From contig JAFSJJ010000013.1 in assembly GCA_017439345.1 (NCBI GenBank), positions 62,001-126,000 on the forward strand: a DNA stretch of 64,000 nucleotides. Direction: 5' to 3'. Every line of letters starts with the position of its first letter. Positions within the stretch are counted from its first letter, which is position 1. The DNA is from Synergistaceae bacterium. GTDB taxonomy: Bacteria; Synergistota; Synergistia; Synergistales; Aminobacteriaceae. This document shows, one piece after another, positions 1 through 64,000 of the stretch. The notes below the pieces were generated by a model. The model saw only the letters and a list, made by a program, of their open reading frames with translations. It searched no databases and was not told the DNA's origin. A program made the position numbers and the translations under genes.

Positions 1-21
1 TAAGCAGGAGAAGATGACTTC

Positions 22-798
22 ATGATATTATCTGATTTCCATACTCACACATGTTTTTGCGATGGTCATGACAAGCCCGAAGATGTAGTACTCAAGGCAA
101 TATCGCTCGGAATGCAGAAATTAGGCTTCTCCGGACACTCTTACACGCCTTTTGATGAGGAACCCTGCATGTCAGTTCTTAACACTGAGAGATATAAAAT
201 TGAGATAGCAAGACTTAAGCGCGAATATAAAGACAAGATTCAAATCTTTTGCGGAGTCGAGCAGGATTATTACTCTGAGTTAAGCACAAGTGATTATGAT
301 TTTGTCATAGGCTCAGTTCATTATATTAACGTGAACGGCAGATATTATCATGTTGACAGCAGTCCTGAAATGTTAAGGGCTTTGATTCATGAATGCAATG
401 ATGATGTTTACTCGATGTGCGAGAAATATTTTGCCCTTGTCTCTGATGTAGTTAATAAAACAGGAGCAAACATTATCGGACACTTTGACTTAATCACGAA
501 ACTTAATGATAAATATAATTTCTTTGACGAGAGTAATTCACGTTATATTCATGCCTGGAAGAGTTCAGCTGATAATTTATTGCGTACCGGCAGGCCTTTC
601 GAGATCAACACAGGAGCAATATCACGGGGCTATAAGACTGTGCCTTATCCATCGCGGGAAATATTAGAGTATATAGCTGCTCATAACGGAAAAGTTATAT
701 TATCGAGCGACTCTCATGATAAAGCAAACTTGATGTATAAATTCAGTGAGTGTGAAGCACTTGCTGACTCTCTTGGCCTGAAGATTATAGAATTATGA
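22..798 (+). CDS. PHP-family histidinol-phosphatase-like phosphoesterase
   Basis: A 258-residue PHP-domain metal-dependent phosphoesterase of the HisJ/HisK histidinol-phosphatase type. The metal-binding motifs appear in family order: an N-terminal HTH motif at residues 7-9, GFSGHS, GVEQDY, GSVHYI, a GHFDL motif and a C-terminal SSDSHD. Length and order suit histidinol phosphate phosphatase, which makes L-histidinol in histidine biosynthesis, in the cytoplasm. It is the first complete gene of the window; a TAA stop lies just upstream in frame and a CAGGAG ribosome-binding site precedes the ATG. It overlaps the next gene by 4 bases, so it is cotranscribed with cobalamin genes although its usual role is unrelated. 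The family is secure; the exact substrate is inferred, and another PHP phosphomonoester substrate is possible. Confidence 0.82.
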   Translation: MILSDFHTHTCFCDGHDKPEDVVLKAISLGMQKLGFSGHSYTPFDEEPCMSVLNTERYKIEIARLKREYKDKIQIFCGVEQDYYSELSTSDYDFVIGSVHYINVNGRYYHVDSSPEMLRALIHECNDDVYSMCEKYFALVSDVVNKTGANIIGHFDLITKLNDKYNFFDESNSRYIHAWKSSADNLLRTGRPFEINTGAISRGYKTVPYPSREILEYIAAHNGKVILSSDSHDKANLMYKFSECEALADSLGLKIIEL

Positions 799-1550
799 TT
801 TACTTTATCGGAGCAGGTCCCGGAGCTGTTGACTTAATCACAGTCAGAGGCGCAGAAATATTATCTCGTTCAGGAATGATTATCTATGCAGGTTCGCTGG
901 TGAATTATGAGCTCGTGAAAAAGTATGCTTGTGATAATTGCGAAATCTATAACAGCGCAGGAATGACTCTTAACGAAATTATAGAAAAGTTAATCTCAGG
1001 ACATAAACGAGGCTTGATAGTATCTAGGCTTCATTCAGGAGACCCTGCTTTATACGGAGCAGTTCGCGAGCAGATTAATATCTTGAGTGAAAAAAATATT
1101 CCCTTTGAGATAATTCCCGGAGTCAGTTCACTGTTTGCAGCGTCGGCAGCTCTTAAATGCGAGTACATGATTCCGGAAGTTAGCCAGACCCTAATAATCA
1201 CGAGGCTTGAAGGGCGGACTCCTGTTTCTGATAGAGAGAGCATAAAATCTCTTGCCGGGCATAATGCTTCAATGGCAGTGTTTCTCTCAGCGTCAATGAT
1301 TGATAAAGTATGCAGTGAGTTAATTGCGGGAGGCTGTGACTCAGAAACACCGGCAGTAATTATCTATAAAGCGTCTTGGCCTGATGAGAGAATTATACGA
1401 GGGACGTTAAAGACTCTTCCGGAGCTTGCAAGAGAGTCAAGAATTAATAAATCTGCGTTAATCTTAGTCGGCGAATTCTTGAGTGATAATATTAATTTCG
1501 CGAAGTCAAGACTCTATGACGAAAACTTTTCACATGAATTCAGGAAATAA
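795..1550 (+). CDS. cbiF: Precorrin-4/cobalt-precorrin-4 C11-methyltransferase
   Basis: A SAM-dependent tetrapyrrole methylase of 251 residues. The N-terminal IYFIGAGPGAVDLITVRG, the SRLHSGDPALYGAV motif near residue 80 and the IIPGVSSLFAASAAL segment are characteristic of CobM/CbiF. CbiF methylates C11 of cobalt-precorrin-4 in the anaerobic corrin pathway. The gene overlaps the PHP gene by 4 bases and the following cbiG by 17 bases if cbiG starts at 1534, which indicates translational coupling in one operon. The presence of CbiG and CbiD downstream argues for the oxygen-independent route and hence CbiF rather than CobM. Confidence 0.93.
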   Translation: MIYFIGAGPGAVDLITVRGAEILSRSGMIIYAGSLVNYELVKKYACDNCEIYNSAGMTLNEIIEKLISGHKRGLIVSRLHSGDPALYGAVREQINILSEKNIPFEIIPGVSSLFAASAALKCEYMIPEVSQTLIITRLEGRTPVSDRESIKSLAGHNASMAVFLSASMIDKVCSELIAGGCDSETPAVIIYKASWPDERIIRGTLKTLPELARESRINKSALILVGEFLSDNINFAKSRLYDENFSHEFRK

Positions 1551-2505
1551 TATAGTCATCGCTGCTTTTACTCTGAACGGGATAAATCTTGCATTGAGGC
1601 TCTCAAGTTATCTTGACGCAAGAGTCTTTGTTCCTGAGAGATTTATTAGCGTGAATTCGAGGCTTGAATTGATTTCAGGTTCTCTCAGTGAATGGTCAGG
1701 GAAATTCTTTCACGAGTCCAGAGCGTTAATCTTTATATCATCATGCGGAATAGCAGTCAGGGCAATAGCAAAGCATGTAACGAGCAAGACTCATGATCCT
1801 GCAGTTATAGTGATTGACGAGTCAGGAAAATATATCATTCCCATTTTATCAGGCCACATCGGGGGAGCTAATGAACTTGCAAATAAAATCTCTAGCTTCA
1901 TTAACGAGTCTCAAGCTATAATCACGACAGCAACGGACTTGAATAATATAATCGCTCCTGACACATGGGCAGTTAATAATAATTGCGTAATCGAGAACCC
2001 TGAAGCAATAAAGAACGTTTCAGCAAGGTTACTCGAAAATTTGCCGGTCGGAGTAGCAGTAACAGATCAGAATATAAGCGCGCCTTATCCTGTAACGTTA
2101 TATTTACGGCCAAGAGTCTTAATTCTGGGCACAGGCTGCAACAGGGGCGTTAATCCTGATGAGTTCGAGAGAGCTGCGAAAAATTTTCTTGAGTCTTCAG
2201 GCGTGTCAATTTTGAGTCTTAAGGCTTTAGCTTCGATTGATATAAAAGCTAATGAACCTGCGTTGATAAAATTTGCCCAGAGTCATAATATCCCGTTCGT
2301 AACGTTTAATTCTCGCGAGCTTCAGGAATTACCCGGAAAGTTCACGAGTTCGCAAAAAGTTTTGCAGATTACTGGAGTCGATAATATCTGCGAGAGGGCT
2401 TGCGTTAAGGCTGCTGGTGAAAATGCTGTGTTAATGAGAAACAAATTTATTTATAGCAGTGAGATAACTTTTGCGCTTGCAAGGAGTGATTTACGTGATT
2501 ATTAA
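1534..2505 (+). CDS. cbiG: Cobalt-precorrin 5A hydrolase
   Basis: CbiG opens the delta-lactone ring of cobalt-precorrin-5A and releases acetaldehyde, the step that defines the anaerobic cobalamin route. The protein shows the CbiG N-terminal pattern (IVIAAFTLNGINLALRL), the central LSGHIGGANELANKIS segment with ITTATDLN, and the C-terminal domain beginning VLILGTGCNRGVNPDEFE. The frame is open from 1483, but ATG 1534 is preferred because it gives the family-like N-terminus MNSGNNIVIAAFTL and a short overlap with cbiF. It overlaps cbiC by 11 bases. The C-terminal domain is complete, so this is a full CbiG of about 323 residues. Confidence 0.92.
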   Translation: MNSGNNIVIAAFTLNGINLALRLSSYLDARVFVPERFISVNSRLELISGSLSEWSGKFFHESRALIFISSCGIAVRAIAKHVTSKTHDPAVIVIDESGKYIIPILSGHIGGANELANKISSFINESQAIITTATDLNNIIAPDTWAVNNNCVIENPEAIKNVSARLLENLPVGVAVTDQNISAPYPVTLYLRPRVLILGTGCNRGVNPDEFERAAKNFLESSGVSILSLKALASIDIKANEPALIKFAQSHNIPFVTFNSRELQELPGKFTSSQKVLQITGVDNICERACVKAAGENAVLMRNKFIYSSEITFALARSDLRDY

Positions 2506-3100
2506 ACCCGATGAAATAGAACGTGAAAGCATGAGAATTATTCAGGGTATAATAGGCTCAAGATACACAGGCTCTGAAGAGAACTTGCGGGTAATAAAGC
2601 GAGTCATTCATGCAACTGCGGACTTTGACTTTCTTGATAATCTATATTTTTCTGATAATGTAATTCACAAAGCACATGAAGCCTTAAGAGAGCAGCGAGT
2701 CATAATCACTGATACACTAATGCTCAAATCAGGAATAAGCAAGAATTATGATATTAATATAATCTGTCATGTCAACGATAAAGAGACTCATGAAAACGCG
2801 AAATCACGGAGCTTGACTCGTGCAATAATAAATATTGAACGTGCTGTTAAAGATTTCCCCGAAGCAGTTTACGCAATAGGCAACTCACCGACCGCATTAA
2901 TAAGACTCTGTGAATTAGTTCATGAAGGTAAAGCAAAACCTGCTCTTGTTATCGGAGTCCCTGTAGGCTTTGTGAATGTAATTGAATCAAAAGAGTTATT
3001 ATATTCACTCTCAAGTATTCCCAGAATCATAGCAAGAGGCAATAAGGGCGGAAGTCCTGTCGCATGTGCAATAGTCAACGCGATTCTTTACACTCTTTAA
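2495..3100 (+). CDS. cbiC: Cobalt-precorrin-8 methylmutase
   Basis: CbiC moves a methyl group from C11 to C12 of cobalt-precorrin-8 to give cobyrinate. Family features are the N-terminal IIKPDEIERESMRII, the RVIHATADFDF motif carrying the conserved histidine, and the C-terminal RLCELVHEGKAKPALVIGVPVGFVNVIESKELL region. A longer frame begins at 2471, but GTG 2495 is the better start: AAGGAGTGA lies at 2481-2489 at good spacing, and the protein then begins exactly at the family N-terminus. It overlaps the end of cbiG by 11 bases and the start of cbiD by 37 bases. Confidence 0.93.
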   Translation: MIIKPDEIERESMRIIQGIIGSRYTGSEENLRVIKRVIHATADFDFLDNLYFSDNVIHKAHEALREQRVIITDTLMLKSGISKNYDINIICHVNDKETHENAKSRSLTRAIINIERAVKDFPEAVYAIGNSPTALIRLCELVHEGKAKPALVIGVPVGFVNVIESKELLYSLSSIPRIIARGNKGGSPVACAIVNAILYTL

Positions 3101-4146
3101 GATTCGGAGTAACAACCGGGACATGTGCTGCCGGAGCGTCAAAGGCTGCTGCTATATTCCTGAGTTCCGGTGAAATTCCTGACTCTGTGATTATCAAGAA
3201 TCTTGAAGGCCATGAATTTAATTTACACACGTTTAAATATGACTCAAAATTTTTCGGAGTGATAAAAGACTCAGGCGATGACAAAGGCGACATCACTAAC
3301 GGCGTAAAAGTTCTTGCAAGTCTTGAAGTCATTGAAGGCAGCAATCAAATTATTTTCTCAGCAGGTGAAGGAGTCGGCACTGTAACTCTTCCTGGACTCA
3401 AGATTAAACCGGGCGAGCCCGCTATTAACCCGGTCCCCCGAAAAATGATTGAGCTTGCCATACGTGAAATAATTCCGGATCAATCACTAAATGTAACTAT
3501 CTCAATTCCTGACGGTGAAAGAATTGCACTCAAAACTTTTAACCCTAGATTAGGCATTACCGGAGGCTTGTCGATTCTGGGAACTTCAGGACTCGTTAAG
3601 CCAATGAACGAACAGGCATTACTTGACTCTTTGACTCTTGAACTTAGCATGATTAACGCTTTGAACTTTCACGAGTTATATATCACTATAGGACATACAG
3701 GAGAGCTTGCAGTCAGAAAAATTTTTCACGTAACAGGACGCAATATAATTCAGTCAGGAAATTATACAGGTCATGTTCTTGATGAGGCAGCAGGATTAAA
3801 TTTTTCACGAGTCATAATCTGCGGTCATCTGGGAAAATTATTAAAGCTGGCAGCAGGAAATTTCAACACTCATAACAAAATTTCTGACGGGAGACTCGAG
3901 GCACTTTGCACCCATTTGGCACTGGCAGGAGCTTCACGCGATGTTATATATAAAGTCTTTCACAGCAATACGACTAACGAGGCAATAAATATAGTCGCTC
4001 AGGAAAATTTTAATCACGTCTGGAATAACTTGGCCGATATAATAGCGATTAAATCACAGCAGAGAGTATATAATAAATTTCATGTTGACGCAGCTTTTAT
4101 TGATAATGACGGGAATTTATTAGGTGCAAGTCAATGCTTGAGATAA
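3064..4146 (+). CDS. cbiD: Cobalt-precorrin-5B C1-methyltransferase
   Basis: A CbiD of 360 residues, the C1-methyltransferase of the anaerobic cobalamin pathway. The N-terminal LRFGVTTGTCAAGASKAAA motif is a signature of the family, followed by KPGEPAINPVPRKMI and LGITGGLSILGTSG. The annotated ATG places about a dozen residues before the conserved core and overlaps cbiC by 37 bases; no better start with a strong ribosome-binding site is visible. It overlaps cbiET by 13 bases. It belongs to the contiguous corrin-ring block at 795-5327. Confidence 0.93.
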   Translation: MCNSQRDSLHSLRFGVTTGTCAAGASKAAAIFLSSGEIPDSVIIKNLEGHEFNLHTFKYDSKFFGVIKDSGDDKGDITNGVKVLASLEVIEGSNQIIFSAGEGVGTVTLPGLKIKPGEPAINPVPRKMIELAIREIIPDQSLNVTISIPDGERIALKTFNPRLGITGGLSILGTSGLVKPMNEQALLDSLTLELSMINALNFHELYITIGHTGELAVRKIFHVTGRNIIQSGNYTGHVLDEAAGLNFSRVIICGHLGKLLKLAAGNFNTHNKISDGRLEALCTHLALAGASRDVIYKVFHSNTTNEAINIVAQENFNHVWNNLADIIAIKSQQRVYNKFHVDAAFIDNDGNLLGASQCLR

Positions 4147-5327
4147 TAATAGCAGGTGAAGGAACAGGCTTAATGACTCAGCAGGTTCGCGAGGCTCTTA
4201 ATGAGTCTGATACTATATTTGCTCATGAGAGATTCAGGGCATTAATTAATGACGAGAGAAAATTTATAGCACTCAAGAATTTCAACGACGCATTTAACTT
4301 CATAGATAATTACGAGTCAGCGAAAATATTATTTCTTGTCTCCGGTGATCCGTGTTTGTATAGTTTATTGCCATTAGTGAAAAAGAGATTCCCTAACGCA
4401 GATATTAAAGTCTTGCCCGGTATCAGCTCGTTACAAGTCATATGCTCTCATGCCTGCGAAACTTGGAACGGCGCAAATATTATCTCAGGTCATGGAAGAT
4501 TAATTAACTCCGGAGCTTTCTTGAACTCAATCGAACGCAATAGAGTAAATATATTATTCTGTGATAAAAATTTTTCTCCTGAATACATTTGCAGCAAACT
4601 TGAGTCAGAGAATATCTCAGGTCTTGAAGTGTTTATCGGCGAGAGACTCGGCAGTGAATCAGAGAAGATTTATCACGGTTTACCCAAAGAATTTATTAAT
4701 CACGGGTTCAGCCAGCCAGCAATAATTTTAATTCGCAATAATAATATTTACGTCCCTGAAAGATTAAGACTGCGGGATAAAGATTTTATCAGGAGCGAAA
4801 ATATTCACATCACACATGAATTAATCAGAGCAGCTATACTTGACAGACTCGAACTTGACTCAGACTCTATATTATTCGACATCGGAGCAGGTACGGGAAG
4901 CATAAGCATTTCAGCAGGACATGAGCATAATGATATAGAAATTCACTCGATAGAATATAAACACGAAGCAGTAAATCTTATTTCACGCAACATCAAGAAA
5001 TTTCACTTGCATAACATAACTTTACATGAAGGCCGTGCAATCGGGTTTATAAAGAGTCTTCCCATTCCTTCTCATGTCTTTATAGGCGGTTCGGGAGGCG
5101 AGTTAGCTTTTATTCTTGAATATCTTGCAAGTCTTGATGAGTCTATAAGGCTCGTCCTTGAATGTGTTACCCTTGAGACCCTGAACACAGCATTTAACTT
5201 TATGAGCAGCATGAAAAACTTTGAAGCCCTCCAGATTTCCGCAAGTGTCTCTAAGAATATCGCTGACTCGTTGACCCTCATGAAGGCAAACAATCCGGTT
5301 ATGATTCTCTGCGCTGACTCGAGATAG
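4134..5327 (+). CDS. cbiET: Fused cobalt-precorrin-7 C5-methyltransferase and C15-methyltransferase/decarboxylase
   Basis: A 397-residue fusion of CbiE (about residues 1-200) and CbiT (about 205-397), like CobL. The CbiE half begins LEIIIAGEGTGLMTQQVREAL and carries the VSGDPCLYSLL and VLPGISSLQVI methylase motifs. The CbiT half has the class I methyltransferase SAM loop LFDIGAGTGSISISAG and a later FIGGSGGEL motif. Together the two halves methylate C5 and C15 and decarboxylate the C12 acetate. It is the last corrin gene here; no terminator is evident before the promoter of the next gene. cbiL, cbiH and cbiJ are absent and presumably lie upstream of the window. Confidence 0.92.
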   Translation: MLEIIIAGEGTGLMTQQVREALNESDTIFAHERFRALINDERKFIALKNFNDAFNFIDNYESAKILFLVSGDPCLYSLLPLVKKRFPNADIKVLPGISSLQVICSHACETWNGANIISGHGRLINSGAFLNSIERNRVNILFCDKNFSPEYICSKLESENISGLEVFIGERLGSESEKIYHGLPKEFINHGFSQPAIILIRNNNIYVPERLRLRDKDFIRSENIHITHELIRAAILDRLELDSDSILFDIGAGTGSISISAGHEHNDIEIHSIEYKHEAVNLISRNIKKFHLHNITLHEGRAIGFIKSLPIPSHVFIGGSGGELAFILEYLASLDESIRLVLECVTLETLNTAFNFMSSMKNFEALQISASVSKNIADSLTLMKANNPVMILCADSR

Positions 5328-5346
5328 TGAATAAAAGTTTAGTGCA

Positions 5347-5374
5347 TTTACAAATAAATAAACTCTGATATAAT
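5347..5374 (+). promoter_or_regulatory. Probable sigma-70 promoter of the binding-protein gene
   Basis: TTTACA at 5347-5352 and TATAAT at 5369-5374 are separated by 16 bases, and TGA directly precedes the -10, which gives an extended -10. The start codon lies 43 bases downstream, after a GGAGG ribosome-binding site. Confidence 0.7.
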
Positions 5375-5416
5375 ATCCCGCGTTGAGAAAATAAATTTAT
5401 ACATGGAGGCAACATC

Positions 5417-6217
5417 ATGAAGAAGTTATTACTTGCAGTTATGGTTATGATTATGTGTGTAAGTGCGTGTTTTGCAGACGGATTAAATATCTCGAAGCCT
5501 GAAGACTTAGTTAATATCAAAATAGGCACTCAAAGGGGAACTATAGCAGAAGGCATAGCTAAGAAAATGCTCGGCGACAAGGCATCAACACAGCTTACGA
5601 CCTACGAGAAGGCAACGGACGTTATTCAAGCTTTGAAAGTCGGCAAGATTGACGGAGCTATCATCGACGAAGCACCGGCATTACAGTTCGTAAAGAATGA
5701 CCCCGATAATATTAAAATACTTCCTGAGCCTATGACTACGGAACAATATGCAATCGGTTTCAAGCAGGGAAATAAAGAACTCGTCGAACAGGTTAATAAA
5801 GCCCTTGCAGAGATTAAGGCAGACGGTTCACTCGAAGTTATCATGTTGAAGTATAAAGAGGATCCTACAGCACCTAAGGCTTCAGATATCGACCTTCACA
5901 AAGGGGCTTCGGGCGGAGTCTTGAAAGTCGGAACTGAGAGTGGCTTTCCTCCCTATGACATAAAGACTGCTGACGGCTACACGGGAATCGATATAGAGAT
6001 GTGCGCACTTATCGCAGGCAAACTTAATAAAGAGCTTGTTATTGTTGCATACCCGTTTGACTCGTTATTTATGGCAGTGAACTCCGGACATGTTGATATG
6101 ATCTGCGCAGGTATCACAGTTAATGAAGAGAGAAAGATGTTCACGGACTTTTCGGATCCTTACGAGGACGCTAAACAAGTCGCAGTTGTATTGACGAAAA
6201 ATTACGCAGAGAAGTAA
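5417..6217 (+). CDS. Secreted family-3 solute-binding protein with circularly permuted lobes
   Basis: A periplasmic amino-acid-binding protein of 266 residues with a signal peptide (residues 1-20, ending ACFA). Unlike ordinary family-3 binding proteins, the order of the halves is swapped. Residues 24-149 match the usual C-terminal part: KPEDLVNIKIGTQRGT, GKIDGAIIDEAPAL, EQYAIGFKQGNKELVEQVNKAL and GSLEVIMLKY. A linker of about 18 residues follows. Residues 168-262 then match the usual N-terminal part: LKVGTESGFPPYD, YTGIDIEMC, AGITVNEERK and FTDFSDPY, including the ERK arginine that normally contacts the ligand carboxylate. It has its own promoter and a following terminator; no permease or ATPase gene is adjacent. 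The ligand is probably an amino acid, but this is not shown. Confidence 0.85.
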   Translation: MKKLLLAVMVMIMCVSACFADGLNISKPEDLVNIKIGTQRGTIAEGIAKKMLGDKASTQLTTYEKATDVIQALKVGKIDGAIIDEAPALQFVKNDPDNIKILPEPMTTEQYAIGFKQGNKELVEQVNKALAEIKADGSLEVIMLKYKEDPTAPKASDIDLHKGASGGVLKVGTESGFPPYDIKTADGYTGIDIEMCALIAGKLNKELVIVAYPFDSLFMAVNSGHVDMICAGITVNEERKMFTDFSDPYEDAKQVAVVLTKNYAEK

Positions 6218-6237
6218 TCAGTAATAAAAAATTTTTC

Positions 6238-6275
6238 TCCCCTTGATTCTGATTCAAGAGTCAGAGTCAGGGGGA
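6238..6275. terminator. Bidirectional intrinsic terminator
   Basis: A stem of about 15 pairs (two G-T pairs) runs from TCCCC at 6238 to GGGGGA, with an 8-base loop. T-rich sequence lies on either side. It separates the binding-protein gene from the convergent epimerase gene. Confidence 0.75.
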
Positions 6276-6279
6276 TTTA

Positions 6280-7338
6280 TTATATTCTGGCTTTGAGAAT
6301 TTCTACGGTGTGCTTAAATCCTGTCTGAGCGTCAAATAAATTTTTCCAGCCAAGAGCCTCAAGTTTCGAGCCGTCAAGCGATGAGTTATTCATTGGGTTA
6401 AATATTTTCTTTTCACTATCTGAAGCATTTTCGCGGATTAATTTCACGTTACCGAATGAAGCGAGCATCTCTGCAATGTCCCTGATAGTTAATATAGTAC
6501 CCGGTATGTTGTAGGCCTGGACGCTTTCACCGTTAAATAAAACTTTCAAGATTGCCCCTGCACAGTCAAGGCAATAACACCAGCTGCGTAATTGGAGTCC
6601 GTCGCTCTTCATGATTATATTTTCGCCTTTAGCTGCAAGATACGGGAACTCAGAGCCTACTCTGTTGTCGCGTTCTGACGCTGTAGGGCCGTAAATGTGT
6701 CCCGGTCTGACGATTGAAGAGTCTACCCCGAACTCAGATTTGTAGCCTGCAAGTAAAGTTTCTGCCGCACGTTTGCTGACTGCATAGCAATTGCGCATAT
6801 TGAGCAGATCCGTATATCCGTAGTCGTTCTCTTTGAATGGCTGAGTGTTATTCTCTGCCCTTTGGCCGTATACTTCGGAGCTTGATATATATAATACTTT
6901 GCTTGAGTTATTCTCCCGCGCGTAGTCAAGAAGTAATTTAGTGCCTGTTATATTTGCTGTCATTGTCTCGACAGGTTCAAGCGAGTAAATTACAGGATAA
7001 GCATTGCTTGCACCGTGAATAATATAATTTATCTCAGGAGGAATATAATTAACCCGTGAAGTATCGTAATTAATATACGTGAAATAATCTTTACCAGAAA
7101 AATCTTTGAAGCGTTCACGAATTTTATTTATATTTCGTCCTGCTGCGAGAATATTTATTTTCCCGTTGCGAGTCTCGTTGTATCGAATCAAAATATCGAC
7201 GACTGACGAGCATATGAGTCCCCCTGCGCCTGTGATAATTATTGACTTTCCTGAAAGAGTCTCAAGTTCAGGGAGCGAATTAATAATCTTGTCTATATCA
7301 CTGAGCCATAAATCACTTGAGTATATTACTTTAGCCAT
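6280..7338 (-). CDS. NAD-dependent epimerase/dehydratase (extended SDR)
   Basis: A 352-residue extended short-chain dehydrogenase/reductase acting on nucleotide sugars. It has a Rossmann NAD-binding motif (ITGAGGLI near residue 35), the catalytic serine region YISSSEVYG and the YAVSK catalytic Tyr-Lys motif. The later IVRPGHIYGP and IPGTILTIRDIAEML segments are typical of UDP-sugar epimerases and decarboxylases. Its start overlaps the end of the cytidylyltransferase gene by 13 bases, so the two act in one transcript, most likely for a surface polysaccharide or teichoic-acid-like sugar. The exact sugar cannot be read from the sequence. Confidence 0.85.
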   Translation of the reverse strand: MAKVIYSSDLWLSDIDKIINSLPELETLSGKSIIITGAGGLICSSVVDILIRYNETRNGKINILAAGRNINKIRERFKDFSGKDYFTYINYDTSRVNYIPPEINYIIHGASNAYPVIYSLEPVETMTANITGTKLLLDYARENNSSKVLYISSSEVYGQRAENNTQPFKENDYGYTDLLNMRNCYAVSKRAAETLLAGYKSEFGVDSSIVRPGHIYGPTASERDNRVGSEFPYLAAKGENIIMKSDGLQLRSWCYCLDCAGAILKVLFNGESVQAYNIPGTILTIRDIAEMLASFGNVKLIRENASDSEKKIFNPMNNSSLDGSKLEALGWKNLFDAQTGFKHTVEILKARI

Positions 7339-8039
7339 GATGATCTCTCCGTTGATAATAGTGCTTTGAAAATATCTATGTCTTCAACTGTAGTGAGCTT
7401 TATATTTTTTTCTGAACCTGCAGAGAAATAAACTTTTTCCCCCATCTCTATCATTAGGGTACATGATGCTACTGAATTAGTTATGCCTGCTTCGAGTGCC
7501 CTTCTGTGAAGACTGCAAATATCTTTTATAAAGAACGTCTGCGGAGTCTGAGTGCGCTTTAATTTATCTCTTGGATAGCTTCCGGTTGAGGCGAGTCCGT
7601 CTTCAGTCTGCATCATTGCTTCAGCACAGGGAATAACTGCGGTTGCGTTGCCGTATTTCTTTGTAACGCGAATAGAATCCGAAATTATCTCAGGTGAAAT
7701 CATGGGTCTTATAGCATCGTGAATTAAAACTATGTCGTCAGGTCCGCAACTGCCTTCAAGACCGAAGACTCCGTTTCGTATTGACTCCTGACCGGTTTTG
7801 CCGCCGGGAAATATATATTTGAGCTTTGTTATATTGAACTGTTTAGCATATGCCTGCAAGACCTGCTCCCAGCCTTCAAGACAGGCTACAGCAATTGAGT
7901 CAATTGACGGGTGCTTCTCGAACGCCTCAAGGGTATAAACTATCACGGGACGTTCATTAACTGTTAAGAACTGTTTGGGTATGTCCTGATGCATTCTGTT
8001 CCCTGAACCGCCTGCTATGATTAACGCTATGTTAGACAC
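7326..8039 (-). CDS. IspD/TarI-family cytidylyltransferase
   Basis: A 237-residue CTP-dependent sugar/polyol-phosphate cytidylyltransferase. It has the N-terminal LIIAGGSGNRM nucleotide-binding loop with DIPKQFL, the GGKTGQESIRNG motif, VLIHDAIRPM and a C-terminal KLTTVEDIDIFKALL. These fit both IspD (isoprenoid route) and TarI (ribitol-5-phosphate). Translational overlap with a nucleotide-sugar epimerase favours a polysaccharide role, but IspD function cannot be excluded because no other ispD candidate is visible here. Confidence 0.8.
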   Translation of the reverse strand: MSNIALIIAGGSGNRMHQDIPKQFLTVNERPVIVYTLEAFEKHPSIDSIAVACLEGWEQVLQAYAKQFNITKLKYIFPGGKTGQESIRNGVFGLEGSCGPDDIVLIHDAIRPMISPEIISDSIRVTKKYGNATAVIPCAEAMMQTEDGLASTGSYPRDKLKRTQTPQTFFIKDICSLHRRALEAGITNSVASCTLMIEMGEKVYFSAGSEKNIKLTTVEDIDIFKALLSTERSSWLK

Positions 8040-8084
8040 TGTAAATTTTCTCCCTGATTAAATTATTATTTCAAGAATTATACA

Positions 8085-9290
8085 TTATGAGGCTTTGAAG
8101 TTATATACAGGCTTCATGACTTCGATAATATTAACTGTGTCTGCAATAACGTCTATTATGTCATCGAGTGATTTGTATGCTCCCGGAGCTTCGTCTAAAG
8201 TTGCCTCACTGATTGAAGTTGTGTAAATTCCCTGCATTGATTCTTTATATTCATCGAGACTCAAACTTTCCTTTGCAAGAGTACGAGACATTATTCGCCC
8301 TGCCCCGTGTGGAGCCGAGTAATTCCATTCAAGATTGCCCCTGCCTAGTGCAAGAACAGAACCATCACGCATATTGATGGGTATTAACACTCTTTCGCCC
8401 TCGTGAGCTGCTATTGCTCCCTTGCGTAAAATCATCTCGCTGGTATCTATATAATTATGAATCGTGTGAAATGACTCGCCGCCTGTTAAACTTGTCCGTG
8501 ATAATAATACTTCTGCGATTTTCTCTCTGTTGCGTCTTGCGAACTCCTGGCAAATTTCTATGTCGTGTAAATAATCTTCAAGATACTCACCTTCAAGCCA
8601 GCACAAGTCTTCAGGAGTCTCACTCTGTTTAGCTTCCCACTTGAGAGCCTTCAAAGCTGCCTGAATTTCTGTTCTCTTGCCCTGTTCTTTGTAAGTTCGT
8701 ATAATCTCGTCTCTTTGATGAAAATATTCTGCCTTGCCTTGAGCGAGTTCTATTGCTAATTTCTGGTAATAATTCGCGGTCTGGAGTCCCAAATTTCTGC
8801 TGCCTGAGTGAATCACTAAATAATTCTCGCCGTCCGATGTCCTGTCTATCTCGATGAAGTGATTGCCTCCGCCGAGAGTCCCTAAACTTCTTTCAATTCT
8901 GCGCGAGTCTTTTATTTCTCTGTAACATTTTAAGCGTGTCAAGTCAAATCTTTCCTGCCTGCCCTCCCAGACGTTGAAGCCTGAAGGGACATAGTGAGCA
9001 GCCTCATCGAATCTTGCAAAGTCTATTTCGCTCCGGCCAAGTTTTAGGGTCAGCATTCCGCAGCCTATATCTACTCCGACTATGTTAGGGACAACGCGGC
9101 TTGTTATAGTCATGGTCGTACCGATTGTACAGCCTGCCCCCGCATGAACGTCAGGCATTATGCGAATCCTTGAGCCTTCACTGAGTTCATAATCACACAT
9201 TCGTTTTATTTGATTAACTGCTTCGTCCTCAATGACTCTTGCGTAACATATTGCTTTGTTGACTCTGCCTGTAATTTCAAGCGTATTCAT
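8085..9290 (-). CDS. rtcB: RNA ligase RtcB
   Basis: A 401-residue RtcB, the GTP- and Mn-dependent ligase that joins 2',3'-cyclic-phosphate (or 3'-phosphate) RNA ends to 5'-OH ends. The metal ligands are visible: VGVDIGCGM (Asp and Cys), LGGGNHFIEI and VIHSGSRNLG (His). The guanylylation region WNYSAPHGAGRIMSR holds the nucleophilic histidine. N-terminal MPDVHAGAGCTIGTT is also typical. The length fits the short bacterial RtcB form. It stands alone, without an archease or RtcA gene next to it. Confidence 0.93.
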   Translation of the reverse strand: MNTLEITGRVNKAICYARVIEDEAVNQIKRMCDYELSEGSRIRIMPDVHAGAGCTIGTTMTITSRVVPNIVGVDIGCGMLTLKLGRSEIDFARFDEAAHYVPSGFNVWEGRQERFDLTRLKCYREIKDSRRIERSLGTLGGGNHFIEIDRTSDGENYLVIHSGSRNLGLQTANYYQKLAIELAQGKAEYFHQRDEIIRTYKEQGKRTEIQAALKALKWEAKQSETPEDLCWLEGEYLEDYLHDIEICQEFARRNREKIAEVLLSRTSLTGGESFHTIHNYIDTSEMILRKGAIAAHEGERVLIPINMRDGSVLALGRGNLEWNYSAPHGAGRIMSRTLAKESLSLDEYKESMQGIYTTSISEATLDEAPGAYKSLDDIIDVIADTVNIIEVMKPVYNFKAS

Positions 9291-9316
9291 GTCATCACCT
9301 CTTGAGGCAAGATTAT

Positions 9317-9361
9317 AAAAAAAATTCCCCAGCCTGTGAATAATGATTAATGACTGAGGAA
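9317..9361 (-). terminator. Intrinsic terminator beyond rtcB start region, for an upstream minus-strand transcript
   Basis: Read on the minus strand, TTCCTCAG ... CTGGGGAA forms an 8-pair stem followed by eight T residues. It lies between abgT and rtcB and would end the abgT transcript before rtcB. Confidence 0.65.
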
Positions 9362-9370
9362 TGAAAAATT

Positions 9371-10942
9371 TTATAACGCTGCTGATACTCCCGGACCTAA
9401 TGGAATTCCGGCTAAGTACCAGATTATTAATAAAATCGTGAAGCCTGCAATGTAGAACAACGAGTAAGGCATTGCCATAGATATTACAGTTCCGATCCCG
9501 ACTTCAGTGTCATCACTCGGTTTATATTGTTCGAGCAATCCTATCATGACAGGCAGATAATAAGACAACGGCGAAATTATATTTGTCGTCGAGTCGCCTA
9601 TTCTATATGCAACCTGAGTCAACGCCGGAGAGAAGCCTACGCCTGCAAACATCGGGACGAAGATAGGAGCAAGGATCAGCCACTTTGCAGAACCGCTTAT
9701 CATGAACAAATTCAAGAACGTTACGAGTAATATAAATAATATCAATAACGGAATTCCCCCGAGATTCATGCTCTTGAGGAACTCTGCACCCTTGACTGAA
9801 AGAATCGTATCAAAGCGGCTCATCTTGAATAATTCAACGAACAAAGACGCAGGCAGTACTACGACCATGAAACCTGTACTCCCGATTAAACCCCTCTGCA
9901 TTAACTTGGGAACATCTTCACCCTTCTTAATAACTCCTGCTCCAATTCCGTAAGCTGTGCCTATCACAAAGAATAACCCGAACAACAAAGGCATAACACT
10001 GCTCAATAACGGAGAACGAGGCAATATATCACCGTTTGAGGGATTCCTGAATAACGAGCCTTGAGGATAAGTAAGCCACACTATTAACGCAATATAAGCT
10101 ATCAGGGCAATCAACGCGCATAGAAGCCCCCTGTTCTCTTCAGGTGTTACAGCGTGCTTCTTGAGTTCCTCCTCGTCATTTCCCGTGTCAGTGTCTCCGA
10201 GCATCTTTACTATATAGCGTTCAGTTACATAGACAGTCAAGAACGTTAATACAAACGTCCCTGCTATCATGAAGTACCAGTTCATTAACGGATGAGTCGG
10301 AGTCCCTTCCGGTATATAAGGCACTCCCTCTATTGCAGTTGCAGTGATTCCGGATAATAATGCGTCAGTCCCTGCGATAAATAAATTTGCCGTGAAACCT
10401 CCGCAGCCCGCAGCATATCCCGCAGCTACTCCTATCCATGGATTACGGCCGAGGGCTTTGAACACTGCACCAGCTATGACAGGAGTAAATATAATTCCTG
10501 CGTCCGAAGCGAGATTTGCATTTATTCCCACGATGGCAATTACAGCTGTAACCCAAACTCTTGGAGCTCCCAGAATAGTTTTGCGCATTAGTGCCGATAT
10601 CATTCCAGTCTGCTCGACTAAGCCTATGCCAAGCATCATGGTCAAGATTAAGCCCAAAGGTGCAAAGTTCATGTAAGTCTTCACGAAATTTGCAAAGAAT
10701 GTTCTTAGAGCTTCATATGAGACGAGATTTACTACAGCTGCGGACTGTTCGACTATCTTACCGGATTTACTCGCCATGTATTTAACTGTTGAGCCTTCAA
10801 GCCAGTACGACAAGGCAAATAATATCAGTGATAACACTACAAACAGCCAGAAGGGATGAGGGAATTTGTTTCCGATGACTTCAATAGCATAGATAAACTT
10901 TTCAAACAATGAACGTTTTTGAGTCGTTTGATTCTGAGTCAT
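9371..10942 (-). CDS. abgT: AbgT-family transporter
   Basis: A polytopic membrane protein of 523 residues of the AbgT family, which includes the p-aminobenzoyl-glutamate transporter of Escherichia coli. Family signatures are GNKFPHPFWLFVVL at the N-terminus, LGIGLVEQTGMISALMRK, INANLASDAGIIFTPVIAGAVFKALGRNPWIGVAAGYAA, and the C-terminal GDSTTNIISPLSYYLPVMIGL. It lies 45 bases downstream of an M20D amidohydrolase on the same strand, a pairing expected for uptake and hydrolysis of an N-acylated amino acid. The actual substrate is not known; some family members act in drug efflux. Confidence 0.9.
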   Translation of the reverse strand: MTQNQTTQKRSLFEKFIYAIEVIGNKFPHPFWLFVVLSLILFALSYWLEGSTVKYMASKSGKIVEQSAAVVNLVSYEALRTFFANFVKTYMNFAPLGLILTMMLGIGLVEQTGMISALMRKTILGAPRVWVTAVIAIVGINANLASDAGIIFTPVIAGAVFKALGRNPWIGVAAGYAAGCGGFTANLFIAGTDALLSGITATAIEGVPYIPEGTPTHPLMNWYFMIAGTFVLTFLTVYVTERYIVKMLGDTDTGNDEEELKKHAVTPEENRGLLCALIALIAYIALIVWLTYPQGSLFRNPSNGDILPRSPLLSSVMPLLFGLFFVIGTAYGIGAGVIKKGEDVPKLMQRGLIGSTGFMVVVLPASLFVELFKMSRFDTILSVKGAEFLKSMNLGGIPLLILFILLVTFLNLFMISGSAKWLILAPIFVPMFAGVGFSPALTQVAYRIGDSTTNIISPLSYYLPVMIGLLEQYKPSDDTEVGIGTVISMAMPYSLFYIAGFTILLIIWYLAGIPLGPGVSAAL

Positions 10943-10987
10943 TAAGTCATTACCTCCTCTATGTGTAAAAAATTTTCTTGCGATTAA

Positions 10988-12166
10988 TTATAATATATTC
11001 AGGTAATCTATAACTGTCTGAACGAAATAATTAATCCCGTAAGCAAAGCAATTCTCATCAGGTGCAAATTTCGTATTATGGAGCATTGCAAAATCTTTCA
11101 CGTCAATATTTGCAGGACGGCAGCCTAACCACGCCATTAAAGCAGGTCTCTCACGGGCAAAGAACGCAAAATCTTCTGCTCCGAGTTCAGGGTGTTCGGG
11201 AATTATTAACGAGTCATGACCGAATAATTTTATAACTGAGTCAGAAGCGAGCTTTACTAGTCCTGAGTCATTCACTAAAGGCGGATAACCCTTAACATAC
11301 TTCACTTCACATGATCCCCCTAATGACTCGGCGACTCCCTTTGCAGTTCGTGTAATTAGTTCAGGCATTCGTGATTGAGTCTCTTCTCTAAGAGTCCTCA
11401 CTGTTCCTTCAAGTTCTACTAAATCAGGAATAACGTTATAGCGGTAACCTCCTTTAATCGTCCCTATAGTTACGACAGCAGAGTCAAGCGGTGATACTGA
11501 ACGTGAAACTATGCTTTGAAGAGAATTTATAACTTGAGCAGCAATCATTATAGCGTCAATTCCTTGATCAGGTGCTGAACCGTGAGCCGTCTTGCCGTGA
11601 ATCTTGATAAATAACCTGTCAGAAGCTCCCATTTGAGGACCTGACTTCATGATGATCTTTCCTGTCTCGTACAGCGGCCACACATGAAGGGCTAACAGTG
11701 CATCAACTTTTGGATTCTCAAGGACTCCATCTCGAATCATTCCGGGGGCTCCTCCGACCGGGTTTAACTCTTCGGCAGGCTGAAAGATAAATTTCACGTT
11801 GCCGTTAAGATTATCGCGAATTTCACTCAACGCACACACAGCACCTAATAACATCGCCGTATGTGTGTCATGTCCGCAGGCGTGCATAACCCCTTGAGTC
11901 TGTGAAGCATACTCGAGTCCCGTTTCCTCGTTCAAAGGCAGAGCGTCCATATCTGCCCTGAGTCCTATTGTTTTAGAGTCATTCTTACCCCTTAAGAGTC
12001 CCGTTACTCCGAAGCCGCCTATATTTCGCTTTACTTCAAGGCCAAGAGACTCAAGAACACTTGCTGCTAATTCCGAAGTTCTCTGCTCGTGCTGGCTTAG
12101 TTCAGGGTGTGAATGAATATCCCTGCGCCATGATATAACTTGAGACAAAAATTTTTCTGAGTACAT
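10988..12166 (-). CDS. M20D-family amidohydrolase (N-acyl amino acid hydrolase type)
   Basis: A 392-residue zinc metallo-amidohydrolase of the M20D family (hippurate, IAA-amino-acid and AbgB relatives). Metal-binding and catalytic motifs are present: LRADMDALPLNEETG, HACGHDTHTAMLLGA, FQPAEE and a C-terminal HNTKF. It should cleave amide-linked N-acyl amino acids in the cytoplasm. It leads a two-gene unit with abgT. The promoter must lie in the 82-base divergent region shared with the CDF gene. Confidence 0.88.
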   Translation of the reverse strand: MYSEKFLSQVISWRRDIHSHPELSQHEQRTSELAASVLESLGLEVKRNIGGFGVTGLLRGKNDSKTIGLRADMDALPLNEETGLEYASQTQGVMHACGHDTHTAMLLGAVCALSEIRDNLNGNVKFIFQPAEELNPVGGAPGMIRDGVLENPKVDALLALHVWPLYETGKIIMKSGPQMGASDRLFIKIHGKTAHGSAPDQGIDAIMIAAQVINSLQSIVSRSVSPLDSAVVTIGTIKGGYRYNVIPDLVELEGTVRTLREETQSRMPELITRTAKGVAESLGGSCEVKYVKGYPPLVNDSGLVKLASDSVIKLFGHDSLIIPEHPELGAEDFAFFARERPALMAWLGCRPANIDVKDFAMLHNTKFAPDENCFAYGINYFVQTVIDYLNIL

Positions 12167-12206
12167 ATTACATTAATCACCTCATGAAAATTTATTATAA
12201 CTGTAA

Positions 12207-12215
12207 TGATATAAT
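12207..12215 (+). promoter_or_regulatory. Extended -10 promoter of the CDF gene
   Basis: TGATATAAT at 12207-12215 is a full extended -10; the -35 is poor. An AAGGAG ribosome-binding site follows near 12232, ahead of a TTG start. Confidence 0.6.
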
Positions 12216-12248
12216 CTCTAAAATTTTTCACAAGGAGCTATATTCATA

Positions 12249-13355
12249 TTGAACAGGGAACAGCAAATTATTCGAGTAAGTTTTATCGGGATCATCACAA
12301 ATATTATTCTCGCAGGCTTCAAGTTCGTTATAGGCTTCATGGCTAATTCAGTTGCTATTATGATTGACGCTTTGAACAATGCAAGCGATGTACTCTCATC
12401 AGTTATTACAGTCATAGGCACAAAGTTAGCAGGCAGACCAGCAGACAGAGATCACCCGTACGGACATGGACGAATCGAATATTTAACAGCTGAAGTTATC
12501 TCCGCAATCGTCCTTTACGCAGGAATTACGGCAATGATTGAGTCAGTCAAGAAAATTCTTTCACCAGTTGAGCCTAAATATTCTTACGTGTCATTAATAA
12601 TAGTTACAGCAGGTATTATCGTTAAATTCGTTCTTGGCCGTTATGTGAGTTCACAGGGCATAAAATTATCATCGGACGCTCTGACAGACTCAGGCAAAGA
12701 CGCATTAATGGACTCCGCTGTCTCAGCTTCTACACTTCTGGGGGCGTTAATATTTCTTGGCTTAGGAATAAATTTAGAGGCATGGCTCGGAGCATTTATC
12801 TCACTCGTGATAATTAAAGCAGGCTTTGAGATGTTCAGAGAGACTACAAGCAAAATTTTAGGCGAAAGAGTCGAAAGCGAACTAACGAAATCAATCAAGG
12901 CGACAATCTGCGAGACCGGCGGCGTGTTCGGAGCTTATGACTTAATACTCACAAATTACGGCCCTGATAGATTAATGGGTTCTGTTCATATTGAGATTCC
13001 TGACACATGGACAGCAGATAAAATTGACATAGTCAGCAGGGGAATCGCCCAGAAAGTTTTCAACCGTCATCATGTAATTCTTGCAGCAATAGGAGTATAT
13101 TCTCACAACTCATCAAGCAATGAAGTCAAGGAACTGCGCAGCGAACTCACAAGAGTCGTAATGTCTCATGATTATGTGCTTCAGATTCACGGAATTTACT
13201 GCGACATTAAGGCGAAAATTATACGTTTCGATATTGTCGTAGATTTCGCAGCCCCCGACGTTAAAGAAGTTCATAATAAAGTCATTAAGTCAGTAACGAA
13301 ACTTTATCCGGACTTCACTATTACAGTACAGTTAGATCAAGATTACTCTGATTAA
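12249..13355 (+). CDS. Cation diffusion facilitator family metal exporter
   Basis: A 368-residue CDF-family transporter. It has about six membrane segments, the DALNNASDVLSSVI motif after TM2 and the SDALTDSGKDALMDSAVS motif after TM5, the usual paired metal-site helices. A cytoplasmic C-terminal domain with HVEIPD-like features (GSVHIEIPDTWTADKID) follows. The second C-terminal module (about residues 280-368) resembles a further cytoplasmic dimer domain. It likely exports Zn, Mn or Fe in exchange for protons; metal choice cannot be read. Translation starts at TTG after AAGGAG. A terminator before the next gene is not evident. Confidence 0.88.
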   Translation: MNREQQIIRVSFIGIITNIILAGFKFVIGFMANSVAIMIDALNNASDVLSSVITVIGTKLAGRPADRDHPYGHGRIEYLTAEVISAIVLYAGITAMIESVKKILSPVEPKYSYVSLIIVTAGIIVKFVLGRYVSSQGIKLSSDALTDSGKDALMDSAVSASTLLGALIFLGLGINLEAWLGAFISLVIIKAGFEMFRETTSKILGERVESELTKSIKATICETGGVFGAYDLILTNYGPDRLMGSVHIEIPDTWTADKIDIVSRGIAQKVFNRHHVILAAIGVYSHNSSSNEVKELRSELTRVVMSHDYVLQIHGIYCDIKAKIIRFDIVVDFAAPDVKEVHNKVIKSVTKLYPDFTITVQLDQDYSD

Positions 13356-13424
13356 GTGAGTGCTATACTTTTTGCATTTTACACACTAATTACTAATTAC
13401 AAATTAAGGAGAGAAAAATTTTTC

Positions 13425-13694
13425 ATGAAAGCTATAATGACGGTTACAGCTCCCGACAGAGTAGGAATAATAGCAAGCGTCTGCACCCTTCTTGCTTCAA
13501 TGGGAGTGAACATACTCGACATCAACCAAACTGTTATGGACGGAATTTTCACGATGACCCTTCTTGTAGACACATCAACTTCGAGTCATAAATTCGATGA
13601 GATAAAATCTGCTTTAACAGAGCGCGGAGAGTCTGAGAAGCTCAACATTCACATTCAACGCGCTGATATATTCAACGCAATGCACAGGGTGTAA
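13425..13694 (+). CDS. ACT domain protein (UPF0237 type)
   Basis: A single ACT domain of 89 residues: MKAIMTVTAPDRVGIIASVCTLLASMGVNILDINQTVMDGIFTM. ACT domains bind small ligands, usually amino acids. The frame is open from 13356, but ATG 13425 follows an AAGGAG sequence near 13406 and gives exactly the domain start. It is followed 6 bases later by a PFL (UPF0210) gene, a pairing common in Firmicutes and Synergistota whose biochemical role is not established. Confidence 0.85.
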   Translation: MKAIMTVTAPDRVGIIASVCTLLASMGVNILDINQTVMDGIFTMTLLVDTSTSSHKFDEIKSALTERGESEKLNIHIQRADIFNAMHRV

Positions 13695-13700
13695 TAAATC

Positions 13701-15047
13701 ATGCTGAGTATTTCAGATATAATGCAGACGGTCAACATGATTGATCATCAGCACTTAGACATCAGAACTATAACGCTTGGAATCTCATTAGATGACTGCG
13801 CAGACCCTGACATAAATAAATGTTCGCGAAAGATCTACGATAAAATTTGCTCTCGTGCTAAAAATCTCGTTAAAGTCGGCTGTGAAATTGAACGTGAATT
13901 CGGAATACCTATCATCAATAAAAGAATTTCTGTAACTCCTATTGCTCAAGTTGCTGCATCGTGTTCAAGCTCAGATTATGGAATCATAGGGCGCGCTCTT
14001 GATGACGCTGCAAAAGAATGCGGAGTTAATTTCATAGGCGGCTATTCTGCTCTAGTTCACAAGGGCTTCACTAAATCTGATAAAAAGTTAATTGCTTCGA
14101 TACCTGAGACTCTGACTCAAACTGAATTAGTATGCTCAAGCGTCAACGTTGCTACGACAAAGGCAGGCATAAACATGGACGCAGTTGCACTCATGGGAGA
14201 AATCATAAAGCGTACTTCAGAAATTAATGCTATAGGCTGTGCAAAGCTCGTAGTGTTCGCCAATGCAGTCGAAGATAATCCCTTCATGGCAGGAGCTTTT
14301 CACGGTGCCGGCGAGGGTGAATGCGCTATTAATGTCGGAGTGTCAGGGCCAGGAGTCGTCTGGAAGGCTTTGCAGGAGGTCAGGGGCGAAAAGTTTGACA
14401 TCGTTGCAGAAACTATCAAGCGTACAGCTTTTAGAATCACTCGAATGGGTCAAGTAGTAGCTCAGGCAGCTTCTGAAAGATTAGGCGTACCGTTCGGAAT
14501 CGTTGACTTGTCGTTAGCTCCTACACCTGCGAAGGGGGACAGCGTCGCAAGAATTCTTGAGGAAATGGGACTCGAAATCTGCGGAACTCACGGAACTACG
14601 GCAGCCCTTGCGTTATTAAATGATGCAGTCAAGAAGGGCGGAGTCATGGCCTCGAACCATGTCGGGGGATTGTCGGGAGCTTTTATCCCTGTCAGCGAAG
14701 ACGAAGGAATGATTAACGCTGTGAATAAAGGCGCACTGAGTCTTGAGAAGCTCGAGGCTATGACCTGCGTTTGTTCAGTGGGACTCGACATGATAGCAGT
14801 TCCAGGAGACACTGACTCAGATACTATAGCGGCGATAATTGCAGACGAGGCAGCAATAGGAGTTATTAACTCTAAGACTACTGCTGTGAGAATTATCCCG
14901 GCGAAAGGCAAGAAGGCAGGAGACGTGATAGAGTTCGGAGGCTTGCTGGGTTCTGCACCTGTTATGAGCGTAAAAGAGTCAAGCAGTCATGAATTTATCT
15001 CAAGGGGAGGCCGAATCCCTGCTCCGATTCATTCTCTCAGGAATTAG
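13701..15047 (+). CDS. PFL family protein (UPF0210, DUF711)
   Basis: A conserved cytoplasmic protein of 448 residues with the N-terminal [24 protein letters not shown] signature, [17 protein letters not shown] near the middle and [11 protein letters not shown]. The fold is related to glycyl-radical enzyme barrels, but no glycyl-radical motif (RVxG) is seen. It directly follows an ACT domain gene, which suggests a ligand-sensing partner. Function is unknown. Confidence 0.85.
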
Positions 15048-15123
15048 CTTTATATAGTGTATAATGAACGGCAAACATTTTTCCCGGATCATACCTGAAT
15101 AATTAATACAAGGAGATAAAAAT

Positions 15124-16833
15124 ATGCCGCAACTCAATGAAGACCATGTAGTTTATCTTCACGAATTTGATTCAGTCCGCAGCTCTAAGGCAGAAATTGA
15201 TTATGCCCAGCGCGCCCTCTTTGAAGAAATAGTTTCCAACGGCAGCAAAGTAGTTTTATCATTCAATCAGCTTACAGATTCATGGGCGTTTGTCTCGATG
15301 ATAAGGGACGAAAATATTTATCCGTATATTATGGACTTGTTCAAGGAAGGCTATATTCGAGTGTCTCTCTATGGAAATGTCAGGACGGCTTCACAGTACA
15401 TACAGAACGCTATAAACAAATGCATTGCTAATGACGATGACGGAATTATGCAGAACAACACGTTTTACTTCTCAGCACTTCCCGTAAAGTCTACAGAAAT
15501 AAATTTGCTCTCATGCATGGCTGATGTCTTGAAGTACGATGATATAACTCTGCTCCAGAAAAAATATGATACTGACGAAGATAACTTGTTTCATGACACT
15601 GACAGGGACTCCAGCAGAATTGTCCTAATGGGAAGGCAGGAGAGAATAAAATTTCTTACGCGCTATCTTGAGATGATCATGTTCATCAGCAAAGAAAGAC
15701 TCGCGGCCAATCCTCCGAAGACTGCAAACACTGCGAACCGTTTTCTTGAATATATAGACAATGCCCAGACCCTGCTCTCATGCTCTGAGAAAGATTCTTA
15801 TCGTAAGGCAGCGGCAAAAATTTCTGAAGTTAAGGCAAGCATTAATGACGACATTCAAGCAAAAATTTCCGAACTTGACAGCAAAATACTCGCAGTTGAG
15901 TCAGATAAATCAAGAGGCGGTGTAACACCCGAAACTATAAAACTTCTATCAAGTCGAATCAAATCTCTTGAAGCCGGGAAAAATGCAGTTCGAGGCTGGC
16001 GATTGAACCGCTCCGTCTGGTACAAACATTTTCGTGATATGTATAACGTGAATCAGAATCCTGATGACTACGAGATATTAAGCATTGCCGAAGCAGTGAT
16101 TGACGTGTGCTATAACCTTCAGGTCGAAAACAGTATAAGCAGCGTCCTGAAGCACTATAGAGAAGACGACAGCGAAGACTTTAATCAAGAATTCATGTGC
16201 AGACTCACTCGTTATCTTAATCATGATCATGAAAAAAAATATCCTGAACATAAATTTCTCGTATCCGAAAACGTCTGGGAAGAAATTACAGTTAAGCACA
16301 AGTGGGACATTTCGGATTACTTATCACGATGGCTGAAGCTCCAAAACTTAGGCTTGACGAGATGGGGAACAGCAGCACGCATCAACGAAAGCGCAAGGAA
16401 AGGCACTAAGGGAATACTCGAACGCTTCCTTAAGTGTATATATCAGAGAGGCATGAAGATACCGAGATATATACCTGCTCAAAATGAAACTTATGAAGAA
16501 GTAACAGCAAGAGACCGCAAAGCATGGAAAGAAGAACGTAAAATGCGCATTTATATGACACTTTTACTTTTAGCCATTGAGGGCGCAATAGTCTGGTTCA
16601 TAGAAGAAGGCTTTGAAACTCTTCAGGAATACAGCTCAAGCGGAAGAGGACTCTGGGGCTGGCTGATGTTCGTAATTATCTTCGGAGGCATGAACTGGTT
16701 CTTGTCGTGGGCTGTAGGTATCCCGGAACTTTCGGACATATTCAAGAACGCTGCTAAATCCATTTGGGACGCTGTATTTGTCGTACCGTTTGCACCTAAA
16801 AATATTGCTTATGCCAGAAAAGGAGATATTTAA
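15124..16833 (+). CDS. Unrecognised 569-residue protein with C-terminal membrane segments
   Basis: I do not recognise a family. The N-terminal half (DHVVYLHEFDSVRSSKAEIDYAQRALFEEIV, then VVLSFNQLTDSWAFVSMI) looks like a compact globular domain. Residues about 230-300 are charged and probably coiled coil. Near the C-terminus two hydrophobic helices are visible (MTLLLLAIEGAIVWFI and WLMFVIIFGGMNWFLSWAVGI), followed by a short basic tail, so the bulk is probably cytoplasmic and anchored at the membrane. The start follows a GGAG site. Its stop is 2 bases before a Nudix-like gene with an AAGGAG site, so the two are very likely coupled. Confidence 0.7.
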   Translation: MPQLNEDHVVYLHEFDSVRSSKAEIDYAQRALFEEIVSNGSKVVLSFNQLTDSWAFVSMIRDENIYPYIMDLFKEGYIRVSLYGNVRTASQYIQNAINKCIANDDDGIMQNNTFYFSALPVKSTEINLLSCMADVLKYDDITLLQKKYDTDEDNLFHDTDRDSSRIVLMGRQERIKFLTRYLEMIMFISKERLAANPPKTANTANRFLEYIDNAQTLLSCSEKDSYRKAAAKISEVKASINDDIQAKISELDSKILAVESDKSRGGVTPETIKLLSSRIKSLEAGKNAVRGWRLNRSVWYKHFRDMYNVNQNPDDYEILSIAEAVIDVCYNLQVENSISSVLKHYREDDSEDFNQEFMCRLTRYLNHDHEKKYPEHKFLVSENVWEEITVKHKWDISDYLSRWLKLQNLGLTRWGTAARINESARKGTKGILERFLKCIYQRGMKIPRYIPAQNETYEEVTARDRKAWKEERKMRIYMTLLLLAIEGAIVWFIEEGFETLQEYSSSGRGLWGWLMFVIIFGGMNWFLSWAVGIPELSDIFKNAAKSIWDAVFVVPFAPKNIAYARKGDI

Positions 16834-16835
16834 TA

Positions 16836-17486
16836 ATGACAAAAAATTTTGAACGCTATATTGAACTCATGAAGGAACGCCCCGAAGAGTTCGATAATTC
16901 AGACGCTGAATATATAATCATCACTGATCCTGATAGAATCGCAAAGTTTGAATCAGAAACAGGAAAAACTATCGGAGTAGTCTATGAAAGTCCCTGGCAC
17001 ATTATGCTTGTAGATCTAGTAACTCCTGACAACAAGAAATTTTTCACGTATGAACGCATTTTACCGGCTGTGAAAAAAGGAGCAGCAGCAGCTCTGACAA
17101 TGTGCGGAGAAGATTTCATTATGCTCAAGCAATACCGTCATGCTTTGAGGGGATTTCAGTACTGCTTCCCAAGAGGTTTTGCTGAAAAAGGACTCTCGCC
17201 TGAAGAAAATTTACGTAAGGAACTCAGCGAAGAACTCAGCACACGGCCTGAAGATATAGAGAATATAAAATTTCTCGGAACTGTCATAGCAGACAGCGGA
17301 CTCTCAGGAGTCAACGTCAATGTATATCTATGCAAAATTAATGCCTACAAGACAAACGAACATCATGAAGGCATTAGAAAAGTTGAAGTCTTCTCACGCT
17401 CAGAACTCTATAAATTGATTCGTGAATGTAAAATAACGGACGGCTTCACGTTGTCAGCGCTACAGCTCTTGAATAGTCTTGAGTAA
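16836..17486 (+). CDS. Nudix hydrolase-like protein with a divergent Nudix box
   Basis: A 216-residue Nudix-fold protein similar in layout to ADP-ribose pyrophosphatases: an N-terminal strand region (IGVVYESPWHIMLVDL), FIMLKQYRHALRGFQYCFPRG, then the box GFAEKGLSPEENLRKELSEEL, and GTVIADSGLSGVNVNVYLC. The catalytic K-E-L-S-E-E core is kept (Lys for Arg), but the first Glu of the consensus is Leu and the later Gly is Ser. It may hydrolyse a nucleoside diphosphate linked substrate or be a sensing domain. It is coupled to the unknown membrane protein upstream. Confidence 0.72.
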   Translation: MTKNFERYIELMKERPEEFDNSDAEYIIITDPDRIAKFESETGKTIGVVYESPWHIMLVDLVTPDNKKFFTYERILPAVKKGAAAALTMCGEDFIMLKQYRHALRGFQYCFPRGFAEKGLSPEENLRKELSEELSTRPEDIENIKFLGTVIADSGLSGVNVNVYLCKINAYKTNEHHEGIRKVEVFSRSELYKLIRECKITDGFTLSALQLLNSLE

Positions 17487-18752
17487 TTAATCAGCAAGAG
17501 TCTTCACTATTGAGACCAGAGCTTTGACTCCGTTAATAATGGCTCCTTCATCAATATCAAATTTTCCGTTATGATGAGGAGCTTTTATATTGCTTCCAAG
17601 TCCCATATATACAGCTTGGCCGCCGTGAGATATTACCCTATTCATGAACCATGCTGCGTCCTCACTGCCTCCGACGTGAATTAAATCTTGAACGTCATCA
17701 AAAATGTTGAGTCCCTTCACTACTTCTTTAACTATCTTTGCAAGTTCAGGACTCGTTTTCATTTCGGGACTCTCTCCTGCCTTGATGATATTTAACTCTG
17801 CTCCATACATCATTGCTGCTCCGTTGAGAATTTCAAGAGAACGCGAATAAACATAATCTGCGATTGCCTGAGTCTCCCCTCGAGTCTCTATTTTCATTAA
17901 TGCACTAGAAGCTATGACGTTGCGCCCTGTTCCTGCGTTAAGAGTCCCTACGTTGATTCGCATGTTGCCTTCACTGTGAGGAGCTATAGAGTGCAAACCT
18001 AGTGCTGCCTGACATGCTGCGAGTAATGCGTTTTTGCCTTTATCCGGAGAAGCTGCGGCGTGTGCTGGTTTACCGGTTAAGAGAGCGTCAAATTTCGTGG
18101 TCGCAAGATAGCCTTTAGAGTCACATGCAAAGATTCCAGAGTTGAGTCCCATTCCGATATGAAACGCAAGAAAGTAATCAACATCGTCAACTATTCCTGC
18201 CTGAGTCATGGCATAAGCTCCCCTGCATCCTTCTTCGCCGGGCTGAAAGATTAATTTGATTTTACCATTCAAGTTATTGCGCATTGATATTAACTCTTCA
18301 GCGGCTCCGAGTCCTATCGTCATGTGCGAGTCATGTCCGCATGAATGTGAGCAGCCTGAATTTACACTCGCAAAGTTCTCGTTAAACGGTCTGTGTGAAG
18401 TGCTGGAGTCTTCATCGACTTCAACGCAGTCAATATCGAATCTTAGTGCTACGACATGTCCGGGCTTTCCTGTGTCGAGTTCAGCAAGGACTCCTGTATA
18501 ACGCTTTAATTTATCGAGCCATGATTTATTTGCTCCCTGTGAGAGTGCGCGCGCTATATTAGCATTAATTATCTCCTCTGAAGGCCTTCCCATGACCGAG
18601 TTAATATCTATCACGTCAAGACCTGCTTTGACTCTATAGCCTAGTGACTCGAGTCTCTCTGCTATTAGTGATGACGTTCTAAATTCTGTCCACGCTGACT
18701 CGGGGTACTTGTGAAAATCGCGCCGAGTGTTAATTAATTGCTGTTCGTTCAT
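17487..18752 (-). CDS. abgA: p-Aminobenzoyl-glutamate hydrolase subunit A-like M20 amidohydrolase
   Basis: A 421-residue M20 zinc amidohydrolase that follows E. coli AbgA closely through its length: RRDFHKYPESAWTEFRTSSLIAERLESLGY, VMGRPSEE, FDIDCVEVDED with SHRPFNENFAS, SCGHDSHMTIGLG, FQPGEEGCRGAYAM and a C-terminal HHNGKFDIDE. AbgA works with AbgB to split p-aminobenzoyl-glutamate, a folate breakdown product. No abgB partner is adjacent, although an M20D gene and abgT lie at 9371-12166. A 25-nt element shared with two other loci lies 72 bases upstream of its ATG. Confidence 0.85.
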   Translation of the reverse strand: MNEQQLINTRRDFHKYPESAWTEFRTSSLIAERLESLGYRVKAGLDVIDINSVMGRPSEEIINANIARALSQGANKSWLDKLKRYTGVLAELDTGKPGHVVALRFDIDCVEVDEDSSTSHRPFNENFASVNSGCSHSCGHDSHMTIGLGAAEELISMRNNLNGKIKLIFQPGEEGCRGAYAMTQAGIVDDVDYFLAFHIGMGLNSGIFACDSKGYLATTKFDALLTGKPAHAAASPDKGKNALLAACQAALGLHSIAPHSEGNMRINVGTLNAGTGRNVIASSALMKIETRGETQAIADYVYSRSLEILNGAAMMYGAELNIIKAGESPEMKTSPELAKIVKEVVKGLNIFDDVQDLIHVGGSEDAAWFMNRVISHGGQAVYMGLGSNIKAPHHNGKFDIDEGAIINGVKALVSIVKTLAD

Positions 18753-18823
18753 GATTTATTACTCTCCATATGTTATTATTACACAAATAATTTTCAAGAC
18801 TTTCATTATAAATTAAGACTCGC

Positions 18824-18848
18824 AGTTACTAATACATTTACTAATACA
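18824..18848 (-). repeat. Copy A of a recurring 25-nt element (tandem TGTATTAGTAA)
   Basis: On the minus strand this is two copies of TGTATTAGTAA with a 12-base period, ending in CT, identical to the copy at 28862-28886. It lies between abgA and the divergent SSS gene and points toward abgA. It resembles a paired operator site. Confidence 0.7.
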
Positions 18849-18915
18849 AAAATTAAATCTCAATCGGCTTGTAATGCTGAGCTTCTCAGATAAAAATTTC
18901 AATAACTTTTAAGAA

Positions 18916-18942
18916 TTAACTCAAAGCGAATCGTAATATAAT
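18916..18942 (+). promoter_or_regulatory. Possible promoter of the SSS symporter gene
   Basis: TATAAT at 18937-18942 with a weak -35 (TTAACT, 18916-18921, 15-base spacer). The coding start is 41 bases downstream after a CAGGAG site. Confidence 0.45.
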
Positions 18943-18982
18943 CATCGTAAAAAAATTTTTCATTCAGGAGCATTAATTTCAC

Positions 18983-20443
18983 ATGACAGGATTAACAGGA
19001 GCAGGAATCATTTTAGTAGTAATCCTCGTAACAGGAGCAGGAATGTTAGCGGGCCGTCAAGTCAAAGATAACTCGGACTTTCTCACAGGAGGAGGACGTG
19101 CAGGAAAATTTATAACAACCGGAGCAATAGTCGGGACGTTAATAGGCTCTCAATCAACAGTAGGGACTGCTCAGCTGGCATTTAATTACGGAATCTCTGC
19201 GTGCTGGTTCACAGTCGGAACGGGACTCGGCTGTCTTGTATTAGGTCTCGTGTACTCTGACAAGTTAAGACATTCAGGATGCGTGACTCAATTTCAGATT
19301 ATATCGCGTTCTTACGGAGCATTAACGGAGAAGGCAGGCGCAATACTCTGCACAACGGGGACGTTCGTCAGCATTCTAGCTCAAAATATAGCTTGTATCG
19401 GCTTCATTATGACTCTTTACCCGAATATAAATGCTCTTGAGGCTTCGTTAATCAGCATAATATTAATGTGTCTCTATATAGTTCTTGGAGGCACGTGGGG
19501 CGCAGGTTTAGGGGGAATAGTGAAATTGACTCTTGTATACATAACGTGTTCATTATGCTGCGTGATTGCTATATTTAATTCAGGAGGCGTTCTCGAAACT
19601 TTCTCAGGAGTCGAAAATCTTTTCATGACTTCAGAGCTTGGCCGGGTTCAAAAAATTTTCTCACACGATGATTTTATCTCACGCTACATGAATCTCACAG
19701 CACGGGGAGTGTTCAAAGATTTAGGCTCATGCGCTGCGTTAATACTGGGTATACTGTCGACTCAGACTTACATGCAGTTTATCTTGAGTGCAAAGGGTGA
19801 TAGTGAAGCAAAATCGAGCGTCTTATGGGGCTTAATAATGGTTCCTCCTGTCGGATTTGCATGTATCTTCGTGGGACTCTTCATGAGGGCAAATTATATA
19901 ACTCTTGCTGAAGTCAACGAGTTAGCTTCTCTTGGCCTTAACGTTCCTGATATTCCTGTTATTGCAGGTACGATTCAAGTTTTCCCTGCTTTCATAATTA
20001 ATCACGTCTCGCCTTTACTTGGAGGCATCATGTTAGGGACTCTATTAGTTACAGTGATTGGCGGAAGTTCGGGACTCTTATTAGGAATCTCTGCGATCAT
20101 CACAGAAGATTTATTGCAGGCTGTGAATTTCGTTAAGACTCATAAATTATTATTCTCAAGATTGATTATAATTCTGACTCTGATTATTGCTTCAGTCATT
20201 GCTAATATATTTCCTGCTAAGGCAATTAATGATCTGGGCGTTATCTCTATGACTCTAAGAGCTTCGGTTGTGTTCATGCCGTTGACGTGTGCTTTATGGC
20301 TTGGAAAGAGAGTCAAGGGCCGTTCTGTATTAATATCTATGATTATGTCGCCTCTAGCTGCAATTATAGGCTCTGTTATGAATTTACCCGTTGAGCCGTT
20401 GTTTACCGCAGTGAGCGTGTCTATAGTCTGCTGCCTGATGTAA
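18983..20443 (+). CDS. Sodium:solute symporter family transporter
   Basis: A 486-residue multi-spanning inner-membrane protein of the SSS (SLC5-like) family, with about 12-13 hydrophobic segments. Recognisable features are the N-terminal DNSDFLTGGGRAGKFITTGAIVGTLIGSQSTVGTAQLAFNYGISACWFTVG and the mid-region GGTWGAGLGGIVKLTL. It should couple Na+ entry to uptake of an organic solute such as an amino acid or carboxylate; the substrate is not readable. It is divergent from abgA. The ~150-bp gap to the convergent AGCS gene holds no gene that I can support. Confidence 0.85.
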   Translation: MTGLTGAGIILVVILVTGAGMLAGRQVKDNSDFLTGGGRAGKFITTGAIVGTLIGSQSTVGTAQLAFNYGISACWFTVGTGLGCLVLGLVYSDKLRHSGCVTQFQIISRSYGALTEKAGAILCTTGTFVSILAQNIACIGFIMTLYPNINALEASLISIILMCLYIVLGGTWGAGLGGIVKLTLVYITCSLCCVIAIFNSGGVLETFSGVENLFMTSELGRVQKIFSHDDFISRYMNLTARGVFKDLGSCAALILGILSTQTYMQFILSAKGDSEAKSSVLWGLIMVPPVGFACIFVGLFMRANYITLAEVNELASLGLNVPDIPVIAGTIQVFPAFIINHVSPLLGGIMLGTLLVTVIGGSSGLLLGISAIITEDLLQAVNFVKTHKLLFSRLIIILTLIIASVIANIFPAKAINDLGVISMTLRASVVFMPLTCALWLGKRVKGRSVLISMIMSPLAAIIGSVMNLPVEPLFTAVSVSIVCCLM

Positions 20444-20592
20444 GATATTAAGCACTATATAGTGTTTGAACGTTCACGACACCAGACTCTGCCCTTGTTA
20501 AGTTGAGACCGGGAGGAGTTATCGTTATTTTCAAGTGCAAGATAAAACGCTGCCCCTGAATATATTTCACTCAGAGACAGCAAAATAATTAA

Positions 20593-22005
20593 TTACCTGC
20601 TCAAAAATTTTTCTTGATTATATGCAATTCCCTCGTTGTATTCTTTAAGAAGTCTTGCAACTTTATTACTTAGCAGCAATATAGCAATCAAGTTAGGAAT
20701 TACCATTATTCCGTTAAAGAAGTCCGAAAGCTCCCAGACTAAATCGATCTTCAAGACGCTCCCTGTGAATATAAATACCATGACGAGAATCTGATAAGGC
20801 AGCAAGGCTTTAGCTCCGAACAAGTATCTAATATTGGTCTCGCCGAAGTAATACCAGCCTATAACAGTAGAGAACGCAAAGAATAACAAGCACACTGCTA
20901 TAAACGGATAACCCCATGAGCCTAAGAAGTGTTCAGCAAATGCAGCTTGGACTAACGAAATGCCGCGAAGATTTGCTCCGCCCTCAACGAAATTGTTATC
21001 AAGAACGCCTGAAGTCATGACAGTGAAGACAGTGATATTCAACACTACGAAAGTATCAATAAAGACTGCGATGATTCCCAAGACTCCCTGCTCTACCGGG
21101 TGAGAGACCTGCGCAACTGCATGGGCATGAGGCGTTGACCCCATACCGGCTTCGTTCGAGAAGAGTCCGCGCGCTATTCCGTAACGTGCTGCCTGAGCTA
21201 CTGCGACACCTGCGACTCCTCCCCAGACTGCTTTGGGAGCAAATGCACACTCGAATATTTCTTTAAAGACTCCGGGAAGGTGCGAGATATTCATTATTAT
21301 TAACACAAGTCCTACAGCAACGTACATGATAGCCATAATCGGGACAAGTTTTTCTGTTACTGAAGCAATGCGCTTTACTCCTCCGATGAAGATTAAGCCT
21401 GCGATGATCGCGAGAACTGCACCTACAATTTTTACATCAAAGCCGAATGCGCCGTTAAATGCATCACTGATTGAATTAGCCTGCACCATGTTGCCCATGA
21501 AACCTAGTGCTAATATTATAGATACGGAGAAGAAGCCCGCTAAAAATTTCGATACGGAATTATTGCCCAATCCCCGCGAAATATAATAAGCAGGTCCTCC
21601 TACAACGTGTCCTGTCTCGTCTCTCTCTTTATACAACTGGGCGAGGCAGGCTTCTGCAAAGTTCGTAGCCATTCCGAAAAATGCTGCAACCCACATCCAG
21701 AAGATTGCGCCGGGTCCTCCTGAGACAAGTGCTGTCATTGCTCCTGCGAGATTGCCCGTCCCGACCTGAGCAGCTATTGCCGTTGCCAGAGCTTGAAATG
21801 AACTCATGCCGTCCTTGCCTGCTGCATCTCCGAATAGTGAGAAGTTCCCGAATAATTTTTTGCACGCAGTTCCGAATTTTGCGATCTGAACGAAGCCGAG
21901 TCTCAGCGTGAAGAATAAACCTGTGCCGCATAGTAACGGGATAAGAAAACTGGTGCCCCATAAGAATCCGTTAGCGTCTGATACGAGTTTTAACAGATTG
22001 TCCAT
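20593..22005 (-). CDS. AGCS-family sodium:alanine/glycine symporter
   Basis: A 470-residue alanine/glycine:cation symporter. Family signatures are the GLFFTLRLGFVQI segment, SSFQALATAIAAQVGTGNLAGAMTALVSGGPGAIFWMWVAAFFGMATNFAEACLAQLY, GIARGLFSNEAGMGSTPHAHA and the VIGWYYFGETNIRYLFG motif. It imports alanine or glycine with Na+, which suits an organism that ferments glycine by glycine reductase. The start follows AAGGAGG. It has an unusually long leader with an intrinsic terminator (see 22061-22095), so expression is probably attenuated by a leader RNA. Confidence 0.9.
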   Translation of the reverse strand: MDNLLKLVSDANGFLWGTSFLIPLLCGTGLFFTLRLGFVQIAKFGTACKKLFGNFSLFGDAAGKDGMSSFQALATAIAAQVGTGNLAGAMTALVSGGPGAIFWMWVAAFFGMATNFAEACLAQLYKERDETGHVVGGPAYYISRGLGNNSVSKFLAGFFSVSIILALGFMGNMVQANSISDAFNGAFGFDVKIVGAVLAIIAGLIFIGGVKRIASVTEKLVPIMAIMYVAVGLVLIIMNISHLPGVFKEIFECAFAPKAVWGGVAGVAVAQAARYGIARGLFSNEAGMGSTPHAHAVAQVSHPVEQGVLGIIAVFIDTFVVLNITVFTVMTSGVLDNNFVEGGANLRGISLVQAAFAEHFLGSWGYPFIAVCLLFFAFSTVIGWYYFGETNIRYLFGAKALLPYQILVMVFIFTGSVLKIDLVWELSDFFNGIMVIPNLIAILLLSNKVARLLKEYNEGIAYNQEKFLSR

Positions 22006-22060
22006 GATAAAAAAAACCTCCTTAGTGAATAATTAAAATTTTTTGACAACTTGCACACAC

Positions 22061-22095
22061 AAAAAAGACCCAGAAACTTTTACGCTTCTGAGTCT
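22061..22095 (-). terminator. Intrinsic terminator inside the AGCS leader
   Basis: On the minus strand AGACTCAGAA pairs with TTCTGGGTCT (10 pairs, one G-T), followed by six T residues. It ends about 55 bases before the AGCS start codon, after the promoter, so it can only act as an attenuator. Confidence 0.75.
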
Positions 22096-22271
22096 CTTTA
22101 TTATCTTTCGCACACTCACAAGATTTATTATGATTAATAAACACTCTGACTCCGACCGGAGCTTTATATATTACGTGTCATATTCACCTGAAAAATTCTG
22201 AGTGCATAATGTGAATCATTAATCCTTTCGTGTGTGATTTGATTTGATGTGCAATAACGTAATTAATTATA
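22096..22271 (-). promoter_or_regulatory. Structured 5' leader of the AGCS gene, possible glycine riboswitch-like
   Basis: This is most of the 304-base gap upstream of the AGCS gene. An extended -10 (TGATATAAT) has its TATAAT hexamer at 22271-22266 on the minus strand, giving a leader of about 250 bases. The leader has two segments of similar pattern, each with CGAAAG followed by ACTCAG, plus a CTCCGGTCGGAG hairpin and, near the end, GCGTAAAAG before the terminator. These loosely recall the CGAAGG ... CTCAGG ... AAAAGG layout of tandem glycine aptamers, and the target is an expected one. The match is weak and only the attenuator architecture is firm. Confidence 0.35.
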
Positions 22272-22309
22272 TCACCGGAAAATTTTTATTAAAGCCTAGC
22301 GACTCTACA

Positions 22310-24291
22310 TTATTTATGTAATGCAAAGTCAAGCAAACTTTTTAATTCTGTCAGCCTGTCTTCTATTGATGAAACGCATTGAATTTTATTATCCGAAACA
22401 ATTAGTGCCTGCGGGAACTCCAGCCAAGTAAAGGCATTAACTCCCTTAATCTCGTTAGGATACAGCTCTAAAGCATTATCGTTTATAAATTTCTGCAAAA
22501 GTGTCTGAAGGGTCTCGGACAAAGAAGCATTCATAACATTGCCGTACAGTTGAGAGGCTTCACTGTTTCCGAGCAACATTGCAGCTGCATCGACAGAACC
22601 TGAACCTAAATTTTCTATTAACGGCTTCTCGTCCCAGTACATAAGGTGTACTTTATTGCCGCCTTGTGAAAGTTTTGCTGCAGTACGGTAAAGGCTGAGG
22701 TATATTACCTGCTCAATGAGTTTAGATTTTGCCTCAAGTTCTGTAGTTAATGCTGTCTGAGCCTTGATATATTCTTGTATATCACTAAGAACAGGAGCGT
22801 CCATATAGTTCTTCATATCATCAACAGCAGCTGTTATTAAATCCCTGTAATTCTGCTCGCCTAGAATTGCTCTGAATACCTGAGTCTCTTTACTTGGAAT
22901 GCCGACGATAAACTCAATGCCCGAAGCTGCACCGTCATTATATGCTTTGTACAGGTTAGCAGGGAATAATTTTCCGTCAAGTGTAGGCCCGCACATATTC
23001 CGCCAAAGTTTTTGAGCCGCTTCTTTCAGGACTTCCGTTTTAAGCTCTGCAAGCTCTGCCATCGTTGAAGTATGAGTTTCCCTCAATAAATCTCTTGCAA
23101 AAGCTCTTGGGCCGTCAGGATTCTCATATATTGATAGGGGATTGCCGTTAAAGACAAATGCTTTCTTGAACAAGTTTTTAGCCTGAGTACATGCAGCAAG
23201 CATACATATAGAAGCCGCCCCAGCCTCAAAGCCTATTACAGTAATTTTCTCAGGGTCGCCTCCGAAAGCTGATATATTTTCCTTGAGCCATCTCAAGGCC
23301 GCAATTTGATCCAAAAGTCCAAGATTAGGAGCGTCAGAATAATCTTCACCGCCGGGAATTTCTGAGAAATCGATAAAGCCTAATATGCCGAGCCTGTAAT
23401 TAAAATTCACGTATATAATGTCAGAGTGCTTTTCGACAAAATTACAGCCGTCTAACAATGGATATACAGAACCTCCATGAGTAAAGCTGCCATGATGAAA
23501 TAATACGAGAACGGGCTTCTTGACTTCAGATTCAGATTTCTTGCTGCTGACACAGATATTTAACGTAAGACAGTCTTCGCTTTGCCTGTGATGTTTTATG
23601 ATTGAACCCTGCTGATCGTTTGTATTGCCGAAGCTCCGAAATTTTTTGCTTCAAATACTGAATCAGATGACGGAAGAGGTTCGGGAGCTTTCCACCTGAG
23701 ATAGCCTACAGGGGGCTTGGCGTATGGAATTCCCAAATATGCAATGTGTGATTTCTCTTTTTTACCGACATATATTCCCGTTCGTGTCTTTACTGCGCAG
23801 TCAGAATCATATTCGCCGAGTATAGCTTTATTCTCTTGATTCACTTCTTCAATATCTTCACTTGACACATCGAATACAAAGCCCTTGCTGCCGTCCCCGT
23901 AAAGTTTTCGGATTTTATGAGCCTTATACCATCGTATCAGCATACTGAATACAAAGCCTATAACAGGAATTCCAACTATATACACATATTCTTCAAGCAA
24001 ATGTTCAATCATGGAGACACCCATTAACCAGACTGAGAAATACTGTGCTGCAAGAAAAGTGATAATGAACGCTGCAAAAATTATTACCCTGTTAAGAGTC
24101 TTTTTCTGAACGGCTTCACTGAAGACTATTTTCTCTACAATGCTTTCAAGAGAGAGTCCGACAATCAGACATATCACACCGGACAGCCACTCAGGATAAC
24201 CTAAATTTTTAGGGATTTCAAAGCTCAAGCCATAGCCCAGAGCTGCAACAAAAGCAATCATTAAATCATCAATCGTAAATAATTTTTTCAT
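22310..24291 (-). pseudogene. Membrane-anchored carboxylesterase-like gene, frameshifted and lacking the serine nucleophile
   Basis: The N-terminal part (from ATG 24291, after GAGG) has about four hydrophobic helices over residues 1-130. A type-B carboxylesterase domain then starts (GIYVGKKEKSHIAYLGIPYAKPPVGYLRWKAPEP). The frame is lost near 23617-23625, and the domain resumes in the -1 frame with SEDCLTLNI, HHGSF and the 382-residue part VNFNYRLGILGF ... DQIAALRWLKENISAFGGDPEKITVIG. The usual G-E-S-A-G nucleophile motif reads G-F-E-A-G, so Ser is replaced by Glu. No homopolymer marks the break. It is last in the grd minus arm. It could be decayed, an assembly error in a non-catalytic cholinesterase-like protein, or both. 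Confidence 0.75.
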
Positions 24292-24370
24292 CTTTACCTC
24301 ACTAAAATAAAAGCAATTTACAGGCAAAATAATATCATAAGCATAATAAAAGAGGGGAATGACTCCCCCC

Positions 24371-24604
24371 TTAATGCTTCTCTTCTTCTATGTCCTCGTG
24401 ATAGCCTGCAACCTGAATTTTTTTCCCGACCGCAAGCTCCTCAACGATGACTCTTTTATCACAAGGGTACTCACAGGCAAGACCGCAGCTTGATGATAAT
24501 TTTCTTGGAACAGGAGCAATTCTCGCCTCGATACCTGAAGCCCTGCAAGTCCTCTCGAATAATAACGCAGCACTCGTAGTCTTAAACGTAGCTAAACAGC
24601 TCAA
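24371..24604 (-). CDS. DUF3343 protein, putative Se/S carrier
   Basis: A 77-residue protein of the DUF3343 family, predicted to be a selenium/sulfur carrier. It begins CLATFKTTSAALLFERTCRASGIEARIAPVPRKLSSSCGLACEYPCD; the SCGLAC cysteines are the family hallmark. It starts 3 bases after grdD ends, so it is cotranscribed with the glycine reductase component C genes. Known context in other genomes links it to selenium metabolism; here its place in a selenoprotein operon supports a role in selenium delivery, though this is an inference. Confidence 0.8.
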   Translation of the reverse strand: MSCLATFKTTSAALLFERTCRASGIEARIAPVPRKLSSSCGLACEYPCDKRVIVEELAVGKKIQVAGYHEDIEEEKH

Positions 24605-24607
24605 GAT

Positions 24608-25753
24608 TTATAGATACCCGTTAGCTTTGAGTAATTCTCTTGCCTTGTCCATGTGTCGAGCAGGCATCTTAATTACAGGACCAGTGCAGCCCATTGCGCT
24701 CTCTGCGTAAATTCCTTCTTTCCAGAGGACTCTAACTGCGTTATCAATTTCGAGAACGTCAATCCCGTGAAGTTCGTCATCAGTAGGCTCTGCGGGAGGT
24801 GCCTTGACCTCTTCAACCTGAGCAGCTTTTGGAGTCAACGCTTCTATTTCCTCATCAAGTCCTGCCTTGCGTGCTGCCTTTAACTCTTCTGCAACTTTCT
24901 CCGGTAAATTGCCTGCAACAACGCTCGCAGTGAATGACAACGCATTTGCAATTACAGGAGCTCCTGACGCGCGTGATACGATAGAGACTACATTTTTCCA
25001 GCCCTCACCGCATGAAGGACCGTAGCCCCAGCCGTTAGCCTCGTAGCTGCCTCCTGTTGTGAAGGACGAGAACATTTTCACGAGAACATTACCCGTCAAT
25101 GTATCAGTAACGCAAATGTCTACTGCTCCGGTTAATATGTCGTTGCCTCTTAAGACGCTGCCTCCGTCTGCCCTGACTGAGCTCCCGAATGTAATATCAT
25201 AGCCGTGTTCTTTCAGGTGGGTTAATGCCCTGAATACCGGCTGTGCTGTGTCGACGTTGAGAATTCCTACAGTAGGATTTGTTATACCGAGTGCCTTTGC
25301 CGTTGCGATTCCGTAAATTGCATTGCGTAACATTGCCTCGCCCCTGACTGTTGATGACGTTCCTGTTGTTGAAGCGAGAATCATAGGACGGCCTCTGCCC
25401 GGTGTGAAGACTCTGCCGATTGTCGTTACACCTAAAGGAAACGGGAAATGCATAGCTACTGCGCCTGAAACTTCGCCGGATTTCACAGCCTCTTCAAGTC
25501 TTGAAGGTATATCGCACTCTGCACACTCGATATATTCCAAATCTTCATAGCCTGCAACTTTAGGGCCGATTAACACAGGAGTAACGTTATTTGAGTTCTG
25601 TAATGCGAGTCTTGCTCCCTTTGCGATTTCCTCTGCACCGTGTTCACTGCCTGAAGCCATGAGTCCGACTCTGATTTTCTTTCCGCCGGTCTTTGCGGTC
25701 TCGATGATGTCATTTAGGACTTCACCGACTAATTTTTTCATAGCGTCTGACAT
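24608..25753 (-). CDS. grdD: Glycine/sarcosine/betaine reductase component C, alpha subunit
   Basis: A 381-residue GrdD. Component C takes the Se-carboxymethyl group from GrdA and releases acetyl phosphate, the energy-yielding step of Stickland-type glycine reduction. Family features are the N-terminal VGEVLNDIIETAKTGG, ASGSEHGAEEIAKGA, the phosphate acetyltransferase-like core with VILNVDTAQPVFRALTHLKEHGYDITFGSSVRADGGSVLRGNDILTGAVDICVTDTLTGNVLVKMFSSFTTGG-type segments, and the C-terminal MGCTGPVIKMPA. It follows grdC by 5 bases. Confidence 0.93.
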   Translation of the reverse strand: MSDAMKKLVGEVLNDIIETAKTGGKKIRVGLMASGSEHGAEEIAKGARLALQNSNNVTPVLIGPKVAGYEDLEYIECAECDIPSRLEEAVKSGEVSGAVAMHFPFPLGVTTIGRVFTPGRGRPMILASTTGTSSTVRGEAMLRNAIYGIATAKALGITNPTVGILNVDTAQPVFRALTHLKEHGYDITFGSSVRADGGSVLRGNDILTGAVDICVTDTLTGNVLVKMFSSFTTGGSYEANGWGYGPSCGEGWKNVVSIVSRASGAPVIANALSFTASVVAGNLPEKVAEELKAARKAGLDEEIEALTPKAAQVEEVKAPPAEPTDDELHGIDVLEIDNAVRVLWKEGIYAESAMGCTGPVIKMPARHMDKARELLKANGYL

Positions 25754-25758
25754 GTTAA

Positions 25759-27303
25759 TTACGCCAACTTTCCAGCTATCTCGCTCAACGCCTCGAGAAT
25801 CATCGCCTTAATATCATCTTTGCTCACTGAAGCAGTCTGCTCAATGGGTGAAGGAGCCTCAATCAGGAACGAAGCACCATCTGCTAAATTTGTGAGTCTT
25901 GCAAGGAATAACGAGCCTTTACCGATAATCATTGCGCGCTTGATTTTGCCTTCTTTGATAAGCTCACATGCCGGGCCGATAAACGGGACTCCTGCTGGTA
26001 TATGTCCCTGAGTATGAGCATAGCCTATAGTTCCGTGCTGCTTGATGAAGTTCATCATGTCGGCTTTCTCTATGGCTTTCTTCATGACTGCAAGGGCCGC
26101 TATCATCTTTATATTTGCAAGAGGTACGTTGCCTGCTCCTGCCGGTTCTGTGATCTCGTGATTCTGTAATTCCGGTGCGAACCTGTCAACGTCTGAGAAT
26201 GTCAATCCTGCTGCCTGTAAGGGTTCAAACGTCAACGCGCTTGTTACTGCCTGAGGAGCTCCGCCTGCGCCTACTGTGTGTTTGCCGAGAACATCAAGCC
26301 TCATAACGGGCATAGTTCCATCATCAGGGACGATTAACACCGCGAAACTTCCTACGCAGTCCTCAAGGGCTAACAAATTTTTCTTAACGTGATCTCTTGA
26401 GTTCATATAAAGTTTAGGAATTGAACCGCCTGCAACGACCGCGATATTCTTTCTTGCACCTGAAGCAACCTGAGCCGCCGCATTAATCATCGCATTAACA
26501 GGACCAGCGCAAAAGCCTCTGACATCACAGCCTGAAGCATTAGTACAGCCTGCAACCTCTGCAATAGCCTTCGCAAAGTTACCGCCTGCACGTTGACCGA
26601 CATCGCCCGCGCCTTCTTCTGAGCATTCGATTACGAAATCTAAATCTAACGGATTGAGTCCCGAATTCTTGAGCAAATGCAACAACGCTAATACACCTGA
26701 AGCCTTGCCCGCAAGATTTTCCATTAAGACATGAGCAGTCAAGCAATGATCTGTAGGGTGACCCATTCTGATACAGCCGACGACTTTATTATCATGATAG
26801 AGAGGTAATGCTCCGCGTTCTGCAACTTCCTTCTCGATGTCCGCAAATTCCTGCATGTTCTTGGGACGGACGACTCTCTTAACTATTGCTTCAGTTATAA
26901 CGGGATCTTCTGCTAACTTCTTGCTAACTGACTCTGCAAAACTTTTCTCAAGCCATACAAGCTCGAACTCATCGCAGGCACTGATTAATCCCAAAAATTC
27001 GTCTTCGGGCATTAATTCGCCGAATTTTCCGTAACGTTTAGCCTTCTCATCTGGTAACGGCTTATCTACCCAGGGTGCGGGGATTGCTTCAAATTCCTCG
27101 TAGCTAATTCCGCCTATATAAGTCTGATTAGGTGCATAGTGCAGGGCGTGGTCATAGCTCTGTAAGTGTTTAGGGAGAGCGTCCAAATATTCCTGCTCTT
27201 TGCCGCTGTGAATTGCCTCCCAAGGTGTTCCGCCGTAGTGTGAACCTGTTTCGGGGGCGTGGTTGAGACAATAAGAATAACTCTTGATACCGACTTTTGA
27301 CAT
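25759..27303 (-). CDS. grdC: Glycine/sarcosine/betaine reductase component C, beta subunit
   Basis: A 514-residue GrdC, the thiolase/FabH-like partner of GrdD in component C. The N-terminus (VGIKSYSYCLNHAPETGSHYGGTPWEAI) is characteristic, as are CSEEGAGDVGQRAGGNFAKAIAEVAGC and the GCDVRGFCAGPVNAMI cysteine region, and GTIGYAHTQGHIPAGVPFIGPAC near the C-terminus. With GrdD it forms acetyl phosphate from the carboxymethyl-selenide on GrdA. It lies downstream of grdA with a hairpin in between that may lower its expression relative to grdA. Confidence 0.94.
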   Translation of the reverse strand: MSKVGIKSYSYCLNHAPETGSHYGGTPWEAIHSGKEQEYLDALPKHLQSYDHALHYAPNQTYIGGISYEEFEAIPAPWVDKPLPDEKAKRYGKFGELMPEDEFLGLISACDEFELVWLEKSFAESVSKKLAEDPVITEAIVKRVVRPKNMQEFADIEKEVAERGALPLYHDNKVVGCIRMGHPTDHCLTAHVLMENLAGKASGVLALLHLLKNSGLNPLDLDFVIECSEEGAGDVGQRAGGNFAKAIAEVAGCTNASGCDVRGFCAGPVNAMINAAAQVASGARKNIAVVAGGSIPKLYMNSRDHVKKNLLALEDCVGSFAVLIVPDDGTMPVMRLDVLGKHTVGAGGAPQAVTSALTFEPLQAAGLTFSDVDRFAPELQNHEITEPAGAGNVPLANIKMIAALAVMKKAIEKADMMNFIKQHGTIGYAHTQGHIPAGVPFIGPACELIKEGKIKRAMIIGKGSLFLARLTNLADGASFLIEAPSPIEQTASVSKDDIKAMILEALSEIAGKLA

Positions 27304-27323
27304 GATTTAATCTTCTCCGTGTT

Positions 27324-27364
27324 AAAAAAATACCCTCAGGGACTCAAGTCAGACCTGAATCCCT
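27324..27364 (-). terminator. Hairpin with T-tract between grdA and grdC
   Basis: On the minus strand AGGGATTCA pairs with TGAGTCCCT (9 pairs), then GAGGGTA and seven T residues follow. It probably acts as a partial terminator that sets the excess of selenoprotein GrdA over component C. Confidence 0.6.
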
Positions 27365-27394
27365 GGGGCTGATAATTTTTATGTTTAGTGGATG

Positions 27395-27871
27395 CTATTC
27401 AATAACGTTCTTGCTGTACTGGTCGCGCATTCCTTTGACTGCGGCTGCCAATGCTTCGGGATCGAGCACCATTTCCATCATGCTGATCTGTTCTTCCCAT
27501 GCTGCGGGGTCGCATTCTGCTCTGATTATCGGGTCAAAAACGTGATATACAGGGAGTTCCAACGAAACTCCGGCGAGGGGTCCTGCGTATGTCGGATCGC
27601 CTGCGGTAACTGTCTCGGCATAGATCTCTGCGCCTTCTGCGTCAGATGAGCCAAGAATTACTACGCAATCTGTTCCGTACTTTTCTCCAGCGTCCTTTAC
27701 ACGCTGCTGATTCTGCAGGTCCATCGCTCCTGCGGCCGTTCAGACAAAGCATTCGGTTGCTGAGAAGATTATCTCTGCACCGCTGTCCTTCAAACATGCT
27801 TCCATTGCAGGTCCGGGAACACCATCGCGCTCACCGAGAAGCAATAATTTCTTTCCTGCAAGTTTACCCAT
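27395..27871 (-). CDS. grdA: Glycine reductase selenoprotein A (Sec at in-frame TGA)
   Basis: GrdA is the small selenoprotein that carries the carboxymethyl group from component B to component C. The gene has an in-frame TGA at 27742-27740, which splits it into two apparent frames. Read as selenocysteine it gives the classic [15 protein letters not shown] motif. The start is ATG 27871, preceded by GGAAGGGAAGG, giving [34 protein letters not shown] and 158 residues, the usual length. A hairpin lies just after the TGA. selA, selB and selD at 33691-38030 supply the decoding machinery. It sits between trxA and grdC. Confidence 0.96.
27715..27733 (-). promoter_or_regulatory. Candidate bacterial SECIS hairpin of grdA
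   Basis: Six bases after the TGA on the minus strand, GCAGG pairs with CCTGC around a 9-base loop (AGCGATGGA). Position and GG in the loop fit a bacterial SECIS recognised by SelB. Confidence 0.55.
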
Positions 27872-28022
27872 GTTTGACACCTTCCCTTCCTTTGTTATTA
27901 ATATAAATTTTGTGTTACAAGCTGATTTTTTATACAAGTCATTTACAAGTCATTAATTTATTTATCTGCGAAACATTCTCTGCCTTCACTGTTACTCTTT
28001 ACGAGTCTTGCGAGTCCCTAAA

Positions 28023-28361
28023 TTAGCCGCAGAGTTCGTCAACTTTGGCCGTAATCTCCTCGATTGTCAGACCATCTCCGCCGAGTCTTGCAACTTCCTG
28101 ACCGTCCTTGAAGAATAAGAACGTAGGCTGTGCCATGACTGCCGGGCGTACCATCATTGAGACGCGACGATTCTTTGACGTATCGACTGAGCAGAACTTG
28201 AATTTGCCTTCGTACTTTGGATTCTCTGCGAGCTCGTGATACTTGGGCATTAACGCCATGCAAGGTCCGCACTTGGGTCCCCAGAAGTCTAACACCGCAG
28301 GGACGGGGCTGTTCTTGAACTCTGCCTCAAAGTTTTCCTTTGTGATCTCTGTGATTGCCAT
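28023..28361 (-). CDS. trxA: Thioredoxin of the glycine reductase system
   Basis: A 112-residue thioredoxin with the active site CGPC in the context DFWGPKCGPCMALMPKY; the residue before the first Cys is Lys instead of the usual Trp. The cis-proline region VMAQPTFLFFKDGQEV and C-terminal helix are present. It supplies electrons to reduce GrdA, probably recharged by the thioredoxin reductase at 38944-40173. It is the first gene of the minus-strand grd arm (GAGGAGGTG ribosome-binding site), about 150 bases before grdA. Confidence 0.93.
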   Translation of the reverse strand: MAITEITKENFEAEFKNSPVPAVLDFWGPKCGPCMALMPKYHELAENPKYEGKFKFCSVDTSKNRRVSMMVRPAVMAQPTFLFFKDGQEVARLGGDGLTIEEITAKVDELCG

Positions 28362-28401
28362 TTAGCTGTTTCACCTCCTCATTGTTATAGTATGTAATAT
28401 T

Positions 28402-28581
28402 TTGGTGAACTACTCAAGCCTAAAGGCTTTGAGCTTCTTGCTTCATTGACGAATACTTACACAACATACCTTGCAATACTTGTGCAGAGGTATTAGCCTC
28501 CACAAGACTCTTCGCTCTCTGTTCCGGAGAGACGTTTACTTCATGTGATATTTTGCTAAAAGTTTTCGATTTCGTCAATAC
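28402..28581 (-). mobile_element. Right-end remnant of an IS200/IS605-family element with a tnpB tail
   Basis: A minus-strand frame (28581-28420) reads FSKISHEVNVSPEQRAKSL then VEANTSAQVL and ends SMKQEAQSL before TAG. That ending is typical of IS605 OrfB/TnpB C-termini. The stop is embedded in the hairpin AAAGCCTTTAGGCTTG and followed by GAGTAGTTCAC, like the right end of such elements. No transposase core or zinc motif remains. The end lies about 40 bases from the trxA start, so it may contribute promoter sequence. Identification is from pattern memory, not alignment. Confidence 0.55.
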
Positions 28582-28614
28582 TTAATAAGCAAGATTAAAT
28601 TTTCTGAATTTCAT

Positions 28615-28795
28615 TACGATGACTCGACTCGTTCGTGAGCATGTTGACTCGTTGTGAGCAAATTATCTTGAAGCATACAAGTTGACTCGTCAGTAATAAC
28701 CCGACTCGTTCACAGGCAGCATGACTCATCGTGAGCAAGTTGACTCGACAGGAGCATAATGATTCGTTAGAGACGACTCGACTCTCTCATCAAAT
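28615..28795. repeat. Cluster of degenerate GACTCG-containing repeats
   Basis: At least seven short degenerate units occur, each around GACTCG followed by GTGAGCA-like sequence, for example GACTCGTTCGTGAGCA, then GACTCGTTGTGAGCA and GACTCATCGTGAGCA. Spacing varies between about 15 and 35 bases. The units are too irregular for a CRISPR array. Confidence 0.55.
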
Positions 28796-28861
28796 AACGA
28801 CGCGCTAATAAATTTTTTGTTCGCATGAGTCTCTGTGTGTTCTAAGTGAAGCAAAAATTTT

Positions 28862-28886
28862 TGTATTAGTAAATGTATTAGTAACT
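28862..28886 (+). repeat. Copy B of the recurring 25-nt element
   Basis: Two TGTATTAGTAA units with a 12-base period, then CT. It is identical to copy A and one base different from copy C. It points toward grdE, whose start is about 413 bases downstream. Confidence 0.7.
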
Positions 28887-29299
28887 CGTGAAAAGTTTTC
28901 GTGAAAGTGTTATCGCATGAATGACTCTTTATTGTAGTCAAGATTAACGCGATTCATTATAGCAAAAAAAATTTCAGTCGCATAAAATCTTGTCAAGCTG
29001 ATAATTTGATTCAATTCTATTTACAACGTTACACAATTTATTTTACGAACATTACATTATGAAACTTCACAGAGTCACGGAGCAGTTTCGTTATTGTGTG
29101 AGTTAGCGGGTTCTTCATGGATTCACAGGCATTCAACGAGTACGCAAAGTTTCTCGCGGCTCGGAGCTTGTCAAGTACGTCATAGGGACTCAGACTCGAC
29201 ACTTGCAATTAACGAACACGTTTTGTACTGTCTGAAATGATTCACTCTCTCAGACACAATCACGCTACTAAAAATTTTTATAGGATGTGAAATTCAATA

Positions 29300-30610
29300 A
29301 TGAAACTTGAAATAGGAGCATTCCACGTCAAGGATATTAAGTTCGGCGACAAAACTTTTTACGAAGCCGGAGTCCTTACGTTGAACAAAGAAGAGCTGCT
29401 CAAGGTTGTAAAAGAAGACGAGCATATAACGACAGCTGATTTTAAGATCGTTCACCCCGGAGATAATGTAATTCTCTGCCCGGTCAAAGAAGCTGTAGAA
29501 ATGCGCTGCAAAGTTTCAGGCGGACACGGAATCTTTCCCGGAGTCTTGTCTGAGATGGAAGTAGCAGGGTCAGGCCGTACACATTGCCTTCAGGACTGCG
29601 CTTTAATCGTAGTCGGAGAACACGCCGGAGGATTCCAGGACGGCGTTATAGCGATGGGTGGAAAGTATCAGCATCACACAATTTTCGGCGACATGGTCAA
29701 TCTTGTACTTGTTGCAGATACAGATGAAGATTTTGAACGTCATGAACAGCAGAAAAAGAATCACGCTCTCCGCTGGGCAGGAATGAGACTCGCAGAATAT
29801 ATCGGGCAGTGCGTCAAAGATTTAGAGCCTGAGAATATCGAAGTCTACGATTTACCCGCTATCAACCAGAGAGGGCCGGAAGTCGACAAGTTACCCAGAG
29901 TCGTTTATGTGTTACAGCCTCAATCACAGATGGAGACTATGGGATATAACACGCTTATTTACGGCTGGGACGCTAACCACATTCTGCCTACGTTCATGCA
30001 CCCCAATGAATTACTTGACGGCTGTATGGTGTCAGGTTCTTTCATGCCTACATCGTCAAAAATCTCAACTTATGAATTTGCAACTAACCCCATGATTAAG
30101 AGGCTCTATGCTCAGCACGGAAAGACTATTAATTTCTTAGGTGTAATCATGTCGACTCTTAACGTTAAGATGGACGAGAAGGTCCGCTGTGTCAAGATGG
30201 CAGGCCAGATCGCTACAAGTCTCGGAGTTGACGCGGCTGTTGTAGCTGAAGAAGGTTACGGCAACCCTGACGTTGATTATACTGCTATGCTTGTTGAGCT
30301 TGAGAAACTGGGAATCAAGACAATCGGTCTCAGCGACGAATGCACAGGACGCGACGGAGCATCACAGCCCCTAGTCTCAATGAATCCTGCGACAAACGCG
30401 CTTGTTACGACAGGAAACGTCTCCCAAATGTACGAATTCCCCGCAGGTATGGAAGTCATAGGCGAGCTTGAAGCACTTGCACGCGACGGAAACTCAGGCG
30501 GCTGGGAAGGATGCATCAGGCCGGACGGATCTTTCGTAATGGAAAATAACGGAATGTTCTGCGCGAATCATATTAGCGGATATTCCATGAGAACTTGTGC
30601 AGATTTCTAG
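29300..30610 (+). CDS. grdE: Reductase component B proprotein (GrdE type)
   Basis: A 436-residue substrate-binding proprotein of glycine/sarcosine/betaine reductase component B. Known members are cleaved at an internal cysteine that becomes a pyruvoyl group, which binds the substrate amine. Here Cys242 lies in LLDGCMVSGSFMPTSSK, the position reported for Clostridium sticklandii GrdE. Other features are KLEIGAFHVKDIKFGDKT, HAGGFQDGVIAMGGKYQHHT and LEALARDGNSGGWEG. It leads the plus arm, 24 bases before grdB. Glycine is the default substrate, but sarcosine (GrdG) or betaine (GrdI) cannot be ruled out from sequence alone, and a BCCT transporter follows. Confidence 0.92.
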   Translation: MKLEIGAFHVKDIKFGDKTFYEAGVLTLNKEELLKVVKEDEHITTADFKIVHPGDNVILCPVKEAVEMRCKVSGGHGIFPGVLSEMEVAGSGRTHCLQDCALIVVGEHAGGFQDGVIAMGGKYQHHTIFGDMVNLVLVADTDEDFERHEQQKKNHALRWAGMRLAEYIGQCVKDLEPENIEVYDLPAINQRGPEVDKLPRVVYVLQPQSQMETMGYNTLIYGWDANHILPTFMHPNELLDGCMVSGSFMPTSSKISTYEFATNPMIKRLYAQHGKTINFLGVIMSTLNVKMDEKVRCVKMAGQIATSLGVDAAVVAEEGYGNPDVDYTAMLVELEKLGIKTIGLSDECTGRDGASQPLVSMNPATNALVTTGNVSQMYEFPAGMEVIGELEALARDGNSGGWEGCIRPDGSFVMENNGMFCANHISGYSMRTCADF

Positions 30611-30634
30611 GATAAAGAGGGGTGAAAAAGAATC

Positions 30635-31942
30635 ATGAAAGCAATTCATTATATTAACCAGTTCTTCGGTCAGATAGGCGGAGAAGAGAAAGCTGATCAG
30701 ACTCCTATATTTCACGATGGATTAATCGGCTGCTCGATGATGCTTAACGGCATGGTCAAACCTGAGATCGAAGTTACGAATACAATCGTCTGCGGAGATA
30801 ACTACATCACGAATCACACTGAAGAGGCTCTGAAAGAAATATTTGCGTTCCTTGATACTAAAGAGTTCGGAATGTTCTTCGCGGGCCCGGCATTCATGGC
30901 AGGACGTTACGGAGTCGGCTGCGGTATAGTGTGCAAGGCAGTGAGCGAGCGTTATCATGTTCCTGTAATTACGTCAATGAACGAGGAGAACCCCGGCGTT
31001 GAAGAGTACAAATCAGTAGCATACATCTTCAAGGGCGGACGTAAAGCAACGTTCATGAAGGCAGATATTACACCTATGGCAGCATTTGCAAAGAAGATCG
31101 CTAAGGGTGAGACGTTACTTCCGGCAGCTCAGGAAGGTTATTTCCCGCGCGGTATTCGTGCTGAGATACCCTGTGACACAATGGCAGCTGATAGAGTCAT
31201 CGATATGTTACTCAAGAAAATTAACGGTGAGCCTTTCCAGACAGAATTAATTATTCCTGCTATGGAGAAGATTCCGCCCGCAGCTCCAGTTGTAGACTTG
31301 AGCAAAGCTACTATCGCTCTCGTATCATCAAGCGGAGTCGTTCCCGTTGACAACCCTGACAGGATTCAGAGTGCTTCGGCTCAGAAGTGGGGCAAGTATG
31401 ACATCTCAAAACTCGATCACTTACCTGAAGGAGTCTTCAAGACGATACACGCAGGCTTTGACCCGGCGGCAATGTGCGCAGTACCTGACAGAGGCGTACC
31501 TCTTGATGCAATGCGTTATTTTGAGAAGCAGGGCAAGATCGGCAAACTTTACGATTACTTCTATGTAACAGTAGGAACAGGAACAACTCAGGCATTCGCG
31601 GCCAAGTTCGGCAGAGAGATAGCGAAAGAACTTCACGATGCACATGTTGACGCAGTAATTCTTACATCGACCTGAGGCACTTGTACTCGTTGCGGTGCAA
31701 CGATGGGCAAAGAAATCGAGCGTACCGGAATTCCTGTAACAGTTATGTGCAATTTGATTGACGTTGCAAAGACTGTCGGATCAAACAGAATGGTTCAGAC
31801 CGTGTCAGTTCCTTATCCTCTGGGAGACCCTGAATTAAGCAAAGAGGCAGAGTGGCAGCTCAGGACAAGCAGAGTCGGTGCAGCACTTGATGCCCTTGCG
31901 ACCAAAGTAGAAGAACCTACAGTATTCCCGTCAAAATTCTAG
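30635..31942 (+). CDS. grdB: Reductase component B selenoprotein subunit (Sec at in-frame TGA)
   Basis: A selenoprotein of 435 residues, interrupted by an in-frame TGA at 31673-31675. Read as selenocysteine it gives the family motif TST-U-GTCTRCGATMGKEIER. With GrdE it forms component B, which takes glycine (or sarcosine/betaine) and passes the carboxymethyl group to GrdA. The start follows GAGGGGTGA. The N-terminus (KAIHYINQFFGQIGGEEKAD) and GPAFMAGRYGVGCGIVCKAV are typical. A strong hairpin begins 11 bases after the TGA. A terminator follows at 31956-31988, so the BCCT gene probably has partly separate transcription. Confidence 0.96.
31687..31703 (+). promoter_or_regulatory. SECIS hairpin of grdB
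   Basis: TCGTTGC-GGT-GCAACGA forms a perfect 7-pair stem with a GGU loop. It starts 11 bases after the Sec TGA, inside the coding sequence. Position and the GU in the loop fit a SelB-binding bacterial SECIS. Confidence 0.8.
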
Positions 31943-31955
31943 GAATATAAATCAC

Positions 31956-31988
31956 GCTGGGGGTTAACGTCATGCCCCCGGCTTTTTT
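31956..31988 (+). terminator. Intrinsic terminator after grdB
   Basis: GCTGGGGG (31956-31963) pairs with CCCCCGGC (31975-31982), then six T residues. Confidence 0.85.
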
Positions 31989-32017
31989 GTATTTATATCG
32001 AAGGAGCTGAAAAATTA

Positions 32018-33544
32018 ATGTCTGATACTAGCAGTAATAAATCACCGTCTAAAATTAACTCAGTATACATAATTTCAATCGCAATAACTTTCGCAATAGT
32101 CGCATGGGGTTATCTTGCACCCGATAACTTTGGAAATTTCGCTAATTCATTATTCGGAGGCTTGACTAAATATTTCGGCTGGGGCTATCTATTAACAATG
32201 AACAGCTTTGTTGTATTCTGTATCATTATGGCCTTCAGCAGATTCAGGCACGTTAGACTCGGTTTACCAGAAGACAGACCGGAGCACAGCAATATATCAT
32301 GGTTCGCAATGTTATTCTCTGCGGGAATGGGAGTCGGACTCGTTTTCTACGGAGCAGGCGAGCCGTTAATACACTTCACAAATACACCGTTCGGAGCAGA
32401 ACCCGGAAGCATTCAGGCAGCACGTGACGCAATGCAGATTTCATTCTTTCACTGGGGGCTTCATCCTTGGGCAGGTTATGCGGTTATAGCTATGCCTATG
32501 GCTTATTACCAGTTTAGACGCAATTCACCCGGATTAATAAGCTCGTTATTTATCCCGTTAGTAGGTCAGGAGAAAGTTGACGGCTGGTTCGGAAAGTTCG
32601 TAGATGTCCTTGCGATATTTGCGACTCTTGCAGGTATAACGACATCACTAGGACTCGGAACGTTACAGCTCAACAGCGGACTCAATGAGATTTTACACAT
32701 AGACAAGACCACGATGATTCAGGTAACGATAATAATATTCCTTGCAGTGTTATATACAGGCTCGGCGGTTTTGGGAATTGACAAGGGAATCAAGTTCGTA
32801 GCAAATTTGAATTTATTTATCTGTCTCGTGTTAATGGTCTCGTTGTTCTGTGTAGGTCCTTCACTTCCGATTATTGACTCGTTAATGACAGGAGTCGGCG
32901 ACTTCATAAGCGGTTTTGTGAAAGAGAGCTTCTCAATGGCACCATACGGAGGCAAGTACGCTTCACACCTTCAGAACTGGACTCTTTACTATTGGGCATG
33001 GTGGATAGCTTGGGCGCCTTTCGTAGGTTCATTCGTGGCGAGAATTTCACGGGGCAGGACAATAGCCGAGTTCGTAGCAGGAGTCTTAATCGTCCCGGCA
33101 CTTGGGAGCTTCACATGGTTTGCGATTTTCGGAACGTCTGCGCTTCATTTGCAGCTCGTCAAGGGCATAGACATAGCGGCACAGGTTACAAAAGATATTT
33201 CAGTCGGAGTATTCGCCCTGTATAAATATTATCCGCTGGGCTATATCATGTCAGTAATAATGTTAGTCTTGATAACTACATTCTTTGTAACGTCGGCGAA
33301 CTCAGCAACGTTTGTGTTGTCAATGTACTCGAACTACGGCGATTTGAATCCCTCGAAGTCAAAAATGGGAGTCTGGGGTGTTCTCATGGCAGCTCTTGCA
33401 ATAGTATTGTTGATGACAGGAGGACTCCAGAATTTATTAACGATTTCACTAACGGCAGCACCTCCGTTCGCAATAATAATGTGTTGTGCGTGTTATTCGT
33501 TATGGAAGTCATTAAGCAAGGACGAGCAGGAAGGTAAATTATAA
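32018..33544 (+). CDS. BCCT-family betaine/carnitine/choline transporter
   Basis: A 508-residue, roughly 12-TM transporter of the BCCT family. Signatures are VAWGYLAPDNFGNFANSLFGGLTKYFGWGYLL, GAGEPLIHFTNTPFG, MQISFFHWGLHPWAGYAVIAMPMAYYQF and the family motif YYWAWWIAWAPFVGSFVARISRGRTIAEF. It imports a quaternary or related amine such as glycine betaine, probably with Na+ or by exchange. Its place directly after grdE-grdB raises the possibility that the reductase acts on betaine or sarcosine, or that the transporter brings in a methylated glycine. Confidence 0.92.
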   Translation: MSDTSSNKSPSKINSVYIISIAITFAIVAWGYLAPDNFGNFANSLFGGLTKYFGWGYLLTMNSFVVFCIIMAFSRFRHVRLGLPEDRPEHSNISWFAMLFSAGMGVGLVFYGAGEPLIHFTNTPFGAEPGSIQAARDAMQISFFHWGLHPWAGYAVIAMPMAYYQFRRNSPGLISSLFIPLVGQEKVDGWFGKFVDVLAIFATLAGITTSLGLGTLQLNSGLNEILHIDKTTMIQVTIIIFLAVLYTGSAVLGIDKGIKFVANLNLFICLVLMVSLFCVGPSLPIIDSLMTGVGDFISGFVKESFSMAPYGGKYASHLQNWTLYYWAWWIAWAPFVGSFVARISRGRTIAEFVAGVLIVPALGSFTWFAIFGTSALHLQLVKGIDIAAQVTKDISVGVFALYKYYPLGYIMSVIMLVLITTFFVTSANSATFVLSMYSNYGDLNPSKSKMGVWGVLMAALAIVLLMTGGLQNLLTISLTAAPPFAIIMCCACYSLWKSLSKDEQEGKL

Positions 33545-33640
33545 AATCTTCTCTCTTCTACCTATTTACCCAGTCTACGCGGTAGGAGGGTGGGGAAAAG
33601 TCCCTGAATGGGAGTTTTCGGGGGTAAATAACAGATGCCT

Positions 33641-33668
33641 TTTACATATGTAAACTCGTGATATTATA
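33641..33668 (+). promoter_or_regulatory. selA promoter with a palindromic operator-like site
   Basis: TTTACA (33641-33646) and a TATTAT/ATTATA -10 at 33662-33668 are spaced 15-16 bases. The -35 is the left half of a perfect 14-base palindrome, TTTACATATGTAAA (33641-33654). That layout suggests a repressor site over the -35 of the selABD operon. An upstream hairpin (CTTCTACC/GGTAGGAG, 33555-33590 region) may end the BCCT transcript. Confidence 0.55.
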
Positions 33669-33690
33669 GGCGCAAAAATTTATTGGGAGA

Positions 33691-35097
33691 GTGTTTAACT
33701 TGGACAAGGGGCAGAAGCTCAGACAAATTCCGGGAATGGACATAGTATTAAATTATGAATGGCTTCAAACGTGGCTTGAGAAACTCGGCAGATTGAGGGT
33801 CAAGCGCATAATCAATCAGAGGCTTTCTGAATTAAGAGAGCGAATCTTGCACGATGATGATATAGAATTTTCACCGGAAGCATTCAAGGAGTCATGTCTA
33901 AATGCTCTGGCCTTTGCCTCGCGTCCCAGTTTGAGGCGTGTAATCAATGCCGCAGGAGTCGTCATTCACACAAATTTAGGGCGTTCGTTAATAGCTCATG
34001 AAGCAGTAAAGTCAATGTCAGAAGCAGCAAGTTATTATTCAAATCTCGAATATGATTTAAGAGCAGGTTCACGGGGTCAGAGAAATTCACACGTTGAAGA
34101 TTTATTGTGTGCGCTGACCGGAGCAGAGTCCGCAATGGCAGTGAATAATAATGCCGGTGCAGTCTTGTTAGCGTTGAGTGCGTTGTCAAAGAATTCTGAA
34201 GTCATCATGTCGCGCGGTGAACTTGTCGAAATCGGAGGCTCATTCAGGATCCCGGATATTATGGAACTCTCAGGAGCAAAATTAATCGAGGCCGGAACAA
34301 CTAACAGGACTCATTTATATGATTACGAGCGCGCAATCACTGAGAATACGAGCATGTTAATGAAGATTCACCCCTCAAATTTCAGAATAGAAGGCTTCAC
34401 GTGTTCACCTGAACGCAAGGAATTAGCGAATCTTGCTCACGAGAAAAATTTAATCTTCATGGAGGATGCAGGAAGCGGCTTACTTGTTGACAGTGAAGTT
34501 ATAAACCTGCCTGCTAACTCAGGAGAAATCAGCATTAAAGCATGTCTCGAACGCGGGGCAGACCTCGTAACGTTTTCAGGCGATAAAATGCTTGGAGGCC
34601 CTCAAATCGGCGGAATAGTCGGACGCAGAAAAATTCTTGACAAGCTGAAAAAGTACCCGTTAGCAAGAGCTTTAAGAGTCGATAAAGTTACGTTATCAGC
34701 ATTTGAAGCTACACTAAGACTCTATTCACAGGGAATGCTTGACGAAATTCCTACACTAAGAATGCTAAGACGCGATGACTCAGATATGAAGGCTCAGGCG
34801 GAGAGACTCGCGGGTGAACTCGCAAAGAAAATTAATGCTGAAGTCAAAGTCTCTGTCTGTGAAGTCGAAGACGCAGCGGGGGGCGGTTCATGTCCTGAGA
34901 TAAAATTAACAGGCTGGGGAGTCGTGATTAAACATAAAAATTTCGGAGCAGGTTATCTTCAAAAAATTTTGCGCGGTCTTGAAGTCCCAATCTTAACCGG
35001 AGCTAGAGAAAATGAGCTTGTCTTACATGTCAGGACTTTGCAGGACGGCGAAGAGCAGATAATAATTAACGAGCTGGCAGGTGTCCTCAATGCGTGA
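33691..35097 (+). CDS. selA: L-seryl-tRNA(Sec) selenium transferase
   Basis: A 468-residue PLP enzyme that converts seryl-tRNA(Sec) to selenocysteyl-tRNA(Sec) with selenophosphate. SelA hallmarks are VINAAGVVIHTNLGRSL, YSNLEYDLRAGSRGQRNSHVEDLL, AVNNNAGAVLLAL and the PLP-lysine motif DLVTFSGDKMLGGPQIGGIVG. GTG 33691 gives the longest frame; TTG 33700, 9 bases after GGGAGAG, has better spacing, so the exact start is uncertain by 3 codons. It overlaps selB by 8 bases (ATG 35090). No selC tRNA gene is found in the window. Confidence 0.95.
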   Translation: MFNLDKGQKLRQIPGMDIVLNYEWLQTWLEKLGRLRVKRIINQRLSELRERILHDDDIEFSPEAFKESCLNALAFASRPSLRRVINAAGVVIHTNLGRSLIAHEAVKSMSEAASYYSNLEYDLRAGSRGQRNSHVEDLLCALTGAESAMAVNNNAGAVLLALSALSKNSEVIMSRGELVEIGGSFRIPDIMELSGAKLIEAGTTNRTHLYDYERAITENTSMLMKIHPSNFRIEGFTCSPERKELANLAHEKNLIFMEDAGSGLLVDSEVINLPANSGEISIKACLERGADLVTFSGDKMLGGPQIGGIVGRRKILDKLKKYPLARALRVDKVTLSAFEATLRLYSQGMLDEIPTLRMLRRDDSDMKAQAERLAGELAKKINAEVKVSVCEVEDAAGGGSCPEIKLTGWGVVIKHKNFGAGYLQKILRGLEVPILTGARENELVLHVRTLQDGEEQIIINELAGVLNA

Positions 35098-36964
35098 AAT
35101 TTCTTTAGTAATCGGCACAGCAGGCCATATAGATCACGGCAAGACGGCTCTTATTAATGCGTTGACGGGTATAAACTGCGACAGGTTAATCGAAGAGAAG
35201 AAGCGCGGAATAACTATAGAGCTTGGCTTTGCACCTCTGAAGCTCGATGACGGGAGAGTCGTAAGCGTTATTGATGTCCCCGGCCACGAGAAATTTATTC
35301 GTCAAATGGTTGCAGGAGCGTCCGGTATTGATGCCGCGTTGTTAGTCATTGCTGCTGATGAAAGCATTATGCCTCAGACCCGCGAACACTTGGCCATTAT
35401 GGAATTATTAGGCGTTCATGAGGGATTAATCGCCGTTACGAAAATAGACAGAATCAAAGATGAAGAAGGTATGCTTGATCTTGTTCTTGATGACGTGAAA
35501 GATTTCGTGAGGGGCACATTCTTAGAGGGTAAAGCAATAGTCCCGGTTTCGAGTATAACGGGCGAGAATTTGGACTCTTTGCGTAACGAGATTAAAAACT
35601 TAATCGACAGAGTCAAGCCCAGACCCAGAAGCGGAGCGTTCTTTTTGCCTGTTGACAGGGCATTTGTGATTTCAGGTTTCGGGACAGTAGTAACCGGCAC
35701 AGCGTATCACGGTACAGCTCATCCTGGGGATAAAATCGAAGTGCTGCCTTCAGGACGTGAGGGGAGAATTAGAACTTTGCAGGTTCACGGTCAAAGCGTT
35801 GATGATGCCTTTGCAGGTCAGAGGGTAGCGGCTAACTTGGCAGGAATTGACATAGACGAAATTTCTCGCGGTGATGTCGTCTGCCAGAAGGGAATTTTCA
35901 AGCCTACTAAATGTTTTGAGTCAGTTATAAAGCTCATGAGTGAAGTAAAAGAGCCGTTGAAGCATTGGCAGAGGATTCACATTTGCACGGGAACTTCAGA
36001 AGTGTTAGCAAGAGTCTCACTGTTACGCGCCAAGCAGATTGAACCCGGTGAAAGCCAGCCCGCTCAGTTTGTCCTTGAGGAGCCTATAGTCTGCACGTCA
36101 GGACAGAGATTCATAATCAGGTTCTATAGTCCCCTAATCACTATCGGAGGCGGAGAGATTATTTATCCGTATTCTTACAAGCCAAGAGGAGCAGCCTCAC
36201 GCGCAAAGATTCTCGAACGCATAGAAAATTTACACGCTTCAAATAACAATAACGAGTCGATACTAGCATACTTGATTTCAGAGTCCGGGAGCGTCGACAA
36301 ATCGGAAGCCTTGAGAATGATTCAAGATACTCCGGCAAATCTTGAGTTAATAGCGAAAAACTTAATCACAGCTAATAAAATCGTTGAGCTTGATAATAAT
36401 TACTTGTCGATTAAATATTGTGATGAGTTAATAAATTCTCTTGTTGACTCAGTTCGCGATTATCACAAAAAGTTTGCTTCTGAGTCAGGAATTCCGTTAG
36501 AGAGCTTGAAACTTTCGAGGGAGTTAATAAATCTTGCTGTCTCTAAAAAATTGCTAGTTCAGGAGGGGAACAAACTGCGTACTCCTGAATTTGTGCCGGA
36601 AAATGATGAAGTCTTTGCTCAGAATAAAGAGTTAATCATAAAAATATGCATGGCTCACAAGTGGCAGTTAATAACTCTTGATGAATTGAAGCACGAGTCA
36701 AATTTACCGGATAAAATTTTTGCGAAAGTCATTCAGGCAATGAAGAACTCAAACGAGCTTGCGTTAATTCCTGAAGGCTATATCTTGATTTCCCGGCTTG
36801 AAGACGAAATGAGAAATATATTAAAGTCTCTTGGCAGTCAGGTAACTTTAGCGCAGGTTAGGGACTCAACAGGAAGCACCAGAAAATTTATTCTGCCTAT
36901 ACTTGAATATTTTGACTCTAAAGGCTTTACACGGAGGGCAGGTGATTATCGTGTCGTGCTGTGA
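35090..36964 (+). CDS. selB: Selenocysteine-specific elongation factor
   Basis: A 624-residue translation factor that brings Sec-tRNA to UGA codons marked by a SECIS. The GTPase domain shows GTAGHIDHGKTALINAL (G1), ITIELGFAPL, DVPGHEKFI (G3) and TKIDRI (G4), followed by beta-barrel domains and a C-terminal array of winged-helix domains that bind SECIS RNA. The frame opens 9 bases earlier at a GTG, but ATG 35090 gives the family N-terminus MREISLVIGTAGH. It overlaps selA by 8 bases and selD by 14 bases. Confidence 0.95.
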   Translation: MREISLVIGTAGHIDHGKTALINALTGINCDRLIEEKKRGITIELGFAPLKLDDGRVVSVIDVPGHEKFIRQMVAGASGIDAALLVIAADESIMPQTREHLAIMELLGVHEGLIAVTKIDRIKDEEGMLDLVLDDVKDFVRGTFLEGKAIVPVSSITGENLDSLRNEIKNLIDRVKPRPRSGAFFLPVDRAFVISGFGTVVTGTAYHGTAHPGDKIEVLPSGREGRIRTLQVHGQSVDDAFAGQRVAANLAGIDIDEISRGDVVCQKGIFKPTKCFESVIKLMSEVKEPLKHWQRIHICTGTSEVLARVSLLRAKQIEPGESQPAQFVLEEPIVCTSGQRFIIRFYSPLITIGGGEIIYPYSYKPRGAASRAKILERIENLHASNNNNESILAYLISESGSVDKSEALRMIQDTPANLELIAKNLITANKIVELDNNYLSIKYCDELINSLVDSVRDYHKKFASESGIPLESLKLSRELINLAVSKKLLVQEGNKLRTPEFVPENDEVFAQNKELIIKICMAHKWQLITLDELKHESNLPDKIFAKVIQAMKNSNELALIPEGYILISRLEDEMRNILKSLGSQVTLAQVRDSTGSTRKFILPILEYFDSKGFTRRAGDYRVVL

Positions 36965-38030
36965 TAATAATCAACTCGGCAAGAAGAGATTAACTGAGTT
37001 GTCGCACTCTTCAGGGTGAGCAGCTAAGATAGGTCCGGCGGATCTTCAGGAAGTATTATCTGGGCTGCCTCAAGTTTACGGCGATAGAGTCCTGGCTTCA
37101 TGGAACGGCAACGAGGACGCAGCAATTTTCGAGCTTGACGACGAGAGACTCGGAATTCTGACTATCGACTTCATTACACCTGTCGTAGATGATGCCTTTA
37201 CGTTCGGCCAGATTGCAGCAGCTAACTCAATCAGCGATATATTTGCGATGGGAGGCAGGCCTATTGTAGCGTTAAATGTCGTCTGCTTTCCTACTAAGTA
37301 TCTTGAGCTTGACGTGTTGAAGCGCATTCTGGAAGGCGGTTTTGATAAAGTCAGAGAGTCAGGAGCTTTCTTAGTCGGCGGCCACAGTGTCCAGGATGAC
37401 GAGCCTAAATACGGTCTTGTTGTTTACGGTGAAGTTCAGAAAAATAAATTATGGCGGACTACGGGAGCTAGACCCGGCGACAAGTTAATTCTCACTAAGG
37501 CACTTGGAACAGGAATAGCGATCACTGCGATTAAAGCAGAAATGATAGAGGACGAGAGGACAAGACTCGAAGCTGAGGAGAGCATGAAGAGGCTCAACAA
37601 GTTAGATTTGACACAAGAACTTCATGATAGCATTCACTCAGGGACGGACGTTACAGGGTTCGGGCTTGCAGGACACTTGATAGACATGTTAGATGAAAAT
37701 CTTGACTGTAATTTACGTGTCAGCGAGCTCCCTTCTATTCACGGAGTCAAAGAGCTTGCGGACATGGGACTCGTTCCTGAAGGAGCATATAGAAACATGG
37801 CAGCTTACGAGAAATTCATAGAGTATGAAGACTCAGAGTCAGAGAAAGATTTTGCACGTTCGGATTTAGATTTATTATTTGACGCTCAGACTTCAGGAGG
37901 CTTGTTACTCGCAGTGAGTCCGGATAAAGCTGACTCGTTATTGACTCACATCAAGCAAAAAGGTTTTAAATATGCTAAAGTTATCGGCGAATTCAAAACG
38001 GGTTCAGGCAAAATAAAAATTTCACATTAA
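36951..38030 (+). CDS. selD: Selenide, water dikinase, itself a selenoprotein
   Basis: SelD makes selenophosphate from selenide and ATP. The conserved segment (37248-38030) is clear: GGRPIVALNVVCFP, GGHSVQDDEPKYGL, SGTDVTGFGLAGHL and DAQTSGGLLLAV. Reading upstream in the same frame crosses one TGA at 37017-37019, in LTELSHSSG-U-AAKIGPADLQ, exactly where SelD has its catalytic Cys or Sec ahead of the invariant Lys. The start is GTG 36951, after GGAGGG at 36933 and overlapping the end of selB, giving 359 residues, the normal length. An ATG-only search would miss the first 99 codons. Confidence 0.94.
37031..37045 (+). promoter_or_regulatory. SECIS hairpin of selD
   Basis: AGGTCC pairs with GGATCT around a GGC loop, 11 bases after the Sec TGA. 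The spacing and the 3-base loop match the grdB hairpin. Confidence 0.65.
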
Positions 38031-38045
38031 AGGGGGCTTCTTAAT

Positions 38046-38840
38046 ATGAGAAAGAAGTTTTTTGCTGTTGTTGTAGTTATAGTTCTTGCGTTGAGTTCTA
38101 TTGCGTGTGCTGATACGGGCATTAAGAGCGACAGACTTTTTCAGGCTGCGTTATTGCAGTCTCTAATGCTGGGCGAATATGACGGCTTTGTAACTGCTGG
38201 CGAACTTAAGACTTACGGCGACACAGGCATTGGAACTTTCCAGTCAGTCAACGGAGAGTTAATCATGCTTGACGGAGTCATTTACCGCGCGTTATGGGAC
38301 GGAAGCGTTGAAGTTGTCCCTGACTCTGAGACTATACCGTTTGCAAATGTTACGTTCTTTGACTCTGATATTAAGCAGGAAAATATTAATGCCGACTCAT
38401 CAGAAGCGTTAAAAAAGTTAATGACAGACTTAGCTGTTAAGAACGGCAGGAATCAATTTTACATGGCCAAAGTTACGGGTCTCATGTCAAGTATTCTCGT
38501 CAGAAGCGAACTCCCCCAGAAAGAGCCATATAAGACGCTGGACGAAGCCCTCAAGACTGACCAGAGGGAATTCACGTATAAAGACATTAACGGAACTGTA
38601 GTAGCTTTATATTGCCCTGATTACATGGACGGCCTTAACACTCCCGGCTGGCATCTGCATTTTATCTCGAACGACGGCAGGAAGGGCGGCCACGTGTTAA
38701 ATCTTTTTGTTAAAGACTGTCTGCTTGAGATGGACGTTATCAGCGAGTTTTCTATGATAGTTCCCAACCGTCAGAGCTTTAACGAGAAAAATCTTTCTAT
38801 CAACATGAAGGAAGCAATTCAAGAAGTCGAAGGCAAATAA
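38046..38840 (+). CDS. Acetolactate decarboxylase with a signal peptide
   Basis: A 264-residue alpha-acetolactate decarboxylase. An N-terminal signal peptide ends near residue 21 (KKFFAVVVVIVLALSSIACAD). The core is typical: FQAALLQSLMLGEYDGF, TYGDTGIGTFQSVNGELIMLDGVIYRA, and the metal site PGWHLHFI with a later GGHVLNL (His-x-His and His). The enzyme forms acetoin from acetolactate; a signal peptide suggests it works outside the cytoplasm. It follows selD by 15 bases without a clear promoter, yet no acetolactate synthase gene is near. The family is secure, the role of a secreted enzyme here is not. Confidence 0.85.
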   Translation: MRKKFFAVVVVIVLALSSIACADTGIKSDRLFQAALLQSLMLGEYDGFVTAGELKTYGDTGIGTFQSVNGELIMLDGVIYRALWDGSVEVVPDSETIPFANVTFFDSDIKQENINADSSEALKKLMTDLAVKNGRNQFYMAKVTGLMSSILVRSELPQKEPYKTLDEALKTDQREFTYKDINGTVVALYCPDYMDGLNTPGWHLHFISNDGRKGGHVLNLFVKDCLLEMDVISEFSMIVPNRQSFNEKNLSINMKEAIQEVEGK

Positions 38841-38943
38841 TAGTTTATAGTTGATAGTGAATAGCGGGTAGTAAAAAAATTTATTTATATCAACTTTTCG
38901 CTGTCAACTGGATTTATACAAGAAAGGAAGTATTTATTTCATT

Positions 38944-40173
38944 ATGTCAATGGAAAAACGCGAATTAGTTATCATCGGTGCAGGCCCTGCAGGTATGAGC
39001 GCAGCAATTTACGGGAGACGGTCAGGTCTTGATGTCTTAGTACTCGAGAAGGCAGCAACAGGCGGACAAATCAACATCACTGACGAAATCGAGAACTATC
39101 CCGGAGTAGCTCACTCAACAGGCCCGGACCTCGGCAATTTGTTCAAGGAACACGCCCTCAAGTTCAACACAGAGATTCGCATGGTAGATTCAAGCAAAGT
39201 TGAATTACGCGGTGAAAAGAAAATCGTAATCACGTCCAAAGGCGGAGAGACTAACGAAATCGAAGCCGAAGCAATTATAGTTGCAACAGGTGCGCATTTC
39301 AGAAGACTCGGCTGTGAGGGTGAAGCAGAACATATCGGGCAGGGTGTAAGTTTTTGTGCAGTGTGTGACGCAGCATTCTATGAGGATCTCGAGGTCGCAG
39401 TTGTCGGAGGCGGCAACACAGCAGTTGAAGAGGGAGGCTACCTCACAAAATTTGCGTCAAAAGTTTCGATTATTCACAGAAGAGACGAGTTCAGAGCAGA
39501 CAGGGCAGCAATTGCTCAGGCTCTAGCGAATCCCAAGATTGAACCCGTTTATAACTCAGTCGTAGAGAAAATCGAGGACAGAGAACCGGAAGACGAAGAC
39601 GACATGAGAATGTTGAATCTCGTGTTAAAGAACGTCAAGACAGGAGAAATTTCGAACTTACCCGTTGCAGGCGTATTCATGTTCGTAGGCCAGGAACCTG
39701 ATGATGAGTGTGTACGTGGACTCGTCAAGGCAGAGAAGGGCGGCTGGATCATCACCAACGACCACATGGAGACTTCAGTTGAAGGCATTTTCGCAGCCGG
39801 AGATGTTCGCAGCAAATATTTACGTCAGGTCATCACCGCAGCAGCAGACGGAGCAGTCGCAGCTATGGCAGCATCAAGTTATATTAACGAACAGTTACAC
39901 CTGAAAGCTACGTTATTAGAGCCTGACGAGGTCAAAGCGTTCTTCTATTCAAGTATCGATGAAGCTCAAGTGAAACTCTCGAACGTTGCCGAGAATTGCG
40001 CAAAGGCTAAGGGAGTCAAGATTCCTGTTATCGACGGCTACAGAAATGCACGAATGACGGAGAAACTCGGCTTAACCGGCAAACTTCCCGCAGTCGCAGT
40101 GATTAAGAAGGGCGTTGTTGCTGAGGTCAAAGAAGTCAAGAGTGAAGGCGACATTCAGAACGCTTTAGCATAA
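38944..40173 (+). CDS. trxB: Thioredoxin reductase with an extra thioredoxin-like C-terminal domain
   Basis: A 409-residue FAD/NADPH disulfide reductase. Residues 1-310 are a full TrxB: VIIGAGPAGMSAAIYGRRSGL, GGQINITDEIENYPG, the redox CAVCD motif, VVGGGNTAVEEGGYL and IFAAGDVRSKYLRQVITAAADGAVAA. About 95 further residues follow, an unusual length for TrxB. They look like a thioredoxin fold: a helix/strand pattern, a GKLPAVAVIKKG cis-proline strand, but no CxxC. It probably keeps the glycine-reductase thioredoxin reduced. It has its own leader after the decarboxylase and ends in a terminator. Confidence 0.88.
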   Translation: MSMEKRELVIIGAGPAGMSAAIYGRRSGLDVLVLEKAATGGQINITDEIENYPGVAHSTGPDLGNLFKEHALKFNTEIRMVDSSKVELRGEKKIVITSKGGETNEIEAEAIIVATGAHFRRLGCEGEAEHIGQGVSFCAVCDAAFYEDLEVAVVGGGNTAVEEGGYLTKFASKVSIIHRRDEFRADRAAIAQALANPKIEPVYNSVVEKIEDREPEDEDDMRMLNLVLKNVKTGEISNLPVAGVFMFVGQEPDDECVRGLVKAEKGGWIITNDHMETSVEGIFAAGDVRSKYLRQVITAAADGAVAAMAASSYINEQLHLKATLLEPDEVKAFFYSSIDEAQVKLSNVAENCAKAKGVKIPVIDGYRNARMTEKLGLTGKLPAVAVIKKGVVAEVKEVKSEGDIQNALA

Positions 40174-40186
40174 ATATTTTTTGTGA

Positions 40187-40223
40187 AGAGGGAGGAGGCT
40201 TTATTAAGTCTTCTCTCTTTTTT
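40187..40223 (+). terminator. Intrinsic terminator of trxB
   Basis: AGAGGGAGG pairs with CTTCTCTCT (9 pairs, two G-T), followed by six T residues. Its position argues against the GTG start at 40183 for the next gene. Confidence 0.75.
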
Positions 40224-40233
40224 ATATCGAACT

Positions 40234-41241
40234 ATGGAAAATATATTATTATTATTCACTGAAAAATTACCGGTCTGGGACGAAGAGACTATTATCACAG
40301 CAGGCGAGAACCCTGAAGCCTTGCACGTGCTCACAGAGTCAGGGGACTTAATGCCGATTGCGTCAGGTTATGTGCTTACACCAAAGGGAGTCCGAAAGCG
40401 TGAACTTGTCGAGAATGAATTATACTTGCCTCACACTCCATCAGGTGAAATTATTATTGACTCGTTCAGGGCGCATGACATGTTAGAGCTAAACAGAATG
40501 ACTCAATTTATAGACCGTGCATTTGTAACTGACTGGGGAATTAAAGAAGTTACGACACTTGAGAATTTCCCGATAATGCCGTGCCTGCCTGATGATAAAT
40601 ATTTCAAGTTTGAGTCCGGTAAAGTTAAAGCAGTCTGGCCCGACTCTCCTGAAGTCAAAAAATTTCTTGAGTCATTCCCGAATTCCGGAGTCTCTGCCCG
40701 CAAGTTCCCTGCTCCCGGTCAAGAAGGACTCGACAAGTGGGCGAAAGATAATAATTTACGTTACGGTTCTCTCATCGTTGATTTTGTGCTGCGAGCTAGA
40801 GCAGATTTCAATCACTACAAGAATTACGAGCAGTTAAACTCAGACAAATATAAATTTCTTGATGCTGACAGATTATTTATTCAGAGAGTCCGGGACATTA
40901 ACAAGCCTCAAAACTTGCTGCCCTTCATTGGTAAGCTGCATATTTTCCTGACTGAACAGCGCAGAATATTTTTACCCGGCTGGTTTGACATCGACCACGA
41001 CGAGAACGAGGACTGGATTTTATTAGCGTTCGTAACTGACACAGAAGCAGAACTCGAAACTTTCACAAAGACCCTTCAAAGCTGGGGACATGACTTAATC
41101 GACCCGGTCAACCCGTTATATATTCTCGGCTCAAGCATTGAGAGACTCCGCAGTCAACGCGAACAGAAGCGCACTATTTATGACTGGTTTCAAGAGGAGA
41201 CTATACGAATCATGAGACCTGACGCTCCCGACGGTGAATAA
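40234..41241 (+). CDS. Uncharacterised 335-residue protein
   Basis: I do not recognise this protein. It lacks a signal peptide and membrane segments and looks cytoplasmic and mildly acidic. Conserved-looking stretches include AGENPEALHVLTESGDLMPIASGYVLTPKGVRKRELVENELYLP, PIMPCLPDDKYFKFESGKVKAVWP and a C-terminal HDLIDPVNPLYILGSSIERLRSQREQKRTIYDWFQEETIRIM. The frame opens at GTG 40183, but that start lies inside the trxB terminator, so ATG 40234 is preferred; no good ribosome-binding site is seen for either. It ends in its own terminator. Whether it belongs to the redox genes upstream is unknown. Confidence 0.6.
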   Translation: MENILLLFTEKLPVWDEETIITAGENPEALHVLTESGDLMPIASGYVLTPKGVRKRELVENELYLPHTPSGEIIIDSFRAHDMLELNRMTQFIDRAFVTDWGIKEVTTLENFPIMPCLPDDKYFKFESGKVKAVWPDSPEVKKFLESFPNSGVSARKFPAPGQEGLDKWAKDNNLRYGSLIVDFVLRARADFNHYKNYEQLNSDKYKFLDADRLFIQRVRDINKPQNLLPFIGKLHIFLTEQRRIFLPGWFDIDHDENEDWILLAFVTDTEAELETFTKTLQSWGHDLIDPVNPLYILGSSIERLRSQREQKRTIYDWFQEETIRIMRPDAPDGE

Positions 41242-41258
41242 GTTTTCTTGAATGAGTC

Positions 41259-41286
41259 AACCTGTCCTGACGCGGGCAGGTTTTTA
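41259..41286 (+). terminator. Intrinsic terminator
   Basis: AACCTGTCC pairs with GGGCAGGTT (9 pairs with one G-T) followed by T residues. It isolates the following poly-G promoter region. Confidence 0.8.
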
Positions 41287-41325
41287 TTTTACGTAATTCA
41301 CGCAATAAAAGATCAGTAATTATAC

Positions 41326-41337
41326 GGGGGGGGGGGG
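41326..41337 (+). repeat. Poly-G tract (G12) just upstream of a -10 box
   Basis: Twelve consecutive G at 41326-41337, in otherwise AT-rich sequence. TATAAT lies at 41353-41358, so the tract runs into the zone where a -35 would be and would change promoter geometry when its length changes. Confidence 0.9.
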
Positions 41338-41352
41338 TAGCCAGTAATTTTA

Positions 41353-41358
41353 TATAAT
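41353..41358 (+). promoter_or_regulatory. -10 box of the first Synergist-CTERM protein gene
   Basis: TATAAT, 15 bases after the G12 tract. No -35 consensus is seen; the tract replaces it. Confidence 0.5.
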
Positions 41359-41440
41359 CTTCATGTTTTTCAAAGTTCCAAAAGTTTCAAATAGTTTTAC
41401 CAGATTCATAATTAATAAATATAGAAAGGGGAATTCTATC

Positions 41441-44400
41441 ATGTTTAGCATGAGGAAATTTTTCGCGCTCGTTTTTATGGTGCTCATGTGGGTAAGTTCG
41501 GCATGGGCGGCTGACTATTACGTTGTACCATCTTCAAATGGTGAAAAAATAAAATATGTAAAAGTAAACACCAGTGGTAACGGAACGCTAGATACAAGTC
41601 AGTGGACAAATGCAACAACAGAGACAACACTTAGAGCTTTATTGACTAATGAAGATAATGATGCAAACGCTATAGAAGATAATTCAATTGTCTATATGCA
41701 AAAGGGAACTTATAAACCTGAAAAAAGTCTCAGAATTACGAAAAGTGTAAAAATCTACGGAGGTTTCTCTGGCAATGAGACAACATTAGATGCTAGAGAC
41801 ATTACAACAAACGAAACTATCATTAGCGGAACAAATATCACGGAGGTAAAAAACGGAGACACACTAAGCAGCATTTTCTATATAAATCCATATTTTAAGG
41901 AAGGCGGCGGATATAGAGATGCTAATGATTGGCAGACAAATAAGGATGTTACGCTTGACGGCTTAACAATCACAGAATTAACAGCTAATATTGCTTTTTA
42001 TGGTGCTGGTGTACGAGTTGAGCTTGCAGAAGGTAATGTCATAGTTAATAACTGTAAGATAACATCTAACAAAACTTACTCAGGTAATAAGAGGGGGTCA
42101 GGTGGAGGTGTTTATATCTACGGTGGGATTTTAACAATTACAAATTCTATTATTGCAAATAATGAAGCGGCGAGCGGTGGAGGTGGCATTGTGGTAGGTG
42201 ACTCCTCTTCTGATCCTGGTGGAGCTAAATTAAAGGTAAATAATTGTACTATTGCTGGCAATAAATGCGGTGTGGATGGTGGCGGTATTTTTGTATGGAA
42301 AGGAAGTGCAGAGATCGAGAATTGCACTATCATTAATAATGAGGCCGGCAATAATGGTGGAGGGATACTAATTCACCAAGAATCGCCTTCTACTTCTGAA
42401 AGCACAGAAGTTATTAACTGCACATTGATTAATAATACTACAACAAAAGATGATGCTGTCGCTAGTCAGATTATGGCAAATACAAGTACTAAACTTACTG
42501 TCACGAACTCCTTAATATGGAATCAAGCAACGGCAAATTTAATTTACATAGGTTCCGGCGTAACATCAACCTTCACAACCTGCGCATTCCCTGAAGGCTT
42601 CGAGTTAGATAACGTAACCCCCGCTGCAACAGTCGCCACGACATGGGAAACCCAAAGCAGCCGACTCATCAATCGCTACAGTCTCCGGCGTAGCTCACAC
42701 GGTCTACAGAATAGAAGATAACGATGCACTTAGCGGACTAGCAGGCAAGGGAACGAAACTCGACACAGTAACTACAGACCAGCTCGGTAACACGAGAAAC
42801 GATCCCCCGTCAATCGGAGCTGTTGAGAAAGTCGAGACTCCCGTAGTTTCACCGACAACCCTTACAATCACAGGAACAGAAGGCACCGCAATAACTTCAC
42901 AGACTATAACAGTTACTAAGGGTGAAGATGTTACTTGGTCAGCTTCAGGGACTCTCCCGGACGGACTGAAGGCAGAGTCGGCAGATAAAACTTTCACAAT
43001 TTCGGGGACTCCAGCTGTCGGAAGTGCAAAGACTGACGCATACACTTACACAGTTACGGCCAAGAACAGCGCAGGTTCGACTCCTGTTACAGTAACGATA
43101 ACTATCAAGGCAGTAGCCCCCGTCCTTGATCAGACCGGCGAAATCTCTAAAACATTCACCGAAGGCGTAAAAATCGAAGACATCACAATTAAAGCCACAT
43201 CAGGAAGCAATTTAACATGGACAGCGGACTCCTCAAAACTTCCCAAAGGCTTAACGGGTAAAGAAGCAGCGGACAAAGCGAGCTTCACAATTTCCGGAAC
43301 TCCTGAAACAGGCAGCGCAGGTTCATACACTTATGCGGTAACAGCAGCAAGTGCAACAGGCGACAAAGCTGAAGTAACGTATAAAATCACTGTCAACGCA
43401 GCAGCAGCTTCAGTGAAACCGGTATTAGACACGACAGAAAAGAGCATTAACGCAGTCGAAGGCACAGCTATAGAAACTCTAACGATTAATGCAACTGCAG
43501 GCGACAATTTAACTTGGTCAGCTTCAGGAACTCTGCCGAACGGTCTTAAGGCTTCATCAGCTGATAAAACTTTCACAATCTCAGGGACTCCGGCGGTCGG
43601 AACTGCTCAAAATAAGGCTTACTCTTACACGGTCAAAGCTGCGAACTCTGCGGGCGAGGCTTCAGCGGTCATCACTATAACTGTAAGTGCTTTAACGGCT
43701 CCTGCACTTGATGTTACTACAGCAAGTATCACTGCAAATGAAGGACAAGAAATTGACTCGCTAACTATCACAGCAACAGCAGGAAATAATCTCACTTGGA
43801 CGACTTCAGGAGATTTACCTGACGGCTTAACAGGTACGGCAGCAAGCGATAAGATGAGCTTCACAATTTCCGGGACTCCTTCAGACAGCACGGCAAGAAT
43901 GGACGCTTATACTTACTCAGTTACAGCTATGAACACAGCAGGCTCGGCTTCAGCAGTAATTACTATCACAGTAAACAGTACGGGCGGCATTAATGACGAA
44001 GTATCGAACGCTTTAGAGGAACTTGCAGCAACAGGCGAGTCAATGACCCTTGAGGACGCTTTAACGAAGAGTCTCGGACTCAGTGAAGAACAGCTCAAGA
44101 CTGTAACAAGTATCACTATTCCGAGCAACATTACAGATTTAGGCGATCTTGCTTCACTCCTGCCGAATCTCGAAGCAATTGACTTGACCAGCGCAACAAG
44201 TTTGACTGAAGTAGACTTAAGGGGCAACACTTCGATTAAAGAAGTTACTATTGCAGGAAATTCAAGCGTTACGACACTTGATTTGAGAAACAGCGCAGTT
44301 GAGACTCTTGACGCAACAGGCTGCGACGAACTCACTGAAGTTAATATTGCAGGCAACACGAACATTCAGACACTGAGTCTTGACGAATGTCCCAACATCG

Positions 44401-45068
44401 AGGAATTCAATGCAGAAGGCTGCGAGAATCTTACGGATCTTTCACTATCAAATAAAGGCTCTGAAGGCAGACGCGGCAAACTCAGCTCACTTGAATTAAG
44501 AGGATGCAGAAACCTCAAGAATCTCGGCTTCAAAGGCAACATGATGAAGAGATTCCATGTAAGAGACTTCTCTCTCAACAGCCTTGAGACCCTCAGCGCG
44601 GGCGACCAAGCAGTCGGAAACGTAACACTCAGCAGGAGATTCAGCTTCATTGATTTCTTCAGGAACTTGTTATTTAACTCGAACGTTTCGATTTCAGAAT
44701 CAGAGTCAGAGTCAGACTCAGAACTTACAGAACTTGAACTCAAGATTTCAGCAGAGTCAGGAGACTCAAACGTCAAGAGCGTAACAGCTTATGACGAAGG
44801 CGATAACAAGATTTCAAGCAGCTATGACCCTGAGACAGGCGAGGCAGTGTTCAGCTCAACTCCTGCACGAATCGAATATGATTATGATACAGGCTTTGAC
44901 AGTGAAGAGAGCATGGACGTTGCTATCAGCGGTGAGGGTCTTGAAGACAACGGCGATATGACATTGAATAACTCATCAAGCGGAGGCTGCAATTCAAGTT
45001 TTGCTTCAGGAGCTTTACTCGCATTCTTAGGCTTTATTCTCGCCAAGAGCAAGAGTCATAAACACTAA
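41441..45068 (+). CDS. Surface protein with beta-helix, Ig-like repeats, leucine-rich part and Synergist-CTERM tail (frameshifted)
   Basis: ATG 41441 follows AAAGGGG and gives a signal peptide (MFSMRKFFALVFMVLMWVSS, cleaved after AWA). A right-handed beta-helix, polymorphic-membrane-protein-like part follows (GGGVYIYGG, ANNEAASGGGGIVV). The frame breaks near 42640-42655: frame 1 ends at 42721, but the +1 frame continues as PKAADSSIATVSGV, DQLGNTRNDPPSIGAVE, then four Ig-like repeats of about 95 residues (WSASGTLPDGLKA, TFTISGTPAVGSA), a leucine-rich segment (IDLTSATSLTEVDLRGN), and the tail SSSGGCNSSFASGALLAFLGFILAKSKSHKH, which is a Synergist-CTERM sorting signal. It should be displayed at the cell surface. 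The break has no long homopolymer, so it is either error or decay. Confidence 0.75.
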
Positions 45069-45091
45069 ATAAAAATCATTTTCCCACTGAG

Positions 45092-45124
45092 TCCTCTCTG
45101 TCATAACGGCAGGGAGGATTTTTT
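45092..45124 (+). terminator. Intrinsic terminator of the CTERM protein gene
   Basis: TCCTCTCTG pairs with CAGGGAGGA (9 pairs, one G-T) and six T residues follow. Confidence 0.85.
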
Positions 45125-45133
45125 CATGGCCAT

Positions 45134-45165
45134 AAAAAAACGAGTCCCGCGATAATTCACGAGAC
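45134..45165 (-). terminator. Terminator of the minus-strand cstA/HMA unit
   Basis: On the minus strand GTCTCG pairs with CGGGAC, then TCG and seven T residues follow. It lies convergent to the preceding terminator. Confidence 0.6.
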
Positions 45166-45185
45166 CCGCAATAAGTTCTTAATTA

Positions 45186-45401
45186 CTACGCTGATTCTAT
45201 TCTGCTTACGTCATAACCTGCTTCATCGATTGCTGCTCTTAAAACATCGTCTGCAACGTCATTAGCAAGAGTTACAACGGCTTGATTCTTCTCAAGGCTT
45301 ACGTCTGCGCCAGTTACTCCCGGTAAATTCACAAGTGCTTCTGTAACGTGTTTGACGCAGTTCTGACAGCCCATGCCCTCAACGTGAATTAACTTCTTCA
45401 T
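45186..45401 (-). CDS. Heavy-metal-associated (HMA) domain protein, copper-chaperone-like
   Basis: A 71-residue single HMA domain, KLIHVEGMGCQNCVKHVTEALVNLPGVTGADVSLEKNQAVVTL. The GMGCQNC motif is the metal-binding MxCxxC form with Gly at the Met-adjacent position. It probably binds Cu(I) or a similar soft metal in the cytoplasm. It starts 5 bases after cstA ends, so the two are one transcript; such a pairing has no obvious function in peptide uptake. Confidence 0.85.
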   Translation of the reverse strand: MKKLIHVEGMGCQNCVKHVTEALVNLPGVTGADVSLEKNQAVVTLANDVADDVLRAAIDEAGYDVSRIESA

Positions 45402-45406
45402 GATTA

Positions 45407-46930
45407 TTATTTACCTGCTTCAGGTGAGTAGACTCGAATATAATAAATCGCGAAGAATAATATTGCCACGCCGATTCCTATTCCGTATGCAAGAGTCCTG
45501 TCAAGCATTAAGTAGCACTCAGGGGCAATGCAGAAATATGTTACGCTAACTGCGCTCATGAAAGTAGCGGGAATTGCTGCGATGAAGCCCTTACCTGCTC
45601 CGACGTTCCTGCAAAGATACACTGCGCCTGCCCAAAGAGCTATCATTGCAAGAGTCTGGTTCGACCATGAGAAATAACGCCATACTATGCTGTAATCAGC
45701 AAGAGAAATGAAATAACCTGCTGCGAGTAACGGGAATGCAAGAATCAATCTCGGTGCAAAACCCTTCTGATCGATCTTGAACCAGTCTGCTATTGTAAGT
45801 CTTGCGCTCCTGAAAGCTGTATCGCCTGAAGTTATCGGGCAGGCTACGACTCCCAGAATTGCTAAGATACTGCCTATAGGGCCAAGCAGTCCGATAGAAA
45901 TTTCATAGACTGAATTCGGGTTGCCGCCTTTGATCTGATAAAGTGCTTCTGTCGTGAACTTAGTCAAGTCTCCGCCGATCCCTGTGTTATAAAAAGCTAT
46001 ACCTGCTGAAGCCCAAATTAACGCGATGATACCTTCTGCAACCATTGCGCCGTAGAATACGAATCTGCCTTGACGCTCTGAAGTTAAGCATCTTGCCATT
46101 AACGGGGACTGAGTCGCATGGAAGCCCGAAATTGCTCCGCAAGCTACTGTTATGAACATCAACGGCCATATAGGCTGGTTAGCTGCGTCAGGGTGCATGT
46201 TGTAGAGACCTTCCCAAAGTTCTATCATGGGTTTAGTTCCCTGAATGTGATTGTATACTGTCATTCCGCCGATACCCAGAGCCATGAAGATTAAGCACAG
46301 ACCGAATAACGGATAAATCTTGCCGATGACTTTATCAATGGGAAGCAGTGTAGCCAGGAAGTAATATACAAGAATTACGATTGTTAAAATCTTCGTCCAG
46401 TCTTTGACTCCATAGCCCCAAAGTTCTGTTGCAGCTGATGCACCGCCCGAGACTGCGCCTGTTCCCTGAACGAATAATCTTGCAAGTAACCCTGCAGGGC
46501 CGACCATGAAGACTACTCCGACCATTACGAGAAGCACTACTGAGAATAAACGCATGACCTGAAGCATGAAGCCTCCTAAATATTTTCCGGTAATCTCTGA
46601 GACGCTCGCTCCGTCATTTCTCATTGAGAGCATTCCAACGAGATAATCATGAACTGCACCCGCTAAGATCGTTCCGAAGACTATCCATAAGTAGACCTGA
46701 GGCCCCCAGATTGCTCCGGATAAAGCTCCGAATATCGGCCCGAGTCCTGCTATGTTCAATAACTGAATCAGGAACGCACGACCTGCTGAAATAGGCATAA
46801 AGTCGACTCCGTCCGGGTGTTCAACGCAAGGAGTCTTTCTGTCGTCAGGAGCAAAAATTTTGTCAACGATTGCACCGTAAATACAATAGCCAAGTATGAG
46901 AATAACAAGGCCGCCTAAAAACGAATACAT
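45407..46930 (-). CDS. cstA: CstA-family carbon starvation protein/peptide transporter
   Basis: A 507-residue polytopic membrane protein of the CstA family, now linked to peptide or pyruvate uptake. Signatures are DGVDFMPISAGRAFLIQLLNIAGLGPIFGALSGAIWGPQVYLWIVFGTILAGAVHDYLVGMLSMRNDGASVSEITGKYLGG at the N-terminus and FHATQSPLMARCLTSERQGRFVFYGAMVAEG in the middle. The length is short compared with E. coli CstA (about 700) and matches the compact bacterial form. A GGAG site precedes the ATG. Confidence 0.9.
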   Translation of the reverse strand: MYSFLGGLVILILGYCIYGAIVDKIFAPDDRKTPCVEHPDGVDFMPISAGRAFLIQLLNIAGLGPIFGALSGAIWGPQVYLWIVFGTILAGAVHDYLVGMLSMRNDGASVSEITGKYLGGFMLQVMRLFSVVLLVMVGVVFMVGPAGLLARLFVQGTGAVSGGASAATELWGYGVKDWTKILTIVILVYYFLATLLPIDKVIGKIYPLFGLCLIFMALGIGGMTVYNHIQGTKPMIELWEGLYNMHPDAANQPIWPLMFITVACGAISGFHATQSPLMARCLTSERQGRFVFYGAMVAEGIIALIWASAGIAFYNTGIGGDLTKFTTEALYQIKGGNPNSVYEISIGLLGPIGSILAILGVVACPITSGDTAFRSARLTIADWFKIDQKGFAPRLILAFPLLAAGYFISLADYSIVWRYFSWSNQTLAMIALWAGAVYLCRNVGAGKGFIAAIPATFMSAVSVTYFCIAPECYLMLDRTLAYGIGIGVAILFFAIYYIRVYSPEAGK

Positions 46931-47060
46931 TAATAAATTCTCCCTTCTTAATCTGAAAAGTATAGAGATGTAAATTATAATAATGTGCAGGTAAAATTTT
47001 AGTCCATTCGCGATTTAAAGCAAGTATTTTTATTATGAATCATTAAGGAGGTTTATTATT

Positions 47061-47765
47061 ATGCTTTCAAAACCTGTTAAGACTCTCGGCGTTCTCGGAG
47101 GAATGGGCCCGGCTGCGTGTGCTGAGTTCCTGAGAATATTAGCAAGAGATGCTCCTGCAAAAGATGACTCAATGCACCCGAAAATTATAATGCTCTCTGA
47201 CCCCGACACCCCTGACAGAAGCGACGGCATTATGGGACTTGGCCAAGACCCTGAGCCTGTGATTCGCAAGAACTTATTTAAGCTCATTGACTGGGGAGCA
47301 GATTTACTCGCTGTGCCTTGTAACACTGCGCATTACTTCATTGACAGATTCAGAGATGAGCTGCCCGTTCAATTAGTTCACATCGTAGAGTCCACCGTTG
47401 AGGCTGCTAAAGAATTAAGCAAGGGTAACTGCTCATGGCTGTTAGCGACTGACGGGACTCAAAAGAGCTTAATCTATCCTGTATGCGCTGAGAAAATGAA
47501 TTATCACTTCTTGAAGCCTTCTCATGAACAGCAGGACAAGATTCAATCATGTATAAGATTCGTCAAAGCAGGAGACCTTCACACAGCCGGTGAAGTAATT
47601 AAATCCGTGATCCAAGAACTATGGCATGAACGCGATGTGCCTGTAACTATGGGATGTACTGAGCTCCCGTTAGCTTATGCTGCCTCAGGACTTCCTGATA
47701 ACAAGCAAGTTTCGAGTCTTAAGGCTCTTAGTGATGCGTGCTTGAAGATTCTTTACGAAATTTAA
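47061..47765 (+). CDS. Aspartate/glutamate racemase family protein
   Basis: A 234-residue cofactor-independent racemase-family protein. The two catalytic cysteines are visible in VPCNTAHYF and MGCTELPLAY, with the N-terminal GVLGGMGPAACAEFLRIL. It may interconvert L- and D-aspartate, or another acidic amino acid, for peptidoglycan or catabolism. It stands alone and overlaps nothing; a GGAGG site precedes the ATG. Confidence 0.88.
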   Translation: MLSKPVKTLGVLGGMGPAACAEFLRILARDAPAKDDSMHPKIIMLSDPDTPDRSDGIMGLGQDPEPVIRKNLFKLIDWGADLLAVPCNTAHYFIDRFRDELPVQLVHIVESTVEAAKELSKGNCSWLLATDGTQKSLIYPVCAEKMNYHFLKPSHEQQDKIQSCIRFVKAGDLHTAGEVIKSVIQELWHERDVPVTMGCTELPLAYAASGLPDNKQVSSLKALSDACLKILYEI

Positions 47766-47774
47766 GGGGACTCG

Positions 47775-49283
47775 CTATCCCCTGCTGTATCCTTGACGAT
47801 ATATTAACGCTTCTGCTAAGTGCTTCCGTTGAATGTCCTCTTCTCCTGCCAAGTCCGCAATAGTCCGCGATACTTTCAAGACCCTACTTAAGCCCCTGCC
47901 TGAAAGATTTAATCTTCCTGCCATATCAACGAGATAATTTCTTGCCTCGTCATTGAGAACTAGACAACGTTTAACGAGCTTCTCCGGTAACTCAGCGTTG
48001 CATACAAGTCCGAATTCTTTCCAGCGTTCCTGTTGAATATTGCGAGCCTTAATGACTCTCTCTCGAATAACTGCGCTTGACTCGGGCTGGACTCCCTTAT
48101 TCGTGAAAGATAATAATTCTTCAGGTGTGAGTCTGGGTACTGAAATTTGCAAGTCTATTCTGTCCATGATAGGCCCTGAAAGTTTATTCTTGTAGCGTTC
48201 AATATCGTTTGCCTTACACGTACACTTCATTATCGGGTCTCCTGCATAACCGCAGGCACAGGGATTAGCAGCGAGAATTAATAACACCCTTGAAGGATAT
48301 GTTACAGTACCGGCAGCCCGACTCACTGTAATTTGACCGTCCTCAATGGGGGCTCTAAGACTCTCCGTCAAGTCGCGCTTGAATTCAGTATACTCGTCAA
48401 GAAATAACACTCCCCTATGAGCTAATGACACTTCACCGGGCCTTAAGCTGCTTCCTCCTCCGCAGATTGATACTGTACTTGCACTGAAATGGACGACTCG
48501 AAACGGCCTCTCGCGTCCGGGCTTTATCTTCTCGCCTAACGTACTGCGAACTAATAGAGTCTCAACAAGCTCCTCATCTGTCAAAGGCGGTAATATTCCT
48601 CTGATGGCTTTTGCAATTAAAGTTTTACCGCTTCCAGGTGAGCCAACAAGAAGCAAATTATGATGTCCTGCTGCTGCTATCTCTGCTGCACGTCTTGCCG
48701 CTGACTGGCCTTTAATATCCGCAAAATCTGGATCTGAATTAGCTGGTAAATCAGGAATATAAGCAGGCGGTACAGGTCTAGGAGGTTCATTGCCCATCAA
48801 GCTCATGATGAGTTCGCCTAAATTATCTGCGCAGTAAGCCTCGACTCCCTGAACAAGAGCGACTTCTTCAGCGTTCTCACTGGGAACATAAAGGGAAATA
48901 TTCATTTCACGTGCTAAGAATGCTGCCGGAACTGCTCCCCTGACTCTGCGTAATCTGCCGTCAAGTGCAAGCTCACCCATATATAACGCCCTGGGACATT
49001 CCTTTAACGCGCCTGCTGCCCTCATCATTCCAAGTGCAATGGGTAAATCAAGCAACGCCCCTTCTTTGGGAATATCCGCCGGAGCAAGATTAACCGAAAT
49101 TCTACCCTTGAGATTCAGGCCAAGTGAACGAAGAGCAGCCCTGACTCTTTCGCGAGACTCTTTTATGGCAACGTCAGGCATTCCGACTATCGATATAGCA
49201 AAGAGTCCTCCTGTTATCTCGACTTCGACTTCAACGGGAAGAGCTTCCATTCCCCTTAGTGTTACGCCAAGAACTCCGCTCAT
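47775..49283 (-). CDS. comM: YifB/ComM-family Mg-chelatase-like AAA+ ATPase
   Basis: A 502-residue ComM-type AAA+ protein. The N-terminal domain ([49 protein letters not shown]) is followed by an ATPase core with Walker [18 protein letters not shown], Walker [12 protein letters not shown] and the ANPCACGY cysteine-rich insert, then a C-terminal Mg-chelatase subunit domain. ComM helicases promote branch migration in natural transformation in some bacteria. Its start overlaps dedA by 4 bases (ATGA), and glpX precedes dedA, so it is in a three-gene unit. Confidence 0.9.
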
Positions 49284-49894
49284 GATTTACGATTCTTTCT
49301 CTTTACGATAAATAAATATATCAGCGTAACTGCAACTGCTATGCTTATACATGCAATAGTTATGACGTGCAAATATTCTTTAAGCAAGTCTTGATGTTCG
49401 CCGAGTAAATAACCTGCAAACGTTAAGACAGTAACCCAAATCCCTGCGCCTAAAGTCGTGAAGAGCAAAAAACTTTTCATAGGCATTCGTGCTATTCCTG
49501 CCGGTAAAGAAATATATTGACGGATTCCGGGTAATAATCTACATACGAACGTGCTTATATGTCCATGACGCGAAAAGAATTCATCAGCTTTGTTAATGCT
49601 CTCTTCTGAGACGAAAAAATATTTACCGTACTTAATCAAGAACGGCCGGCCTAGTTTTACAGCTATCCAGTAATTAAACAACGCTCCTAATAAACTTCCT
49701 GCAATCCCTGAGAGCAATACTAGAGCTAACGACATTTCACCCTTCCACGCAAGATAACCCGCAGGAGGCATGACTACTTCACTAGGGAACGGAAAGAATG
49801 AAGACTCAAGAAACATTAGCGAAATAATTCCTGTGTAGCCCATTCTGCCGATTGTATCAACGAGCCACGCTGTCAATGAACTTAGAATATGCAT
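49280..49894 (-). CDS. DedA-family membrane protein
   Basis: A 204-residue inner-membrane protein of the DedA/SNARE-associated family. Features are [25 protein letters not shown], the [46 protein letters not shown] segment and [19 protein letters not shown]. Members act as undecaprenyl-phosphate or other lipid flippases or support membrane homeostasis. It shares a single-base overlap with glpX and a 4-base overlap with comM. Confidence 0.9.
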
Positions 49895-50916
49895 TATAGT
49901 CCGGTACTCTCTTTCACTGTAGGATCATAAGCGATATTGCCGCCCATCTCTGCGAGTTTCTTTTGTGAGTGAACAGCAGAAATAAATCTTATCGTCCCGG
50001 AACTGCCTCTCATGCAAAGTGAAGAAGTTTCTATATGCGCTCCGTGATAGTGTACGCCTCTGAGTAAATCACCGTCAGAACCTCCTGCAGCTGCAAAGAA
50101 AACATTATCGCTCTTGACTAAATCATCAATCGTTAATATAGAATCTCGAGTCAAGCCGCGTTCTCTGGCCTTAGCTTCGTCGTCTTCATTCCTGAAATAG
50201 GGCTGGCACTGCATGTTAGCATCAAGGCACTTCATGGCACACGCTGTAATAACTGCTTCGGGAGAGCCTCCGATTCCTAATAATAAATCAGCTGTTTCAT
50301 GACCGGGTAAACTTGTCATTAATGCTCCTGCAACGTCTCCGTCTCCGATGAGTCTTATTCTTGCACCCATTGCCCTGACTTTAGCAAGAATCTCATTATT
50401 TCTTGGCCTGTCAAGCATTACAACTGTGGTCTCGTGAATTGCTTTACCCTTAGCTTTTGCTACGATTCTGACGTTGAACTCAACAGGGGCTTGAATATCG
50501 ATATAACCTGCTGCTTCCGGGCCTGTAACTATTTTGTTCAGGTAAAATAAATTATCAGGGCTGAACATTGAACCTCTCGGAGCTGCTGCGATGACACTTA
50601 TAGCACCGTCCTGACCTTGAGCCATTAATCTTGTGCCGTCAATAGGGTCAACTGCAATGTCCATCTCAGGGCCTTGACCTGTTCCGACCTCTTCGCCGTT
50701 ATATAACATTGGAGCTTCGTCCTTCTCACCTTCGCCGATGACGACAACGCCTTTCATTTCGACTCCGTGAAGAACATAGCGCATTGCCTCTACTGCAGCA
50801 CGGTCAACTTCGTTTTTATCACCGAGTCCGAACCAGCGGCCCGAAGCCATGACAGCAGCTTCTGCAGACCTGACGAGTTCCATAGCGAGATTTTTATCCT
50901 GAGCAAATAGTGCCAT
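49894..50916 (-). CDS. glpX: Class II fructose-1,6-bisphosphatase
   Basis: A 340-residue GlpX-type phosphatase that converts fructose-1,6-bisphosphate to fructose-6-phosphate in gluconeogenesis. Metal-binding and substrate motifs are [41 protein letters not shown] and [17 protein letters not shown], with [11 protein letters not shown] near the C-terminus. It leads the glpX-dedA-comM unit; the ribosome-binding site GGAGG lies ahead of its ATG. No Fbp-type enzyme is seen here. Confidence 0.92.
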
Positions 50917-50976
50917 AAAAATAAAGTGCCTCCCTCGAAAAATATAATCTTATGCGTGAATTGCGAAAATTATATA

Positions 50977-51782
50977 CTAATTCGAGCTTTTATTCTTGAT
51001 TGCATTGCGAAATTTTTTCAGGATGCTGTATAAACCTGCGCCCTTGATACACGATACAATGAGTGGACGCAAAATTTTTCTGTAAGAGTACTTGATGAGA
51101 CTTAGTGAGTCAGTCGCTGAGCTTGTACAAGTTGTACTGATGAACTTGAATTTTTTAGAGTAGGCTATGCATAAGCGCACAAAGTTTACATGAAATGAAA
51201 TATTTAGATTTCCCGATGACAGGTGAAGGATATCTATATCACAGAGAAAGCCCCCCCACCCGTGCATAAGTAGTTTGACTTAGTGTTAAGACATGCTTCA
51301 ACCGCGTATAAGTGCCAGTTATAGCAGAGTCTCTCGTTAAACGGAAATGATCTGAAGTGTTCAGTGTGTCCCCCGAAAAAACATTCGTCAAGGGTGTCGC
51401 ATTCCATGAAGTCCCCTTCAAGTCTGATGTTTCCTGCAAAGCCTATTTCGCCTGAGTGCTTCCAGACGTGCTTAATATTCGTAATCGTGCCGCCGGTATC
51501 GAACTTAACGCCTGCGACTCCTAATATATCATGAGCGTTAATGCGTTCGAGGTACGACAAAAATTTTTTCAGACAGTCAGGACTCTGCAAGACTATATCT
51601 TGATGCGAATATATTACGTACTTAGTCTTGACCTGATTAATGACTGAGTTATACGCTGCTGCACACGAGTTGAAATTTTTATTGCCGCAGTTATTTATGC
51701 CTATGACTTCACAAGGTACGCTTTGAGAGTGAATATTATCAAGAAAGTCATGAAACATTTTCTCGTTGTTGTAACAGCACAC
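50977..51782 (-). CDS. Glycosyltransferase family 2-like protein interrupted at a G7 tract (phase-variable candidate)
   Basis: The first part (51782-51234) reads MCCYNNEKMFHDFLDNIHSQ, VIGINNCGN, KYVIYSHQDIVL and a WHLYAVEACLNTKSNYLCTGGG end, typical of a GT-A family 2 domain. It stops at 51234 in a frame shifted by the G7 tract (51251-51257 as C7). The other frame continues HGWGGFLCDIDILHLSSGNLNISFHVNF through 50977 and supplies the usual acceptor-side end. With 8 (or 5) G residues the whole reads as one protein of about 268 residues. The start is unsure: the GTG at 51782 is about 30 bases from an AGGAGG site, and the family-like ITIV residues lie just upstream of it, after a stop. It should decorate a surface glycan. 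Confidence 0.72.
51251..51257. repeat. C7 (G7 on the coding strand) tract inside the glycosyltransferase
   Basis: Seven C on the plus strand. The tract lies exactly at the frame switch between the two halves of the glycosyltransferase, so a one-base change decides if the protein is full length. Confidence 0.85.
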
Positions 51783-51842
51783 TATAGTGATTTAGTCTAT
51801 GAATTATTTATGCCTCCTGATTAAAGAATTACGTGATTATAC

Positions 51843-51880
51843 AAAAAAATTCTCCTGATGAGGAAATTTCACCAAGAGAA
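51843..51880 (-). terminator. Terminator of the second CTERM gene
   Basis: On the minus strand TTCTCTTGGTGA pairs with TCATCAGGAGAA, with mismatches near the loop, then seven T residues follow. Confidence 0.7.
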
Positions 51881-51904
51881 TTAACACGTTATAGAATGCT
51901 TTGC

Positions 51905-54744
51905 TTAACGCTTGCTCACTGTGAATAATGCTGCTGCAAGGATCACTGCAAATAAATTGAATCCGAAGTTACAGCCGCCACCGCTGCTGCCAAGATAATT
52001 AGCTGCTTCTTCTGAGTCCTCTGCAATAATTGTTACGTCCATGCTTTGATTGTTGAATCCAGTCTCGTAATAATATTTTATGCTCACAGGAGTCCCGCTG
52101 AACTCTGCAAGTCCTGACTCTGAGTCATAACTCACTGATAATTCACTGCCTGACTCGTCATAAGCCGTAATGCCTGCGACTTTCTCAAGGTTCGGAGCGT
52201 CTGAAGTCTCGTTATCTGATGTGAGAATCTCCCCTGTGTTGAAGAATTGCGAGAAGTCAAAAGTTTTTCTGCCGTACCAGCCCGCGACTCTCTGGCCGGA
52301 GCATATGAACTCTCTTAAGGACTTTAACACGTTTGCTCTATAGTTGAACCATGAGAAGTGATTCTCTTTTATGTCAAGATAGTTAAGATTTCCGCAGCCG
52401 TCAAGAGTCAAATTCTCCGTGTCTATATCACATGATGAGCATTCGAGCTTCTGAAGGTTCGCGCAGTTCTTTACGTTGATTGAAGTTATATTTGTGCTGC
52501 TTACATTGAGTTCGATTAATGAATCGTTAGACTCTGCATTGATATCCTCAAGATTTGAACACCCTTTAGCGTTGACTTTCTCTACTGTGCTGCCCGTTAG
52601 AGTCAGAGATGTAATATTAGTGTTCTGAAGGTTTACGTCTTTCACGTTAGCGGGAAGTTCGCTCAAGTCTGCCTTCTCAAGATTCGAGAGACCTGATAAA
52701 TCAAGAGTTTTAAGATTCGTGAAGTCAGTAAAATCTATCTGTGATAAATCAGTAATCTTTTTGTCGGGATTGTCGCTCAGTGTAAGAGTCTCTATAGCTT
52801 TTTTCTCGTCAGTGGTCATCTTGTCAAGACTGCCTGCGTCTGTAGTCTTTCTCTTCTCGTAGACATGAAGCGTGATGTTCTTGACTCCTGAACCGGTTAT
52901 ATTTTCATGTGCGGCTTTAGCTGTTATCGTGAGTGAGTAATCTCCCTGCAATGCTGAGTCACTAACGCTGAGAGTTCCGTTGTTAATCGAGACTCCGGAA
53001 ATACTTTTATCAAGAGTCCATTCAATAGAGTAATCATTTGCTGTAAGAGTCTTGCTCGTACCGTCTGAATACGTGCCTTTAACACTTGCTGTATACGGTG
53101 ATGTTATAGCCTTGCCTTCTGTAACTGTGAGAGTCAGCGCGCCTGTAACTGACACTTCAAGAGCTGAAAGAGTTACCTGCGATTCTTGTTCTTGTTCTTG
53201 TTCCTGTTCTTGCTCCTGCTCCTGCTGATTCTGAGTGTAATTCGCCGTGTAAGTTCTATCACCCGTTGAGCCTTGATTAATCGTTACAGTTTGAGTCGCT
53301 GCCGTTAAGTCCGTCCCTGTCCATCCGGTGAACGTATAATTTTCCTTCGTGGGATTAGCAAGAGTGAATGAGGCTGTCTCAATCGTGTAGCTTGCAGGAT
53401 TAGTCGCGCTTCCTCCGTCAAGATTGTATTTTATCGTGTAAGTTATCGGAGTCCATGTAGCTGTTAAAGTCTTATCGCCTGTTGACCCCTTCGCAATTTC
53501 TGTGATTGTAGAGCCGTCAAGAGTCCACCCCGCGAACGTGTAGCCTGTCTTAGTCGGAGCTTTGAGGGTGATTGAGTCATCAGCAGTGTATCTTGCAGGA
53601 TTTGCAGAGTCGTTTGTACCTCCGTTGAGTTCGTAAGTTATCTTGTAATTTGTCAGAGTCCACTGAGCATAAAGAGTGATTTCTCCGTAATTTTCTACGA
53701 GTGAGCTTATGTCCTGTCCGTCAGTGTAGTTTGTTCCAGTGCCGTCTGCTTTAGTATTCCAGCCTTTGAACGTGCTGCCGTCTCTGGTGAAAGCGTTTGC
53801 GGTGAGAGCCTGTGAAATGCCGTAAAGAAATTCTTGATTACTCATTGTTCCGGTGCCGTTGTTAGGGTCAAATTTCACGGTGAATTTCAGCGGGATTAAC
53901 TTTACATTATCGATTGCATTAGCTGCCAGAGTTCCGCTGTATTTTGTTGACGTGCTGGACTCGTTGACGAAAATTTTTCCGTCTGCGATTTTGGGATTTG
54001 GGGAATAACTCGTAGACAGTATAAAGTCTTTTGCATTCATGTAGCCTAATGTTATCGTGCCGCCAGAGTCGCAAAAGATTCTGGATTCGCCTGTGCCGGT
54101 TACTGTAACTTGTCCGCCGCTGATTGTTACGCTGCCGTTGTTGCTATAAATGTCAGCCTCGTTATTCGTACTCGTGACGTTGACATTGCCGCCGTTGATT
54201 GTTACGCTGCCGGAGCTACCAATGTAAGCGTTGCTCGTGCTGGTGACGTTGACATTGCCGCCGTTGATTGTTACGCTGCCGTTGTCGCTATAAATGTCAG
54301 CCTCGTTATTCGTACTCGTGACGTTGACCGTGCCGCCGTTGATTGTTACGCTGCCGTTGTTGCTATAAATATGAATGTAAGCCTGACCGCTATCGTTGGT
54401 AATCTCCAGCGTTCCTGTCCCTGCGCTCTGGCCGTAAATGACGAGTGAAGCAATTCCGCTTATCTTATTTGCTGTAAGTTTTGCCCCGTCGCCCAAGATG
54501 AGATTGACGGTGCCGGAGTTGGGTAATGTAATATCATCGTTTACGGTTACAGATCCATTGACGTAATTCCATCCTTCTGTAAATTGTGTTGTGTTTGTAG
54601 TTACGTTTGTTACTGTTCCTGTTGTTTCCTTAGTCTCTCCGTTCTCATCTATGTACGTGACGGCTTCAGCTCTAAGCCCCCCCCCGCAATCAGTAAAAAT
54701 ACGCAACTAGTGAAAAGAAGTATGTATCTATGAAGTTTTCTCAA
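51905..54744 (-). CDS. Phase-variable Synergist-CTERM surface protein (out of frame as given)
   Basis: An AGGAGG site (54759-54754) is followed 9 bases later by TTG 54744, which starts a signal peptide MRKLHRYILLFTSCVFLLIA. That frame runs into a G9 tract and stops within about 31 codons. The long frame begins after the tract as LRAEAVTYIDENGE. With 10 (or 7) G residues the two join to a full signal peptide with an AEA cleavage site. The mature protein has Gly-rich beta-strand repeats (GSVTINGGNVNVTST), two InlB/Listeria-Bacteroides-type repeats (YELNGGTND and GYTFAGWTLDG), a QE-rich linker, an Ig-like part, a leucine-rich part and a Synergist-CTERM tail (SSGGGCNFGFNLFAVIL). As given it is OFF. 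Confidence 0.85.
53181..53228. repeat. Hexanucleotide repeat coding for (Gln-Glu)n
   Basis: About seven near-identical 6-base units (TTCTTG/TTCCTG/CTCCTG on plus) encode the EQEQ linker. In-frame length change would only alter linker length. Confidence 0.75.
54111..54372. repeat. Four direct repeats inside the CTERM protein gene
   Basis: Units of about 60-78 bases share CCGCCGTTGATTGTTACGCTGCCG; units one and three are almost identical, including the GTCAGCCTCGTTATTCGTACTC segment. They encode the GSVTINGGNVNVTST repeats and could recombine to change repeat number. Confidence 0.8.
54677..54685. repeat. C9 (G9 on the coding strand) tract in the signal peptide of the CTERM protein
   Basis: Nine C on the plus strand. 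In the coding strand it falls between the LLIA signal core and LRAEA. The upstream frame needs a number of G with remainder 1 on division by 3. Confidence 0.9.
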
Positions 54745-54811
54745 AGTAAATTACCTCCTGAACAAAAATTTTATGCTTTGAGTTATGTGCAGGTGAAAAT
54801 TATATAACAAA

Positions 54812-54850
54812 AAAATTCTCCTGATGAAAATATTTATCACCAGAAGAATC
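54812..54850 (-). terminator. Terminator of the PBP1A gene
   Basis: On the minus strand TTCTTCTGGTGAT pairs with ATCAGGAGAA around an AT-rich loop, then seven T residues follow. It separates PBP1A from the CTERM gene. Confidence 0.7.
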
Positions 54851-54876
54851 AAAATTTTTCACTGTGATTTAGTGCT

Positions 54877-57339
54877 TTACTCGAGTCCGTACTCCTTCAA
54901 TAACTGCCTGTAGCGTCTCTCAACCTCGTCAACTTTCGGCTCATGTCTCTGGGGTGCAGGGGCGTTCATTCTGGGTATAGCTGCCTGTGGAACCGGAGCA
55001 CTAACCTGCTTTGGTACTGATGCGGTTTCCTTCTTGCTGCCTCCTCCGCCTGAAGATTCGCCGTCATCGCTGTAGCTTCGTCTTGCTAAGTAAGTATCAT
55101 CCTGTTCAACAAGAAATAGTCTCGGACCTCTTGGATCTCTATCAGCTGCTGAACGACTCCCCCCGTGAGTAGGACATGATGCAGTGGGTGATTTGCCTCT
55201 TGGGAAATACAACGGAACTGCCTGACAACCTCCGCGAGCTATATAACCTGATGACCTGCATATTGATAATTTATCGACTTCAACCCATGACGGAGGAGCT
55301 TCGAAATTCTGCGGTGTATTCATTTCTTTCACTGCGAACGTCATAAACTTTTTCCAGACTGGAGCCGCCATAGTTCCCCCGAATGCACGCCTGCCCATTG
55401 TCTTGTGATCATCACGTCCGACGTACACAGCCGTAGTTAATCCCGGTGCGCCTCCTACGAACCATGCATCGATAAAGTCATTTGAAGTTCCTGTCTTGCC
55501 GAATAAATTATATTTTGGAATCGCCGCAGGTTTTCCAGTTCCTGCCCTTATAGTGTCCTGAAGCATTGATCTGATTGAGTAAGCTGTCTCCGGTCTCATT
55601 GCCTGAGCTGCTGCTGTCTCTCTGTGTTCTAGGACGTTGCCGTCTCTGTCTTTGATTTCGCGAATCATTAGGGGAACTATTCTCTTGCCGCCGTTGTTGA
55701 AGCAGTTGAACGCCGTAGCCATCTCAAGGGGAGTCAAGCTAGCTGAACCTAACGCAACCGATAAATCATTAGGCAGATATTTCGTCTCGATGCCCATATT
55801 TCGCGCCATTCGCAACACCGTATCAGTTCCGATATATGCTGCTACACGAACTGCGACCGTATTTAGAGAACTTGTCAAAGCTCTCTGCACAGTAACTTCA
55901 CCGGAATAGCCTCCGCCTGAGTTATGAGGAGACCAGCCTTTACCCTTTGAACCCTGCTTCTTGAAAGTTATAGGAGCGTCAAGAAAATGATCACTGGGCA
56001 TAATGTCTTCTTCCATTGCAGCAGCGTAGACTATAGGCTTGAAACTTGAACCGGGCTGTCTGAATGCCTGTGTAGCACGATTGAATTTACTCTCTTTGAA
56101 GTCCTTGCCTCCGACAAGTGCTAGAACTTCCCCTGTATCTGCCTCAAGACACACAAGCGCGCCCATAACCGTTTTATTGAGTCCCTGAATTGCTTCTCTT
56201 GCCTTATCCTGTAATTTAACGTCAAGAGTCGTGTAAATCTGCAAGCCTCCTGAATACACTTCATCTTTGCCGTATCGCGGGAGCAGGTCATTGAATAATA
56301 AATGCGATACGAAATAAGGGGCTCTGTTAAATTCTTCGATTCGATTTACTTTCTTATCGTGAAATTCTAATTGTTCGTTATAAGCTGCCTGTCTCTGCTC
56401 GCTCGTTATCCAGCCTAGTGTTTCCATTCGTGATAAAACATAATTTTGTCGTGCCTTAGCGTTGCTCAAGCTGCTTAGGGGGTTATAGCGTCCGGGGTTA
56501 GCGATAAGTCCGGCCAAGATTGAAGATTGAGCGAGGTCTAAATCTTTTGCTGACTTATCAAAATAAGTTCGTGCTGCTGTCTCGACTCCCCATGCTCCGT
56601 GACCAAAGTTAATAGTGTTTAGATATAGTTCGAGAATTTTATCTTTCGAGAATAATTTTTCGAGCCTCATTGCGATAATAATTTCTTTTGCTTTACGGGT
56701 AATGCTCTTCTCGTGCGATAAAAATAAATTTCGTGCTAACTGCTGAGTGATAGTGCTTGCTCCCTGAACCTTGCCTTTCTCTATAATGTCAGTGTATAAA
56801 GCTCGTAATATAGAACCTATTCTGATGCCTCCGTGCTGGTAAAATGCGCTGTCCTCTGCTGCAAGGACGGATCTGACTAGCCATGATGAAACTTGATGAA
56901 GCTCAAGGGGAGTCCTGTTCTCGATAAATAATCTTGCGATGACTTCACCGTTTCTGTCATACATAATAGAAGGCAGGCTGCTCTTTGGATTTGCAAGCTC
57001 TAACATGCTGGGCAGGTCTTCAGAGAGTTTGACGACATACCAGGCGACTCCGGCACTGACTGCACCTGTAGCGAGTAAGATAACCATTAAAAATGTCATG
57101 AATAAAATCTTTAAGACAGAAAAATGCTTTCTTTTCTTTGGCTTAGTCTGAGGTTTACGGGGAGCTTCTTTTCTTTCTCTATTAATTTCTTGTTCTCGAA
57201 TCTTCCTGGCTTCTGCCTGGCGTTGAGCACTGACTCTTGGATGAGCACCGAATAAGACAGAGTCAGGATCATTTGAATCTGAATTTATGTTGTATCGAGG
57301 CCCTTGATTCCGTCGCGAATTGTTAAATCTTTCGTCCAT
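54877..57339 (-). CDS. Class A penicillin-binding protein (PBP1A)
   Basis: An 820-residue bifunctional peptidoglycan synthase. A single N-terminal membrane helix (ILFMTFLMVILLATGAVSAGVAWYV) follows a basic tail. The glycosyltransferase domain has the catalytic EDSAFYQHGGI and GASTITQQLARNLFL motifs. The transpeptidase has SSFKP (SxxK), SSLNT (SxN) and KTGTSNDF (KTG). The C-terminal 100 residues are Pro/Ser-rich and disordered. It works in the envelope; the neighbours are the phase-variable surface protein downstream and a C39-like protein upstream. Confidence 0.93.
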   Translation of the reverse strand: MDERFNNSRRNQGPRYNINSDSNDPDSVLFGAHPRVSAQRQAEARKIREQEINRERKEAPRKPQTKPKKRKHFSVLKILFMTFLMVILLATGAVSAGVAWYVVKLSEDLPSMLELANPKSSLPSIMYDRNGEVIARLFIENRTPLELHQVSSWLVRSVLAAEDSAFYQHGGIRIGSILRALYTDIIEKGKVQGASTITQQLARNLFLSHEKSITRKAKEIIIAMRLEKLFSKDKILELYLNTINFGHGAWGVETAARTYFDKSAKDLDLAQSSILAGLIANPGRYNPLSSLSNAKARQNYVLSRMETLGWITSEQRQAAYNEQLEFHDKKVNRIEEFNRAPYFVSHLLFNDLLPRYGKDEVYSGGLQIYTTLDVKLQDKAREAIQGLNKTVMGALVCLEADTGEVLALVGGKDFKESKFNRATQAFRQPGSSFKPIVYAAAMEEDIMPSDHFLDAPITFKKQGSKGKGWSPHNSGGGYSGEVTVQRALTSSLNTVAVRVAAYIGTDTVLRMARNMGIETKYLPNDLSVALGSASLTPLEMATAFNCFNNGGKRIVPLMIREIKDRDGNVLEHRETAAAQAMRPETAYSIRSMLQDTIRAGTGKPAAIPKYNLFGKTGTSNDFIDAWFVGGAPGLTTAVYVGRDDHKTMGRRAFGGTMAAPVWKKFMTFAVKEMNTPQNFEAPPSWVEVDKLSICRSSGYIARGGCQAVPLYFPRGKSPTASCPTHGGSRSAADRDPRGPRLFLVEQDDTYLARRSYSDDGESSGGGGSKKETASVPKQVSAPVPQAAIPRMNAPAPQRHEPKVDEVERRYRQLLKEYGLE

Positions 57340-57391
57340 GTAAAAATTTACCCCTTCGTTAATATTTCACTATTCCGCAAAGAAAATAATA

Positions 57392-58006
57392 TCACACACG
57401 CTGAAAAATTCTTATGATTCCGCCCCTGCGTTCGCTGTGAGTGTCATGAAGATTGCGAAGGCTCAGCCATTTATATTCGCCGTATGTTACTGTCAAGACG
57501 TTAATATTATTGTCATTAAGGACTTCATAGCCTGCGAGATTGAACCAGTGCCAGAAAAAGTCTTCAAGTTCGTGATCATAGTGATTTAATAACAAGAACG
57601 GCACAGGGAAATTATTATTTATCTGGTCAATTATTGCCCGTGAAAAATCTTCATAATCAACGCAGCCTGAGACTCCTTCAAGAGTAAGCAAATTATTATG
57701 AACGTCATGAAGATAATCATTGAAGCCGCAAATGTAAGTCTCAAGAAAGTCAATGCCGTGATAGCGCGGTGATAAATAGGGCTTCATAACATGAGCGAAC
57801 CTGATAAAATCCATGCGTGTTATATTTTCGTTCCAGAGTTTATATAATGCCCTGAATTTTTCCTGTCGAGCTAAATACATGCAGACATCGCAGGCCGTAA
57901 CAGCTCCGCAGCCTCCCATGTTCATGTCCCATTCAGGCAGCCAGTCCTGATTGCCTCCTGGAGTGCCTTCGATTGTGAAGTAGTCGAGAATCTTTTTGTT
58001 AGTCAT
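57392..58006 (-). CDS. Papain-like (C39-type) cysteine peptidase-like protein
   Basis: A 204-residue protein without a signal peptide. The MNMGGCGAVTACDVCMYLAR segment holds a likely catalytic Cys, and FFWHWFNLAGYEVLNDNNINVLTVTYGEYKWLSLRNL carries a His followed by a Gly-Tyr pattern, as in C39-like and BtrH-type domains. The family resemblance is moderate. It could be a peptidase or acyltransferase of unknown substrate. It starts at an ATG 50-odd bases upstream of PBP1A. Confidence 0.5.
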   Translation of the reverse strand: MTNKKILDYFTIEGTPGGNQDWLPEWDMNMGGCGAVTACDVCMYLARQEKFRALYKLWNENITRMDFIRFAHVMKPYLSPRYHGIDFLETYICGFNDYLHDVHNNLLTLEGVSGCVDYEDFSRAIIDQINNNFPVPFLLLNHYDHELEDFFWHWFNLAGYEVLNDNNINVLTVTYGEYKWLSLRNLHDTHSERRGGIIRIFQRV

Positions 58007-58110
58007 TAAGAGTTATGCACTTCCTTATAATTTTATTTAATCGTATATTAATTATATTGTCCCGTTCAAGTAGCGATTAATATATATTTATAGTGTGAAT
58101 ATTTTATAGC

Positions 58111-58154
58111 AAAAAATTTGACTCCTCCTGAAAAATTAATTTCAAGAAGGAGTC
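58111..58154 (-). terminator. Terminator of the toxin-antitoxin pair
   Basis: On the minus strand GACTCCTTCTTGAAA pairs with TTTCAGGAGGAGTC around TTAAT, then AAATTTTTTG follows. The stem is 13-14 pairs with one mismatch. Confidence 0.75.
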
Positions 58155-58172
58155 TGAGTGTGCGAATGCGGG

Positions 58173-58502
58173 TTAAAGTCTGTAAAGTTTTATGCGCTCG
58201 TCAGCATCATCGTATACTTCTTCGCCTTCACGAGCACCGATTATGATTATCAGCATTTCCGTTTTTGTCTGGACAAGTTTATAAATAACTCGCAGACCTT
58301 CACCGCGTAACTTAATCTCAAGATAACCTGTAAGATTAACGTTGCCTTTGTTGCCTAATTCAATACCGTAACCACCCTTGCTTCTCGGCAGAGGATTTTG
58401 TTGAGTCTTAGCGATTGCCTTTCGCACGCGAATTACCTGACTGCCGTCAAGTTTGTCCAAGTCCCTCTCAACTTCTTTAAGGTATCTTATTCGCCAGTTC
58501 AT
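58173..58502 (-). CDS. RelE/ParE-type toxin of a type II toxin-antitoxin pair
   Basis: A 109-residue RelE-fold protein: MNWRIRYLKEVERDLDKLDGSQVIRVRKAIAKTQQNP, GNVNLTGYLEIKLRGEGLRVIYKLVQTKTEMLIIIIGAREGEEVYDDADERI. The Leu-Arg-Val-Ile-Tyr core and C-terminal AREGEEVYDDA resemble mRNA interferases that act at the ribosome. Its ATG overlaps the stop of the antitoxin gene by 4 bases, as is usual for such pairs. Confidence 0.82.
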   Translation of the reverse strand: MNWRIRYLKEVERDLDKLDGSQVIRVRKAIAKTQQNPLPRSKGGYGIELGNKGNVNLTGYLEIKLRGEGLRVIYKLVQTKTEMLIIIIGAREGEEVYDDADERIKLYRL

Positions 58503-58864
58503 TCTAACTCGATATCCTCCCAGCCTTCGAGATCTTCAGGAGTAATACCGAATTCGCGGTCTATCTCTTCCTGTGAAATAAGCTGCGACTCATCGAAATT
58601 ATTCCAGCGGTCTTCAGCAACAGCACGAAGCTTTATATCTTCGTAATCGTCCGACATCCTCATATAGTCTTCAGGAGTCATGATGATACACACTGCGGAG
58701 TCATCGTCATCATTCACGACAAGTTTTGTCCCGGTCCGTCTGACCTCATCGAACACTTCATTAGCTTTGCCCTCATTGAACAGCGACAACGGAACGATGT
58801 GCGGCTTCTCGTCAGCATTCACTCTTTCATCAACGCTAGGCTTTTCAACTGGAACAGTACTCAT
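58499..58864 (-). CDS. Phd/YefM-like antitoxin
   Basis: A 121-residue protein with a Phd/YefM-like N-terminal portion (IVPLSLFNEGKANEVFDEVRRTGTKLVVNDDDDSAVCIIMTPEDYMRM) and an acidic C-terminus likely to bind the toxin. It precedes the RelE-like gene with a 4-base overlap and should autoregulate the operon. The extra N-terminal stretch (MSTVPVEKPSVDERVNADEK) has no clear role. Confidence 0.78.
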   Translation of the reverse strand: MSTVPVEKPSVDERVNADEKPHIVPLSLFNEGKANEVFDEVRRTGTKLVVNDDDDSAVCIIMTPEDYMRMSDDYEDIKLRAVAEDRWNNFDESQLISQEEIDREFGITPEDLEGWEDIELE

Positions 58865-58879
58865 TCAATATTCACCTCG

Positions 58880-59245
58880 TAATAAATTTTGCGTAAGATT
58901 ATAACAGTCTTGCTTGACTCGATTCTCTTGTGAGTATTGAGACTCTAACTCGCTTGCAGATGAAGTGATTAGCAGGTTAATAAAAATTTCACACGAAAAT
59001 ATAACGGGCGGCTCTCTCATGAGGCACTAAATAAATTATTAGCTTTGAACCTGTTAAACTTGCCCGCAAATGAACTCATTAACAAGTTAAATAAATTTCA
59101 CACGAAAATATAACATACGACTCTCTCATGAGATACTAAATAATTTATTAGCTTTGAGTCTGCAAACTCACTTGCAAATTGACTCATTCAACATGAACAA
59201 GTTAATAAAATTTTCACACGGAATTATAACGGTCTTGATTTATCT
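58880..59245. repeat. Tandem ~110-bp repeats (about three to four copies)
   Basis: Core units TTAATAAAAATTTCACACG, then a similar CACACGAAAATATAAC, occur with CACACG at 58990, 59099 and 59215 (periods 109 and 116). Each is followed by CTCTCTCATGAG-like sequence and ATTATTAGCTTTGA. A weaker copy starts near 58880. The block covers most of the 501-base gap between the antitoxin gene and the next gene; no gene is seen in it. Confidence 0.8.
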
Positions 59246-59259
59246 TCATGAAGATTTCT

Positions 59260-59284
59260 TGTATTAGTAATTGTATTAGTAACT
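59260..59284 (+). repeat. Copy C of the recurring 25-nt element
   Basis: Two TGTATTAGTAA units with a 12-base period and CT at the end, one base different from copies A and B. It lies 82 bases upstream of the start at 59366 and points toward it. Confidence 0.7.
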
Positions 59285-59365
59285 TGACAGGTGATATGCA
59301 TTCGATTTATTGAACGTTCATATGATAACATGTTGCAAAATATTTTTACAGGAGGACTCTTGCTC

Positions 59366-59880
59366 ATGAGAAAATTTCTCGTAACATTGTTGATTCTCAT
59401 AGTCATTGAGTCATCAGCTCACTCTGAACAAGCATACGACCCTCAACACACAATGCTTGCTCTTAACATGGCTATAGTATCAGTTCACAAGATATTAACT
59501 GCTCAAGACAGGACAGTACTCGAACAGGAATATAACAACATCATTAATAATTTAAGTCTCGGAAATATCGAAAGCGATTCAGAATTAACAGAACTCTATC
59601 AGGAACTAATGACTGTCATCACAAGCAAGCGTCTTCAGGAATTCTACAAGCTGGCAGAACAGAGGCTCATATCAACAAGACAGCAAATAACCCCGCAATC
59701 TTTCAAGAATTATTTATAGCTCTATGGGACAGCTTAAGAATTAAATATGATACTAACAAAGCACAGCAACTTCTCATGGAGCTTGCTAATAAGGGAAATA
59801 CTTACGCTATACTTGACTTTGAAGCACTCAAGCAGCGGTTCAGGGCAATCAAGATGCAAAACGTGTATTGCGTATTTTAA
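59366..59880 (+). pseudogene. Small secreted protein, frameshifted
   Basis: ATG 59366 follows GGAGG and gives a signal peptide (MRKFLVTLLILIVIESSAHS). The reading frame ends at 59719 (SFKNYL), but the -1 frame from about 59665 gives a natural continuation: EAHINKTANNPAIFQELFIALW, then DSLRIKYDTNKAQQLLMELANKG and ends at 59880. The joined protein would have about 170 residues, with helical content and no known family. The frame change lies near GAACAGAGGCT, without a long homopolymer. I cannot decide between decay, assembly error and programmed shift. Confidence 0.6.
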
Positions 59881-59969
59881 ATTAATCATCATGTGAAAAA
59901 ATTTATATCTCTGTGCTAAAATATTTCCCGTTTTTATTACATCACAGCGAAAGGAAAATTTTATTAATC

Positions 59970-60119
59970 ATGGCAGACATAATCGGACTCACATGTACTC
60001 AGTGCAAGAGACGCAACTACACGACGACAGTAAACAAGAAGAAGCAGAGCAAGAAACTCGAACTCAAGAAATACTGCAAGTGGTGCAACGCTTCTGTTTT
60101 ACACAAAGAGTCGAAGTAA
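59970..60119 (+). CDS. rpmG: Ribosomal protein bL33
   Basis: A 49-residue L33 with the zinc-type CxxC pairs (LTCTQCKRRNYTTTVNKKK and KYCKWCNASVLHKESK). It is the large-subunit protein. The frame is longer upstream, but ATG 59970 after AAGGAAAA is the right start. An extended -10 (TGCTAAAAT, 59914-59922) is ahead of it. It opens the conserved tRNA-Trp-secE-nusG cluster. Confidence 0.93.
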   Translation: MADIIGLTCTQCKRRNYTTTVNKKKQSKKLELKKYCKWCNASVLHKESK

Positions 60120-60131
60120 TTTAATTTAGTG

Positions 60132-60160
60132 TTGCGAAAGATTCAAACCTGTTGTAAAAT
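60132..60160 (+). promoter_or_regulatory. Promoter of tRNA-Trp/secE
   Basis: TTGCGA at 60132-60137 and TAAAAT at 60155-60160 are separated by 17 bases, about 22 bases before the tRNA. Confidence 0.7.
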
Positions 60161-60181
60161 CTAAAGCCGAAATTTTCACGC

Positions 60182-60257
60182 AGGTCCGTGGCTCAATTGG
60201 CAGAGCACTGGTCTCCAAAACCGGGGGCTGCAGGTTCGAGTCCTGCCGGGCCTGCCA
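60182..60257 (+). tRNA. tRNA-Trp (CCA)
   Basis: A 76-base cloverleaf with a 7-pair acceptor stem (AGGTCCG/CGGGCCT), anticodon loop CTCCAAA (anticodon CCA), TTCGAGTC T-loop and an encoded CCA end. The order rpmG, tRNA-Trp, secE, nusG is conserved in many bacteria. Confidence 0.96.
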
Positions 60258-60285
60258 TTTTTTTATTGAGGATAAAATAATTACA

Positions 60286-60510
60286 ATGGCAAAAGCAACT
60301 ACAGAGACTAACAAGAAACCGGCAAAGTTTGCTTCAATTATGAACTTCATACGAGAGGCAAAAGCTGAACTCAAAAAAGTAACATGGCCGACACGAAGGC
60401 AAATATGGTACTGGACATTAGTTGTTATCGTCTTTACGCTTTGTGTGTCGCTCTATCTGGGACTTATTGACTTTCTGCTTGCGTGGCTGTTCTCAGCGCT
60501 TCTTGGCTAG
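60286..60510 (+). CDS. secE: Preprotein translocase subunit SecE
   Basis: A 74-residue SecE with a basic N-terminal stretch (IMNFIREAKAELKKVTWPTRRQIWYWTLVVIVFTLCVSLYLGLIDFLLAWLF). The EAKAELKKVTWPTR motif before a single membrane helix is the family signature. It is the essential stabilising partner of SecY. It lies between tRNA-Trp and nusG, as expected. Confidence 0.95.
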   Translation: MAKATTETNKKPAKFASIMNFIREAKAELKKVTWPTRRQIWYWTLVVIVFTLCVSLYLGLIDFLLAWLFSALLG

Positions 60511-60537
60511 TTCTTGATGATAGAAGGATAAAACGAA

Positions 60538-61074
60538 ATGCCGGGCGAACGACGCTGGTACGTTATTCAGACGTATGCAAGTTACGAGAATAGGGTTCAA
60601 GCCGATATAAAGCAGCGTGTAACAGCTATGAACATGCAGGACAAGATATTTAATGTTCTGGTGCCTACTGAGACTCATATTGTCGTCAAAGACGGCAAGA
60701 GCCGAGAAGTAACACGCAAATTATATCCCAGTTATGTGCTTGTCGAGATGATCATGGACGAGCAGTCATGGTACACAGTAAGGCACACTTCAGGAGTAAC
60801 AGGCTTTATCGGAGCAGGAACTCACCCCATGCCGCTCTCTCAAGAAGAAGTTGACAGGATAATGTCCGGCATGAAGAAGGACAGCGAGAATCCCAAAGTT
60901 GAATTTGATCTCAAACCGGGCGACATCGTCAGGGTCATAGCAGACGGCGAAATGAAGGGATTCACAGGCCCCGTAGTAGAAATTAATGCTAAGAAGGGCA
61001 AAGTTAAATTCAAAAGTGAAGTTCTCGGCGGAGCAGTTCTCGAAACGGACTACAAAGCCTTAGAGAAAATATAA
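60538..61074 (+). CDS. nusG: Transcription elongation/termination factor NusG
   Basis: A 178-residue NusG. The NGN domain begins RRWYVIQTYASYENRVQADIKQR and has VLVPTETHIVVKDGK, LYPSYVLVEM and VRHTSGVTGFIGAG; the C-terminal KOW domain is DIVRVIADGEMKGFTGPVVEINAKKGKVKFKSEVLGG. It links RNA polymerase to Rho or the ribosome. It is 27 bases after secE. Confidence 0.96.
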   Translation: MPGERRWYVIQTYASYENRVQADIKQRVTAMNMQDKIFNVLVPTETHIVVKDGKSREVTRKLYPSYVLVEMIMDEQSWYTVRHTSGVTGFIGAGTHPMPLSQEEVDRIMSGMKKDSENPKVEFDLKPGDIVRVIADGEMKGFTGPVVEINAKKGKVKFKSEVLGGAVLETDYKALEKI

Positions 61075-61107
61075 GAGTATTTATTAACAGAAAGGAAAAT
61101 TTTTATC

Positions 61108-61533
61108 ATGGCTAAAAAAGTTGTAGGGCAGGTAAAATTACAACTGCCAGCCGGTAAAGCAACACCTGCACCCCCTGTAGGGCCTGCACTTGGTCAGCAC
61201 GGCGTTAATATTATGGAGTTCTGCAAACAGTTCAACGCAAAGACTCAGGATCAGGCCGGACTCGTTATCCCGGCAGTTATCACAGTTTATGCGGACAGAA
61301 GTTTTTCGTTTGAGCTTAAGACTCCTCCCGCAGCAGTTCTGTTGAAGAAGGCATTAGGCCTCGAGACAGCTTCAGGAGTTCCCAACAAGACCAAAGTGGG
61401 CAAGATCGCAAGAGCTGAAGTCCGCAAGATCGCAGAGATGAAGATGCAGGATCTCAACGCTAACGATGTCGAAGCCGCAATGAGAATGATTGAAGGCACT
61501 GCGCGCTCAATGGGAATCGACGTAGCTGACTAA
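61108..61533 (+). CDS. rplK: Ribosomal protein uL11
   Basis: A 141-residue L11, starting [39 protein letters not shown] and containing the [13 protein letters not shown] region. It forms the stalk base with L10/L12 and the GTPase centre. AGAAAGGAAAA precedes the ATG. Confidence 0.97.
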
Positions 61534-61597
61534 TTAATAACTAAGCGGAAGAGTCATAATCAAACACTCGCTATGACCGCAGGAGGTAAATTTAAAC

Positions 61598-62302
61598 ATG
61601 AAACGCAGTAAGAGATACAGAGAAGCTGCAAGTAAAATCGAAGCAGGCAAATTATACGGACTGAAAGAAGCTGTTGATTTATTTAAGTCAGTAGCTACAG
61701 CAAAGTTTAACGAGAGCATTGAAGTTCACGTAAGATTAGGCATTGACCCAAGACACGCAGACCAGCAGGTCAGAAGCACTGTTTCTCTGCCTCATGGAAC
61801 TGGTGTAACTAAAAAAGTTCTCGTCATCACTCAGGGCGAAAAGATTAAGGAAGCTCAGGACGCAGGAGCAGATATAGTCGGCGGAGAAGAAATAGTCCAG
61901 CAGATCCAGGGCGGTTTTATGGATTTCGATGCAGTTATCGCTACACCTGACATGATGAAGTCTGTAGGACGTTTAGGCAAAGTATTAGGCCCCCGCGGTT
62001 TAATGCCCAGTGCCAAGACCGGAACTGTAACGTTTGAACTTGAAAGCGCAGTAAAAGAGATCAAGGCAGGCAGAGTCGAATTCAGAGCCGATAAAGCAGG
62101 AATTACCCACAATGCAGCAGGCAAGAGAGAGTTCACGGCAGAGCAGCTTTATGACAACGTAAAAGCATTATTACAGGCAATTTACAGAGTCAGACCGGCT
62201 TCAGTCAAAGGCACTTACGTCAAGAGCATCGCAATAGCTCCGACGATGGGTCCCGGAATCGCTGTAGACCCTGCACTTGCTCAGAAAGAGTTAGCTTTAT
62301 AA
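61598..62302 (+). CDS. rplA: Ribosomal protein uL1
   Basis: A 234-residue L1, [69 protein letters not shown], with [10 protein letters not shown] and [17 protein letters not shown]. It forms the L1 stalk and may regulate its own operon. GCAGGAGG-like sequence precedes the ATG. It ends 188 bases before rplJ. Confidence 0.97.
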
Positions 62303-62373
62303 AAATTTTCTGGTAGATATAAATATATTTTCCCCGAAGACAGCAGGCGCGTTAATGCTTAATAATTACCTGC

Positions 62374-62459
62374 TCAGGAGAAGAGTTAATTAACGTGAGA
62401 ATAATTCTCTCCTGATTAGATTTGATTTAGATTGCGCAAATTTATTCAGGAGGGTTTTT
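62374..62459 (+). promoter_or_regulatory. L10-leader attenuator of rplJL
   Basis: Three mutually exclusive segments lie in the rplA-rplJ gap. TCAGGAG (62374-62380) can pair with CTCCTGA (62409-62415), or that segment can pair with a second TCAGGAG (62446-62452) followed by GGTTTTT. The first pairing would be an antiterminator and the second the terminator, as in the ribosomal protein L10 leader that senses free L10(L12)4. Confidence 0.72.
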
Positions 62460-62490
62460 GTTTATATATTCAGGAGGTGAAAATAAAAAC

Positions 62491-63036
62491 ATGCCGGCAC
62501 AAATTAAATATGAACTCGTTGATGATCTGAAAGCAAAACTCGTGAACACTAAGGCAGTCTTCGTAGGTGAATATCGCGGGATAACGGTTGCCCAGAGTAC
62601 TTCACTGCGCAAGAAGGTCCGTGAAGCAGGCGGTGAGCTCAAAGTCTCAAAGAATACCCTTTTTGCAATTGCCATGAAGGAAGCAGGATTAAACGCACTT
62701 CCCGAGGACATGATGAAGGGGCCGAATATCTACGCTATTTGCTATGACGATCCCGTAAACGTTGCTAAAGTCCTGAAAGAATATGCGAATGATAAGACCC
62801 AGAAGGCTTTTATCCTCAAGGGAGGCTTGCTCGAGACCCAGCAGCTTAATCTTGCTCAGTTAATGGCTCTTGCCGATATGCCTTCAAAAGAGGTCATGCG
62901 CGGTCAGGTCGTCAGGACAATTGCGGCTCCGTTGTCAGGGCTTGTCAATGTGTTATCAGGTACAATCAGGAATTTCGTTACATGTCTTGCTCAGATTCGG
63001 GACAAGAAGAACGAGAACGAGAATCCTGCAGCATAA
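62491..63036 (+). CDS. rplJ: Ribosomal protein uL10
   Basis: A 181-residue L10: MPAQIKYELVDDLKAKLVNTKAVFVGEYRGITVAQSTSLRKKVREAGGELKVSKNTLFAIAMKEAG. A frame extending from 62458 is longer, but ATG 62491 after CAGGAGGTGA is clearly right. It anchors the L7/L12 stalk. The leader upstream carries an attenuator. Confidence 0.96.
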   Translation: MPAQIKYELVDDLKAKLVNTKAVFVGEYRGITVAQSTSLRKKVREAGGELKVSKNTLFAIAMKEAGLNALPEDMMKGPNIYAICYDDPVNVAKVLKEYANDKTQKAFILKGGLLETQQLNLAQLMALADMPSKEVMRGQVVRTIAAPLSGLVNVLSGTIRNFVTCLAQIRDKKNENENPAA

Positions 63037-63083
63037 AAGTTTTTATATTAATTATTAATCTAAATCGGAGGTAAATTATTATT

Positions 63084-63461
63084 ATGTCAAAAGAAGAAAT
63101 TATCCAGGCTATTGAAACAATGTCAGTTCTTGACCTTTCGGAATTAGTAAAGGCTCTTGAAGAGAAGTTCGGCGTAAGTGCAAGTGCAGCCCCCGTTATG
63201 ATGGCAGCAATGCCCGGCGCAGGTGCAGCAGCAGCTCCCGCAGAAGAGAAGACTGAATTCGATGTTGTCTACAAAGGACCCGGCGCAAACAAGATCGCAG
63301 TTATTAAGGCAGTACGTGAGATTACTTCACTCGGACTTAAAGAAGCAAAAGAACTCGTTGACAATCCCCCCAAGAATATCAAAGAGGGCGTTTCCAAAGA
63401 GGAAGCTGAGGAGCTCAAGAAGAAGCTGGCTGAAGCTGGTGCAGACGTCGAAGTTAAGTAA
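63084..63461 (+). CDS. rplL: Ribosomal protein bL12 (L7/L12)
   Basis: A 125-residue L7/L12 with the N-terminal dimer domain ([26 protein letters not shown]), an Ala-rich hinge ([16 protein letters not shown]) and the C-terminal factor-binding domain ([36 protein letters not shown]). It is followed by a terminator instead of rpoB. Confidence 0.97.
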
Positions 63462-63479
63462 TTTAATCATGGAATTTAT

Positions 63480-63510
63480 AGAGGCTCTGAGTCGCAATCG
63501 GGCCTCTTTT
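63480..63510 (+). terminator. Terminator after rplL
   Basis: AGAGGC pairs with GCCTCT around a 16-base interior, then TTTTG follows. It ends the ribosomal cluster in this window. Confidence 0.65.
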
Positions 63511-63542
63511 GTTTATATAGTGAACGGAGGAAAATTATTATC

Positions 63543-63905
63543 ATGAGCAATGCACCGTCAGGCAAGAAAAAAATTATAATCGGAATAATTTGCGTTATAG
63601 TATTATTAAATGTCGTCTGGACTGTCATGCAGAATAAAATTACTCCGCAGTTTGACGCGTTGAAAGCTCAAATGCAGGCAGGACTTGAGGCACTTGACCA
63701 GAGAATTACGAAGCTCGAGAAAGGCGGACTCCCGGACGTTGCAGAGTTAAAGGCAGACTTTGCGGCACTCAGGGGAATAGCTGATAACTTAGGGCAGAGC
63801 GTAAAGGCTTCACTCAAGACCGAAGAGGAAAGACTCGCAGTTCTTGAAGCTCAGGTTGAAGCTCAGAAGGCAAGAGTCGAAGCTCTCAAGAAAATGGCAG
63901 AATAA
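63543..63905 (+). CDS. Small membrane-anchored coiled-coil protein of unknown function
   Basis: A 120-residue protein with a basic N-terminus (GKKKIIIGIICVIVLLNVVWTVM), one membrane helix and a long charged coiled-coil region (FDALKAQMQAGLEALDQRITKLEKGG, LAVLEAQVEAQKARVEALKKMAE). No family is recognised. It stands alone after the rplL terminator with a GGAGG site and is followed by its own terminator. Confidence 0.7.
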   Translation: MSNAPSGKKKIIIGIICVIVLLNVVWTVMQNKITPQFDALKAQMQAGLEALDQRITKLEKGGLPDVAELKADFAALRGIADNLGQSVKASLKTEEERLAVLEAQVEAQKARVEALKKMAE

Positions 63906-63963
63906 AAAAGTTTTTGTTGCTTTAGTTGTTTTTCATTTGAACTCCATCCTTTAACATAGAGAG

Positions 63964-63993
63964 AGTCCCGGATAAAATTTTCGGGGCTTTTTC
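63964..63993 (+). terminator. Intrinsic terminator at the window end
   Basis: AGTCCCG pairs with CGGGGCT (one G-T) around an 11-base A/T-rich loop, followed by five T residues. Confidence 0.8.
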
Positions 63994-64000
63994 TTTATAT

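Follow-up and report, generated by a model that had tools for sequence, protein, structure and literature searches.

A family-3 solute-binding protein with its halves in reversed order: sequence and structure prediction point to a natural circular permutant in Synergistaceae

Introduction

The amino-acid-binding proteins of family 3 (SBP_bac_3, cluster F), such as GlnH, ArgT/LAO, HisJ and AncQR (4zv1), carry their N-terminal half ahead of their C-terminal half. Natural circular permutants were previously known only in other families of binding proteins. OpuAC of Bacillus subtilis (2b4l) is a documented natural circular permutant among the glycine-betaine-binding proteins (PMC2395249), and Tp0684/TpMglB-2 of Treponema pallidum, a naturally permuted binding protein, has kept both ligand binding and closure around the ligand (PMC4990184). 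In family 3 a permutant has been engineered. In cpLAO-BP one inter-lobe linker was deleted and the old termini were joined by (GGS)4 (PMC5087393, after Okada 2009). The sensor still binds lysine, with 107 uM against 3 uM for the native protein and thus 36 times more weakly (PMC5087393), so that full function of a permutant is not automatic. Family-3 domains also occur in series, as in GlnPQ, which has two canonical tandem substrate-binding domains (6h30; PMC8025302). Searching the openly accessible literature, with subscription papers outside its scope, we found no earlier report of a natural family-3 permutant.

Here we describe such a candidate from the window, a stretch of 64,000 nucleotides of Synergistaceae DNA.

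Results

The gene with reversed halves, which is preceded by a Shine-Dalgarno-like GGAGG upstream of its ATG, is listed with its parts and surroundings in Table 1.

Table 1. Features of the permuted binding-protein gene and its surroundings (positions in the window)
Feature	Position	Strand	Basis
Complete permuted family-3 solute-binding protein gene	5417..6217	+	ORF, 266 aa; sequence and predicted fold
Putative Sec signal peptide, residues 1-20, probable cleavage after ...CFA	5417..5476	+	Sequence; Ala20 91% conserved; low pLDDT there
C-half, residues 25-148, placed first: lobe 2 and C-terminal helices of lobe 1	5489..5860	+	Structure and E. coli alignments, fold model
Linker, residues 149-167, from ancestral C terminus to ancestral N terminus; Ile158-Asp159 invariant	5861..5917	+	Orthologue alignment
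N-half, residues 168-262, placed last: N-terminal part of lobe 1 and first hinge strand	5918..6202	+	Pfam, structure and E. coli alignments
Sigma-70-type promoter-like site, TTTACA-16-TATAAT, extended -10 TG	5347..5374	+	11/12 consensus matches
Intrinsic terminator, 17-pair stem, T-rich tail	6238..6275	+	Sequence scan
cbiET (cobalamin synthesis), upstream neighbour	4134..5327	+	Kept in 19/33 orthologue loci

The encoded protein scores 108.3 bits with the PF00497 profile (cut-off 26.4), but it does not show the canonical order. Residues 25-145 match the family-3 C-terminal half (4zv1 residues 109-229, 71 bits), whereas residues 165-260 match the N-terminal half (4zv1 residues 8-104, 70 bits). 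We therefore file it, by its sequence, as a permuted variant of PF00497 and not as a standard member. In a rotation scan, the scores against E. coli ArgT, HisJ and GlnH rose from 88, 103 and 152 for the unrotated protein to 165, 201 and 235 when it was cut at the linker. The peak lay at a cut at about residues 147-171, and shuffled sequences reached at most 39. With residues 166-266 placed first, the rotated sequence matched 4zv1 in one continuous alignment of 147 bits and TIGR01096 in a single stretch covering positions 26-249 of 250. Judged by these alignments, the protein is a circular permutation of a family-3 binding protein.

These results agree with a sequence-only reading of the locus. 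It had placed the usual C-terminal half first, directly after the signal peptide, and the usual N-terminal half last, and both placements were borne out. Its linker of about 18 residues measures 19 by our boundaries, and the permutation-aware alignment that it had proposed is the rotation scan with its peak at the linker. Across orthologues, Tyr146 to Leu169 encloses 20-27 residues, and Ile158-Asp159 is kept in 36/36 relatives.

In the alignment, Phe177, Phe214, Gly232, Thr234, Arg239 and Asp84 fall on ligand residues of GlnH and ArgT, whose roles we take to be those in the LAO and GlnBP structures. Phe177, Phe214, Thr234 and Arg239 lie in the N-half; Asp84, Phe177, Phe214 and Arg239 do not vary among 36 relatives (group A2), and the pocket residues as a set are invariant or almost so. 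The alignment thus supplies what is expected of an alpha-amino-acid site, namely an Arg for the carboxylate (Arg239), an Asp for the amino group (Asp84) and an aromatic pair (Phe177/Phe214). The second aromatic is Phe in both GlnH and ArgT, while the first is Phe in GlnH and Tyr in ArgT. Gln39 occupies the position of GlnH Lys115. The aligned pocket residues suggest that the ligand is likely to be an amino acid. Comparison with two orthologues gave dN/dS values of 0.037 and 0.055, the second with synonymous changes near saturation, and indicates that selection on the gene is strongly purifying.

The gene follows cbiET at a distance of 89 bases, and its orthologues stand after cbiD-cbiET in 19 of 33 loci; some of the remaining loci are truncated by a contig end. 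No Rfam match for a cobalamin riboswitch was found ahead of it. Single consensus promoter matches prove little on their own, and in the promoter region as a whole such matches are not in excess of shuffles; a TATAAT does stand at the same place ahead of several orthologues. Given its own promoter-like site and terminator, the gene is probably transcribed alone. No transporter gene adjoins it, which makes it an orphan.

Elsewhere in the window, the frame at 30635-31942 reads on through a TGA (TSTUGTCTRCG) and has a SECIS_4 element inside it at 31676-31713; from its sequence it looks like a selenoprotein subunit of a GrdB/GrdH-type glycine/betaine reductase. It is followed by a BCCT-like transporter gene at 32018-33544. 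A ribosomal protein L10 leader was found at 62316-62469 (Rfam RF00557, 59.9 bits).

A paralogue on contig 13 (L022), 52% identical to the window protein, heads a complete ABC importer operon. Downstream, with overlapping ends, are a GlnP/YecS-type permease and a GlnQ-type ATPase, the same types that serve canonical family-3 proteins. The trio of binding protein, permease and ATPase is repeated in nearly all orthologues of L022 and also in genomes G034 and G043. These operons make a role of the permuted proteins in ABC import very probable. In the genome, 11 uninterrupted binding proteins stand against two clear amino-acid permease genes, on contigs 13 and 36, so that sharing of permeases is likely. 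Orphan binding proteins sharing one importer are common in general. For the orphan in the window, with its own promoter and terminator, the contig 13 permease is the probable docking partner.

On contig 36 (L025:3366-10311), five permuted, mutually divergent binding proteins are encoded in one operon together with a permease, an ATPase and a VanX-like D-Ala-D-Ala dipeptidase. With 214 bits, the dipeptidase does not reach the VanX cut-off of 320. Its gene content suggests that this operon perhaps takes up wall-derived peptides or D-amino acids.

The orphan state of the gene also allows another reading, in which the permuted protein has left transport and acts either in scavenging or as a ligand-binding partner of a chemoreceptor or sensor, with a possible link to cobalamin synthesis. 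Such a role would fit the gene's own promoter and terminator, the lack of an adjacent permease and the place kept after cbiET. The conserved pocket, the strong purifying selection, the close paralogue in a full importer operon and the general frequency of orphans on a common importer speak against it, and we consider it unlikely.

The genome contains 20 PF00497 matches in 12 loci, and all 12 are in C-N order. They lie on contigs 5 (the window gene), 6, 13, 16, 32, 36 (five genes) and 39 (two); none of its PF00497 matches is a canonical family-3 protein. On contig 39 (L023:5438-6096) one permuted gene is broken by an in-frame TAG and has an intact permuted gene alongside. Loss of the canonical proteins by the whole lineage was rejected, since other genomes of the genus keep a few.

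The sequence-only reading had suggested a search for the same order in other synergistotes, and the order proved to be a lineage trait. Genomes of the same genus gave full-length permuted matches, as did four further genera of the family (g5, g8, g10 and g11), and nearly every relative is also permuted. The stand-alone proteins that we read from other parts of the phylum have the canonical order, and a permease fused to a permuted domain was found as far away as another family of the order. A scan of about 85,000 species, using patterns built from three close sequences, returned only Synergistota among the best 80 matches. The named relatives among these came from rumen Synergistaceae and Fretibacterium genomes and were up to 94% identical. 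Judged by the number of pieces and their span, plasmids gave no sign of a permutant: the 15 best tblastn places in 532 records were in two pieces and spanned a canonical length.

In an IQ-TREE analysis of the re-ordered halves a single origin of the permuted forms was not rejected (p-AU 0.30). When five long-branched rows were left out, one branch separated permuted from canonical rows (SH-aLRT 87); long branches are the remaining caution for this tree. The direction of change, from canonical to permuted, is taken from the wide spread of the canonical order and not from the tree. Most simply, the permutation is an inherited lineage trait that goes back to one event.

In about 18 genomes of genera g1 and g11 the permuted domain is repeated within one long frame. 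We read about a dozen of these array proteins. Each complete one begins with a signal peptide, continues with 2 to 12 C-N units and closes with a permease domain; lengths go up to 3249 residues, and an ATPase gene comes next. Array loci include L139:858-10607 (G052), L137:4167-10925 (G063), L151 (G068), L140 (G084), L142 (G050) and L141 (G083), and further ones are L150 (G065), L138 (G061), L149 (G077), L147 and L148. Both GlnPQ and these arrays fuse several family-3 domains to one permease; the arrays differ in holding up to 12 domains and in being permuted. Single-unit fusions of a permuted domain to a permease occur in G122 (another family), G102 and G095, and at L203 a single chain of 899 residues combines a signal peptide with the permuted domain, the permease and the ATPase. 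Fusions of a canonical N-C family-3 domain to a permease (L193-L201, L205-L209), mostly of about 520-550 residues, are widespread in the order. In the tree they stand apart from the permuted C-N-permease fusions.

Within an array both junctions are continuous and the Pfam profile matches across N(i)-C(i+1). Hence the arrays could also be read as canonical domains out of register, with the N-half of one unit pairing with the C-half of the next, and the single copies as excised remnants of arrays. We hold this to be quite improbable. Eight arrays of 6-12 units alternate perfectly, beginning with a C-half and finishing with an N-half. The divergence of C(i) tracks that of N(i), with correlations of 0.61-0.93 against only -0.20 to 0.59 for N(i) and C(i+1), and both single-unit fusions and stand-alone genes exist.

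AlphaFold2, given an alignment of 36 relatives that were all permuted, predicted one closed two-lobed fold for the window protein (mean pLDDT 91.7, pTM 0.84). The model of the importer-operon paralogue group (91.7/0.83) has its elements in the same order. The sequence-only reading had looked to structure prediction to tell one closed binding-protein fold from two partial domains, and the former was obtained. On this prediction the protein would fold as an ordinary two-lobed Venus-flytrap. In the model, the long strands 107-116 and 250-259 resemble the pair of hinge strands, with the cut directly after 250-259. The best structure match in chain order was OpuAC (Z 14.0, 219 residues, 4.1 A), with model residues 18-265 on chain 5-264 at 13% identity, and OpuAC was also the best match of the paralogue-group model (Z 13.3, 4.3 A). 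Family-3 proteins compared in chain order followed behind OpuAC, with about 160-190 residues aligned at Z of about 11-12. Residues 164-256 are matched at 38% identity by the isolated first domain of T. maritima ArgBP.

Half-domains on one chain could in theory be exchanged between molecules. A single-chain prediction is also compatible with a domain-swapped oligomer, in which each N-half joins the C-half of a different chain and no permuted monomer exists. The closed monomer predicted with high confidence for both the window protein and the paralogue group, the conserved length and sequence of the linker, and the engineered cpLAO-BP, which works with a 12-residue join, make such an oligomer very improbable. 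Misassembly, which the sequence-only reading had raised, or a chance fusion of two gene fragments is practically ruled out, since dozens of independently assembled rumen Synergistota genomes (from goat, sheep, red deer, reindeer and roe deer) have the same gene and order with conserved synteny, dN/dS is far below 1 and the linker is conserved.

Discussion

Overall, we think it highly probable that the gene encodes a secreted, naturally permuted family-3 binding protein with a working importer role, and with the partner and the lineage history outlined here. The product would be a natural circular permutant of a family-3 (type II, cluster F) solute-binding protein, cut at the first inter-lobe hinge crossing, with the ancestral C and N termini joined by the conserved linker of about 19 residues. 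The chain would start in lobe 2, cross the hinge a single time, complete the rest of lobe 1 and end in the former first hinge strand, adopting the predicted Venus-flytrap fold. Conservation suggests that a polar alpha-amino acid is bound by a site of Arg239, Asp84, Thr234, Phe177 and Phe214. It would then be handed to a GlnP/GlnQ-type ABC importer, probably by docking on the permease of the paralogous contig 13 operon. A single inherited permutation event may lie at the start, with later multiplication into many paralogues and, in relatives, into tandem arrays fused to a permease.

The window protein shares with GlnH, ArgT/LAO, HisJ and AncQR the homology of both halves, the predicted fold and the amino-acid pocket. 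It differs from canonical family 3 in its reversed halves, in the linker that joins the natural termini and in the new termini at the hinge. With OpuAC it has in common the chain-order topology of a type II binding protein, whereas OpuAC belongs to another sequence family and binds betaine. Descent from OpuAC was rejected, as the window protein gave no match to its profile (PF04069) at E up to 1 and the likeness is one of topology only. Since the window protein belongs to family 3 by sequence, the two permutations presumably arose separately. TpMglB-2 is likewise a natural permuted binding protein, but it is a sugar-binding protein of type I (cluster B), is permuted inside its N lobe and needs a fourth hinge crossing; the type II family-3 sequence and the cut at the hinge set the window protein apart from that type (cluster Bc). 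The engineered cpLAO-BP has the same protein family and the same kind of cut, but is man-made and has the (GGS)4 join.

The permutant is most likely real and functional, and would be a new topological variant with an unusual expansion. As a tentative idea, which we hold to be possible but rather doubtful, hinge termini, one in each lobe, may have eased head-to-tail chaining. A single ancestral permutation in Synergistota could then have led to giant importers with up to 12 domains per permease chain; it could also have given rise to the large sets of stand-alone paralogues which, in some genomes, have taken the place of the canonical proteins.

Such permutants can silently escape gene callers and profile-based annotation. 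Amino-acid-binding permutants made in the laboratory serve as biosensors, and nature seems to have cut at the same kind of site. The natural series of stand-alone proteins, single fusions and arrays of 2-12 units offers material for asking what permutation does to folding, to ligand affinity and docking, and to the way in which multi-domain importers evolve. Here a natural permutation has seemingly been kept under strong selection and has become the usual form in a lineage.

Follow-up and report, generated by a model that had tools for sequence, protein, structure and literature searches.

Introduction

The closest described systems are the poly-G/C contingency loci of Campylobacter jejuni and Helicobacter (capsule, LOS, fucosyltransferase). 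Like the tracts described here, these number in the tens, are about 8-15 bases long, lie in surface-glycan and surface-protein genes and stand in random frames, and the enzyme classes overlap, including FucT-type fucosyltransferases. Campylobacter and Helicobacter lack MutS1 and MutL, and we know of no flanking motif described for their tracts. The Synergistota genus analyzed here differs in having both MutS1 and MutL, and in that its tracts also lie inside the signal peptides of Synergist-CTERM proteins.

Three further systems bear comparison. In Neisseria (the NalP/MspA tracts and the porA promoter), the homopolymer is in the coding start or between -35 and -10, as in one promoter tract described below; Neisseria differs in phylum, sorting system, and flanking motif. 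Synergist-CTERM proteins (TIGR04564) are the class to which the C-terminal tail of our focal protein conforms. Diversity-generating retroelements are alike in diversifying surface proteins at specific sites marked by a cis-signal, but differ in that adenines are substituted rather than homopolymer length changed, and nine genomes with the motif described here have no reverse transcriptase match.

The initial annotation of this DNA had proposed a switch that was undescribed for Synergistota, and our reading of the literature agrees. In open-access full text, we found no paper on phase variation in Synergistota, on phase variation of Synergist-CTERM proteins, or on a motif tied to poly-G tracts. 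Switches of this type are known; to our knowledge, their occurrence in this phylum and protein class is new, and the motif most of all.

Results

A G9 tract puts a putative signal peptide out of frame with a surface protein

The window, a 64-kb stretch of DNA, is part of a 2.54-Mb genome (G000; 46 contigs, 98% complete). The AGGAGG-driven TTG start at 54744 proposed in the initial annotation is present letter for letter on the minus strand: the Shine-Dalgarno sequence, by direct reading, is at 54754..54759 and the TTG is at 54742..54744, with a spacing of 9 nt. Support for this start comes from a paralogue at the edge of contig C2, in which an ATG with GGAGG occupies the homologous position, 59 nt ahead of the tract of that gene. 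The TTG opens the coding sequence for the n- and h-regions of a putative signal peptide, LRKLHRYILLFTSCVFLLIA (54686..54744, minus strand; translation judged by eye), which runs up to a tract of exactly nine G (54677..54685, minus strand) that sets the frame and is followed directly on its 3' side by CTTAGAGCTGAAGCCGTC.

As the annotation had also stated, the nine G residues shift the signal peptide out of frame with a long protein. The TTG-started frame, as assembled, stops after 31 residues, and a frame of 933 aa, open from stop to stop (51905-54706), lies one frame away. Its remainder after the tract begins LRAEAVTYIDENG and encodes 923 aa plus a stop (51905..54676, minus strand), with an LRAEA cleavage region, List_Bact repeats, and LRR (PF09479, E=7e-26; PF23952, E=1.5e-6; TIGR02543, E=4e-22). 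The C-terminus has the form GG-C-N followed by a hydrophobic tail, and the Synergist-CTERM sorting domain (51926..51985, minus strand) scores 23.0 bits against TIGR04564, passing the curated cut-off of 22.5 bits and bearing out the assignment to this class. Judged by eye, the N-terminus of the joined frame has a basic n-region, a hydrophobic h-region, and an AEA cleavage site.

The window contains a second tract, an intergenic G12 (41326..41337, plus strand) that precedes the ATG of a surface-protein open reading frame (41363-42721) by 25 nt and itself stands directly after the sequence motif described below, here GTAATTATAC (41316..41325, plus strand).

Long G/C tracts in the genome are far in excess of chance

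There are 53 G/C runs of at least 8 in the genome, four of exactly 8 and 49 of at least 9 (lengths 9-15). Extrapolation from the decay of the shorter runs predicts fewer than one run of 9 or more per genome. In the 380 kb around the tracts, G/C runs of lengths 4-7 numbered 668, 151, 25, and 3, and those of lengths 8-15 numbered 4, 12, 10, 11, 9, 4, 2, and 1; A/T runs in the same DNA were gone by length 9. This bimodal length distribution rules out that the G runs arose by chance.

Tracts are found in surface-protein and glycan genes and in promoters

By automated sorting, 27 tracts are genic with G on the coding strand, five are genic with C on the coding strand, and 21 are intergenic or unclear. 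Genes with tracts include the glycan enzymes GT32 (capsule synthesis, Caps_synth), GT10 (a fucosyltransferase with the FucT N-terminal domain, FucT_N), GT1, GT2, GT6, and LicD, nucleotidyl (NTP) transferases, one of them adjoining PEP mutase, methyltransferases (TylF, FkbM, and others), an AlgX-like O-acetyltransferase, LPS genes, and large surface proteins. The tract is inside or just past the signal peptide in at least seven surface or exported proteins, and one intergenic tract (C41:131590) is in a promoter spacer, TTGACA-G15-CATG-TATAAT. The tracts are thus long homopolymers whose length sets a reading frame or a promoter spacing, far above chance in number and concentrated in surface and glycan genes, as in contingency loci.

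Three tract-bearing surface proteins had unusual features. The first (L034:440; G000:C8:440) has a G9 near the 3' end of the gene for a 1300-residue protein, upstream of the C-terminal sorting segment; from its position, the length of this tract would switch between anchored and tailless forms rather than between ON and OFF. The second (L037:1381-3981; G000:C8:74482) has an 11-base tract just past the signal peptide, an aerolysin-like domain (PF01117, E=8e-7), and a GlyGly-CTERM-like tail. The third, a paralogue of the focal gene (L025:3737-3979; G000:C45), encodes a near-perfect eukaryotic ubiquitin (PF00240, E=2.5e-30), with 71 residues that match human ubiquitin with few changes. The ubiquitin comes after a signal-like segment, lies behind a G9 tract of its own, and is joined to List_Bact repeats, LRR, and a Synergist-CTERM-like tail; it was probably acquired from a eukaryote.

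Frame breaks are concentrated at long G/C runs

Of the 32 genic tracts, seven are in frame (ON) and 25 are out of frame (OFF), a split compatible with random thirds. Frame breaks were found at 16 of 19 G/C runs of at least 7, and at 2 of 24 runs that were either G/C of length 6 or A/T of length 7 or more. These numbers bear on whether the focal gene is an ordinary pseudogene in which a frameshift fell in a homopolymer by chance. The frame is indeed broken in the assembled sequence, but the 923-aa remainder is fully open, the start, the Shine-Dalgarno sequence, and the C-terminal sorting signal are intact, and 25 otherwise intact genes broken at exactly such sites do not look like decay. We consider decay of the gene extremely unlikely.

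Tract lengths differ between paralogues

Relatives of the 923-aa protein in congeners are distant, mostly with 30-40% identity, and those that the named genome collection yielded include none with a Synergistota label; we therefore compared lengths among paralogues. At the homologous signal-peptide site, the focal family has G9 (contig C5, focal), G7 (C2), G9 (C12), GGGAGGGGGG (C20), and GGG (C39), and on C45 a G9 stands ahead of a different protein body. A second family, that of the AlgX-like O-acetyltransferases, has G12, G12, and G10 at one site in three paralogues of congener G052, G12 in G050, a tract of its own nearby in G070, an opposite-strand tract in the focal genome, and no tract in many other species. 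From these sequences, the distribution suggests repeated independent acquisition of tracts in one variable loop.

Homopolymers are error-prone in sequencing and assembly, and the true focal tract might be of another length that is in frame in every cell, leaving the gene constitutively ON. Assemblers do appear to struggle at such tracts: of the 168 tracts in four congeners, 9 begin no more than 50 nt from a contig's first base, where about 0.3 would be expected by our own arithmetic. Mixed tract lengths in the reads would cause such contig starts, as would trouble with poly-G; the breaks also fit real length mixtures. Neither fifty long G tracts nor the motif ahead of them would arise from error, the frame breaks are confined to long G/C runs, and paralogues differ at the same site, including a G7 that is short enough to call. 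Error is, in our judgment, a very unlikely explanation. Separately, two contig ends in G052 (L155 and L199) terminate in G17/G18, both preceded by the same TGTCGAGTAGT, which could reflect a repeat or a library artefact.

Polymerases can slip on homopolymers of 9 or more. If transcriptional slippage, or a frameshift by the ribosome, took place at the G run, OFF DNA could yield a steady low level of full protein, and DNA length would not be the control. Homopolymers of eight or more have been discussed as sites of transcriptional recoding (PMC3711429). Recoding would conserve length and frame, whereas the occurrence of tracts in both strand orientations and in promoters, and with differing lengths, fits a process at the level of DNA; we regard recoding as highly improbable here.

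A conserved motif precedes the tracts on the G strand

On the G strand, the sequence TRCGTAAWTT lies ahead of G/C runs of at least 7, in most cases at a distance of 6-11 nt. A de novo search of the tract flanks, read on the G strand, returned TACGTAATTTTACCTA, which scored about twice as high in likelihood as far-upstream and downstream controls. In the focal genome and many congeners, the cis-motif is about TRCGTAAWTTNNCYNA, within roughly 20 nt 5' of the tract on the G strand. The pooled consensus, T-R-M-G-T-A-A-W-T-Y-N-M-C-Y-N-A, is a near-palindrome whose 12-mer core is mostly 6-11 nt before the tract, and the 3' side of the tract tends to YA. At the focal locus, the motif instance is TGCGTATTTTTAC (also given as TGCGTATTTTTA; 54693..54705, minus strand; held-out p = 0.0067), with the 12-mer core 8 nt before the G9. 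Conservation of the motif within the focal paralogue family is not independent evidence, because there the motif also encodes the signal-peptide h-region.

The association is strong statistically. With similar flanks removed, the motif score was 140.5, versus 52.9 +/- 4.5 in 40 dinucleotide shuffles (z = 19.5). In two-fold cross-validation, against a null of 16,138 45-mers, 40% of held-out tracts were recognized at p<0.01 and 53% at p<0.05. The pattern GTAAWT-N(2-14)-G8 had 46 matches in the genome, with minus-strand tracts counted more than once, versus 0 for the reversed control. The motif is absent before G4, G5, and G6 runs (4, 4, and 8%, with a null of 5% by design); it precedes 3/3 G7 runs and 69-91% of runs of at least 9, and among these run-length data only those for G7, like the cross-species results, are independent of training.

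The motif is 5' on the G strand irrespective of gene direction, and also between genes. It accompanies 17 of the 21 intergenic tracts and 3 of the 5 whose genes are on the C strand, and is therefore a property of the tract rather than of the gene; the same tracts rule out that it reflects a coding constraint. Away from tracts, it occurs in the focal genome at about chance level.

The loci might be ordinary contingency loci in which the motif serves as a binding site with a regulatory or structural function, or records how tracts originate, and has no effect on slippage. This alternative rivals only the role that we propose for the motif. About 20-25% of the tracts in the focal genome have no recognizable motif, and the alternative is favored by the absence of any difference in length between tracts with and without the motif and by two congeners (G087 and G061) that keep many motif-less tracts. 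The constant 5' position on the G strand for either gene direction, the chance-level frequency elsewhere in the genome, and the link to runs of at least 7 but not to shorter ones speak against it. We see it as a reasonable possibility, somewhat short of probable.

The motif is widespread in the genus

The pattern GTAAWT-N(2-14)-G8 is shared by many species of the genus and almost absent beyond it. A motif model built from the focal genome only recognized 43-60% of tracts in G052, G063 (54% GC), G065, and G085 (p from 3e-7 to 1e-3), and almost none in G087 and G061. The motif is thus not needed for a species of the genus to bear tracts, because G087 and G061 have many without it. In G087 (L139-L182), TA comes immediately after each of the 29 tracts examined, with no upstream motif, and several intergenic ones sit between TTGACA and TAAAAT; this genome has a second, different tract context within the genus.

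In a MutS tree, motif-bearing species make up two of the three main clades, and the third has almost none. The well-supported branches require no fewer than 8 label changes, which rejects a single gain of the motif across the genus; losses and several gains are both possible. We also rejected a phylum-wide phenomenon, since the G9 runs inspected in other families lack the motif, are GC-rich, and for the most part have a length of exactly 9, and a viral origin, since the 24 pattern matches in 2.9 million viral contigs look like chance and are mostly G9 without motif context.

Mismatch repair genes are intact in the focal genome, and nine motif-bearing genomes have no reverse transcriptase match

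MutS1 and MutL are intact in the focal genome (mutS1, 835 bits; mutL, 405 bits), ruling out hypermutability of the Campylobacter/Helicobacter type through loss of mismatch repair. In the tract-rich genome G052, mutS1 (G052:C138:229-2749; L333) has, as assembled, a frame change near residue 244 that splits it.

Nine genomes with motif tracts (G046, G048, G050, G052, G054, G059, G062, G075, and G082) had no match to the reverse transcriptase family PF00078, which rules out this enzyme as required machinery at the sensitivity of that model. A reverse transcriptase of about 360 aa is encoded in the focal genome (L293; G000:C18:62554-63174) and also in G085, G063, G074, G047, and G060; it is possibly part of a diversity-generating retroelement, and its distribution is unrelated to that of the motif.

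Discussion

The focal G9 is very probably a slipped-strand contingency switch, one of about fifty motif-associated poly-G switches that vary the cell surface. The initial annotation had likened the tract to those of contingency genes, and the genome upholds this comparison: it has about fifty tracts in the classical functional classes, near-random frames, length differences between paralogues, and few breaks at G6 or A/T runs. We infer that the switching is reversible. Slippage during replication would change the number of G by one, and one length class in three would join the signal peptide to the surface protein. In this ON state, the protein would be exported and held at the surface by its Synergist-CTERM tail; the other length classes would be OFF, giving the 31-residue or a similar dead peptide, and the assembled focal sequence would be one such OFF state. 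The fifty or so switches would act on surface proteins, on capsule and LPS glycan enzymes, and on promoters.

With MutS1 and MutL both in place, the tracts may need something to keep them unstable. A protein that binds at the motif might promote or preserve instability despite intact mismatch repair, although that a factor bound there keeps the tracts unstable is only a guess. More specifically, a dedicated factor with sequence specificity could recognize the motif and make, extend, or destabilize the G tract next to it, a proposal we hold as tentative and on balance doubtful. Such a factor would mean programmed, site-directed homopolymer mutation in a mismatch-repair-proficient cell rather than passive slippage, which we likewise think possible but unlikely; we know of no targeted mutator of this kind.

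If our interpretation is right, an uncultured genus of Synergistota would have a phase-variable repertoire of surface proteins and glycans about the size of that of Campylobacter, together with working mismatch repair. The shared motif would make it testable whether bacteria can direct homopolymer hypermutability by a cis-signal, and which protein reads that signal.
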